47,152 nucleotides of DNA, taken from positions 1 through 47,152 of the forward strand of contig JAICUU010000003.1 in NCBI GenBank assembly GCA_025935675.1. Direction: 5' to 3'. Made by a program: the position numbers and the translations under genes. The notes beneath the pieces were generated by a model. It saw only the letters and a program-made list of their open reading frames with translations, did not search any database and was not told the DNA's origin. Below, piece by piece: positions 1 through 47,152 of this stretch; position 1 is the first letter of the stretch; each line of letters begins with the position of its first letter. Source of the DNA: Burkholderiales bacterium (lineage in GTDB: Bacteria > Pseudomonadota > Gammaproteobacteria > Burkholderiales > Casimicrobiaceae).

Positions 1-1236
1 GCGACGATCGCCGTGTCGCGGCCGTCGGCGGTGGTGAGCGACTTGCGCATGCCGGGCATCGACGGCCTAGCGCTCTTCGAGGCGATCCATCGCCAGCATC
101 CGGCGATGCCCGTGATCATCCTGACCGCGCACGGCACGATTCCCGATGCGGTGGCGGCGACGCAGCGCGGCGTGTTCGGCTTCCTGACCAAGCCGTTCGA
201 CAGCCAGGAGCTGCTGCAGAAAGTCGCCGCGGCGGTGTCGCTGTCGGGGGACGACCCGAGCGCCGAGTACGCGGCGAGCGGCGAATGGCGCGAGGGCATC
301 ATCACGCGCAGCCCGAGGATGGAGGACGTGCTGCGCCAGGCGCGCCTCGTCGCCGATTCGGATGCGAGCGTGCTGATCTACGGCGAGTCCGGCACCGGCA
401 AGGAGCTTCTCGCGCGCGCGATCCATCGCGCCAGCCGGCGCAGCGACAAGCCGCTCGTCGGCGTCAACTGCGGCGCGCTGCCGGGCGAGCTCCTCGAGTC
501 GGAGCTATTCGGCCACGCGCGCGGCGCGTTCACCGGCGCGATCGCCGCGCACAAGGGACTCTTCCAGGCGGCGGACGGCGGCACGCTCTTTCTCGACGAG
601 ATCGGCGACATGCCGCTGCCGCTGCAGGTCAAGCTCCTGCGCGTGCTGCAGGAGGGCGAGGTGCGGCCGGTCGGCGCGACGCAGTCGCTGCCGGTCGACG
701 TGCGCGTCATCTCGGCGACGCACCGCGACCTCGACGCGCAGAAGGCGGCGGGGCTGTTCCGCGAGGATCTCTATTACCGTCTCAACGTCGTGTCGCTGCG
801 GCTGCCGACGCTCGCCGAGCGTCGCGAGGACATTCCGCTCCTGTGCGCGCATTTCCTGCGCAAGCTCGCCGAGCGCTACCGCAAGGCGGTGCCGACGCTC
901 GCGCCCGAGGCGATGGCGCAGCTCGTCGCCGCGCCGTGGCCGGGCAACGTGCGCCAGTTGCTGAATCTCCTCGAGCAGGCGGTCGCGCTGACGACGACCA
1001 GCGTGATCCCGCTGACCACCGTGCAGAACGCGCTCAAGGAGGACGCCTCGGCGCTGGTGCCGTTCGAGGAGGCGCGCAAGAGCTTCGAGCGCGATTACCT
1101 GGTGCGGCTCCTCAAGATCACCGGCGGCAACGTCACGCAGGCCGCGCAGCTCGCCAAGCGCAACCGCACCGAGTTCTACAAGCTGCTGCAGCGCCATCGC
1201 CTCGAGCCGTCGATGTTCAAGGACGCGAAGGCCTGA
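1..1236 (+). CDS. glrR: GlrR/QseF-type sigma-54-dependent response regulator, 5' end missing
   Basis: The reading frame is open from the first base; the visible part starts inside the receiver domain (phospho-acceptor context VVSDLRMPG), so the true start lies upstream. After the receiver come an AAA+ domain with Walker A GESGTGKE (about 382-405), the sigma-54 contact loop GAFTGA, the Walker B region LFLDEIGD, and a Fis-type helix-turn-helix at the C-terminus with AKRNRTEFYKLLQRH. That last motif is typical of the GlrR (YfhA/QseF) branch. Such proteins, phosphorylated by a GlrK-type kinase, bind upstream sites and remodel sigma-54 RNA polymerase. The partner kinase would be upstream, outside the window. 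A consensus sigma-54 promoter with TGTC-N10-GACA sites lies at 6069-6264. Family is firm; the exact ortholog name is a motif-based judgement. Confidence 0.9.
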   Translation, partial: ATIAVSRPSAVVSDLRMPGIDGLALFEAIHRQHPAMPVIILTAHGTIPDAVAATQRGVFGFLTKPFDSQELLQKVAAAVSLSGDDPSAEYAASGEWREGIITRSPRMEDVLRQARLVADSDASVLIYGESGTGKELLARAIHRASRRSDKPLVGVNCGALPGELLESELFGHARGAFTGAIAAHKGLFQAADGGTLFLDEIGDMPLPLQVKLLRVLQEGEVRPVGATQSLPVDVRVISATHRDLDAQKAAGLFREDLYYRLNVVSLRLPTLAERREDIPLLCAHFLRKLAERYRKAVPTLAPEAMAQLVAAPWPGNVRQLLNLLEQAVALTTTSVIPLTTVQNALKEDASALVPFEEARKSFERDYLVRLLKITGGNVTQAAQLAKRNRTEFYKLLQRHRLEPSMFKDAKA

Positions 1237-1246
1237 GGGCACCCGC

Positions 1247-1350
1247 CGTCATCCCCGCGAAAGCGGGGATCCAGGGGTGATGCCGCAATGATTGCACCTG
1301 CGCTCCAAGCGCTCGTCACGGCTGGATTCCCGCATTCGCGGGAATGACGG
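1247..1350. repeat. ~104-bp composite repeat, copy 1
   Basis: The left arm (1247-1275) and an inverted right arm (1321-1350) each contain a short perfect hairpin of the form ATCCCCGC-gaaa-GCGGGGAT. A 45-base variable interior separates them. The element begins 10 bases after the glrR stop codon. The same layout recurs at 7402-7506 and 29558-29661. It resembles paired REP-like palindromes and could also end transcription of glrR. Confidence 0.8.
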
Positions 1351-1587
1351 GCGGCGGGAAATATCCGGTTACGAATTTTCCGCGCGTCGCAGGCTTCGGC
1401 AGCGTGCGGCGCGGCCGCGAGGCGTGCCACGATCACGGCCGGACGATCGCCACGGGCGCCGGCGGGCCCTGTCGCGCGTGAACTTCGCCGGTCGCCAGGC
1501 GTCGTAAAGCAAAGCCGCTGCGGCGTCGCAGCGGCGCGCGCCGGGCCGTCCGAGCCGCCATCCAGGGCGTGATCAGGGGATAGAGTT
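1351..1587. other. Intergenic region with a strong hairpin, no gene seen
   Basis: No convincing coding region is visible between the repeat and the efflux adaptor gene. At 1514-1535 there is a perfect 9-bp stem (GCCGCTGCG / CGCAGCGGC) with a 4-base loop. It has no T-tract on the + strand; on the - strand it is followed by a modest T-rich stretch. The promoter of the efflux pair probably lies here, but no clear -35/-10 pair is visible. Confidence 0.5.
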
Positions 1588-2814
1588 TTGCCAACGTCAT
1601 CGAATGCCTCGCGGCGGCGCGGTCCGCTCCTCGCGGGGCTCGTCGCCGTCGCCATCGTCGCGCTGATCGCCTGGCGCACGGTCGAGCACCGCGCCGCCGC
1701 CCAAGCGACCGTGCGTACGGCGCCCGCCGCGGTGCCGGTGACCACGGTGCGCGCCGCGCGCGAGGACGTGCCCGTCTACCTCACCGGCATCGGCGCGGCG
1801 CAGCCCGCGCAGACCGTGACGGTCAAGGCGCGCGTCGACGGCCAGCTCGAGGCCGTCGCGTTCGCCGAGGGCAAGGACGTGAAGAAGGGCGACCTTCTCG
1901 CGAAGATCGACCCGCGCCCGTTCGAGGCGGCGCTCGACCAGGCGAGCGCGCAGCGCGCGCGCGACGAGGCGCAGCTCGTGTCGGCGAAGAAGGACCTCGA
2001 GCGCTACACGACGCTCGTCGCGCAGGACTCGATACCGCGCCAGACGCTCGACACGCAGCACGCGCTGGTCGGCCAGCTCACCGCGGCGATCCAGGCCGAC
2101 GATGCGGCGATCGCCAACGCGCGCGTGCAGCTCTCGTACACGACGATCCGCGCGCCGCTGTCGGGCCGCACCGGCATGCGGATGGTCGACGTCGGCAACA
2201 TCGTGCATGCGTCCGACGCCAACGGCCTCGTCGTCATCAACGAGGTCGACCCGATCGCCGTCGTGTTCACGCTGCCCGAGGACAGCTTCCGCCGCGTCAA
2301 CGACGCGATCCGCGCCGCCGGTGCGAAGCCGCTCGAGGTGCGCGCGTTCGCCCGCGACGACGGGACGCTGCTCGACAGCGGGCACCTCGTGCTCGTCAAC
2401 AACCAGATCGACGTCGCCACCGGAACGTTCCAGCTGAAGGCTACGTTCGCCAATCCGAAGCACGCTCTGTGGCCCGGGCAGGACGTCAACGTCAAGCTGG
2501 TGCTCGGCGTGCGCAGGGACGCGACGACCATTCCCGGCGCTGCCGTGCAGCGCGGCGCCGATGGGCTTCTCGCCTATGTCGTGGGGCCGGACGACGCCGT
2601 CGAGATCCGGACGATCAAGGTCGCCGCCGTGCAGGACGGCAAGGCGATCATCGACGAAGGTGTGAGCGCCGGCGCCCGCGTCATCGTCGACGGCCAGTAC
2701 AAGGTACGTGCGGGCGCCAGGGTCGCCGAGGCCGCGGCGCCGGGCGCGACGCCATCGCCCGCGTCGCCGCCTTCACGCGACGCGTCGGCGACGCCAGCGG
2801 CACACGCGCAGTGA
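1588..2814 (+). CDS. RND efflux periplasmic adaptor (membrane fusion protein, MdtA-like)
   Basis: The 408-residue protein begins with a basic stretch and one hydrophobic segment (about residues 13-28) that anchors or exports it. A barrel-sandwich lipoyl part follows (VDGQLEAVAFAEGKDVKKGD), then a helical hairpin, the second lipoyl half (YTTIRAPLSGRTGMRMVDVGNIV) and a beta-barrel domain. The C-terminal tail is Ala/Pro/Ser-rich. The TTG start is chosen because AGGGGATAGAG lies just before it and no ATG precedes the hydrophobic segment. It would link the RND pump of the next gene to an outer-membrane channel, but no channel gene is present here. Its stop codon overlaps a 12-codon mini-ORF that leads to the pump gene. 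Confidence 0.9.
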   Translation: MPTSSNASRRRGPLLAGLVAVAIVALIAWRTVEHRAAAQATVRTAPAAVPVTTVRAAREDVPVYLTGIGAAQPAQTVTVKARVDGQLEAVAFAEGKDVKKGDLLAKIDPRPFEAALDQASAQRARDEAQLVSAKKDLERYTTLVAQDSIPRQTLDTQHALVGQLTAAIQADDAAIANARVQLSYTTIRAPLSGRTGMRMVDVGNIVHASDANGLVVINEVDPIAVVFTLPEDSFRRVNDAIRAAGAKPLEVRAFARDDGTLLDSGHLVLVNNQIDVATGTFQLKATFANPKHALWPGQDVNVKLVLGVRRDATTIPGAAVQRGADGLLAYVVGPDDAVEIRTIKVAAVQDGKAIIDEGVSAGARVIVDGQYKVRAGARVAEAAAPGATPSPASPPSRDASATPAAHAQ

Positions 2815-2849
2815 CCCACGGCGGCACCGCGGCGGCGCGCACTCGATGA
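2811..2849 (+). other. 12-codon mini-ORF bridging adaptor and pump genes
   Basis: GTG at 2811 overlaps the adaptor stop (GTGA), and the mini-ORF (MTHGGTAAARTR if GTG is read as Met) stops at 2847-2849 inside the ATGA start of the pump. It fills the 31-base gap exactly. It may carry terminating ribosomes to the next start; expression is not shown. Confidence 0.35.
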
Positions 2850-5800
2850 GCATCTCGGCAGGGTTCATCCACCGCCCCATCGGCACGTCGCTGCTCGCCG
2901 CGGCGATGTTGCTGATCGGCATCGCGGCGTGGCCGCTCCTGCCGGTCGCGCCGCTGCCGCAGGTCGATTTCCCGACGATCCAGGTCTCGGCCAAGCTGCC
3001 GGGCGCGAGCCCCGACACCATGGCGGCCACGGTGGCGCAGCCGCTCGAACGCCAGTTCTCGCTGATCGCGGGACTCACCGAGATGACGTCGGAGAACATC
3101 CTCGGCTCGACGCAGATCACGCTGCAGTTCGACCTCGACCGCAACATCAACGACGCGGCCACCGACGTGCTCGCCGCAATCAACGCCGCGAGCGGCAGCC
3201 TGCCCGACGCCCTGCCCAACCCGCCGACGTTCCGCAAGAGCAATCCCGCCGACCGGCCGATCCTGATCATGGCAGTGACGTCGGACACGCTGCCGCTCAC
3301 CGTCGCCTCCGATTACGCCGACAACGTGCTGGCGCAGCAGATCTCGCAGATCAAGGGCGTCGGCGAGGTCGACATCTTCGGCCAGCAGAAGCCGGCGGTC
3401 CGCATCCAGGTCGACCCGGCGCGTCTCGCCGCACTCGGGCTGTCGCTCGAGGACATCCGTCCCCCGCTCGTCAACGCGACGATCAACGCGCCGAAGGGCA
3501 CGTTCGACGGCCCGAAGCGCAGCGTCACCGTCTACGACAACGACCAGATCGTCGCCGCAGGCGTGTGGGACGACGTGATCGTCGCCTGGCACAAGGGCGC
3601 GCCGGTGCGCGTGCGCGACATCGGCCACGCCGTGGACGGCGCGGAGAACACCAAGGCCGCGGCGTGGGCCTACGCGGGCAAGGGCGCGCCGCCGACGGCT
3701 GGGCTCGGGCACAGCAAGGCGGTGCTGGTGGCGGTGCGCAAGGAACCCGGCGCCAACGTCATCGACACCGTCGACCGCATCGAGGCAGCGATGCCGCGGC
3801 TGCGGGCGTCGATCCCGCAGGCGATCGACGTGAGCTTCCTGTCGGACCGCACGCAGACGATCCGCGCGTCTGTGCACGACGTCGAGTTCACGCTGATCCT
3901 GACCGGCATCCTCGTGGTGCTGGTGATCTTCGTGTTCCTGCGCGACGTGCCGGCGACGGTCATCCCCGGCGTCACCGTGCCGCTCGCGATCCTCGGCACC
4001 GCGGGCGCCATGTACCTGCTCGGCTACAGCCTCGACAACCTGTCGCTGATGGGGCTGACCATCGCCACCGGGTTCGTCGTCGACGACGCGATCGTCATGC
4101 TGGAGAACATCTATCGCCACGTCGAGAACGGCGAGACGCCGTTCCAGGCGGCGCTGAAGGGGGCCGGCGAGATCGGCGGCACGATCGTGACGATCGCCGT
4201 GTCGCTCGTCGCCGTGTTCATCCCGCTGCTGCTGATGGGCGGCATCATCGGCCGCATCTTCCGCGAGTTCGCGGTCACGGTGACGATCGCCATCGCCATC
4301 TCGGTCGCGATCTCGCTGACGCTGACGCCGATGCTGTGCTCACGCTTCCTGCACCCGCACGAGGAAGGCGGGCGCAAGCACGGGCGGCTCTTCATGATGT
4401 TCGAGCGCGGCTTCGCGCGGCTCGCCGACCGCTACCGCGGCGCGCTCGCCGCGGTGCTGCGCCACCAGTTCGCGATGCTCCTGCTGTTCATCGCCACGCT
4501 GGTGACGACGGTGGCGCTGTACATCGTGATCCCCAAGGGGTTCTTCCCGCAGCAGGACACCGGCTTCATCGCCGGCATCGCCGAAGGCGCGCAGGACATC
4601 TCGTTCGCGGCGATGAGCGAGCGCTCGAGCGCGATCGCCGACATCGTGCGCGAGGATCCGGACGTGGTGAGCGTCGGCTTCACCAACGGCAGCAGGACCG
4701 TCAACAACACCAACTTCTTCATCACGCTGAAGCCCAAGGAGGACGGGCGCAAGGCCAGCGCCGACCAGGTGATCGCGCGGCTGCGCAAGGCGCTCGCGGG
4801 CGTCGAGGGCGTCACGCTCTACCTGCAGGCGTCGCAGGACATCAACGTTGGCGGCCGCCTGGCGCGCACGCAATATCAATACACGCTGACCGACGCCAGC
4901 ATCGACGAGCTCGGCTCGTGGGCGCCGCGCATCCTCGACCGCCTGCGCGAGTTGCCGCAGCTCACCGACGTCGCGTCGGACCAGCAGCTCTCCGCCGCCG
5001 CCGTCAACCTGACGATCGACCGCGACCGCGCGTCGTCGTACGGCATCACGCCGGCGATGATCGACGCGACGATCTACGACGCCATCGGCCAGCGGCAGAT
5101 CGTCCAGTACTCGACGCAGCTCAACGCCTATCACGTGATCCTCGAGGTGCTGCCCCGGTTGCAGGAGGACCCTAGCCTGTTCGACAAGATCTACGTGACG
5201 TCGCCGACGCTCGGCAAGCCGGTGCCGCTGTCGACGTTCGTGCGCGTCGACGACACGAAGACCAACTACCTGTCGATCAGCCACCAGAGCCAGTTCCCGG
5301 CGATCACGATGTCGTTCAACCTGGCGCCGGGCGTGGCGCTCGGCGACGCCGTCGACGCGATCGACGCGACGATGCGCGGCATGGGCACGCCGGCAGCGTT
5401 GCGGGGCAACTTCCAGGGCACGGCGCAGGCGTTCCAGACCTCGCTCAAGACGCAGCCGTACCTGATCCTCGCCGCATTGCTCGCCGTCTACATCGTGCTG
5501 GGCTTCCTGTACGAGAGCTACATCCACCCGCTGACCATCCTGTCGACGCTGCCGTCCGCCGGCGTGGGGGCGCTGCTCATCCTGATCGTCGCGGGCTACG
5601 ACCTGTCGGTGATCGCGCTGATCGGCATCATCCTGCTGATCGGCATCGTCAAGAAGAACGGCATCATGATGGTCGACTTCGCGCTCGCGGCCGAGCGCCA
5701 GCGCGGGCTCGCACCCGAGGCCGCGATCACCGAGGCGTGCATGCTGCGCTTCCGGCCGATCCTGATGACGACGATGTGCGCGATCCTCGCCGGGATGCCG

Positions 5801-6058
5801 CTGATGCTGAGCCACGGCACGGGCTCGGAATTGCGCCGCCCGCTCGGCTACGCGATGGTCGGCGGCCTCATGTTCTCGCAGGTCCTGACGCTCTTCACCA
5901 CGCCGGTCGTGTACCTCTACCTCGACCGCGCGCACGCCCTTTACATGCGCTGGCGACACTCGTCGGGACACGCGCCGGCGGAGACAATGGAAGCCATTTC
6001 CACGAGTGGCGCGCCGGGTTCGTCGGCGCCTGCGCACGGCGCCTCGTCCGCCGACTGA
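2846..6058 (+). CDS. RND multidrug efflux pump, inner-membrane permease (MdtB/MdtC-like, HAE1 family)
   Basis: The 1070-residue length is normal for the family. The N-terminus FIHRPIGTSLLAAAMLLIG is the usual first membrane helix, followed by a large periplasmic loop. The central helices contain the proton-relay region LTIATGFVVDDAIVMLENI with paired Asp. A second periplasmic loop follows near GFFPQQDTGFIAGI, and the last helices include GIVKKNGIMMVDFAL. The ATG at 2846 is chosen because it starts right at the cytoplasmic tail of helix 1. It acts with the preceding adaptor in proton-driven export. MdtB and MdtC work as a pair in E. coli, whereas only one pump gene is present here. Confidence 0.93.
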   Translation: MSISAGFIHRPIGTSLLAAAMLLIGIAAWPLLPVAPLPQVDFPTIQVSAKLPGASPDTMAATVAQPLERQFSLIAGLTEMTSENILGSTQITLQFDLDRNINDAATDVLAAINAASGSLPDALPNPPTFRKSNPADRPILIMAVTSDTLPLTVASDYADNVLAQQISQIKGVGEVDIFGQQKPAVRIQVDPARLAALGLSLEDIRPPLVNATINAPKGTFDGPKRSVTVYDNDQIVAAGVWDDVIVAWHKGAPVRVRDIGHAVDGAENTKAAAWAYAGKGAPPTAGLGHSKAVLVAVRKEPGANVIDTVDRIEAAMPRLRASIPQAIDVSFLSDRTQTIRASVHDVEFTLILTGILVVLVIFVFLRDVPATVIPGVTVPLAILGTAGAMYLLGYSLDNLSLMGLTIATGFVVDDAIVMLENIYRHVENGETPFQAALKGAGEIGGTIVTIAVSLVAVFIPLLLMGGIIGRIFREFAVTVTIAIAISVAISLTLTPMLCSRFLHPHEEGGRKHGRLFMMFERGFARLADRYRGALAAVLRHQFAMLLLFIATLVTTVALYIVIPKGFFPQQDTGFIAGIAEGAQDISFAAMSERSSAIADIVREDPDVVSVGFTNGSRTVNNTNFFITLKPKEDGRKASADQVIARLRKALAGVEGVTLYLQASQDINVGGRLARTQYQYTLTDASIDELGSWAPRILDRLRELPQLTDVASDQQLSAAAVNLTIDRDRASSYGITPAMIDATIYDAIGQRQIVQYSTQLNAYHVILEVLPRLQEDPSLFDKIYVTSPTLGKPVPLSTFVRVDDTKTNYLSISHQSQFPAITMSFNLAPGVALGDAVDAIDATMRGMGTPAALRGNFQGTAQAFQTSLKTQPYLILAALLAVYIVLGFLYESYIHPLTILSTLPSAGVGALLILIVAGYDLSVIALIGIILLIGIVKKNGIMMVDFALAAERQRGLAPEAAITEACMLRFRPILMTTMCAILAGMPLMLSHGTGSELRRPLGYAMVGGLMFSQVLTLFTTPVVYLYLDRAHALYMRWRHSSGHAPAETMEAISTSGAPGSSAPAHGASSAD

Positions 6059-6068
6059 TCGCGCGCGC

Positions 6069-6086
6069 TGTCGTCGCGCGGCGACA
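6069..6086. promoter_or_regulatory. Putative GlrR-type upstream activating site (TGTC-N10-GACA)
   Basis: The sequence TGTC-N10-GACA is present exactly and sits inside a longer palindrome with arms CGCTGTCG and CGACAGCG (6067-6089). This is the site format known for GlrR in enterobacteria. It lies about 165-180 bp upstream of the sigma-54 promoter, a normal distance for an enhancer site. Confidence 0.6.
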
Positions 6087-6133
6087 GCGTTTCGCGCGGA
6101 AATTCAATCGGTTGACGCAAGCCGTTCCGCCGG

Positions 6134-6151
6134 TGTCGGGACGCGGCTACA
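6134..6151. promoter_or_regulatory. Second, imperfect GlrR-type site
   Basis: TGTC-N10-TACA differs from the TGTC-N10-GACA format at one position. It lies about 100 bp upstream of the sigma-54 promoter. On its own it would be weak evidence; it gains weight from the perfect site at 6069-6086. Confidence 0.4.
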
Positions 6152-6248
6152 CACGCGTCGGTGTTGCGCCGGCAGCCAACGCCATGCTCGCGCGCGCAAA
6201 GTGCGCCCATCCCCCGGAATCGCGCCATTCATCTGCCTTGAGGGGGTG

Positions 6249-6264
6249 TGGCACGCCGCTTGCT
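6249..6264 (+). promoter_or_regulatory. Sigma-54 (-24/-12) promoter
   Basis: TGGCACG-CCGC-TTGCT matches the sigma-54 consensus TGGCACR-N4-TTGCW at every fixed position. The GG at 6250-6251 and GC at 6262-6263 have the required 10-base spacing. Transcription would start near 6275, about 21 bases before the ATG at 6296. The 5' gene of this window encodes a sigma-54 activator. Confidence 0.8.
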
Positions 6265-6295
6265 CATCACGACACGGAAAGATGCGGGAACGACG

Positions 6296-6451
6296 ATGCG
6301 CACCATGAAAGCCCCTGAATTCACCGGATACTGGTTCGACGACGACGTGGCGCCGATGCGCGTGCTGAGCGACGAGGACTCGACGCTCGCCGAGCAGGAA
6401 GCGCTTGACGATCTCGCCGAACGCGTGAGCGCTGCGCGCAGCGTCATCTGA
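6296..6451 (+). CDS. Small acidic 51-residue protein, unknown function, in a sigma-54 unit
   Basis: The predicted peptide starts MRTMKAPEFTGYWFDDD and is rich in Asp/Glu, with an amphipathic C-terminal half. It has no membrane segment or signal peptide. I do not recognise the family. The ATG at 6296 is preceded by GCGGGAACG, a fair ribosome-binding site, and lies about 21 bases after the start point predicted from the sigma-54 promoter. A second ATG at 6305 is possible. An in-frame GTG at 6248 is rejected because it lies within the promoter. The transcript would end at the terminator at 6586-6614, leaving about 135 untranslated bases, so the RNA itself may also be a product. Confidence 0.6.
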   Translation: MRTMKAPEFTGYWFDDDVAPMRVLSDEDSTLAEQEALDDLAERVSAARSVI

Positions 6452-6585
6452 ACCCTCGCGGCCGCGCGAAGGACGCGGCCCCGTATCGCCAGCCCACGGC
6501 GCATGCCGGCGGCGATCGACCGATCGACCCGCCCGAGCCCGCGGGAGAACTTGAAGCGGCTCATCCTCCGACGGAATCCCCCTTG
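6452..6585 (+). other. Structured 3' untranslated region or possible small RNA
   Basis: This stretch between the small gene and its terminator has a 7-bp GC stem at 6460-6480 (GGCCGCG / CGCGGCC) and a self-complementary CGATCG repeat near 6515-6530. No credible coding region is visible. With the T8 terminator that follows, it resembles the 3' part of a regulatory RNA. This is inference only. Confidence 0.3.
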
Positions 6586-6614
6586 CCCGCTACTCCTCCC
6601 AGCGGGTTTTTTTT
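6586..6614 (+). terminator. Intrinsic terminator of the sigma-54 unit
   Basis: CCCGCT (6586-6591) and AGCGGG (6601-6606) form a perfect 6-bp stem, followed at once by eight T residues (6607-6614). It is one of the two clear intrinsic terminators in the window. Confidence 0.85.
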
Positions 6615-6617
6615 GCC

Positions 6618-6626
6618 TGTTAGAGT
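6618..6626 (+). promoter_or_regulatory. Possible extended -10 element of the metallophosphoesterase gene
   Basis: TG-N-TAGAGT lies only six bases before the ATG at 6633 and immediately after the T-run of the upstream terminator. If used, it would give a leaderless transcript. No -35 element is visible because that position falls on the terminator hairpin. Confidence 0.3.
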
Positions 6627-6632
6627 CGCAAG

Positions 6633-7394
6633 ATGCGACTCCACATCGTCTCCGATCTGCATTTGAGCCGCGCGGGATTCGATCTCCCCGAGACCGGCGC
6701 CGACCTCCTCATCCTCGCCGGCGACCTCGCCCGGCCGGCGGAGGCGGTGGCGTGGGCGTCGCGGGCTGGAGGCCCGGCGCTCTACGTCGCCGGCAACCAC
6801 GAGTTCTACGGCGGCAGCCTTCCCGGCACGCGCGCGCGGCTCGCGGAGCTTTGCGCGGGCACGCCGATCCGGTTCCTCGACGACGGCGAGGTCGTCGTGG
6901 ACGGCGTGCGCTTCCTCGGCACGACGCTGTGGTCCGACTTCCGCCTCGATGCGACCGAAGCGGGCCGCGCGACGGCGCGCGACGCGGCTCGCCAAACGAT
7001 CCGCGACTTCACGCACATCCGCCTCGGCGACGCGTCCGACCAGACCTTCACGCCGGAGGATTCGACGCGACTCTTCGATGCTCACGTCACCTGGCTCGAT
7101 GCGCGCCTCGCGGCGCCGCACGATGGTCCGACGGTCGTGATCACCCATCACGCGCCGTCGCCGCGGAGCATCCACCCGCGCTTCGCGGGCTCGCCGCTCA
7201 ACGGCTGCTTCGTCTCGGATGCCGCGCGGCTTCTCGATGGGCGCGCGGCGCTGTGGATCCACGGGCACACGCATGACAGCTTCGACTATGTCGCCGGCGG
7301 CACGCGGGTGGTGTGCAACCCGCGCGGCTACATGATGAACGGTGTGGGCGAGAACCCGCGCTTCGACCCGGGACTGGTGATCGACGTCGGCTGA
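6633..7394 (+). CDS. Calcineurin-like metallophosphoesterase
   Basis: The 253-residue protein has the metal-binding motifs of the family in order: SDLHLS (D-x-H), ILAGDL (GD), GNHE, ITHHAPS (THH) and HGHTHDS (GHTH). No signal peptide or extra domain is visible, so it is probably a single-domain cytoplasmic phosphoesterase; the substrate cannot be told from sequence. The ATG at 6633 has little room for a leader: TGtTAGAGT at 6618-6626 looks like an extended -10 element that would place the transcript start on or next to the ATG. The gene is convergent with thyA, with a composite repeat between them. Confidence 0.88.
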   Translation: MRLHIVSDLHLSRAGFDLPETGADLLILAGDLARPAEAVAWASRAGGPALYVAGNHEFYGGSLPGTRARLAELCAGTPIRFLDDGEVVVDGVRFLGTTLWSDFRLDATEAGRATARDAARQTIRDFTHIRLGDASDQTFTPEDSTRLFDAHVTWLDARLAAPHDGPTVVITHHAPSPRSIHPRFAGSPLNGCFVSDAARLLDGRAALWIHGHTHDSFDYVAGGTRVVCNPRGYMMNGVGENPRFDPGLVIDVG

Positions 7395-7401
7395 TCGCAT
7401 C

Positions 7402-7506
7402 CGTCATTCCCACGCATGCGGGAATCCAGCGGTGACGCGGCGACGCAGGCGCCCCGTGCCGCGAGCGCATCGTCCCTGCTGGATCCCCGCTTTCGCGGGG
7501 ATGACG
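7402..7506. repeat. ~104-bp composite repeat, copy 2
   Basis: Left arm 7402-7430, inverted right arm 7478-7506, with a 47-base interior. It fills the gap between two convergent genes almost completely. The hairpin in the right arm (GATCCCCGC-ttt-GCGGGGATG) could serve as a two-way terminator. Confidence 0.8.
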
Positions 7507-7512
7507 ACATGC

Positions 7513-8307
7513 CTAGACCGCGACGGGCGCCTTGATCGGCGGGTGCGATACGTAGCCGGCGATCTCGATGTCCTCGTAGCGGTAGTCGAAGATCGTCGGC
7601 GGCCTTCGCTTCAGCACGAGGCGCGGCAGCGGGTGCGGCGTTCGCGCGAGCTGCGTCGCCACCTGCTCGAGGTGGTTGACGTAGAGGTGGCAGTCGCCGC
7701 CGACCCAGACGAAGTCGCCGACGTCGAGGTCGCACTGCGCGGCGACGAGGTGCGTCAGGAGCGCATAGGACGCGATGTTGAACGGCACGCCGAGGAAGAT
7801 GTCGGCGCTGCGCTGGTAGAGCTGGCACGACAGCCGGCCCTCGGCGACGTAGAACTGGAAGAAAGCGTGGCACGGCGGCAGCTTCATCCGCGCGATCTCG
7901 CCGACGTTCCACGCCGACACGATGAGCCGCCGCGAATCGGGATTGCGGCGGATCTCGGCGATGACGCTGGCGATCTGGTCGATCGTCGAGCCGTCGGGCG
8001 CGGGCCACGACCGCCACTGCACGCCGTAGACCGGGCCGAGCTCGCCGTCGGCGCCGGCCCACTCGTCCCAGATCGTCACGCCGTTGTCCTGCAGCCAGCG
8101 TACGTTCGAGTCGCCGCGCAGGAACCACAGGAGCTCGTAGACGATCGACTTGGTGTGCAGCTTCTTGGTCGTCAACAGCGGAAAGCCGGCGCGAAGGTCG
8201 AATCGCATCTGGTAGCCGAACACCGACAGCGTGCCGGTGCCGGTGCGATCGCTCTTGCGGACGCCATGGTCGCGCACATGGCGCATGAAGTCGAGGTAGG
8301 GCTGCAT
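7513..8307 (-). CDS. thyA: Thymidylate synthase
   Basis: It converts dUMP to dTMP with methylene-tetrahydrofolate. The 264-residue length equals that of E. coli ThyA when started at [11 protein letters not shown]. The active-site cysteine is in [14 protein letters not shown] (C146 in E. coli numbering). Other conserved blocks are [39 protein letters not shown] and [13 protein letters not shown]. The frame is open upstream, but the extra residues are low-complexity and unlike the family. No folA gene is adjacent, unlike many bacteria. The 3' end faces the metallophosphoesterase gene across the composite repeat. Confidence 0.97.
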
Positions 8308-8334
8308 CGAGGTCCCGGGGGCTTCGCGCATCCA

Positions 8335-8340
8335 AGTGTA
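8335..8340 (-). promoter_or_regulatory. Possible thyA -10 element
   Basis: On the - strand TACACT lies 27 bases before the chosen thyA start, giving a leader of about 20 bases. No clear -35 element is present. The rest of 8341-8585, between the divergent thyA and HD-GYP genes, shows no gene or structure I can name. Confidence 0.3.
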
Positions 8341-8585
8341 CCGACTCGCCCGGCGGACCGAACTACCGGTGCGAACCGCTGGCGGAGGCGCGGCTCGTTG
8401 CGCCACCGCAAGCTGCGCGAGCGGGTGCAGCGTCGAACACGTCTCGCAAGCCGTCGCCGTTCGTCGCCGCCGGATCGCGAGCGGGGCCACACCCCTAGAG
8501 ATTTGCGGCGCGCGGCCGATAGTCGTTGAAGGGACCGCGTTCCCTTGCGCCGCGATGTCGGCCCGGGCGCGGCGATGACCGGCGG

Positions 8586-9890
8586 ATGGCGATGGCTGTA
8601 CCAAGAATACTGTGCGTCGACGATGAGCCCAACATCCAGGCCGCGCTCGTGCGCGCGTTCCGGCCCGAAGGCTATCGCGTCGCCACCGCCGCGTCGGGCG
8701 AGGCCGCGCTCGCGCAGCTCGAGGCCGAAAGCGTCGACATCGTGATCTCGGACATGCGGATGCCGGGCATGAACGGCGCCGCGTTGCTGGAGCAGGTGAG
8801 GGCGCGCTGGCCCGACACCGTGCGGCTGCTGCTGACCGGCTACGCCGACATCGACGCGACCATCGGCGCGATCAACCGCGGCGAGATCCAGCGCTACATC
8901 GCCAAGCCCTGGGATGATCGCGAGCTCCTGCTCATCGTGCGCGAGGCGCTGGAGCGCAAGGCGCTCGAGCAGCACAAGCGGCGCCTCGAGGCGCTGATGC
9001 GCCGGCAGAACGCCGAGCTCAAGACGCTGAACGCGACGCTCGAGGAGAAGGTCGCGGAGCGCACGTCCGAGCTCGAGAAGGCCGCTGCTGCCCTCGGCGA
9101 CGGCAACGAGCGGCTGCGCGCCAACTTCCTGACGTCACTCAAGGTGCTGTCCACGCTGATCGAGATGCGCGAGGCGGAGTTCGCCGGACACTCGCGCCGC
9201 GTGGCGGAGCTCGCGCGCCGCATCGGCGAGCGCGTGGGGCTCGACGCTGCCGGCGCGCACGACCTCTTCATCGCGGGGCTGCTCCACGACATCGGCAAGA
9301 TCGGGCTGTCGGACGCGATGTTGCGGTCGGTGCGCGACGCCGGCGACGGCGAGCTCCCGCGCGCGTTCCTCGATTATCCGCGGCGCAGCGAGCAGGTGAT
9401 GATGCCGCTCGACGCCATGCGCGGCGCGGCGTCGACCGTGCGCTCGCACCGCGAGCGCTTCGATGGCCGCGGATTTCCCGATGGCCTCTACGGAACGGAC
9501 ATCCCGCTCGGCGCGCGCATCCTCGCGGTTGCCAAGGATTACGACGGGGCGCAGATCGGCGTGCTGTCGCGGCACCGGATGCCCCCCGACGCGGCGCGCG
9601 GTCGCATCGCCGCCGGCCGCGGCACGCTCTACGACCCGGACGTCGTCGATGCGCTGATGGCGGTGCTCGACGCGGGCGAGGCGCGGACCAGCCCCGACGT
9701 GCGCATCGACCATGGCGCGCTCGCCCCCGGCATGGTGCTGAGCCGCGACCTCGTCACCCCCGACGGCATCCTGTTGCTGACGGCGAATCGCAGCCTCGAC
9801 GAGGGCCTCGTGCAGCGCATCCGCGACTACCACGCGACACTCGACGCGAAGCCCCTCACCATCTATGTGCACGTCGCGGAGGCCGCATGA
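8586..9890 (+). CDS. Response regulator with HD-GYP phosphodiesterase domain (RpfG-like)
   Basis: An N-terminal receiver domain (residues about 6-120; acceptor Asp in VISDMRMPG) is followed by a coiled coil (about 135-190) and an HD-GYP domain. The HD motif is [10 protein letters not shown]. The GYP region reads [14 protein letters not shown], so the usual HHE is HRE and GYP is GFP. HD-GYP enzymes hydrolyse cyclic di-GMP. The start [15 protein letters not shown] at 8586 gives a standard receiver N-terminus. The stop overlaps the next ATG (ATGA), so the regulator and the histidine kinase after it are translationally coupled. Confidence 0.92.
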
Positions 9891-11014
9891 CGCCGATGGA
9901 ACTGCTCTTGATGGCCGTGATGGCCGCCTTGGCGGTGTCGCTCGTCGTGGCGGCGCTTCGCGCGCGGCGTCTCGCGCAGGCGTCCGCCGCGGCGGCAGCG
10001 CGGGCGGCGACGCTCGAGCGCGAGCTCGACGCGCGCACACGCCGGCTGGAGGAGTCCGCGGCGCGCGCGCTCGAGCGGCGCAACGAGGAGCTCGCATCGG
10101 CGAATCGCGAGCTGCAGCGCACGCAGGACCAGCTCCTGCAATCGGAGAAGCTCGCGTCGATCGGGCAGCTCGCGGCGGGCGTGGCGCACGAGATCAACAA
10201 CCCCATCGGCTTCGTACAGTCGAACGTGGCGACGCTCGACCGCTACGTCGCCGACATCTTCGCGTTGATCGCCGCCTATGAGCAAGCCGAGACTTCGATC
10301 GCCGACCCGGCGCTGCGCGCGAACGTCGAGGCCGCGCGCAAGGCCGCCGACCTCGACTTCGTCAAGGACGACGTGCGCGCGCTGGTGGCGCAATCGCGTG
10401 ACGGCATCGCGCGCGTGGCCAAGATCGTCAGCGACCTGAAGGGCTATTCGCGTTCGGCGAGCGACGAGCGGTGGCAGCCCGCCGACATCCACGCTGCGAT
10501 CGACTCCACGCTCAACATCGTCTACAACGAGATCAAATACAAGGCGGAGGTGCGCAAGGAATACGGGACTTTGCCGCTCATTGAATGCCGCCCCGCGCAG
10601 TTGAGCCAGGTGTTCATGAACCTCCTGATGAACGCCGCGCAGGCCATCCGCGGCCAGGGCACGATCACGATCCGCACGCGCGATGCCGGCGCCCACGTCG
10701 TTCTCGAGTTCGCCGACACCGGGGAAGGCATCGAGCCGGCCAATCTCGCGCGCATCTTCGAGCCCTTCTTCACGACCAAGCCGGTGGGCAAGGGAACGGG
10801 GCTCGGCCTGTCGGTCGCCTACGGCATCGTCAGCGACCACGGCGGCGAGATCGCCGTGGACAGCACGCGCGGCGAGGGCACGGTGTTTCGCGTGTTCCTT
10901 CCGGTGGCACAACCCGAGGTCAGCCCGTCCGCTCCTTCAACGTGTGCGTCAGCCAATAGTGATGGAACGCCTGGCGAACGCTTTCCCGCAACGTCTCGTC
11001 ATCCCATGGCTTGA
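9887..11014 (+). CDS. Histidine kinase, partner of the HD-GYP regulator
   Basis: The 375-residue protein has one N-terminal hydrophobic segment (about 5-25), a coiled coil (about 40-90), a HisKA region with the phospho-His in GVAHEINNPIGF (H101), and an ATPase domain with N-box FMNLLMNAAQAI, DTGEGIEP, and FFTTKPVGKGTGLGLS. No sensor domain is visible, so it may read a signal through its coiled coil or a partner. The catalytic domain ends near 10920. The last 30 or so residues are unlike the family and lie on the convergent EAL gene, an overlap of 95 bases. Confidence 0.9.
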   Translation: MTPMELLLMAVMAALAVSLVVAALRARRLAQASAAAAARAATLERELDARTRRLEESAARALERRNEELASANRELQRTQDQLLQSEKLASIGQLAAGVAHEINNPIGFVQSNVATLDRYVADIFALIAAYEQAETSIADPALRANVEAARKAADLDFVKDDVRALVAQSRDGIARVAKIVSDLKGYSRSASDERWQPADIHAAIDSTLNIVYNEIKYKAEVRKEYGTLPLIECRPAQLSQVFMNLLMNAAQAIRGQGTITIRTRDAGAHVVLEFADTGEGIEPANLARIFEPFFTTKPVGKGTGLGLSVAYGIVSDHGGEIAVDSTRGEGTVFRVFLPVAQPEVSPSAPSTCASANSDGTPGERFPATSRHPMA

Positions 11015-12107
11015 GCAGGAAGCGATAGATCGCACCGCGGTTGACGGCTTCGGTCAGCGCCTCGATCTCGATGTATCCGCTGAACAGGATCCGTACCGTA
11101 TCGGGGTAGAGGAGCTTGACCTTGCCCAGGAGCTCGGCGCCGGTCATCGCCGGCATCCGGTGGTCGGAGATGACGACATGCACGACGTTGAGCGCCATCA
11201 GGTCGAGCGCGTCCTTCGCGTTCGGCGCGGTCAGGACGTGGTAGCCGTCGCGGCGCAGCACGCGCACCACCGATGCAGCGACGCCGGCGTCGTCGTCGAC
11301 GATGAGCAGCGTCTTGCCGTCCTGCGCGCCTGTGCCGCGCGACGGCAGCCCCTTGCGGCTACGCAGCAGCGCCTCGAATTGCGCCGCCGGCAGCGGGCGG
11401 CTGAACACGTAGCCCTGGATCTGCTCGCAGCGCTCACGGCGCAGCCATTCGACCTGCGCCTCGGTCTCGACGCCCTCGGCGACGACCGCGAGCCCGAGGC
11501 TGTGGCCGAGGGAGATGACGGCGCGCACGATCGCCGCGTCGTCCGGGTTCGTCGTCACGTCCTGCACGAACGACCGATCCACCTTGAGGAAGTCGAGCGG
11601 AAACCGCTTGAGGTAACTCAAATTCGAGTAGCCGGTGCCGAAGTCGTCGAGGCTCAGGCGGATGCCCAGCGCCTTCAACGCGGCCAGGCGGGTGACGAAG
11701 TTCGCCGCGTCCTCCATGACGATCGCCTCGGTCAGGTCGAGCTCGAGCGCCGGCGGTCGCAGCCCGGTATCGCGCAACGCGCTCGCGACACGCTCGGGAA
11801 GGCGCTCGTCGCGGAACTGGCGTCCGGACAGGTTGACGGCGAGCGCGACCGCCGGCGCACCCGCGTCGTGCCATGCGACGATTTGCGCGCAGCCGGTGCG
11901 CAAGACCCATTCGCCGAGCTCGAGAATCATGTCGCTCGCTTCCGCCGCATCGAGGAACTCGCCCGGCATGACGAGGCCGCGTTGCGGATGCTGCCAGCGG
12001 AGCAGTGCTTCGCACCCCACGACCTGCCCGGTAGCGAGCTCGACCTTTGGCTGGTAGTGCAGCACGAACTCGCGGGCTGCCAGCGCATCGCGGAGCTCGG
12101 CGCTCAT
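10920..12107 (-). CDS. EAL phosphodiesterase with C-terminal receiver domain
   Basis: An EAL domain occupies about residues 1-245 (395 in total): CEALLRW, LDLTEAIVM, DDFGTGYS, KVDRSF, VAEGVET. All key residues look intact, so it should hydrolyse cyclic di-GMP. A receiver domain follows (LLIVDDD, acceptor in VISDHRMP, KPWDDE). The receiver is closely similar to that of the HD-GYP protein at 8586, and the kinase gene lies between the two. The ATG at 12107 is chosen because it directly precedes the EAL fold and overlaps a mini-ORF as ATGA. The frame is open further upstream (GTG at 12218), and that extra region may be a remnant of a GGDEF-EAL linker. Confidence 0.88.
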   Translation of the reverse strand: MSAELRDALAAREFVLHYQPKVELATGQVVGCEALLRWQHPQRGLVMPGEFLDAAEASDMILELGEWVLRTGCAQIVAWHDAGAPAVALAVNLSGRQFRDERLPERVASALRDTGLRPPALELDLTEAIVMEDAANFVTRLAALKALGIRLSLDDFGTGYSNLSYLKRFPLDFLKVDRSFVQDVTTNPDDAAIVRAVISLGHSLGLAVVAEGVETEAQVEWLRRERCEQIQGYVFSRPLPAAQFEALLRSRKGLPSRGTGAQDGKTLLIVDDDAGVAASVVRVLRRDGYHVLTAPNAKDALDLMALNVVHVVISDHRMPAMTGAELLGKVKLLYPDTVRILFSGYIEIEALTEAVNRGAIYRFLLKPWDDETLRESVRQAFHHYWLTHTLKERTG

Positions 12108-12172
12108 CGCAATGAGCCGCTGCCGACTGCGCGCCGAGGACGCTGGGCGCACACGTGGAACGAACCGTGCAT
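12104..12172 (-). other. 22-codon mini-ORF ending on the EAL-REC start
   Basis: On the - strand an ATG at 12172 opens a 22-codon frame that stops at 12106-12104 within the ATGA of the EAL-REC start. Only its 3' end is anchored to a gene, so it could be a chance open frame. Confidence 0.25.
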
Positions 12173-12366
12173 GGTCCTTGGCGCTGCGTGTTCGACGGCA
12201 ACGACCGTGGCCGGCCACCCTGTGCCCGGCAAACGGATTGCCGATAGGGAAGAAGGCGCTGCGTGAACCGGCAGCATTCGCGACCGATGACCGTTGAGTT
12301 TCATTTGCGTTGCGTCAAACGAGCGTGTTGACGGACAAGTGATGGCCCGTGCAGGGCCGCTTGACA

Positions 12367-14331
12367 ATGACGACGAGAAACGCGAAATCCATGCCAAGCG
12401 GGCGTCGCGGGCCGACGCGCGACGTCGCGAGGCCGCCACGCCCCGCGGCGCTCGCCGTGGCGCTGGCGGCGCTTTCCCTCGCGATGCCGGCTGCGGCCCA
12501 GGTGGCCGACCTGCGGCCCGAGTCGCTTGCGGGCTTTTCACTCGAGGACCTTGGCAACATCGAAATCACGTCGGTGTCCGGGCGCGCCGAGCCGCTGTCG
12601 AGCGCGCCTGCATCGGTGTACGTCATCACCAACGCCGACATCCGCCGTGCCGGTGTCACGAGCCTGCCCGAGGCGCTCCGACTCGCGCCAAACCTCGAGG
12701 TCGCGCGCGTCACGGCGAGCACCTGGGCGATCAGCGCGCGAGGGATGAACAATGCCGACAACAAGCTGCAGGTGCTGATCGACGGGCGCATTGTCTATAC
12801 GCCGCTCTATTCGGGAGTTTTGTGGGACGCTCAGGACGTGCTGCTCGAGGATATCGACCGCATCGAAGTCATCAGCGGCCCGGGAGGGACGCTGTGGGGC
12901 AGCAATGCGGTCAACGGCGTCATCAACATCATCACGCGCAGCGCGGCGGAGACGCAGGGGAGCTTCGTCGAGGTCGGGGGCGGCGATCAGGAGCAGGACG
13001 TCGCCGCACGCTATGGCGCGAAGCTCGGCGACGGCGGCCATTTCCGCCTGTACGCCAAGGCGTTCCACGACGACGGCACGCAACGCGTCAACGGCCAAAG
13101 CGCGATGGACGCCTGGAAGAAGGCGCAGATCGGCTTTCGCGCCGATTGGCGCAACGGCATCACCGTGCAGGGCGATGCCTACGATGGCAGGCTCGACCAG
13201 GTCTTTCCCGACGACCAGCGGATCTCCGGCGCGAACGCCATCTTTCGCTGGTCCCACGCGCTGGCGGGCGGCGACTCGCTGCAGGTGCAGGCGTACGCCG
13301 ACCACAGCGAGCTCGACGCGCCCGGACGGCCGGGGCTCGGCACGCTGTCGGAGCGCCTCGACATCTATGACGTCGAGCTGCAGTACAACATGCGGGCCAT
13401 CGGGCCCCATACGCTGACCTGGGGCACCGGCTACCGGCTCGCGCGCGATCGCGTCGACAATCCGCCGGTGCTCGCGTTCCTCCCCGCCGATGTCGACCTC
13501 GCGTGGACGAACGTGTTCGTCCAGGATGTGGTCGCGCTCGGCCACGATGCAACGCTGACGGGCGGGGTGCGCGCCGAGCACAATTCCTATACCGGCTTCG
13601 AGGTGTTCCCGACGCTCCGCGCGAGCTGGAAGCCGGCCGCGGACACGCTGCTCTGGGCGGGCGCATCGCGCGCGGTGCGCACGCCGTCGCGGCTCGACCG
13701 CGACCTGTATTCGCCGGCCGTGCCGCCCTACCTCGTGGCAGGTGGCCCGCAGTTCCGCTCCGAGACCTCCGACGTGCTCGAGCTCGGATTGCGCGCGGAA
13801 CCGGTGCCCGGACTGTCGTACGCGCTGACGGCATTTCGCCACGTCTACGAACACCTGCGCTCGGTGGAGCTCATCGACACGTCGTATTTCGTCGTGGCCA
13901 ACCAGATGGAAGGCAACGCCAGTGGCGTGGAAGGCTGGGTCACCTGGCGTGTCACGCCCACGTGGAAGCTGTCGGCCGGTGGCACGACGCTGCGCCAGCG
14001 GCTCAACCTGCGCGCCGACAGCACCGACATCACCGGCGTGAGCGCGGCCGGCAACGATCCGTCCAATCAATGGATGCTTCGCTCGTCGCTCGACCTGCCG
14101 CACGAGGTCGACGTCGACATGGGCGTTCGGCACGTCGCGGCGCTGCCCGACCCCGCGGTGCCCGCGTATACCGCTCTCGATGCGCGCATTGCCTGGCACC
14201 CGCGTCCCGACATCGAGCTGTCAGTCACCGGGAAGAACCTGTTCGGGACCGAGCATGTGGAGTTCGGCGCTTCGCCGGGCGCGAGCGTCATTCCGCGCGC
14301 CGTGTTCGTCAATCTCGCGGTGCGCCTCTGA
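12367..14331 (+). CDS. TonB-dependent outer-membrane receptor
   Basis: The 654-residue protein has a signal peptide (hydrophobic run PAALAVALAALSLAMPAAAQ), a TonB-box-like region LGNIEITSV, a plug domain (VYVITNADIRRAG, LIDGRIVYTPLYSG, DIDRIEVISGPGGTLWGSNAVNGVINI) and a 22-strand-type barrel ending in RAVFVNLAVRL. The substrate is unknown. The ATG at 12367 is preferred over the upstream GTG. One base after its stop begins a YfiR gene, and the order receptor-YfiR-kinase suggests a sensory role for the plug rather than uptake alone. The exbBD genes at 37489 could supply energy. Confidence 0.9.
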   Translation: MTTRNAKSMPSGRRGPTRDVARPPRPAALAVALAALSLAMPAAAQVADLRPESLAGFSLEDLGNIEITSVSGRAEPLSSAPASVYVITNADIRRAGVTSLPEALRLAPNLEVARVTASTWAISARGMNNADNKLQVLIDGRIVYTPLYSGVLWDAQDVLLEDIDRIEVISGPGGTLWGSNAVNGVINIITRSAAETQGSFVEVGGGDQEQDVAARYGAKLGDGGHFRLYAKAFHDDGTQRVNGQSAMDAWKKAQIGFRADWRNGITVQGDAYDGRLDQVFPDDQRISGANAIFRWSHALAGGDSLQVQAYADHSELDAPGRPGLGTLSERLDIYDVELQYNMRAIGPHTLTWGTGYRLARDRVDNPPVLAFLPADVDLAWTNVFVQDVVALGHDATLTGGVRAEHNSYTGFEVFPTLRASWKPAADTLLWAGASRAVRTPSRLDRDLYSPAVPPYLVAGGPQFRSETSDVLELGLRAEPVPGLSYALTAFRHVYEHLRSVELIDTSYFVVANQMEGNASGVEGWVTWRVTPTWKLSAGGTTLRQRLNLRADSTDITGVSAAGNDPSNQWMLRSSLDLPHEVDVDMGVRHVAALPDPAVPAYTALDARIAWHPRPDIELSVTGKNLFGTEHVEFGASPGASVIPRAVFVNLAVRL

Positions 14332-14332
14332 C

Positions 14333-14920
14333 ATGCCGATCCGCCCGCACCCCGACGTGCGCCGTCGTGGCCTCGCGCCGCTGTGGCTCCTGCTCGCGTG
14401 CTGGGTGCTGTTCGGGGCGGCGCCACGCGACGTCGCGGCGCAGCCGGGCATCGACGCCGCGACGGCGGAGCGCCGCGTCAAGGCGGCGTTCCTGTATCGG
14501 TTCGTCGACTACGTCGAGTGGCCGGAGGCCGCGTTCGCGAGCGCCGCCGCACCGGTGGTCATCGCCGTCGTCGGCGACGACCGGCTCGCCGACGAGCTCC
14601 TGCGAATCGTCGCCGGGCGCACTGCCGGCGCGCGGCCATTCACGATCCGCAAGCTCGGCGGCGACGTGCCGGCGACGGTGGGCGTCCATGTGCTGTTCAT
14701 GGCCGGAGAAGGGGGGCGGCACCCGACGGTCGCGGCGGCAGCGCCCGTGCTCGTCGTCGGCGAGGCGGACGGCGCGCTCGAGCGCGGCTACACGATCAAT
14801 TTCGTGCTGGTCGACGAGCATGTCCGTTTCGACGTGTCGCTCGGCGATGCCGACCGGCGCAGTCTCAAGCTGAGCTCGCGACTGCTCGCCGTCGCGCACG
14901 ACGTCGTTCCCGCGCCATGA
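14333..14920 (+). CDS. YfiR family periplasmic protein (DUF4154)
   Basis: The 195-residue protein has a signal peptide (PLWLLLACWVLFGAAPRDVAAQ) and the family hallmarks VKAAFLYRFVDYVEWP near the mature N-terminus and INFVLVDEHVRFDVSL plus LKLSSRLLAVA at the end. In Pseudomonas, YfiR is a periplasmic inhibitor of the diguanylate cyclase YfiN, acting on its CHASE8 sensor. Here no YfiN follows. Instead the next gene, overlapping by ATGA, is a histidine kinase with a CHASE8-like periplasmic domain. A role as periplasmic regulator of that kinase is an inference from gene order. Confidence 0.88.
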   Translation: MPIRPHPDVRRRGLAPLWLLLACWVLFGAAPRDVAAQPGIDAATAERRVKAAFLYRFVDYVEWPEAAFASAAAPVVIAVVGDDRLADELLRIVAGRTAGARPFTIRKLGGDVPATVGVHVLFMAGEGGRHPTVAAAAPVLVVGEADGALERGYTINFVLVDEHVRFDVSLGDADRRSLKLSSRLLAVAHDVVPAP

Positions 14921-16824
14921 CGATGCTCGCGCGCTCGCACTCGATCCGCTACAAGCTCATGATGGTGGTCCTCGCGACCACGCTGACGGCGCTGCTGGTC
15001 ATGGCGGCGGCGATGGTGATCTACGACGCCCGCACCTACAAGCGCGAGTGGGTCTCCGACCTCATGACGCAGGCCAACATCATCGGCATTTCCAGCGTCG
15101 CCGCGCTGTCGTTCGACGATCGCAAGGCGGCCGCCGAGAACCTGTCCACGCTGAAGCTGCGGCCGCAGATCCTCGGCGCGGCGATCTACACGGCGCGCGG
15201 CGCGCTGTTCGCGACGTACGCGAAGGATGGCGCGCCCGCCGCCGCGGTGCCGACGCTGCCGCAAGGCGACGGCTACGACATCGACGGCGACGAAATCGTC
15301 GTGTTCAAGCGCATCGCCGACGACAAGGAGATCCTCGGCACCGTCTACCTGCGCGCGCGCTATGCGCTGTTCGCGCGCATCGGCAGCTACGCGTCGATCC
15401 TCGCCGCCGTCATCACGCTGTGCCTCGTCGTCGCCCTCGCGGTCTCCTTCTGGCTCAACGCGGTGGTGACCAAGCCGATCCTCGCGATCACCGCGCTGAC
15501 CCGCAAAGTGCGCGAGGGACGCGATTTCACGTTGCGCGCCGACAGGACCACCGACGACGAGATCGGCTACCTCGCCGATGGCTTCAACGACATGCTCGCC
15601 GAGATCGGCCAGCGCGAGAAGGTGATGGCCGATGCCAACCGGTCATTGGCGGAGCAGGTGGAGGAGCGTGCCGCGGCCGCGGCCGCGCTTCGCGCGAGCG
15701 AGGAGCGCAATCGGCTGCTGATCGCGGCGATGACGTCCGTGGTGTGCACGACGGATGCGCGCGGGCGCTTCGCCGTGCCGCAGCCGTCGTGGAGCGCGTA
15801 CACGGGGCAATCCGCCGACGCGTCCATCGGCCTGGGCTGGCACGGCATGGTGCACGCCGAAGACCGCACTGCGCTCGAGCTCGCGTTCGCGCGAGGCACT
15901 GTCGATGCGGCGAGGTTCGATCTCGAGCTGCGGGTGTTTCACGCGGCGTCGGGGACGCACCGTCACGCCGCGCTGCGCGTCGTGCCGTTCCAGGACCCGC
16001 AAGGCGCGATCGCGGAGTGGATCGCGACGCTGACCGACATCCACGACCAGCGCGTGGCCGAGATCGAGCTCACCCGCCTCAACACCGAGCTCGAGTCGCG
16101 GGTCGCGCGACGCACGTCCGAGCTCGAGGCCGCCAACAAGGAGCTCGAGAGCTTCAGCTACTCCGTCTCGCACGACCTGCGTGCGCCGGTGCGCGCGATC
16201 GCCGGCTTCTCGCGGATGCTGTACGAGGACCACTCGAACGCGCTGGGCGGGGAGGGGCTGCGCAAGCTCGACATCGTGCAGGGCGAGGCGAAGCGGATGG
16301 GCATGCTGATCGACGACCTGCTGGCGTTCTCGCGCCTCGGCCGCAAGCCGCTCGACCTCGCCGAACTCGACATCGAAGCGCTCGTGCGCTCGCTGCTCGA
16401 ACGCACGCTCGCTCATCACGAGGGCCCGCGCCCCGACGTGCGGATCGGCGCGCTGCCGAAGGCGCTTGCCGACCGGTCGTTGCTCGAGCAGGTCTGGGCA
16501 AACCTCTTGTCGAACGCGCTCAAGTACTCGTCGAAGCGCGCCGCGCCGGTGATCGAGATTGCGGCGATCAGCGAAGAGCGCGACCATGTCTATTTCGTCC
16601 GCGACAACGGCGCGGGCTTCGACCCGCGCTACAAGGCGAAGCTGTTCGGCGTGTTCCAGCGGTTGCACGACGCCGGCGAGTTTCCGGGCACGGGCGTCGG
16701 GCTCGCGCTGGTGCACCGGATCGTGGCCCGCCACGGCGGCCGGGTATGGGCCGACGGCGAGCCGGACAAGGGCGCGACCTTCTATTTCACGCTGCCGAAG
16801 GAGCCATCCGATGATGGACGTTGA
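14917..16824 (+). CDS. Membrane histidine kinase: CHASE8-like, HAMP, PAS, HisKA, HATPase
   Basis: The 635 residues read as TM1 (about 13-36), a periplasmic CHASE8-like domain (about 37-150, with SVAALSFDDRKAAAENL and LGAAIYTARGALFATY), TM2 (about 157-181), HAMP (about 183-235), a coiled coil, PAS (about 265-385), HisKA with SYSVSHDLRAP (H419), and an ATPase ending in FPGTGVGLALVHRIV. The kinase part resembles the phytochrome-type group that signals to Rcp1-like regulators, and just such a regulator is the next gene, overlapping by 14 bases. The start ATG overlaps the YfiR stop. The likely sensor chain is receptor, YfiR, kinase. Confidence 0.92.
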   Translation: MTMLARSHSIRYKLMMVVLATTLTALLVMAAAMVIYDARTYKREWVSDLMTQANIIGISSVAALSFDDRKAAAENLSTLKLRPQILGAAIYTARGALFATYAKDGAPAAAVPTLPQGDGYDIDGDEIVVFKRIADDKEILGTVYLRARYALFARIGSYASILAAVITLCLVVALAVSFWLNAVVTKPILAITALTRKVREGRDFTLRADRTTDDEIGYLADGFNDMLAEIGQREKVMADANRSLAEQVEERAAAAAALRASEERNRLLIAAMTSVVCTTDARGRFAVPQPSWSAYTGQSADASIGLGWHGMVHAEDRTALELAFARGTVDAARFDLELRVFHAASGTHRHAALRVVPFQDPQGAIAEWIATLTDIHDQRVAEIELTRLNTELESRVARRTSELEAANKELESFSYSVSHDLRAPVRAIAGFSRMLYEDHSNALGGEGLRKLDIVQGEAKRMGMLIDDLLAFSRLGRKPLDLAELDIEALVRSLLERTLAHHEGPRPDVRIGALPKALADRSLLEQVWANLLSNALKYSSKRAAPVIEIAAISEERDHVYFVRDNGAGFDPRYKAKLFGVFQRLHDAGEFPGTGVGLALVHRIVARHGGRVWADGEPDKGATFYFTLPKEPSDDGR

Positions 16825-17254
16825 ACATGTGGAAATCCTGCTGGTCGAGGACAGCCCCCTCGATGCCGAGCTTACGCTGCGCGGGCTGCGCGAGGACAAG
16901 GTCGCCAACAACGTGGTGTGGCTGAAGGACGGCCAGCAGGCGCTCGACTACATCTTCCGGCAGGGCGAATACGCGGGCCGCGGTGCGAGCGAGCCGCGAC
17001 TCGTCCTGCTCGACCTCAAGATGCCGCGCGTCGACGGCATCGAGGTGTTGCGCGCGATCAAGCAGAACCCCGCGACGCGCCAGATCCCGGTCGTGGTGAT
17101 GACGTCCTCGCAGGAAGAGAGCGATATCGCCGCCACGTACGGGCTTGGCGTCAACAGCTATGTGGTAAAGCCGATCGACTTCGACGCGCTGTGCAACGTC
17201 GCGCGCACGGCCGGGTTCTACTGGCTCGCCGTCAATCGCGCGCCGGGTGCCTGA
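16811..17254 (+). CDS. Single-domain response regulator (Rcp1-like)
   Basis: All 147 residues form one receiver: VEILLVEDSPLDAEL, acceptor Asp in LVLLDLKMPRVDG (D68), VVMTSS, and NSYVVKPIDF. The insertion YIFRQGEYAGR is typical of the Rcp1 group that pairs with phytochrome-type kinases. There is no output domain, so it must act by protein contact, possibly on the EAL protein that faces it 21 bases downstream, or as a phospho-shuttle. It overlaps the end of the kinase gene, so the two are cotranslated. Confidence 0.93.
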   Translation: MMDVEHVEILLVEDSPLDAELTLRGLREDKVANNVVWLKDGQQALDYIFRQGEYAGRGASEPRLVLLDLKMPRVDGIEVLRAIKQNPATRQIPVVVMTSSQEESDIAATYGLGVNSYVVKPIDFDALCNVARTAGFYWLAVNRAPGA

Positions 17255-17275
17255 AGCGGCGCCCCAGCGCCATCT

Positions 17276-19852
17276 TCAACGCGCAGCGGCGCCGAGGAAG
17301 GCCGTCATCGCCTCGAACGGCCGGGGCCGGCTGACGAGGTATCCCTGGATGATGTCGCAACCCATGGACGCGAGGAGGTCGCGCTGCGCGGGCGTTTCCA
17401 CGCCCTCGGCGACGACGCGCAGCTCGAGCTGGTGGGCGAGCGAAATGATCGTCGACACGATGGAGATGTTGTCGGCGACCTCGGTCATTGCGCTCACGAA
17501 CGATCGATCGATCTTCATCGCGCTGAGCGGCAACCGGCCGATATACGCGAGCGACGAGTAGCCCGTCCCGAAATCATCGATCTCGACGCCCATGCCGGCA
17601 TCGCGCAACGCCTGCAGCTTGGGCACGTATTGCGCAATGTCGTCCATGATCACCGTCTCGGTGATCTCGAGGTCGATGGCCGCGGGGTCGCCGCCGGTGC
17701 CGCGCACGGCGTCGAGCGCCGACGCCACGAAATCCTTCTGCCGGAGTTGCTTGGCGGACACGTTGACCGACACGCGGGGGACGCCGTGCCCCGCGCTCGC
17801 CCATCGCTGCTGGTCGGTCACTGCCTGGCGCAGGACCCACAGCCCCACGTCGACGATCATGCCGGTCTCCTCGAGCATCGGCACGAATTGCGCGGGCGAC
17901 ACCATGCCCTCGTCGGGACTCTGCCAGCGGATCAGCGCCTCGAGGCTATCGATGCGCCCGGTAGCGAGTTCGATCTTGGGCTGGTAGTGCAGGATGAACT
18001 CCTCGGCAGCGATGGCCTTGTGCAACCGGCTCTCCAGCAGCAGGATGCCGGCCACGCTCGCCTTCATTTGCGACGCGTAGAACATGTAGCGCTCGCCGGA
18101 CGACTTGGCGTTCTTGAGCGCCGCCTCCGCGTTCTTGAGCAGCGATTCGGCGTCGTCGCCGTCGCCCGGATGGATCGCGACGCCGCACTTGAACGCCACG
18201 CGGAGCTCCTGCGTGCCGATGTGGTAGGGATCCCCCATCAGCGCGGCGGTGAATTCGGCGAGGAGACGCGCGGCGTCGGCGTCGTCGCGCACGTCGGGCA
18301 CCGCGATCGCGAAGACATCGGCGCCGAGCCGCGCGATGCTCGCGCTCCCCTCCACGGCATCGCGCAGTCGCGCGGCGATGAGCTTGAGGAGCGTGTCGCC
18401 GGCCTGGCGCCCGAGCGTGTCATTGACGAGCGCGAAGCGCTCGACATCGACCACGGCGACGGCGACGCGCTGCGGCGAATCGGCCGCGTGAGCATTGACG
18501 AGCTGGCTTACGCGATCGGCGAACAGGCTGCGGTTGGGAAGGTCGGTGAGCGGATCGTAATAGGCGAAGTAATCGAGCCGCTCGTTCTTGTCGATGTACT
18601 CGAGCGCGTAGGAGATGTCGCCGGCGAGCTCGGAAAGGAGCTTCATCTCGTCGTCGTCGAACACGTGCGAGCCTGCGGCATACAGCACGAGCGCGCCGCT
18701 GACGTGTCCCTCGACGGGAAGCGGAAGCGCGGCCCCTGCGGTCACCCCTGGCAGCGGGGGCGCGCCTGCCGCTGAAATGTCGTCGACGACGAGCGGAACG
18801 CCCTCGCGAATGGCCCTCGCCGCGATGCCCTGCGGGTCGAATGGCGCCGCGCTTGCGAGGAAGCGCTCGGTCGCGGCCCCATCGAGCCCCTTGCACGCCG
18901 CGACGGTGGGCGTGGCGTCGCCAGCGCCCAAGGCGACCCATGCGAAGCGGAAGCCGCCATGCTCCACGGCGATCCGGCACGCCTCGCGCAGGAGCTCGCC
19001 GCGGTCGCGGACGCGCACGATCGTCGAATTGATTCCGCTCAGCACCCTGTGGATGCGGCTCAGGCGGGCGAGCTTTTGCTCGGCCTCGAGGCGCGCGGTG
19101 AAGTCGACCGCCGCGCCGCCGATCATCGCCGGCCGGCCCTCGCTGTCCGGGATCGGGAACTTGTGCATCAGGTAGCAACGGTCGCCTTCGGGGCCCGCAT
19201 AGGTCTCGAAGGCCTGCAGCACGTGGTTGTGCTGGCGGACCCAGGTGTCGTTCGCGTCGTAGGTCGCGGCCGCCTGCGGCCAGATCTCGCCGTTGGTGCG
19301 CCCGATGATCTCGTCGCTGCCGCGGCTCGCCATGCGCTCGAAGGCCCGGTTGACGAACTGCAGCCGCCCATCGAGCGTCTTGATGAACGCCGGGCCGGGC
19401 AGGTGCTGCATGAACAGCGCGAATCGCTCCTGGACGCGACGCAGCTCGCGCTCGGCATTTTCCTTGATCGCTTTCTCGCGCGCATCGCGCAGGGCCCGCT
19501 CGATCGCCGTCGCGAGCCGGCCCATGTTGTTCTTGAGGATGTAGTCGACCGCGCCGCTGCGCAGCGATTCGATCGCGATCTCCTCGCCGATGGTGCCGGA
19601 CAGGAACACGAAGGGGATGTGGGGCGCGTGCTCGCGCGCGAGCACCAGCGCGTCGGAGCCGGCGAAGTTCGGCATCGAGTAGTCGGACAGGATGATGTCC
19701 GGCTCGAACGACCTCAGCTTCTCGAGGAACGCGGGAGCGGTGTCGACGCGCTCGATGGTGTTGCCGACCCCCGCCTTCTGCAGCGCGCGCGCCACGAGCT
19801 CGGCGTCGAGCGGCCTGTCTTCGACAAGCAGGATTCGGATGGACGCGGACAT
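17276..19852 (-). CDS. REC-PAS-GAF-GGDEF(degenerate)-EAL protein
   Basis: The 858 residues hold a receiver (about 5-120; acceptor in IILSDYSMP, D57), PAS (about 145-265), GAF (about 280-430), a GGDEF-type domain (about 440-590) and EAL (about 605-850). The signature of the cyclase domain reads RLGADVFAI where RLGGDEFAI is expected, so cyclase activity is unlikely. The EAL side is intact (SLEALIRW, LEITETVIM, DDFGTGYSS, KIDRSF, VAEGVET), so it should degrade cyclic di-GMP. The gene is convergent with the one-domain regulator and may take its phosphate signal from the same kinase. Confidence 0.92.
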   Translation of the reverse strand: MSASIRILLVEDRPLDAELVARALQKAGVGNTIERVDTAPAFLEKLRSFEPDIILSDYSMPNFAGSDALVLAREHAPHIPFVFLSGTIGEEIAIESLRSGAVDYILKNNMGRLATAIERALRDAREKAIKENAERELRRVQERFALFMQHLPGPAFIKTLDGRLQFVNRAFERMASRGSDEIIGRTNGEIWPQAAATYDANDTWVRQHNHVLQAFETYAGPEGDRCYLMHKFPIPDSEGRPAMIGGAAVDFTARLEAEQKLARLSRIHRVLSGINSTIVRVRDRGELLREACRIAVEHGGFRFAWVALGAGDATPTVAACKGLDGAATERFLASAAPFDPQGIAARAIREGVPLVVDDISAAGAPPLPGVTAGAALPLPVEGHVSGALVLYAAGSHVFDDDEMKLLSELAGDISYALEYIDKNERLDYFAYYDPLTDLPNRSLFADRVSQLVNAHAADSPQRVAVAVVDVERFALVNDTLGRQAGDTLLKLIAARLRDAVEGSASIARLGADVFAIAVPDVRDDADAARLLAEFTAALMGDPYHIGTQELRVAFKCGVAIHPGDGDDAESLLKNAEAALKNAKSSGERYMFYASQMKASVAGILLLESRLHKAIAAEEFILHYQPKIELATGRIDSLEALIRWQSPDEGMVSPAQFVPMLEETGMIVDVGLWVLRQAVTDQQRWASAGHGVPRVSVNVSAKQLRQKDFVASALDAVRGTGGDPAAIDLEITETVIMDDIAQYVPKLQALRDAGMGVEIDDFGTGYSSLAYIGRLPLSAMKIDRSFVSAMTEVADNISIVSTIISLAHQLELRVVAEGVETPAQRDLLASMGCDIIQGYLVSRPRPFEAMTAFLGAAAR

Positions 19853-20165
19853 GACGTGGTGTACCCAGCTCCTCGCAAGCGACGCAGGGCGTCCGTGCCG
19901 GGTCAGGAAGCGACGAATTGCGCCCGCCCAGGTGACCGCGAACGAGCGCGCGCTCGAACGGCCGGCGGGGGCGGGCTATCGACGCGGGATGACTCGGCCG
20001 AACGACGATTGCCGGTGGCGCGACATGACCTTCAACGAGGTTGCCGGCGCCGCCCCCGACTCTGTCAGCAATTCATGTGCCATTCTGGTGCGAGACGCTC
20101 GCGCGAGCGGGTTTGTATGCGCGTTGCAACTGCTGTACAAAGGCGGCACTTCGAGCCGACCGCCG
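19853..20165. other. Divergent intergenic region
   Basis: This 313-base stretch separates the EAL gene (- strand) from the MFS-acyltransferase gene (+ strand). The + frame is open through it, but its translation has no family resemblance. The only signal I can name is the promoter at 20113-20141. Confidence 0.4.
20113..20141 (+). promoter_or_regulatory. Sigma-70-type promoter of the MFS-acyltransferase gene
   Basis: TTGTAT (20113-20118) and TACAAA (20136-20141) are separated by exactly 17 bases; each matches its consensus at four of six positions. TG precedes the -10 element. Transcription would begin near 20148, 18 bases before the chosen ATG, which supports that start. Confidence 0.45.
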
Positions 20166-22094
20166 ATGCCGACCGCCACCGCGAACGCCGAGCCAGCCTC
20201 CGACCCGCACGCGCGCAACCAGTTCGCGCTCTTGCGCGAGCGCCGCTTCGCGCCATTCTTCTGGACGCAGTTCCTCGGCGCCGGCAACGACAACGTCTAC
20301 AAGAACGCGCTCGTCATCTTCGTCGCCTACCACGCGGCGAGCATGACGACGCTCGACGCCAACACCCTCGTCAACGTCGCGGCGGCCGTCTTCATCCTGC
20401 CGTATGTGCTGCTGTCGGCGACCGCGGGGCAGCTCGCCGACAAGGTCGAGAAGTCGCGGATGATCCGTGTGATCAAGATGCTCGAGGTCGCGATCATGCT
20501 GGTCGGAGTCGCCGGCTTCGCGACGCGGAGCCTCGCGCTGCTGTTCACGGCACTGACGCTGATGGGCGTGCACTCGACGTTCTTCGGGCCGATCAAGTAC
20601 GCGATCCTGCCGCAGGTGCTGAAGCCCGAGGAGCTGACCGGCGGCAACGGCATGGTCGAGATGGGCACGTTCGTCGCGATCCTGCTCGGCACGATCGCCG
20701 GCGGCGTGCTGGTCGCGATCGACCCGAACGGGCCGTTGATCGCATCGGGCGCCGCGGTGGCCATCGCGCTGGCGGGTTACGCGGTGAGCCGCGCGATCCC
20801 GACGGCGCCTGCGGTGGCGCCCGATCTCGAGCTCAACTGGAATCCCGTCAGCGAGACCTGGCGCAACCTGAAGTTCGCGCAGGCGAACCGCGTCGTCTGG
20901 CTGTCGATGCTCGGCATCTCGTGGTTTTGGTTCTACGGCGCGACCTTCCTCACGCAGTTTCCCAACTTCACCCGCGGCGTGCTGGGTGGCGACGAGCACG
21001 TGGCGACGTTCCTGCTCGCCATGTTCTCGGTGGGCATCGGCGCCGGATCGCTGCTGTGCGAGCGGCTGTCGCGGCGCAAGGTCGAGATCGGCCTCGTGCC
21101 GCTCGGCTCGATCGGCATGACGGTGTTCGCGATCGACCTGTGGCTCGCGTCGCGCAACCTGCACGCCACGTCGCTCGCCGGCATCGACGTGCTGCTCGCC
21201 GACCGGGCGCACTGGCGCGTGATCGCCGACCTCGTGCTGATCGGGGTGTTCGGCGGCTTCTACATCGTGCCGCTCTATGCGCTCATCCAGCAGCGCTCGT
21301 CGCCGGCGCACCGCTCGCGGATCATCGCCGCCAACAACATCCTCAACGCGTTGTTCCTGGTCGCGTCGGCGGGCATCGCGCTCGGCCTCCTCAAGGCGGG
21401 CCTCGACATCCCCAGCCTTTTCCTCGTCACCGGCCTCATGAACGCCGCGGTGGCGCTCTTCATCTACCTGCTGGTGCCCGAGTTCCTGATGCGCTTCCTC
21501 GCGTGGCTGCTCGTGTCGACGCTCTACCGGGTGAAGACCGAAGGGCTCGAGCGCATCCCCGAGCAAGGCGCGGCGATCGTCGTCTGCAACCACGTGAGCT
21601 ACGTGGACGCCGTGGTGATCGCGGCCTGCCTCGCGCGCCCGGTGCGCTTCGTGATGGACCATCGCATCTTCGCGTTGCCGGTGCTGTCGTTCCTGTTCCG
21701 CACGATGCGCACCATCCCGATCGCGCCGGCGAAGGAGGACGCGGCGATGAAGGCGCGCGCCTACGAGGCAGTCGCCGCGGCGCTCGCCGAGGGCGAGGTC
21801 GTCGGCATCTTCCCGGAAGGCCGCCTCACCACCGACGGCGCGCTGCTGCCGTTCCGGCCGGGCGTGCAGGAGATCGTCGCGCGCACGCCCGTGCCGGTGG
21901 TGCCGATGGCGCTGCGCGGCCTGTGGGGCAGCTTCTTCTCGCGCGCCGGCGAAGGCGGCAAGGCGATGCGGCGGCTGCGCGGCGTCTTCTCGGCGATCGA
22001 GCTGCGCGTCGGCACGCCGATCGCGCCGCAGGACGCGACGCCCGAGCGCCTGCGCGCCGCGGTGCTCGCGCTGCGCGGCGAGGCGCCGACGTGA
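20166..22094 (+). CDS. MFS transporter fused to a PlsC-type acyltransferase (LplT-Aas-like)
   Basis: The first ~430 of 642 residues form an MFS domain (FFWTQFLGAGNDNVYKNAL, HSTFFGPIKYAILPQ), similar to the lysophospholipid flippase LplT. The last ~200 form a glycerophospholipid acyltransferase with NHVSYVD (H-x4-D), FPEGRLTTDG and VPMALRG. In E. coli, LplT imports lysophospholipids and Aas re-acylates them, with an added acyl-ACP synthetase domain. Here flippase and acyltransferase are one chain and no AMP-binding synthetase domain is present. A role in membrane lipid repair is likely. The ATG at 20166 is supported by the promoter spacing; earlier ATGs in the frame are less likely. Confidence 0.88.
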   Translation: MPTATANAEPASDPHARNQFALLRERRFAPFFWTQFLGAGNDNVYKNALVIFVAYHAASMTTLDANTLVNVAAAVFILPYVLLSATAGQLADKVEKSRMIRVIKMLEVAIMLVGVAGFATRSLALLFTALTLMGVHSTFFGPIKYAILPQVLKPEELTGGNGMVEMGTFVAILLGTIAGGVLVAIDPNGPLIASGAAVAIALAGYAVSRAIPTAPAVAPDLELNWNPVSETWRNLKFAQANRVVWLSMLGISWFWFYGATFLTQFPNFTRGVLGGDEHVATFLLAMFSVGIGAGSLLCERLSRRKVEIGLVPLGSIGMTVFAIDLWLASRNLHATSLAGIDVLLADRAHWRVIADLVLIGVFGGFYIVPLYALIQQRSSPAHRSRIIAANNILNALFLVASAGIALGLLKAGLDIPSLFLVTGLMNAAVALFIYLLVPEFLMRFLAWLLVSTLYRVKTEGLERIPEQGAAIVVCNHVSYVDAVVIAACLARPVRFVMDHRIFALPVLSFLFRTMRTIPIAPAKEDAAMKARAYEAVAAALAEGEVVGIFPEGRLTTDGALLPFRPGVQEIVARTPVPVVPMALRGLWGSFFSRAGEGGKAMRRLRGVFSAIELRVGTPIAPQDATPERLRAAVLALRGEAPT

Positions 22095-22186
22095 GACATC
22101 CTGTGTCAGCCGTCGGGTGCGCACAGGAAGGCTGCGGCAGCGCGCCGACCGTCCCAACGCGCGTCGCGCGCAGGGTCGTCCGATGA
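22091..22186 (+). other. 31-codon mini-ORF after the MFS-acyltransferase gene
   Basis: GTG at 22091 overlaps the stop of the preceding gene (GTGA). The frame stays open to 22184-22186, where its TGA overlaps the ATG of a second mini-ORF (22183). It is the first link of a two-step chain to DUF2157. Confidence 0.3.
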
Positions 22187-22215
22187 GCGTAGTGGCCAGG
22201 GGAGCGACGCGATGA
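22183..22215 (+). other. 10-codon mini-ORF ending on the DUF2157 start
   Basis: ATG at 22183 overlaps the stop of the 31-codon mini-ORF, and its own TGA (22213-22215) overlaps the ATG of DUF2157 at 22212. The peptide would be MSVVARGATR. The Shine-Dalgarno sequence AGGGGAG for DUF2157 lies inside it. Confidence 0.35.
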
Positions 22216-23177
22216 GCGAAGAGATCGACCTCGTCATGCAATGGAACGCGGCGGGCGCGGTTGCGCGCGACGACGTGCCGCGGGCGCTGCGCGCATCCGG
22301 CGCGCATCCGGACGGCGCGCGATGGCTGCGCTTCGTCGAATGGCTGACGCTCGGCGCCGGCAGCGTGCTCCTCGCAGTCGCGCTGGTGTTCTTCATCGCG
22401 TACAACTGGCACGCGATGCCGAACGTGGCGCGGTTCGCGCTCGTCGAGGCGGCGATCGTCGTCGCGGTCGCGGCCTGCCTGTGGCGCGGTCCCGATTCGA
22501 CGGCCGGCGCGGCCGCCCTGTGCGCTGCGGCGATCGCCACCGGCGCGTTGCTCGCGCTCGTCGGGCAGACCTACCAGACCGGCGCCGACACCTACGAGCT
22601 CTTCGCCGCATGGGCGCTCGCGATCCTGCCGTGGACGTTGCTCGGCCGGCAGGCGCCGCTGTGGATGCTGCTGCTCGCGGTCGTCAACCTCGCATCGCAG
22701 GCGTGGTTTGCGCGCTGGGGCATGGCGAGCGCCGTCGGCGGCCAGGGCGCGCTGTGGACGCTGGTGCTGGTCAACGCCGGTGCGCTCGCGCTGTGGGAGA
22801 TCGGCCGCCGGCTCGACCTGCGCGAATTCCACGCCGACTGGGCATTGCGCATCGTCGCGGCGGCGAGCGGGCTTGCCGCGACGATCGCCGGCATCGACGC
22901 GATCGTCGACTCGCGCACCGCGGCGCCGGCGCTCGGTATCGCGTGGCTGCTCTGGCTCGCCGGCATCTGGTACGGCTTCCGGATGCGGCGCGTCGACGTG
23001 TTCGTGCTCGCGGTGGGACTCGGCTCGGTCGTCGTCGTCGCGGCGCTCTTCCTCGGCAAGCACCTGTTTTCCGCGGCCGGCTTCGTGTCGCCGCTCCTCG
23101 TCGGCGCCTTGGTGATCGGCATCGCGGCGGGCGGCATCGTCGTGCTGAAGCGCGTCGCGCAGGAGGCGCATTCGTGA
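22212..23177 (+). CDS. DUF2157 multi-span membrane protein
   Basis: The 321-residue protein has a short soluble N-terminus and about nine or ten hydrophobic segments. The DUF2157 hallmark lies near AVALVFFIAYNWHAMPNVARF and GQTYQTGADTYELFAAWALAILPW. Function is not established for the family. Its start is preceded by AGGGGAGCGACGCG, a good ribosome-binding site. It overlaps the next gene by GTGA, and the next two genes are the usual partners of this family, so the three probably form one membrane assembly. Confidence 0.85.
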   Translation: MSEEIDLVMQWNAAGAVARDDVPRALRASGAHPDGARWLRFVEWLTLGAGSVLLAVALVFFIAYNWHAMPNVARFALVEAAIVVAVAACLWRGPDSTAGAAALCAAAIATGALLALVGQTYQTGADTYELFAAWALAILPWTLLGRQAPLWMLLLAVVNLASQAWFARWGMASAVGGQGALWTLVLVNAGALALWEIGRRLDLREFHADWALRIVAAASGLAATIAGIDAIVDSRTAAPALGIAWLLWLAGIWYGFRMRRVDVFVLAVGLGSVVVVAALFLGKHLFSAAGFVSPLLVGALVIGIAAGGIVVLKRVAQEAHS

Positions 23178-24241
23178 GCGCCGCGGTGACCTGGGAAAAG
23201 CTCGTGACCGCGGGCATCGTGCGCGGCGAGTCGCCGGCCACGACCGCGCCGCCGATGGCGTGGTACCTGCGCGCGCTGGCCGCGGTCGCTGCGTGGATCG
23301 CCGCGATCTGCGTGCTGTCGTCGACCAGCATCCTGTTCGTGCGCGCGTTCGACAACGCCGTGACGACGCTCGTCGTCGGCGCCGCGCTTCTCGCGATCGG
23401 CGCGTGGGTGCTGGCGCGCGCCAAGGGCCGCGTGTTCGTCGCGCAGTTCGGGCTCGCGTTCGCGATCGCGGGCGAGGCGGCGATCGGGCTCGGCATCGCG
23501 CGCGCCAGCGAGCCGAACCACACGCTCGCGTGGGCGCTGATCGGCGCGTTCGAGGCGATCATGCTCGTGGCGATCGCCGAGCGCACGCACCGCGCGCTCG
23601 CCGCGCTCGCCGTCGGGATGTGCGGCTTCGGGCTGCTCGCGCGACTCGGGCCGCTGTCGCTGGCGGCGCCGCTGACGACCATTGCGTTCGTCGGCGCGGC
23701 ATGGGCCGCGACGCGCGACGCGCGCAGCGACGCGTTGTGGCGGCCGGCATCAGCCGGCTTCGGCGTCGCGCTCCTCGCCTTCGCGCCGCTCGCCGACCTC
23801 GCTCACGACGCGGTGCGTTGGTGGCATGCGCCGCCCGACACCTCGTCGCGCGTGGCGGCGGTGCTGATGGCGATCGCGTTCGTCGCGGTGGTGGCGCTCC
23901 TGTGCCGCCGGCTCGCGCTCGCCGACTCGCGCGTCACGCGGGTCGCGCTCCTCGGCGCCATCGCGATCGCAGCACTCGCGTATCCGGTGCCCGGGTTGCT
24001 GGCGGCATTGATCGTGATGCTGGTCGCGTTCGACACCGGCCGGCCGGCGTTGACCGGCCTCGGCATCGCCACCGCGATCGGCATGCTCGGCTACTACTAC
24101 TTCTCGCTCGCGACGACGCTCTTCGCCAAGTCGGTCTCGCTCGCCGCCGTGGGCATCGTGCTGATGGGTGTCGGTGCGGCACTGCGTCGCGTGGCGCGGG
24201 CGAGCGAAGGGCAAGCGAGCGAGGCCAGGCGCCATGCGTAA
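23174..24241 (+). CDS. DUF4401 multi-span membrane protein
   Basis: The 355-residue protein starts at a GTG that overlaps the DUF2157 stop. It has about ten hydrophobic segments, starting at WYLRALAAVAAWIAAICVLSS, and the family-typical end GIATAIGMLGYYYFSLATTLFAKSV cut here for length: residues around GMLGYYYFSL mark it. No catalytic motif is visible and its function is unknown. It overlaps the next gene by eight bases. The tight packing of the three genes argues for equal amounts of the three products. Confidence 0.82.
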   Translation: MSAAVTWEKLVTAGIVRGESPATTAPPMAWYLRALAAVAAWIAAICVLSSTSILFVRAFDNAVTTLVVGAALLAIGAWVLARAKGRVFVAQFGLAFAIAGEAAIGLGIARASEPNHTLAWALIGAFEAIMLVAIAERTHRALAALAVGMCGFGLLARLGPLSLAAPLTTIAFVGAAWAATRDARSDALWRPASAGFGVALLAFAPLADLAHDAVRWWHAPPDTSSRVAAVLMAIAFVAVVALLCRRLALADSRVTRVALLGAIAIAALAYPVPGLLAALIVMLVAFDTGRPALTGLGIATAIGMLGYYYFSLATTLFAKSVSLAAVGIVLMGVGAALRRVARASEGQASEARRHA

Positions 24242-24731
24242 GCTCGCCATCGCGCTCGCCACGCTCGCCGTGCTGGCGGTGGTCAACGTCGGCATCGCGC
24301 ATCGGGAGTCGCAGGTCGCCTCCGGCACGCCCGTGGTCCTCGAGCTCGTGCCCGTCGACCCGCGCGCGCTGCTGCAGGGCGACTACATGCGCCTGTCGTA
24401 CCGGATCGTGCGCGACGCGTTTCCCGATCGCGTGGCGATCCCGGCGTACGGCGACGGCCATGTCGTGGTCGCACCGGATGGGAAAGGCGTCGCGCAATTC
24501 GTCCGCTTCGACGACGGCACGGCGCTCAAGCCCGGCGAGCTGCGGCTGCGCTACCGCGTGCGCGACGGTGACGTCCGGTTCGCGACCAACGCCTGGTTCT
24601 TCGAGGAAGGCCACGGCGCCGATTTCGCCGGCGCCCGCTTTGGCGAGTTCCGCGTGGCGCCCGATGGCGAGATGCTGCTCGTCAAGCTGCGCGACAAGGA
24701 TCTCGGCGAGCTCGCGCACGCGGCGCGCTGA
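24234..24731 (+). CDS. GDYXXLXY-domain membrane-anchored protein
   Basis: The 165-residue protein has one N-terminal membrane or signal segment (LAIALATLAVLAVVNVGIA) and the name-giving motif as GDYMRLSYRI. The rest is a beta-rich periplasmic domain. The family is always found near DUF2157/DUF4401 proteins, as here. Function is unknown. The ATG at 24234 lies inside the end of DUF4401, so it depends on translation of that gene. Confidence 0.88.
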   Translation: MRKLAIALATLAVLAVVNVGIAHRESQVASGTPVVLELVPVDPRALLQGDYMRLSYRIVRDAFPDRVAIPAYGDGHVVVAPDGKGVAQFVRFDDGTALKPGELRLRYRVRDGDVRFATNAWFFEEGHGADFAGARFGEFRVAPDGEMLLVKLRDKDLGELAHAAR

Positions 24732-24738
24732 CGCGCGA

Positions 24739-24747
24739 TGCTAAACT
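24739..24747 (+). promoter_or_regulatory. Extended -10 element of aroC
   Basis: TG-N-TAAACT fits the extended -10 form and stands out from the GC-rich surroundings. It would start transcription near 24754, giving a 25-base leader for aroC. No -35 element is seen, which is usual for extended -10 promoters. Confidence 0.4.
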
Positions 24748-24778
24748 CGATCGGCCACCGCTCCTCTTTCGGTAACGC

Positions 24779-25942
24779 ATGTCCGGCAACACCTTAGGCA
24801 CGCTGTTCCGCGTCACCTCGTTCGGCGAGTCGCACGGGCCGGCGATCGGCTGCGTCGTCGACGGCTGCCCGCCCGGCATGGCGCTCGACGCCGCCGACAT
24901 CCAGCATGAGCTCGATCGCCGCAAGCCCGGCACGTCGCGCCACGTCACGCAACGCCGCGAGTCGGACACCGTCGAGATCCTGTCCGGCGTGTTCGAGGGC
25001 GTCACCACCGGCACGCCGATCGCGCTGCTGATCCGCAACGAGGATTCTCGCAGCAAGGACTACGCGAACATCGCCGGGACATTTCGTCCCGGCCATGCCG
25101 ACTACACGTACTGGCAGAAGTACGGCGTGCGCGACTACCGCGGAGGCGGCCGGCAGTCGGCGCGCGAGACGGCGGTGCGCGTGGCCGCCGGTGCCGTCGC
25201 GAGGAAGTGGCTGCGCGAGCGGCATGGCGTCGCCATCCGCGGCCACCTGACGCAACTCGGGCCCAACGTCGTGCCGTTCGAGGACTGGGCGCACGTCGAC
25301 GCCAATCCCTTCTTCGTCGGCAACGCGAGCATCGTCCCCGCGCTCGAGACGTACATGGATCGGCTGCGCAAGTCGGGTGATTCCGCCGGCGCGAGGATCG
25401 AGGTCGTCGCGTCCGGCGTGCCCGTGGGATGGGGCGAGCCGGTGTACGGCAAGCTCGACGCCGACATCGCCGCGGCGATGATGAGCATCAACGCTGTCAA
25501 GGGTGTGGAGATCGGCGCGGGCTTCGCGGCCGTTACGCAGCCCGGTACCGTGCACTCCGACGAGATGACGCCGCAGGGCTTCGCGTCCAACCACGCCGGC
25601 GGGATCCTCGGCGGCATCTCCACCGGCCAGGACATCGTCGTCGCATTCGCCGTGAAGCCGACGTCATCGATCCGCCTCGACCGTCACTCGGTCGACAAGT
25701 CGGGCGCGCCGGTGATCGTCAACACGCACGGCCGCCACGATCCCTGCGTCGGCATCCGCGCGACGCCGATCGGCGAGGCGATGCTCGCGCTGGTGCTGAT
25801 GGACCACGCGCTGCGCCACCGTGCGCAGAACGCCGACGTGACGACCCGCACGCCGAGGATCGCCGCGCAGGCGCCCCCGTCGGTCGTCGCCGCGCTGAAG
25901 CGCGGCCGCGCCGTCGACAATCCCGAGCCCGACGAGGCTTGA
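24779..25942 (+). CDS. aroC: Chorismate synthase
   Basis: It makes chorismate from EPSP in the last shared step of aromatic amino acid synthesis and needs reduced FMN. The 387 residues show the family signatures [27 protein letters not shown], here split as TSFGESHG and [10 protein letters not shown], then [11 protein letters not shown], and [17 protein letters not shown] near the end (key part GGILGGIS). Length is slightly above the E. coli enzyme because of the Pro/Ala C-terminal tail. It is convergent with xseA, 27 bases apart. Confidence 0.97.
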
Positions 25943-25969
25943 GCGGCAGCCAGCGCCGCAGCCGCAGCG

Positions 25970-27316
25970 TCAATCCGGATCGATCGCGGTGACGTCCGCG
26001 GCCGCACGACCGCGTGCGAGCGTGATGTCGAGCGCGTCGCCGCGCGTGAGGGTCCGCGCATCCTGGACGATCTCGCCGCCCTCCTTGCGCGCCACGATCG
26101 CGTAGCCGCGCTCCAGCACGTGCTGGGGCGACAGGTGCGCGAGGCTTTGCGCGAGGCCATCGACGCGTGCCGCGGCGTTGACCACCGCGAGCGCCGCCGC
26201 GCGCTGCCAGCGCTCGGCGAAGGCGGCGACCAGCGCGGCATCGGCGAACGGCGTGCGCATCTCGCGGCGCAGCCGCTGCGCACCGGACGCGACCGCCGCC
26301 GCGCGCGCCGCGGTGTCGCGCCGCCAGGCGAGCGCCAGGCGCGTGGCGTGCGCGCGCAGGCGGTCCTCTTCGCCGGCGAGCCGCGCGCGCGGATGGACGA
26401 GTCCGCGCGCGGCGAGATCGGCGCGCTGCGTGCGCGTCGCCAGCGCATGCCGCATGCCGCGCACGGTGCGCGCTGCGAGTTGGGCGACGCGGTGCACGAA
26501 CGCCGCACCGTCCGGCGCGACCAGCGTCGCCGCGCCGGTCGGCGTGGGTGCGCGCACGTCGGCGACGAAGTCGGCGATCGTGAAGTCGGTCTCGTGGCCG
26601 ACACCCGAGACCACCGGCAGCCGCGACTCGACGATCGCGCGCGCCACCGCTTCCTCGTTGAAGGCCCACAAATCCTCGATCGAGCCGCCGCCGCGACAGA
26701 CGACGAGCACGTCGACCTCGCCATGCGCGTTCGCCTCGGCGATCGCGGCGGCGATCTCCGCGGCGGCGCCGGCGCCCTGCACGGCGCATGGATAGACGAT
26801 CGCGCGCAATCCCGGCCAGCGGCGTGCCAGCGTCGTCAGGACGTCGCGCAGCGCGGCGGCGCGCGTCGACGTGACGATGCCGACCGCGCGCGGGAACGGC
26901 GGCAGCGGCCGCTTGCGCGCGGCATCGAACCAGCCGGCCGTCTCGAGGCGCGCCTTGAGCTTCAGGAAGTGCTCGTACAGCGCGCCGCTGCCGGCCTGGC
27001 GGATGCTGTCGACCGCGAGCTGGAACTCGCCCCGCGGCTCGTAGACCGACGCCATCGCGCGGACCTCGACGGCCATGCCGTCGGCTACCGCGAAGTCGAT
27101 GAGGCGCGCGCGCGTGCGCCACATCACGCAGCGCACCTGCGCGCCGGCGTCCTTGAGGGCGAAATAGCAATGGCCGGAGGCGGCGCGCGTGAAGCCGCTC
27201 ACCTCGCCGGCGACGCGCACGACGCCGAGCTCGCGCTCGAGCGCCAGGCGCGCCGATGCGACGAGCGCCGATACCGAAAGCGGCGCGCGATTGTCAAGCG
27301 GCGTCGAGGCGCTCAT
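25970..27316 (-). CDS. xseA: Exodeoxyribonuclease VII large subunit
   Basis: The 448-residue protein has the N-terminal OB-fold (VSALVASARLALERELG, VAGEVSGFTRAASGHCYFALKD) and the catalytic part with CRGGGSIEDLW, FNEEAVARAI, SGVGHETDFTIADFVAD and RAPTPTGAA, followed by the coiled-coil region and a C-terminal YAIV motif. It degrades single-stranded DNA together with XseB, whose gene is not in this window. The ATG at 27316 starts the usual N-terminus. A CAAAAT hexamer ends six bases before it, so a leaderless transcript is possible. Confidence 0.95.
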   Translation of the reverse strand: MSASTPLDNRAPLSVSALVASARLALERELGVVRVAGEVSGFTRAASGHCYFALKDAGAQVRCVMWRTRARLIDFAVADGMAVEVRAMASVYEPRGEFQLAVDSIRQAGSGALYEHFLKLKARLETAGWFDAARKRPLPPFPRAVGIVTSTRAAALRDVLTTLARRWPGLRAIVYPCAVQGAGAAAEIAAAIAEANAHGEVDVLVVCRGGGSIEDLWAFNEEAVARAIVESRLPVVSGVGHETDFTIADFVADVRAPTPTGAATLVAPDGAAFVHRVAQLAARTVRGMRHALATRTQRADLAARGLVHPRARLAGEEDRLRAHATRLALAWRRDTAARAAAVASGAQRLRREMRTPFADAALVAAFAERWQRAAALAVVNAAARVDGLAQSLAHLSPQHVLERGYAIVARKEGGEIVQDARTLTRGDALDITLARGRAAADVTAIDPD

Positions 27317-27501
27317 CGTGGAATTTTGCACCGGCATGCGCCACCGATCGGCCGCATCGGCCGATGACGGTTGCATTGCAGCCATGTTGCCGCTGGGGAC
27401 AATTCACAACTCATTGAAACGACGCGCGGTTTTTCGGTGCAAATTCGGGCAGCGCAGACAAAGCGTTGATGGCGGCTGCACTTAGCGCGCGAATTTACAA
27501 G

Positions 27502-27536
27502 ATATGCACACGGCTATCCACAGGATTTGTGGACAA
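27502..27536. promoter_or_regulatory. Cluster of three DnaA-box-like 9-mers
   Basis: Three 9-mers each differ from TTWTNCACA at one position: ATATGCACA (27502-27510, +), CTATCCACA (27514-27522, +) and TTGTCCACA (27528-27536, - strand). The last two form a dyad TCCACA-ggatt-TGTGGA (27517-27533). The neighbours are not the usual oriC genes, so a DnaA-titrating or regulatory site is more likely than an origin. It could equally be the operator of another repressor. Confidence 0.45.
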
Positions 27537-27622
27537 CGCGCAACCACCGCGCGAATGGCTCGCGATGCGCGCGGCGGCGGCGTGCGCCGCCGCCGCGCCG
27601 GAACGGTGCGTCAGCCGCGCGC

Positions 27623-27628
27623 TAAAAT
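27623..27628 (+). promoter_or_regulatory. -10 element before glnS
   Basis: TAAAAT matches the -10 consensus at five of six positions in a GC-rich setting. The predicted start point falls on or next to an ATG at 27636, the first codon of a 14-codon mini-ORF. No -35 element is visible. Confidence 0.45.
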
Positions 27629-27635
27629 GCGTGGC

Positions 27636-27676
27636 ATGCCAGGTACAAAGACGGCGAGCCAAGCGGAGCGCACCCG

Positions 27677-27680
<4 letters not shown>
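27636..27680 (+). other. 14-codon mini-ORF (possible leaderless leader peptide) before glnS
   Basis: The frame reads MPGTKTASQAERTR and stops at 27678-27680, inside the ATGA start of glnS. It begins seven bases after TAAAAT, so it would be translated from a leaderless message. It has no run of Gln codons, so classical attenuation is unlikely. Confidence 0.35.
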
Positions 27681-29527
<1,847 letters not shown>

Positions 29528-29557
29528 TCATCACGCGCGCACGGCCGATTCCCCCCT

Positions 29558-29661
29558 CGTCATTCCCGCGAAAGCGGGAATCCAGATCTGACGCGGAATT
29601 AGGCACAGCGGCGACCTATCGGCGCGTCACGACTGGATCCCCGCTTTCGCGGGGATGACGG
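29558..29661. repeat. ~104-bp composite repeat, copy 3
   Basis: Left arm 29558-29585, inverted right arm 29633-29661, 47-base interior. It begins 31 bases after the glnS stop. Its right arm runs directly into the 28-bp tandem array. Confidence 0.8.
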
Positions 29662-29750
29662 TCGTTCAGCGATTTCGCGGGGATGGCGGTCGTTCAGCGC
29701 TTTCGCGGGGATGACGGTCGTTCAGCACTCTTGCGGGGATGACCGTCGTG
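29643..29750 (+). repeat. 28-bp tandem array, about 3.8 units
   Basis: Units lie at 29643-29670, 29671-29698 and 29699-29726, with a partial, diverged unit at 29727-29750. Each unit carries TTTCGCGGGGATG from the right arm of the composite repeat plus GCGGTCGTTCAGC-like sequence. Units differ by one or two bases, so the expansion is recent. The array lies about 100 bp upstream of htpX. The rest of 29528-29847 holds no gene. Confidence 0.85.
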
Positions 29751-29785
29751 GCGGGGCGCTTGATCCGCGCGCGCCGCGGACCCAT

Positions 29786-29811
29786 CTTGCTCCGGCCGGG
29801 TGCGCTACCAT
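29786..29811 (+). promoter_or_regulatory. Possible heat-shock-type promoter of htpX
   Basis: CTTGCT (29786-29791) and TACCAT (29806-29811), 14 bases apart, loosely fit the sigma-32 pattern CTTGAA-N13/14-CCCCAT, four of six at each element. htpX is a heat-shock gene in E. coli. The fit is weak. Confidence 0.25.
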
Positions 29812-29847
29812 CGCGCCGGGCACGACCCCATCGACCGGAGGCCTCGC

Positions 29848-30723
29848 ATGAAACGCATCGTCCTCTTCATCGTCACGAACCTCGCCGTGGTGCTGGTGCT
29901 GTCGATCGTGCTGAAGCTCTTCGGCCTCGACCGCGCGATGGTCTCGCAGGCGGGGATGTCGTACGGGGGCCTGCTGGTGTTCTCGATGGTCGTGGGCTTC
30001 ACCGGCGCGATCATCTCGCTCCTGATGTCGAAGGCGGTCGCCAAGTGGACGACCGGCGCGCACGTGATCGACACGCCGGCCAACGACGCCGAGGCGTGGC
30101 TGATGGAGACGGTGCGCCGGCTCGCGTCGGCCGCCAACATCGGCATGCCCGAGGTGGCGATCTACGAGGGCGAGCCCAACGCTTTCGCCACCGGCGCGTT
30201 CCGCAACTCGGCGCTGGTGGCGGTGTCGACCGGCCTCCTGCAGTCGATGAACCGCGAGGAGGTCGAGGCGGTGCTCGGCCACGAGTTGTCGCACGTCGCC
30301 AACGGCGACATGGTCACGCTGACGCTGATCCAGGGTGTCGTCAACACGTTCGTGATCTTCCTCGCGCGCATCATCGGCTCGATCGTCGACAAGACGGTGT
30401 TCCGCACCGAGCGTGGCACCGGTCCTGGTTACTGGATCACGGTGATGGTGCTGCAACTCGTGCTGGGGATCCTCGCGTCGATGATCGTCGCGTGGTTCTC
30501 GCGCTACCGCGAGTTCCGCGCCGACGCCGGCAGCGCGAAACTGCTCGGCCGCCCGCAGCCGATGATCAGCGCGCTGCGCCGCCTGGGCGGCGTCGAGGCC
30601 GGCGACCTGCCGAAGGCACTGTCGGGCTTCGGCATCACCGACAAGGGCGGCGTGATGTCGCTCTTCGCGACGCACCCGCCGATCGCGGCGCGCATCGCCG
30701 CGCTCGAGGCGCCGCGCGGCTGA
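29848..30723 (+). CDS. htpX: Protease HtpX (membrane M48 metalloprotease)
   Basis: The 291-residue protein has two N-terminal membrane segments ([19 protein letters not shown] and a second near [12 protein letters not shown]), the zinc motif HELSH in [11 protein letters not shown], two later hydrophobic segments and the third zinc ligand region [12 protein letters not shown]. It ends in [13 protein letters not shown]. It degrades damaged membrane proteins in the inner membrane. The start at 29848 has a strong ribosome-binding site (CCGGAGG, spacing seven); an in-frame upstream start lacks one. It is convergent with the next gene, 26 bases apart. Confidence 0.96.
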
Positions 30724-30749
30724 CCGGTCTGCGCCGGCGCGGACCGCGG

Positions 30750-31505
30750 CTACATCGGCGGCACGAAGCCGTCCTTGCCGAAGAACACGCGGCCGGCGGT
30801 GATGCGGCCGTCACGCTGGCGGGTCGCCGCGATGAACACGTGGTCGCCCGGGACATAGAACTTGTCGTACTCGTTGGTGACCACAGCCACCTGCGTCGCC
30901 GGGTCGGCGACGATCGCCGATTGCACATCGCCGTAGCGTAGCGCGATCGCGAGCGTGGCGCCGTCCGGCACAGCGGCGGCGATGGTGCCTTGTATGCGCA
31001 GCGACGACGGCGGCCGATCCCAGGCTACCTCGCCAACCTCGCCGTCGATGAAATTGTCCGGAAACACCAGCACGACGCGCGCGTGCAGCGTGCCGTCAGG
31101 CGTGCGCTCGACGATCGCGCGGGCGAGGTGCGGCGGCACGATCGCCGCCAAAGTGCCCGCGGCAACGTGAACGCCCCGCGAGTTCAGCGCCGTCTCGACG
31201 ATGACGAGCGAGCCGTTGTCCTCGCGCACGACCATCGGCGGACGGTAGGCATCGCGCATGTCGCTTTCGACGATGGCGCCGCGCACATGCAGGCTCGTTT
31301 GCGCGACGCCGGCGCCAGGGGCCGTCAGCCCGGCAGCGAGCATCGCGGCGAGCGCGAGCGGGAACGGGATCGCCGGCGGCCGCCGCGATCTCCACGATGC
31401 ATCGCCTCCGGCTGCGCGACGCTCCAACGTCGGCTCACCCAATTTGGTTGCCTGCTCCGCCGCGTCCAGACGAAACAGTATCGCAAGGCCGCGCGCGGCG
31501 CGCAT
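30750..31505 (-). CDS. Secreted beta-rich protein of unknown function (DUF5666-like)
   Basis: The 251-residue protein has a hydrophobic segment and likely signal-peptide cut after PGAGVAQ. The mature part has repeated short beta motifs with VRGAIVESD, LRIQGTIAAAV and the end GRVFFGKDGFVPPM. It resembles a group of small periplasmic OB-like proteins common in betaproteobacteria, but I cannot name a function. The start is uncertain: the ATG at 31505 puts about 55 residues before the hydrophobic segment, which is long for a signal peptide, and a TTG at 31427 would be more typical. The terminator of the SWIB gene lies just upstream, so it probably has its own promoter. Confidence 0.6.
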   Translation of the reverse strand: MRAARGLAILFRLDAAEQATKLGEPTLERRAAGGDASWRSRRPPAIPFPLALAAMLAAGLTAPGAGVAQTSLHVRGAIVESDMRDAYRPPMVVREDNGSLVIVETALNSRGVHVAAGTLAAIVPPHLARAIVERTPDGTLHARVVLVFPDNFIDGEVGEVAWDRPPSSLRIQGTIAAAVPDGATLAIALRYGDVQSAIVADPATQVAVVTNEYDKFYVPGDHVFIAATRQRDGRITAGRVFFGKDGFVPPM

Positions 31506-31530
31506 TCGTCCGAACGGCCGAGGCGGCGCC

Positions 31531-31572
31531 ACAAAAACCAACGGCCGGCGACCCTCGCGGGCGGCCGGCCGT
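31531..31572 (-). terminator. Intrinsic terminator of the SWIB/histone-like gene
   Basis: On the - strand a perfect 9-bp stem ACGGCCGGC / GCCGGCCGT with a 14-base loop is followed by TGG and a run of five T. It lies 21 bases after the stop of the SWIB gene and before the next gene on the same strand. Confidence 0.85.
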
Positions 31573-31592
31573 CGCGGTTCTGACGCGCCTCG

Positions 31593-32003
31593 TTACTTGA
31601 GGTGATTCGAGATGAGCTTGGTCATCTCGAACATCGAGACCTTGCCCTTGCCGCCGAACACGGACCGCAGCTTGTCGTCGGCGTTGATCATGCGCTTGTT
31701 GACCGCATCCTGCAGCTTGTTCTTCTTGATGTAATCCCAGATCTTCTTGGTCACTTCGGTGCGCGGCAGCGGCACGTGGCCGATGACGGCGGCGAGCGTC
31801 GCGGAGGGCGTCATGGCCTTCATGAACGCGGCGTTCGGCTTGCGCTTGGCGGCGGACTTCTTGGCGGGCTTCTTGGCGGCGGGCGCCTTCTTCGGCGCGG
31901 ACTTCTTGGCGGCGGACTTCTTGGCGGCCGGCTTCTTCGCGGCGGTCTTCTTCGCGGCCGGCTTCTTCGCAGACTTCTTCGCAGCTTTTTTCGCAGTAGC
32001 CAT
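31593..32003 (-). CDS. Histone H1-like tail fused to a SWIB/MDM2 domain
   Basis: Of 136 residues, the first ~57 are Lys/Ala repeats (AAKKSAAKK, AAKKPAAKK), like the C-terminal tail of histone H1 and bacterial HC1/AlgP-type proteins. The rest (about 60-136) is a SWIB domain: LAAVIGHVPLPRTEVTKKIW and LQDAVNKRMINADDKL. It should be a basic nucleoid protein with a protein-binding domain of eukaryotic type. The ATG at 32003 has a strong ribosome-binding site (AAGGAGA). The gene has its own terminator. The repeated codons make the tail prone to length change. Confidence 0.9.
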   Translation of the reverse strand: MATAKKAAKKSAKKPAAKKTAAKKPAAKKSAAKKSAPKKAPAAKKPAKKSAAKRKPNAAFMKAMTPSATLAAVIGHVPLPRTEVTKKIWDYIKKNKLQDAVNKRMINADDKLRSVFGGKGKVSMFEMTKLISNHLK

Positions 32004-32224
32004 GGTTCTCCTTCCTGTCATAGGTGCGAGCGGACGGTGCCGATCGTTCTGGGGCGGCCCTCCTGTCGCGGGCAATCGCTCCATCGGCGGCGACTATACC
32101 GCATTTCCCAAGGGGCGGAAGGCATTTTGCGAGGGAAAACGCCCCGTTGTTGTAACGCTGCATCGCGCGCGTCGACGCCCTCGCGCGCGCGTCGCCGGCG
32201 CCGCGGTCGCGGGTCGCCGCGCGC

Positions 32225-32230
32225 TAGAAT
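32225..32230 (+). promoter_or_regulatory. -10 element before pdxH
   Basis: TAGAAT matches the -10 consensus at five of six positions. As at glnS, an ATG (32238) lies seven bases after it and opens a mini-ORF that ends on the pdxH start. No -35 element is visible. Confidence 0.4.
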
Positions 32231-32237
32231 CGCATGC

Positions 32238-32291
32238 ATGCGCGTCGCCGCTTTCCGGTCGCTCGCCATGACGGCCGCGCGCGTCCGATGA
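32238..32291 (+). other. 17-codon mini-ORF (possible leaderless leader peptide) before pdxH
   Basis: The frame reads [17 protein letters not shown] and stops at 32289-32291 inside the ATGA start of pdxH. Its layout copies that before glnS: -10 hexamer, seven bases, ATG, short frame, ATGA. Confidence 0.35.
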
Positions 32292-32938
32292 CCGACCGCG
32301 TCACCGATCTCGCCCGGCTGCGCTCGGACTACCGCCGGGCATCGCTCGACGTCGCCGGGCTCGATCCCGATCCGCTCGCGCAGTTCGCGGCCTGGCTCGA
32401 CGAGGCGATTCGCGCCGAGGCGCCGGAGCCGACGGCGATGACGCTCGCCACTGCCGACGCGCAGGGGCGCCCGTCGGCGCGCATCGTGCTCCTCAAGGGA
32501 ATCGACGCGCGCGGCTTCGTGTTCTACACCCACTACGACAGCGCCAAGGGCCGCGACCTCGCCGCCAATCCGCGGGCGGCGCTGGTGTGGTTCTGGGCGC
32601 CGCTCGAGCGCCAGGCGCGCGTCGAGGGCAGCGTCGAGGTCGTCGATGCGGCCGCCTCGGACGCCTATTTCGCGAGCCGGCCGCGCGGGTCGCGCGTGTC
32701 GGCGGCGGCTTCGCCGCAAAGCACGGAGATCGCCAATCGCGAATGGCTCGAGGCGCGCGTCGCCGAAATCGAGCGCGCGCATCCGGGCGACGACGTGCCG
32801 CGGCCCGAGCGCTGGGGCGGCTACCGCGTCGTGCCGGCGGCCGTCGAGTTCTGGCAGGGGCGGCCGTCGCGGCTGCACGACCGCATCCGCTACACGCGCG
32901 ACGGCGACACGTGGTCGCGCGCTCGGCTCGCGCCATGA
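32288..32938 (+). CDS. pdxH: Pyridoxamine 5'-phosphate oxidase
   Basis: The 216-residue flavoprotein makes pyridoxal 5'-phosphate. It shows the family order: [49 protein letters not shown] (key part YDSAKGRDL), VRVEG-like [35 protein letters not shown] and the C-terminal signature [13 protein letters not shown]. Length is normal. The ATG at 32288 is the family start; an in-frame ATG at 32234 would lie too close to the -10 element. The next gene is linked by a 22-codon mini-ORF. Confidence 0.96.
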
Positions 32939-33003
32939 GCGGCGGGGTCGGCAACGTGCACGCTCCGGCATGGCCGCGCGCCGCGCGGCCGCTGCGGCGA
33001 TGA
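32935..33003 (+). other. 22-codon mini-ORF bridging pdxH and the MFS gene
   Basis: ATG at 32935 overlaps the pdxH stop (ATGA), and the frame stops at 33001-33003 inside the ATGA start of the MFS gene. The 61-base gap is filled exactly. The peptide starts [13 protein letters not shown] and ends in Arg. Confidence 0.35.
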
Positions 33004-34175
33004 CCGCCGCGCGGGACGGCATCGTCGACGACCAGCGCGAGACACGCACGCTCTACGCGCTGATCGGCCTTTGCATCGCCAACCACACGGTACTTGGCGG
33101 CTCGCGCGTCGTCGTGACGCTGTCGGCGCTCGCGCAAGGCGCCGGCGCCGGCCAGGTCGGGGTGCTGCTCGCGCTCTACGCGCTCCTGCCGATGCTGATC
33201 GCCGTGGCCGCGGGGAGATGGTCCGACCGCGTCGGGGTGCGCCGGCCGATGCTGGTCGGCTCGGTGCTGCTCGCCTGCGGCGCGAGCCTGCCGTGCACGA
33301 CGGAAGGCATGGCGCCGCTCTACCTGACCGCGGCGAGCTGCGGTGTCGCGTTCAGCATGTTCCAGATCGCCGCGCAGAATGCCACGGGCGAGCTCGCCGG
33401 CCCGATGCACCGCTCGCGCAACTTCTCGCTGCTGGCGCTCGGGCAATCGACGTCGGGCATCATCGGCCCGCTGGTGGCCGGCCTGTCGATCGACCACCTG
33501 GGCTTCGCATGGGCATTCGGCGTGCTCGCGCTCATTCCGCTCGTGCCCGCGGCGATCCTCGCCGCCGGCATGCTGGCGGCGCTGCCCGGCCCGCAGCCGA
33601 TGCACCGCCGCATCGACGGCGGCGCGCTCGCGCTGCTCGCCGATGCGCGGCTGCGCAGGCTGCTCGGCGTCAACTCGCTGTTCTCGCTCGGCTGGGAGCT
33701 GCAGACGATCTTCATCCCGATCTTCGGCCGCTCGATCGGCTTGAGCGCGTCGGCGATCGGCGCCGTCATCGCGGCGTTCGCGGCGGCGACGTTCGTGGTC
33801 CGCTTCCTGATGCCGCTCTTCTCGCGGCGCTTCAGCGAAACCCAGGTGCTCGCGGGTGCGCTCGCGATCGCCGGCGTCGCCTACCTGATGCTGCCGTTCG
33901 CGGGTAGCGCCGAGACGCTGATGGTCGTGTCATTCGGCATCGGCTTCGGCCTGGGCGGCGGCCAGCCCATGGTGATGTCGCTGCTGCACACGCACGCGCC
34001 GCCCGGCCGGATGGGCGAGGCGGCGGGCGTGCGCATGTCGCTGTCGCAATCGCTGGCGGTCGCGGTGCCGCTCGTGTTCGGCGCGTTCGGCGCGACGTTC
34101 GGCCTCGCGCCCGTGCTGTGGGCGGTGGGCCTGTGCCTCACCTCGGGCGGACTCTACGCGCGCTACCGGCTGTAG
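33000..34175 (+). CDS. MFS transporter, substrate unknown
   Basis: The 391-residue protein has about twelve hydrophobic segments and the MFS loop 2-3 motif GRWSDRVGVRRPML. Other landmarks are GQSTSGIIGPLVAGL and GIGFGLGGGQPMVMSLL. Such short MFS proteins mostly export drugs or metabolites, but the substrate cannot be read from sequence. The ATG at 33000 is chosen for its fit to the first helix and its link to the mini-ORF; an ATG at 32970 is also in frame. It is convergent with msrA. Confidence 0.85.
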   Translation: MTAARDGIVDDQRETRTLYALIGLCIANHTVLGGSRVVVTLSALAQGAGAGQVGVLLALYALLPMLIAVAAGRWSDRVGVRRPMLVGSVLLACGASLPCTTEGMAPLYLTAASCGVAFSMFQIAAQNATGELAGPMHRSRNFSLLALGQSTSGIIGPLVAGLSIDHLGFAWAFGVLALIPLVPAAILAAGMLAALPGPQPMHRRIDGGALALLADARLRRLLGVNSLFSLGWELQTIFIPIFGRSIGLSASAIGAVIAAFAAATFVVRFLMPLFSRRFSETQVLAGALAIAGVAYLMLPFAGSAETLMVVSFGIGFGLGGGQPMVMSLLHTHAPPGRMGEAAGVRMSLSQSLAVAVPLVFGAFGATFGLAPVLWAVGLCLTSGGLYARYRL

Positions 34176-34209
34176 CCGCCGGGACGCGCATGACCGCCAC
34201 CTTCGGTAA

Positions 34210-34782
34210 CTATGCCGATTGCGGCGTCCCGGACTTGAGGCGATCGCGGTACAGCTTGCGGAACTTGGCGACCTTCGGCGCCACCACCGCCATGCAATAG
34301 GGCTGGCGCGGATTGCGCTCGAAGTAGTCCTGGTGATAGCCCTCAGCGCGGTAGAACGGCGCCGCGCCCGCGAGCTCGGTGACGAGCGGCGCCGGCCACA
34401 GGCCTTCGGCCGAAACCTCGCCCATCACCGCCTCGGCGGTGGCGCGCTGCGCGTCGGACTGGGCGAAGATCACCGACCGGTACTGCGTGCCGACGTCGTT
34501 GCCCTGGCGGTCGCGCGTCGTCGGATCGTGCATGGTGAAGAACACGCGCAGAAGATCGGCATAGCTCACGACCGCCGGGTCGAACGCGATGTCGACGACC
34601 TCGGCGTGGCCGGTGCCGCCGCCGCAGACGGCCTCGTACGAGGGATCGGCGACGCGGCCGCCGGCATAGCCGGAAACGACGCTCGAAACGCCTGTCAGGT
34701 CGCGGAAGACGGCTTCGAGGCACCAGAAGCAGCCGCCGCCGAGGATGGCGTGCTCGAGGCGGGGCGATGGGGTGGCGGTCAT
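34210..34782 (-). CDS. msrA: Peptide methionine sulfoxide reductase A
   Basis: The 190-residue enzyme reduces methionine-S-sulfoxide in proteins. The catalytic motif GGGCFWCLEAVF lies near the N-terminus, followed by GYAGGRVADPSYEAVC, GHAEVVDIAFDP, HDPTTRDRQGNDVGTQYRS and the C-terminal YHQDYF. The ATG at 34782 has GGAG five bases upstream; the open frame before it has no family resemblance. It is divergent from the phosphate gene group. Confidence 0.97.
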   Translation of the reverse strand: MTATPSPRLEHAILGGGCFWCLEAVFRDLTGVSSVVSGYAGGRVADPSYEAVCGGGTGHAEVVDIAFDPAVVSYADLLRVFFTMHDPTTRDRQGNDVGTQYRSVIFAQSDAQRATAEAVMGEVSAEGLWPAPLVTELAGAAPFYRAEGYHQDYFERNPRQPYCMAVVAPKVAKFRKLYRDRLKSGTPQSA

Positions 34783-34893
34783 GCGGGCTCCTTCACGGGA
34801 ATGCGGTGCGGCCGCCCGCGCGGGCGGCGTTGCCGGGATGTCGCGGCCGGGGACGGCTCCCTTACATCGAGGGGACTTCCGGGCGCTCGTGTC

Positions 34894-34902
34894 TGCTAAT
34901 CT
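34894..34902 (+). promoter_or_regulatory. Extended -10 element before the DUF47 gene
   Basis: TG-N-TAATCT fits the extended -10 form and would start transcription near 34909, giving a leader of about 29 bases. It would drive the DUF47-pit-yihY group. No Pho-box repeat is visible near it. Confidence 0.4.
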
Positions 34903-34937
34903 GCGCCCGTCCGCCGCCGCTTCCAAGCCCCTCCCGC

Positions 34938-35558
34938 ATGCCTCTCCTGCCGCGCGAAGGCCGGTTCTTCGATTTTTTCGACCAGCACGCGGCGCTGTCG
35001 GTGAAGGCCGCGGAGGAGCTCGTCGCGGTGTTCGCCGACCTCGCCACGCTCGACGTCCGCAGCACGGCGATCCACCAGTACGAGAAGCAGGCCGACCGCA
35101 TCACGCACGACACCGTCCACCTGCTGCACCAGACGTTCATCACGCCGTTCGACCGCGACCAGATCCATGGCCTCGTCACGGCGATGGACGACGTCGTCGA
35201 CCTGATCGAGGACGCGGCCGAGTGCCTGTTCCTGTACGACGTGCGCAGGATCGGCCCCGAGGCGGCCGAGCTCGCGGCGATCTGCGTCAAGTGCACGGGC
35301 CGCGTCAAGGAGGCGGTGGCGTTGCTGCCGTCGATGAAGAACTCGGCGCGCATCCTTGCGATCTGCGGCGAGATCGACAAGCTCGAGAGCCACGCCGATG
35401 GCGTGTTCCGCACGGCGCTCGCCAAGCTCTTCCGCGAGGAGCCGGACGCGCGCGAGGTGATCAAGCAGAAGGAGGTTTACCTCTTGCTCGAGGAGATCAC
35501 CGACCGCTGCGAGGACGTCGCCAACCTGATCGAGGGCATCGTCCTCGAGGCCGCGTAG
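34938..35558 (+). CDS. DUF47 family phosphate transport regulator (Pit accessory protein)
   Basis: The 206-residue protein is helical and PhoU-like: FFDFFDQHAALSVKAAEELV, EKQADRITHDTVHLLHQTFITPFDRDQI (key part FITPFDRDQI), MDDVVDLIEDAAE and LLLEEITDRCEDVANLIEGIVLE. Such proteins sit next to Pit transporters and modulate phosphate uptake. The ATG at 34938 gives the family N-terminus. The pit gene follows 13 bases after the stop. Confidence 0.93.
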   Translation: MPLLPREGRFFDFFDQHAALSVKAAEELVAVFADLATLDVRSTAIHQYEKQADRITHDTVHLLHQTFITPFDRDQIHGLVTAMDDVVDLIEDAAECLFLYDVRRIGPEAAELAAICVKCTGRVKEAVALLPSMKNSARILAICGEIDKLESHADGVFRTALAKLFREEPDAREVIKQKEVYLLLEEITDRCEDVANLIEGIVLEAA

Positions 35559-35571
35559 GCGCCCGATCGCG

Positions 35572-36588
35572 ATGCATGAAGCGACGATCGGCTTCGCGAC
35601 GGCGGCGTCGCTGATCGCGCTCGCGCTGGCGTTCGATTTCATGAACGGCTTCCACGACGCGGCGAACTCGATCGCGACGGTGGTGTCGACGCGCGTGCTG
35701 CGGCCGCAATGGGCGGTGGTGTGGGCGGCGTTCTTCAACTTCGTCGCGTTCCTGGTGTTCGGCCTCGCCGTCGCCGACACGATCGGCCGCGGCATCATCG
35801 ACACGCGCATCGTCGACGCTGCGGTGCTCGCCGGCGCGCTCACCGGCGCGATCGCCTGGAACATCATCACGTGGTGGTTCGGGCTGCCGTCGTCGTCGTC
35901 GCATGCGCTGATCGGCGGGCTGGGCGGCGCCGCCGCGGCCAAGGCCGGCTTCGGCGCGCTGGTAGGCTCTGGCTTCGCGAAGATCGGCGCGGCGATCGTG
36001 CTGTCGCCGGCGATCGGCCTCGCGCTCGGCATGGCGCTGATGACGATGCTGTCGTGGCTGCTGTTCCGCAAGCCGCCGCACCGCGTCGACCGCTGGTTCC
36101 GGCGGTTGCAACTCGTGTCGGCGGCGCTCTACAGCCTCGGCCACGGCGCCAACGACGCGCAGAAGACGATGGGTGTCGTCGCGCTGGTGCTGGTCGCCGC
36201 CGGGTCGCTCAAGCGCGACTTCGCCGCCACCGACATCCCGCTGTGGGTCGTGCTCGCCTGCCAGACCGCGATCGCGCTCGGCACGCTGTTCGGCGGCTGG
36301 CGGATCGTGCGCACGATGGGCATGAAGATCACCAAGTTGAAGCCCGTCGGCGGCTTCTGCGCCGAGAGCGCGGGGGCCGCGACGCTGTTCTTCGCGACGT
36401 ACCTCGGCATCCCGGTGTCGACGACGCACACGATCACCGGCGCGATCATCGGCGTCGGTGCGACGCGCAAGCTCTCCGCGGTGCGCTGGGGCGTGGCGTC
36501 GCAGATCGTCTGGGCGTGGGTGCTGACGATCCCGGCGTCGGCGGCGATCGCCGCCGCGGCGTGGTGGATCGCCTCGCAGCTTGCATGA
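35572..36588 (+). CDS. pit: Inorganic phosphate transporter, Pit family
   Basis: The 338-residue membrane protein has the duplicated Pit signature: FDFMNGFHDAANSIATVVSTRVL in the N-terminal half (key part GFHDAANSIAT) and YSLGHGANDAQKTMGV in the C-terminal half, with GLPSSSSHALIGGL and GIPVSTTHTITGAI as the paired re-entrant segments. It takes up phosphate-metal complexes with protons. Its length is that of the short bacterial Pit type. The preceding DUF47 gene is its expected partner, and the next gene overlaps by ATGA. Confidence 0.96.
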   Translation: MHEATIGFATAASLIALALAFDFMNGFHDAANSIATVVSTRVLRPQWAVVWAAFFNFVAFLVFGLAVADTIGRGIIDTRIVDAAVLAGALTGAIAWNIITWWFGLPSSSSHALIGGLGGAAAAKAGFGALVGSGFAKIGAAIVLSPAIGLALGMALMTMLSWLLFRKPPHRVDRWFRRLQLVSAALYSLGHGANDAQKTMGVVALVLVAAGSLKRDFAATDIPLWVVLACQTAIALGTLFGGWRIVRTMGMKITKLKPVGGFCAESAGAATLFFATYLGIPVSTTHTITGAIIGVGATRKLSAVRWGVASQIVWAWVLTIPASAAIAAAAWWIASQLA

Positions 36589-37394
36589 CCAACCCGTTCG
36601 CCGCCTGGAAGATCGTCTCGCGGGGCGTGCGCGACCTCGACCTGTCGCGCACGGCGGCGGCGCTCGCGTTCACGACGCTGCTCGCGCTGGTTCCGCTCGT
36701 CAGCGTCGCGATCGCCACCGTCGCGCATTTCCCGGTGTTCGACACCTGGCTCGACGCGCTCGAGAAGTTCCTGCTGCGCTACATGCTGCCCAGCAGCGCG
36801 TCGACGGTCGTGCACACCTACGTGCTCGGCTTCGCCGCGCACGCCTCGGAGCTGCGCGGCCTGTCGCTCGTGTTCATCGCCGTCACCGGGGTGCTGCTGT
36901 TCGCGATGGTCGAGCGCGAGATCAACCTGATCTTCCGCGTGCGCCGCGGCCGCTCGCTCGTGCGGCGCGCGCCGGTGTACGTGCTGGGATTGACACTCGG
37001 CCCGGTGCTGGTCGGCGCGAGCATCTGGAGCACCACGTGGATCCTCGCGCAGACGCGGGGCATGCTGCCGCGCACGGCGAGCTTCGGCGACTGGGTGATC
37101 GCGCCGCTGCCCGTGCTGCTGACGGCGATCGCGCTCGCGCTCATCTACAAGAGCGTGCCGGCGAAGCCGGTACGCTGGGTGCCGGCGCTGATCGGCGGCG
37201 CGTCGGCGTCGGCGGCCTTCGAGGTGATGAAGCACGGCTTCGCGTGGTACGTCACGCACGTGCCGACCTACGAGGTGATCTACGGCGCGCTCGCCGCGCT
37301 GCCGCTGTTCCTCATCTGGCTGCACCTTTGCTGGGTGATCGTGCTCGCCGGGGCGCTCCTGACCGCGGCGCTCGACGGCGGCCAGTCGGCGTGA
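36585..37394 (+). CDS. YihY/BrkB family membrane protein
   Basis: The 269-residue protein has about six membrane segments: LSRTAAALAFTTLLALVPLVSV at the N-terminus (family landmark TTLLALVPL), VTGVLLFAMVEREINLIF, and the end PTYEVIYGALAALPLFLIWLHLCWVIVLAGALL (landmark YGALAALPLFLIWL). Once annotated as ribonuclease BN, the family is now treated as a membrane protein of unknown role. It overlaps pit, so it is in the same operon here. Confidence 0.92.
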   Translation: MTNPFAAWKIVSRGVRDLDLSRTAAALAFTTLLALVPLVSVAIATVAHFPVFDTWLDALEKFLLRYMLPSSASTVVHTYVLGFAAHASELRGLSLVFIAVTGVLLFAMVEREINLIFRVRRGRSLVRRAPVYVLGLTLGPVLVGASIWSTTWILAQTRGMLPRTASFGDWVIAPLPVLLTAIALALIYKSVPAKPVRWVPALIGGASASAAFEVMKHGFAWYVTHVPTYEVIYGALAALPLFLIWLHLCWVIVLAGALLTAALDGGQSA

Positions 37395-37446
37395 TGCAGC
37401 CGACGTGCGCACGTCCCCGCGCAAGGGCGACGACGCACGGATGAGT

Positions 37447-37452
37447 TAACAT
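37447..37452 (+). promoter_or_regulatory. Possible -10 element before exbB
   Basis: TAACAT lies 37 bases before the exbB GTG in a stretch of lower GC content. It would give a leader of about 30 bases that includes the AAGGAG ribosome-binding site. No -35 element is visible. Confidence 0.3.
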
Positions 37453-37488
37453 TCCGGCGCGACAGAAGCCCCGAAGGAGTCATCGACC

Positions 37489-38094
37489 GTGCTGTCACTC
37501 ATCGAAGCCGCCGGCTGGCCGATCTGGCCGCTGATCATCGCGTCGATCATCGCGCTCGCGCTCATCATCGAGCGGCTGTGGTCGTTGCGGCAGGGAATCG
37601 TCGCGCCGCCCGGCCTCGTCGACAAGGTGCTCGCCGAATACCGCGAGCGCGGCGCCACGCCGGAGGTCCTCGGCAGGACGGCGCAGCAGGGGCCGCTCGG
37701 GCGGATCCTCGCAGCAGGCCTCGCCAACGTCAAGGCGCCGCGGCCGGTGATGAAGGAGGCGATCGAGGAGGTGGGTCGCATCGTCACACACGACCTCGAG
37801 CGCTTCCTGCCCACGCTCGGCACGATCGCGGCGATCGGACCGCTCCTCGGGCTCCTCGGCACGGTGATCGGCATGATCGAGATCTTCGGCTCGCAGAGCT
37901 CGTCGGGGTCGAACCCGATCGTGCTCGCGCACGGCATCTCGGTCGCGCTGTACAACACGGCGATGGGCCTCATCGTCGCGATCCCGAGCATGATCTTCTA
38001 CCGCTATTTCCGCGGCAAGGTCGACGGCCTCGTCGTCGAGATGGAGCAGCAGGCGATCAAGCTCGTCGACTTCGCGCACAATGAGCGCAAGTAG
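37489..38094 (+). CDS. exbB: ExbB/TolQ/MotA-type proton channel protein
   Basis: The 201-residue protein has three membrane segments: one at the N-terminus (WPIWPLIIASIIALALIIER), and two in the C-terminal half, with the family region LPTLGTIAAIGPLLGLLGTVIGMIEIF (landmark GPLLGLLGTVIGM) and ALYNTAMGLIVAIPSMIFY. With ExbD it uses the proton gradient to drive a TonB-type protein; no tonB is adjacent. The GTG start is fixed by AAGGAG nine bases upstream. The exbB-exbD-lpxK order is a known betaproteobacterial arrangement. Confidence 0.95.
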   Translation: MLSLIEAAGWPIWPLIIASIIALALIIERLWSLRQGIVAPPGLVDKVLAEYRERGATPEVLGRTAQQGPLGRILAAGLANVKAPRPVMKEAIEEVGRIVTHDLERFLPTLGTIAAIGPLLGLLGTVIGMIEIFGSQSSSGSNPIVLAHGISVALYNTAMGLIVAIPSMIFYRYFRGKVDGLVVEMEQQAIKLVDFAHNERK

Positions 38095-38128
38095 CGCGAC
38101 CGGCACGACGGCGGAGCGCGCGCGGTGA
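38081..38128 (+). other. 15-codon mini-ORF linking exbB and exbD
   Basis: ATG at 38081 lies in the last codons of exbB in another frame. The mini-ORF (MSASSATGTTAERAR) stops at 38126-38128 inside the GTGA start of exbD. It spans the 30-base gap. Confidence 0.3.
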
Positions 38129-38559
38129 ACCTGCGCGGCCTGCGCTCGCGCGACGAGCCCGAGATCAACTTCGTGCCGTTGATCGACGTGCTCCTCGTCA
38201 TCCTGATCTTCCTCATGGTGACGACCACCTACCAGCGCGTCGCCGAGCTGCAGATCACGCTGCCCGAGGCCGAGGCCGACGCGCAGAAGCAGCGGCCGAA
38301 GGAGATCAACGTCGGCGTCGACGCGCAGGGTCGCTACGTGATCGACAAGAACGTGTTCACGTTCACCACCGCCGGCGCATTCGCCGACGCGCTGCGGCGC
38401 GCCTCCGGCGACTCGAAGGACGCCGTCGTCATCATCAACGCCGACGCCAACGCCACGCACCAGTCGGTGATCCACGTGATGGAGGCGGCGCGCCTCGCGG
38501 GCCTCGTGCACATCACGTTCGCCACGCAATCGGCGCAAGGCGGCGGCGCCGCCAAGTGA
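38125..38559 (+). CDS. exbD: ExbD/TolR-type protein
   Basis: The 144-residue protein has one membrane segment with the essential Asp in FVPLIDVLLVILIFLMVTT and a periplasmic C-terminal domain. It partners ExbB in the proton channel. The GTG at 38125 is chosen because it gives the short cytoplasmic N-terminus of the family and overlaps the mini-ORF stop. lpxK follows 43 bases later. The pair could energise the TonB-dependent receptor encoded at 12367. Confidence 0.95.
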   Translation: MNLRGLRSRDEPEINFVPLIDVLLVILIFLMVTTTYQRVAELQITLPEAEADAQKQRPKEINVGVDAQGRYVIDKNVFTFTTAGAFADALRRASGDSKDAVVIINADANATHQSVIHVMEAARLAGLVHITFATQSAQGGGAAK

Positions 38560-38602
38560 CCGCCGCGACAACGGCAGCCTGACCCGCGCGCGGCCGCGCC
38601 CG

Positions 38603-39613
38603 ATGACCGCCGCCGCCGCGCTCACCCGTCGCTGGTATCGATCGCGGCTTTGCGCGCTGACGGCGCTGCTCGTCCCGGCGTCGTGGCTGTACGGAGCGGT
38701 GGTGCGCGTGCGCCGCGGCCTCTATGCCGCCGGATGGATGAAGCGCCGACGTGTCGCGCGACTGGTCGTCGTCGTCGGCAACCTGACCGTCGGCGGCGGC
38801 GGCAAGACGCCGGCGGCGATCGCGCTCGCCCGCGCGCTCGCCGCGCGCGGCGCGGCGCCGGGGCTCGTCAGCCGCGGCTACGGCGGGCGCTCGCGCACGC
38901 CGCGCGAGGTGCTGCCCGACGACGATCCCGCGATCGTCGGCGACGAGCCGCTGATCCTCGCGCGAAGCGGCTTCCCGGTCGTCGTCGGGCGCGATCGCGC
39001 CGCGGCCGCCGAGCTTTTGATCGCGCGCCACCCGCAAACGTCGGTGATCGTCTGCGACGACGGCCTGCAGCACCTCGCGCTCGCGCGCGACGTCGAGATC
39101 GTCGTCGTCGACGATGCGCGCGGCTTCGGCAACGGCTGGCTGTTGCCCGCGGGGCCGCTGCGCGAGCCCGCCTCGCGCCTCGCGCAGGTCGACGCGATCG
39201 CGCGGCTCGCCGACGCGCAGGCGTCGGCGGGCGACGCGAGCGCCGATGGCCGCGAGACGCGCATCGTGCATCGCGCGCTGCCGTGGCGACGCGTCGGCGA
39301 CGACGCCGAGGTCGCCGGTGCGCCCGGCTGCTGGCGCGGCGCGCGCGTCGCGGCGCTGGCCGGCATCGCGCATCCGCAGCGCTTCTTCGCGACACTGCGC
39401 GCGCAAGGCATCGACGCGGCGACGACGGCGCTCGACGATCATCACGCGTTCACGCCGGCCGACCTGCCGGCGGACGCCGACGTCGTGCTGATGACCGAGA
39501 AGGACGCGGTAAAATGCCGGCGTTTCGACGACCCGCGCCTTCACTACCTGCCGATCGAGGCGGTGATCGACCCGCGGCTCGTCGAGCGCGTCGCCGCGCT
39601 GATCGCGGCGTGA
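38603..39613 (+). CDS. lpxK: Tetraacyldisaccharide 4'-kinase
   Basis: The 336-residue inner-membrane kinase adds the 4' phosphate in lipid A synthesis. It has an N-terminal hydrophobic helix (LCALTALLVPASWLYGAVV), the P-loop region VVVVGNLTVGGGGKTP, SRGYGG, VIVCDDGLQHLALARDVEIVVVD (landmark DDGLQH) and the C-terminal TEKDAVKC. Length is normal. It lies between exbD and the Trm112-like gene, in an envelope operon. Confidence 0.96.
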   Translation: MTAAAALTRRWYRSRLCALTALLVPASWLYGAVVRVRRGLYAAGWMKRRRVARLVVVVGNLTVGGGGKTPAAIALARALAARGAAPGLVSRGYGGRSRTPREVLPDDDPAIVGDEPLILARSGFPVVVGRDRAAAAELLIARHPQTSVIVCDDGLQHLALARDVEIVVVDDARGFGNGWLLPAGPLREPASRLAQVDAIARLADAQASAGDASADGRETRIVHRALPWRRVGDDAEVAGAPGCWRGARVAALAGIAHPQRFFATLRAQGIDAATTALDDHHAFTPADLPADADVVLMTEKDAVKCRRFDDPRLHYLPIEAVIDPRLVERVAALIAA

Positions 39614-39628
39614 CAGGGACCCACCGAC

Positions 39629-39808
39629 ATGGACCAGAAGCTCCTCGACATCCTCGTCTGCCCGGTCACCAAGGGGCCGCTCACGCTCGACCGCGAGCGC
39701 CAGGAGCTCGTGTCGCGCACCGCGCGGCTCGCCTACCCGATCCGTGACGGGATCCCGGTGATGCTCGAGGACGAGGCGCGCAAGCTCGCGCCGGACGAAA
39801 GCGAATAG
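39629..39808 (+). CDS. Trm112/YcaR-family small protein
   Basis: The 59-residue protein starts [18 protein letters not shown] and continues with [19 protein letters not shown]. This is the UPF0434/YcaR form of the Trm112 fold and keeps only one cysteine, so it probably binds no zinc. The role in bacteria is not settled; the gene is regularly found between lpxK and kdsB, as here. Its stop shares one base with the GTG of kdsB. Confidence 0.94.
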
Positions 39809-40653
39809 TGGCGGCGGCCGGAGCCGGCCGGGCTGCGACGCGCGCGCCGGCCGGCGCGTCCACCGTCCCGTTCGTCGTCCTCGTGCCCGCGCGCTACGCG
39901 TCGGTGCGGCTGCCGGGCAAGCCGCTCGCCGATCTTGGCGGCGTGCCGATGGTCGTCGAGGTCGCGCGCCGCGCGCGACAGAGCGGCGCCGCGCGCGTGG
40001 TGATCGCCACCGACGACGCGCGCGTCGCCGATGCGGCGCGCGCACATGCCTGTGAAGCGATCATGACGCGCGCCGACCATCCGACCGGCACCGACCGCCT
40101 CGCCGAGGCCGCGCAAGCGCTCGACCTTGGACCGGACGAGATCGTCGTCAACGTGCAGGGCGACGAGCCGCTGATCGATCCCGCGCTGGTGAGGCAAATG
40201 GCCGCGACGCTCGCCGCCAAGCCCGACGCGTCGATCGCCACCGCCTGTCACGTCATCGACGACATCGCCGAGGCGTTCAATCCCAACGTCGTCAAGGTGG
40301 TCTGCGACGCCGCCGGCAACGCGCTCTACTTCAGCCGCGCGACGATTCCCTGGGCGCGCGACGCGTTCGCGCGCGAGCCGCGCGCGCTCCCCGCCGGCAT
40401 GCCGGTGTACCGCCACTACGGCCTCTATGCCTACCGCGTCGCGTTCCTCGTCCGGTATCCGACGCTCGCGCCAGCGCCGATCGAGACGTACGAGGCCCTC
40501 GAGCAGTTGCGCGCGCTGTGGCATGGCTACCGGATCGCGGTCGACGTCACGACCGCGACGCCGGCGCCGGGCGTCGACACGGCCGACGACCTCGAGCGTG
40601 TGCGACGGCTGATCGCCGCGGAGCGCGCGCTCGAACAACACGGGAGCGACTGA
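39808..40653 (+). CDS. kdsB: CMP-KDO synthetase (3-deoxy-manno-octulosonate cytidylyltransferase)
   Basis: The 281-residue enzyme activates KDO for lipopolysaccharide core synthesis. Motifs include [22 protein letters not shown] (landmark RLPGKPL), [42 protein letters not shown] and the C-terminal [10 protein letters not shown]. It is about 30 residues longer than E. coli KdsB because of an Ala/Gly-rich N-terminus; the GTG at 39808 is the earliest plausible start, and no other start with a good ribosome-binding site is visible before the core. Confidence 0.95.
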
Positions 40654-41316
<663 letters not shown>

Positions 41317-41327
41317 CCCGTCGAGCG

Positions 41328-42380
41328 GTGGACGCGCCGCTCGTCAGCATCGTCGTCCGCAGCACCGCGCGGCCCACGCTCGCCGCGGCGCTCGCGTCCG
41401 TCGGCGCGCAGACGCACCCGGCGGTCGAGGCGGTGGTCGTCGCGGCGAGCGGATCTTCACATCCGACTCCGCCGCCGGCGACCGGCGCGCATCCGGTGCG
41501 CTTCGTGGCGAGCGCCGTGCCGCTTTCGCGTCCACAGGCCGCGAACGCGGGGGTGGACGCCGCGCGCGGCGAATGGATCACGTTCCTCGACGACGACGAC
41601 GCGATCGATCCGACGCACGTCGCCGGGCTCGTCGCCGCGGCGCGCGGTGGTCGGTACCCTGCGGTGGCGTCGCTGGCGCGCGTGCGGATGGCCGACGGCA
41701 GCGTGCGGAACTGGGGCCAGCCGTTCGCGCTGACCGAGCTCTACGTCCGCAATTTCCTGCACCTGTCGACGGTGCTGTTCGCGCGCAGCCTGGTCGACGC
41801 CGGCTGCCGTTTCGACGAGGCGTTCGACATCATGCAGGACTGGGACTACTTCCTGCAGATCGCCCAGCACGGGCCGTTCCATTCGACGGGGCTGCGCAGC
41901 TTCGAGTGGCATGCCGACGTCGGCAGCTCGGGCGCGGGCGGCGGCGCGAACGAGGACCCGGCGCGGTTCGCGCGCTACCGCGACCTCATCTACGCCAAGT
42001 GGAGCGGCGCGCGCGCCACGCTCATTGCGCGCATCGAGCCGTTGCTGCAGCAGGCGGGCGCCGCGCTCGCCGCCGGCGACGACGCGCGCGCGGAGGCCGC
42101 GGCCGAGGCAGTGCTGGCCGTGGCCCGCAACGAGCCCAACGCGCTCGCGATGCTGGCGGCGGTCGAGGATCGCCGCGGCCGTCGCGACGACGCCGTCGCA
42201 TTGATGTCGCTCGCCGCGACCGTCTGCCCGCACGAGGCGCGGTTCCTCGTCGGCCTCGCGCGCCTCGTGCTCGCGCGCGGCGAGCGCCAGCGCGCGGCGC
42301 GGCTCGCCGAGCACGCGCTCGCGCTGTCGCCGGGCGACGCCGCCGCGGCGCAACTCTTGGCGTCACTTCGCGTGCCATGA
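41328..42380 (+). CDS. Family 2 glycosyltransferase with C-terminal TPR-like region (paralog 1)
   Basis: The 350-residue protein opens with a GT-A fold: LVSIVVRSTARPTLAAAL, EAVVVAASGSSHP, the metal-binding run FLDDDDAIDP, and QDWDYFLQIA near the acceptor site. From about 230 on, Ala-rich helices resemble TPR repeats. The start is a GTG 12 bases after adk. Donor and acceptor are unknown. The next gene is a close paralog; shared blocks include HPVRFVASA and LDDDD. Confidence 0.85.
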   Translation: MDAPLVSIVVRSTARPTLAAALASVGAQTHPAVEAVVVAASGSSHPTPPPATGAHPVRFVASAVPLSRPQAANAGVDAARGEWITFLDDDDAIDPTHVAGLVAAARGGRYPAVASLARVRMADGSVRNWGQPFALTELYVRNFLHLSTVLFARSLVDAGCRFDEAFDIMQDWDYFLQIAQHGPFHSTGLRSFEWHADVGSSGAGGGANEDPARFARYRDLIYAKWSGARATLIARIEPLLQQAGAALAAGDDARAEAAAEAVLAVARNEPNALAMLAAVEDRRGRRDDAVALMSLAATVCPHEARFLVGLARLVLARGERQRAARLAEHALALSPGDAAAAQLLASLRVP

Positions 42381-42442
42381 GCGCGAGCGCAGGGCCGCCC
42401 CGAGCGCGAACCAGCCCCGAAGCGCGAAGGGCAGTCCGGTGA
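42377..42442 (+). other. 21-codon mini-ORF bridging the two glycosyltransferase genes
   Basis: ATG at 42377 overlaps the stop of the first gene (ATGA), and its TGA at 42440-42442 overlaps the GTG start of the second (GTGA). It fills the 58-base gap exactly and begins MSASAGPPRARTS. Confidence 0.35.
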
Positions 42443-43497
42443 CCACGCCCGACGTGAGCGTCGTCGTGCGCAGCATGGCCCGGCCGACCCTCGCGCGCGC
42501 GCTCGCCTCGATTGCCGCGCAGGACGGCGTGTCCATCGAAGCGATCGTCGTCGCCGCGGCCGGGGCTTCGCACCCGCCGCCGCCTGCGCACGCCGGCGTC
42601 CATCCGGTGCGCTTCGTCGCGAGCGCAGCGCGCCTCCCGCGTGCAGCCGCGGCGAACGCGGGCCTCGACGCCGCGCGAGGCCGGTACGTGACATGGCTCG
42701 ACGACGACGACGAATGGTTGCCCGGCCACATCCGCGGGCTGCTCGACGTCGCCGAAGCGAATCCCGACGCAGGCGTCGTGCATTCGCTCGCCGACGTGCG
42801 CGTGACGGGCGAGCCGCCGCGCACGTTCGGCCAGCCGGTCGCGCTCTCGGAGCTCCATGCGCGCAACCTCGTTCACCAGTCGTCGGCGCTCATCGACCGC
42901 GATCTCGTCGTCGCCGGCTGCCGCTGCGACGAATCGCTGCCGATGCACGAGGACTGGGACTGGTTCCTGCAGTGCGCGCAGCGCGCGCGCTTCCACTTCG
43001 TGCGGCAGCGATCGTTCATCTGGTATGCCGACATCGGCGACTCCGGCGCCGGCGGGGGCCGCAACCTCGACAACGAGCGCGTCGATGCCGGCGCGGCGGC
43101 GCTGCGGCGCAAATGGGCGGTGCCGCGCGAGCGCCTCGCCGCGTCGCTGGCGCCGCTGCTCGCGCGCGCCAGCGCGGCGTGCTACGCCCACGCGTGGGCG
43201 GACGCCGCGGCGGCGATTCGCGAGGCGCTCGCGCTCGACCGCAACAACCCGGACGCGCTCGCGCTGGCGTCGCGCGTGCATTTCGCGCAAGGCGACGCCG
43301 AGCGCGCGCAGTCGAGCGCCGCGCTCGCGTCGCTGGTGCGGCCCGACGATGCGGCGCTCGTCTACAATCTCGCTCTGATCTGCCGCGCGCGCGGCGACGC
43401 CGCGAAAGTGCGCGATCTCGCCGCGCGGCTGCGCCGGCTCGCATCGATCGACCCGCACGCCGCCGCGCTGGCCGCGCAACTCGAGGAATCCCGATGA
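42439..43497 (+). CDS. Family 2 glycosyltransferase with C-terminal TPR-like region (paralog 2)
   Basis: The 352-residue protein has the same layout as its upstream neighbour: [57 protein letters not shown] and a helical C-terminal half (about 225-350) with TPR-like spacing ([20 protein letters not shown]). The GTG start has AAGGGC upstream. It overlaps pfp by ATGA. It arose by tandem duplication and has since diverged. Substrates are unknown; placement beside lipid A/KDO genes suggests a cell-surface glycan. Confidence 0.85.
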
Positions 43498-44759
43498 TGG
43501 CTCCCCGCAACGCCTTCTACGCCCAGTCCGGCGGCGTCACCGCCGTCATCAACGCCAGCGCCGCCGGCGTGATCGAGACCGCGCGCCGCTACCCGAAACG
43601 GATCGGCAAGGTGCTCGCCGGCCGCGACGGCATCATCGGCGCGCTCACCGAGGACCTGATCGATACGTCGAAGGAGGGCGCCGCGGCGATCCGCGCGCTG
43701 ACGCACACGCCGGGCGGCGCGTTCGGCAGCTGTCGCTACAAGTTGAAGAGCCTCGACGAGTCGCGCGCGCAATACGAGCGCCTCATCGAGGTGTTCCGCG
43801 CGCACGACATCGGCTACTTCTTCTACAACGGCGGCAACGATTCCGCCGACACCTGCCTCAAGGTCTCCGAGATCAGCGCGAAGCTCGGCTACCCGGTGAC
43901 CGCCGTGCACGTGCCGAAGACCGTCGACAACGACCTTGCCCTCACCGACAACTGCCCCGGCTTCGGCTCGGTTGCCAAGTACGTCGCCACGTCGATGCGC
44001 GAGGCGGCGTTCGACGTGGCGTCGATGTGCCGCACGTCGACACGCGTGTTCGTCATGGAGGTGATGGGCCGCCATGCCGGCTGGATCACCGCCGCCGTCG
44101 GCATGGCCGACGACGAGGCGACGCCGGTTCCGCTCCTGCTGCTGTTTCCCGAGGTGCCGTTCGACGAGGGGCGCTTCCTCGAGAGCGTCGACGCCAACGT
44201 CAAGCGTCACGGCTACTGCTGCGTCGGCGTGTCGGAAGGATTGAAGCAGCGCGACGGGCGCTTCTTCGCCGACAGCGGCGTGCGCGACGCGTTCGGCCAC
44301 GCGCAACTGGGCGGCGTCGGGCCGATGATCGCGGCGCTGGTCAAGGACCAGTTGAAGCTCAAGTTCCACTGGGCGGTCGCCGACTACCTGCAGCGCGCGG
44401 CGCGCCACATCGCGTCGAAGACCGACCTCGACCAGTCGTACGCGGTGGGCAAGGCCGCGGTCGACCTCGCGCTGCGCGGCGAGAACGCCGTGATGCCGGC
44501 GATCGTGCGTACGTCCGACAAGCCGTATCGCTGGAAGATCGAGGCGGTGCCGCTTGCCAAGGTCGCCAACGCGGAGAAGATGCTGCCGCGGCACTTCATC
44601 ACCACCGACGGCTTCGGCATCACCGCGGCGGCGCGGCGCTACCTCGCGCCGCTGATCAAGGGCGAATCGCCGCCGCCTTTCGCGGACGGGCTGCCTCGCT
44701 ATGTGCGGTTGAAGAACGTCGCGGTGAAGAAGAAGCTGGCGGCGACGTTCGACGTCTAG
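43494..44759 (+). CDS. pfp: Pyrophosphate-dependent 6-phosphofructokinase
   Basis: The 421-residue enzyme phosphorylates fructose 6-phosphate reversibly with PPi. The reasons for PPi rather than ATP are GGNDSADT (Asp where ATP enzymes have Gly in GGDGS) and PKTVDND (Lys where ATP enzymes have PGTIDND). The substrate-binding region EVMGRHAGW is intact. The start has GAGGAA five bases upstream, and the ATG overlaps the glycosyltransferase stop. The next gene is a pyrophosphatase pump, so PPi metabolism links them. Confidence 0.93.
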
Positions 44760-45052
44760 CGACGGCGCCGGACCAGCTTCCCGCCGGCGACCGCCGGCAG
44801 CGGCGCGAGCCCACCGCATCCCTGCCGCGCCAGCACCGCCACCGCGGCGCCAGCCCTGACGGGATTGTCCGGTATAGCCGCCCGGATCCGGGCGACCGCG
44901 CGGACTGGCACAATAGAGGGCTATGGCCAGCGGGGCCGGCGGCGACGCCGGGACACGCGAGAGGGCGGGTGGGGCCGGTCGTCGACCGGCATCGCCAAGC
45001 GCCCCGATGCCCCGCCGTCGAATCTTTTCGTTCCTCTGGGAGACGCTCCACC
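44760..45052. other. Intergenic region before hppA
   Basis: No separate gene is convincing here. CACAAT at 44909-44914 may be a -10 element, giving a leader of about 130 bases for hppA. A frame open from 44923 runs past the hppA start in another frame and looks like chance. GC-rich inverted repeats after pfp lack a T-tract. Confidence 0.4.

Positions 45053-47152
<2,100 letters not shown>

Follow-up and report, generated by a model that had tools for sequence, protein, structure and literature searches.

A candidate dual-function transcript with GlrR-type sites, a sigma-54 promoter and a conserved C/U-rich RNA 3' end in Casimicrobiaceae

In the Casimicrobiaceae, bacteria of soil and water, an envelope-stress regulator appears to turn on a short transcript that carries the gene of a tiny protein, and the strongly conserved RNA tail of this transcript is probably regulatory. 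The unit was studied in a stretch of 47,152 nucleotides (contig JAICUU010000003.1; hereafter the window) and in related genomes, in which its parts are conserved jointly and in the same order, the protein is under selection, and the RNA element is kept in some genomes without the protein. The best reading of these comparisons is a candidate dual-function transcript, RNA plus small protein, with an RNA function as the better-supported conserved core and the protein as an additional product.

The sigma-54 -24/-12 element (TGGCACGCCGCTTGCT) is located at 6249-6264 on the (+) strand of the window. Upstream of it lie two GlrR-type activating sites on the same strand: an exact TGTC-N10-GACA site at 6069-6086, placed within a palindrome with 8-bp arms (CGCTGTCG/CGACAGCG), and a second site with one mismatch at 6134-6151, 65 bp after the first. 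The original prediction had named the promoter, both sites, the palindrome, a short reading frame and a hairpin followed by T8, and all of them were recovered at these positions. Counts of such motifs are at chance level: the window holds 19 TGTC sites with at most one mismatch against 13.7 expected (sd 4.2), and full -24/-12 matches number four genome-wide, as compared with three for the reversed pattern. We thus rejected site or promoter counts alone as evidence, and conservation became the question.

We tabulated 45 units of the family (20 from the window's genus, g1; 8 from g2, 6 from g21, 5 from g3, 3 from g137, 2 from g4 and 1 from g138), taking for each, within about 400 nt, the best pair of sites with a spacing of 64-67 bp. 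A pair with at most one mismatch in total was found in 44/45 units, with a spacing of 65 bp in 36 of those tabulated; the lone unit without it, G341, is cut at that place by the contig end. The equivalent test on 400-nt stretches of flanking DNA, with identical spacing and at most one mismatch, gave 0/864. The -24/-12 element matches at 9-11 of 11 positions in 45/45 units and begins 111-139 bp downstream of the start of the second site (n=45), so that both features of a GlrR regulon member, TGTC-N10-GACA sites (44/45) and a sigma-54 promoter (45/45), are present across the family, as the original prediction had required of close relatives. It had also asked whether peptide and 3' element are conserved together with these parts and with glrR; departures from this are g21, in which the protein was not found, g2, whose units sit away from glrR, and G017, which has no element. 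The joint conservation of site pair, promoter and short gene is the evidence for the unit.

A glrR-like gene for a sigma-54 response regulator (Pfam Response_reg and Sigma54_activat) occupies 1-1236 (+) and is truncated at its 5' end, where the contig begins. Among 110 NCBIfam models, the one that scores best for its product is GlrR (NF011695), at 585 bits against a cut-off of 763; across the order, scores of GlrR-like proteins are bimodal, one group scoring above about 450 bits and the remaining proteins at about 330 or lower. glrR was matched in 59/64 family genomes, and it lies directly upstream of the unit, in the same direction, in 23/23 wide loci outside g2. Moreover, paired sites occur within 450 nt downstream of GlrR orthologs in 19/60 regions order-wide (a count without a control; the regions are those fetched from the upper score group, a few further matches being left out), and hence the position just behind glrR is a recurring slot for a sigma-54 target in the order. 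Control of the unit by the regulator at 1-1236 had been proposed from the window; the best-scoring NCBIfam model, the adjacency of glrR and the order-wide site pairs indicate that a GlrR-type regulator very probably controls it. We regard it as improbable that the sites serve some other enhancer-binding protein that recognises a similar motif: the score of the regulator under the GlrR equivalog cut-off would be compatible with this, as would the paired TGTC sites that also occur at sigma-54 promoters remote from glrR and the g2 units, with no glrR in the flanks of 6/6 fetched loci (one only 3.1 kb), but the adjacency in 23/23 loci and the site pairs after GlrR orthologs speak against it. The joint losses do so as well. 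Outside g2 and g21, only G013 (g1), G323 (g137), G023 (g3) and G339 gave no match to the short protein; the first three also lack a glrR match, and in G339 glrR stops at the contig end. Many of the genomes compared are incomplete bins.

The exact site pair was found in 42/300 order genomes and a reversed control pattern in one; this exact pattern misses the window's genome and eight other family genomes of that sample because one site bears a mismatch in the units read. Genes following site pairs in 30 loci viewed include opgG/mdoG-like, mdoH and cyanophycin-synthetase-like genes and genes for envelope or small proteins (names by our reading, except MdoH, which is from NCBIfam). In other Burkholderiales (L028-L031, L039-L043, L045-L047), GlrR-type pairs and sigma-54-like elements precede mdoG/mdoH-like and cyanophycin-synthetase-like genes.

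As to gene order, the window is an exception, in that RND pump genes (1588-6058) intervene between glrR and the unit; the best NCBIfam models for the adaptor and permease are MdtA/MuxA and MdtB/MuxB, both below their cut-offs, and no RND genes occupy this place in the 23 wide non-g2 loci. A convergent thyA follows the unit in 19/23 of these loci (not immediately in G002 and G015); a ThyA match is missing in G007, G009 and G024, and in G017 thyA and the unit are codirectional. A phosphoesterase gene (6633-7394) stands before thyA in the window. The g2 units sit away from glrR, by about 31 kb in G022, and have kept sites, promoter and protein despite this distance. Elsewhere in the window, a second full-consensus -24/-12 element (20067-20082, -) lies about 200 nt upstream of a gene (19852-17276) which we read as coding for a response regulator with GGDEF/EAL domains. 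The sole Rfam gathering match, Bcj11 (20863-20984, 68.6 bits), falls within an ORF (19692-22094) that reads like an MFS/acyltransferase fusion, and is hence probably conserved coding sequence.

The short protein gene is the reading frame 6296-6451 (+), originally described as 51 codons. The frame stands, and its start probably shifts: homology points to the second ATG, 6305, as the probable start of the conserved protein, which would give 48 aa; a purine-rich stretch is better placed for 6296 than for 6305. The protein was found in 14/41 genomes searched, all of the window's genus, and a profile built from these 14 members (A1) matched 38/64 family genomes from 6/7 genera, including 21/22 of the window's genus (the match in G021 being a fragment at a contig end). 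Among 300 order genomes, A1 gave four matches: the window, two others of the family, and a spurious one (G313, partial, E 0.007, inside a 191-aa frame). A second match in G002 was likewise judged spurious. The protein is under purifying selection: in the 43 close pairs, those that share at least 62% amino-acid identity, pN/pS is 0.09-0.59. The full set of 190 g1 pairs, most of which are distant, has a median of 0.67. Conserved motifs are an N-terminal [AS]P[ED][FL] and a C-terminal helix around EALEELAERVxAARSVV, and AlphaFold2 predicts for the window's protein only a C-terminal helix at residues 23-47 (mean pLDDT 72.5). The 14 members match no Pfam family (six weak matches, one member each, best E 0.023), the window's protein, the only member run, has no NCBIfam match, and titles and abstracts in an open library yielded no description of the unit.

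Within the unit, conservation is highest at the 3' end. The element at 6572-6614 (+; AAUCCCCCUUG, stem GCCCGC/GCGGGU, loop with CUCCUCCC, U8; 59.2 bits) is a candidate for sRNA pairing regions combined with an intrinsic terminator, and is preceded by a 3' UTR spacer (6452-6571, +) whose sequence is not conserved. Of the terminator first noted at 6586-6614, the hairpin and T8 are confirmed, and its role as a mere end mark is not. In the 16 g1 units compared (120 pairs, with identity computed over the longer of the two sequences; G017, G341 and, by design, g2 and g21 left out; G005, G012, G016 and G344 unparsed), median identity is 0.82 in the element, 0.59 in the coding part, and 0.35-0.40 in the 5' UTR (0.35), the 3' UTR spacer (0.39) and the spacers between the sites. 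The 3'-most 40-48 nt of the units read GAATCCCCCTTGCCCGCTnnnTTCCTCCCGGCGGGCTTTTTTT, and the RNA 3' end follows the pattern GAAUCCCCCUUGCCCGCU-n-UUCCUCCC-GGCGGGCUUUUUUU, with an anti-Shine-Dalgarno-like loop; the motif resembles the anti-Shine-Dalgarno end of 16S rRNA. TCCTCC lies within the 3' UTR or element of 43/45 units, a tally that counts every unit, while the loop conservation in our element model R1 is partly by construction, since its 28 elements were preselected by a pattern requiring CTCC or TTCC. The terminator loop is CTCTCCC in G002, which carries TCCTCC elsewhere in its 3' UTR, and CCCTCC in G347; in G017 sites, promoter and protein are kept and the element was not found. In the stem, 97.8% of the cells are paired, with change on both sides at 2 of 7 pairs. 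The covariation score was reached by 1/500 shuffles. The covariation is modest: 33/500 shuffles had two pairs changed on both sides, and kinship inflates such scores. The window's transcript is no more stable than its shuffles (z 0.2), and in the predicted fold of the transcript or of the 3' UTR the loop is paired to a GGGAG stretch that lies upstream of it.

Is the small protein the sole functional product, and the 3' element nothing more than an efficient intrinsic terminator? Purifying selection on the protein and its matches in 6/7 genera speak for this, as do the terminator-like form of the element and G017, which retains the protein without the element. Nevertheless, we consider this explanation rather unlikely: conservation in the element covers the loop and the AAUCCCCCUU flank, beyond the arms and the U-run; the element is present in g21 without the protein; and the terminators of separate RF02278-like sRNA loci differ in arms and loop (few cases, a weak control). 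Because only one strand carries the T-run, we rejected the element as a bidirectional terminator in common with the convergent thyA. Another alternative, that the C/U-rich loop acts in cis on the ribosome-binding region of its own mRNA and limits translation of the small protein, would fit the complementarity of the loop to a Shine-Dalgarno-type sequence; we hold it to be a slim chance, given that g21 keeps the element without a matching protein gene to regulate and that the 5' UTRs are not conserved (identity 0.35); pairing in cis was looked at in the window's own fold. The original choice between RNA, small protein or both is thereby narrowed: purifying selection acts on the protein, but conservation is higher in the RNA 3' end, which also persists in g21 without the protein, and for these two reasons we favour the RNA function as the conserved core.

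The g21 genomes deserve a closer description. Six of eleven (G280, G346, G347, G349, G352, G354) keep glrR, followed by the sites, the sigma-54 element and an RNA end of the type (GAA/AAG)CCCCCTTTGGCCCACC(T/C)CCTCCTGGTGGGC, without a recognisable protein; only the RNA seems to be left. The protein profile, run against all frames of these six units, gave a best E of 1.6, and four diverged positives matched. The predicted transcript of G280 is about 98 nt, has no ORF of at least 8 aa starting before the element, and folds below its shuffles (z -3.8). No genuine element was found in the other five genomes: in G345, G348 and G350 GlrR is more diverged (61-65% identity) and no element was detected at E <= 0.02, G351 gave neither element nor glrR, and in G353, with glrR at a contig end, the element match lacks the motif and is spurious. 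In g2, of which 8 of 17 genomes were read, a near-invariant hairpin just past the stop carries UUUCCUCCCCC (6 genomes), and in the g2 units of G147 and G250 the stem of this hairpin is changed on both sides.

Beyond the family, R1 matched 71/300 order genomes at E <= 0.1, and on reading 28 loci most matches were dismissed as ordinary GC-rich terminators; TCCTCC stands in the hairpin loop only in G154, G114, G071 and the g21 genome G280. G154 and G114 have their elements downstream of glrR. In G114 and G071 the element stands at the end of an operon for proteins that we read as CsbD-like and glycine-zipper; this operon has a sigma-54 element and TGTC sites, a single exact one in G114 and, in G071, a pair bearing one mismatch. 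The elements of G154, G114 and G071 are likely homologous to that of the family. A scan of named genomes with the element pattern returned only 20 stretches, all of which we infer to belong to Casimicrobiaceae; among them, two (L250, L251) come from bins titled Bordetella parapertussis and Aromatoleum sp., titles that look wrong. An Rfam match of anti-hemB over the element of G024 (22.3 bits, gathering 49.5, E 0.47) was taken as chance.

Regarding known systems, the best reading is that the unit is wired like GlmY and carries a motif like that of S17/bdhR1, and is a member of neither. GlrR/QseF is known mainly for driving the sRNA GlmY in enteric bacteria (PMC6075780), and in E. coli GlmY is encoded beside the genes of QseF itself; the likeness consists in a GlrR-type regulator, TGTN12ACA sites, a sigma-54 promoter and an sRNA gene beside two-component genes. 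In contrast, the Casimicrobiaceae unit follows glrR, whereas GlmY precedes its operon, and it bears a protein gene and an RNA with unpaired C/U-rich motifs. The GlmY covariance model (RF00128), which matches its E. coli control, gave 0/10 family genomes. S17, from the same order, is described in a preprint (PMC11722255) as repressing an mRNA via C/U-rich single strands acting on ribosome-binding regions; S17L contains a small ORF and is the RNA from which processing yields S17S. With S17/bdhR1 (RF02278, Betaproteobacteria) the unit shares C/U-rich single strands with UCCUCC, an intrinsic terminator and a small ORF; S17 differs in its sigma-A promoter, and the Casimicrobiaceae unit places one motif in the terminator loop itself. 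RF02278 gave no match at E <= 1 in ten unit-bearing loci, nor in window 6000-6700. It did match weakly the element of G071, a genome of family f48 (22 bits, E 0.05), and gave weak matches in 6/14 control genomes. Elsewhere in several Casimicrobiaceae genomes it matched RF02278-like loci, all below the gathering score; the two loci above that score are in f48. Of four such Casimicrobiaceae sRNA loci below gathering (L254, L255, L257, L258), three have UUCCUCCAUUCUCCUCCU in common. A third comparison is CcaF1-CcsR1-4 of Rhodobacter, in which a small-protein gene is cotranscribed with sRNAs from its 3' UTR (PMC8307010). Our unit resembles it in combining a small-protein gene and a candidate 3' UTR RNA on one predicted transcript; CcaF1 is a DUF1127 protein, a domain that Pfam detects in none of the 14 members, and its promoter class differs from the sigma-54 type of the unit. 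The unit shows a conserved 3' end, an intrinsic terminator and a predicted unpaired region, the features of 3' UTR-derived sRNAs, with the exceptions of G017, G002, G347 and the full fold of the window.

Taken as a whole, we think it fairly probable that a GlrR/sigma-54 transcript gives rise to a trans-acting sRNA and, in most genera, to a small protein. Phosphorylated GlrR would bind the two sites 65 bp apart and activate sigma-54 RNA polymerase at 6249-6264. The resulting transcript (about 6275-6614, 340 nt) would code for the 48-51-aa protein and end in the conserved C/U-rich RNA; it would act in trans, either whole or as a shorter fragment released from its 3' end. Since the motif is C/U-rich, we infer that single-stranded CCCCCUUG and the UUCCUCCC loop may pair with the Shine-Dalgarno regions of target mRNAs, leading to their repression. 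GlrR binding, the transcription start, processing, trans action and targets are thus putative steps deduced from sequence comparison. In this way the GlrR system would have an RNA arm, the analogue of GlmY, and the protein would be a second product, absent in g21.

The slot after glrR in Burkholderiales appears to hold different ORFs: CsbD-like and glycine-zipper in family f48, a 50-aa protein in Casimicrobiaceae and none recognisable in g21. Only tentatively, we speculate that GlrR controls an sRNA, and an unrelated one, far from the enterics, and that this slot keeps the C/U-rich 3' RNA while the ORFs upstream of it are swapped, the proteins being changing passengers and the RNA the old product. 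The variants make the two products separately testable, as g21 has kept the RNA with no protein found and g2 carries the motif in another hairpin. A sigma-54/GlrR-type unit outside the enterics whose candidate sRNA is unrelated to GlmY would be a sign that RNA regulators were recruited repeatedly by this envelope-sensing system.
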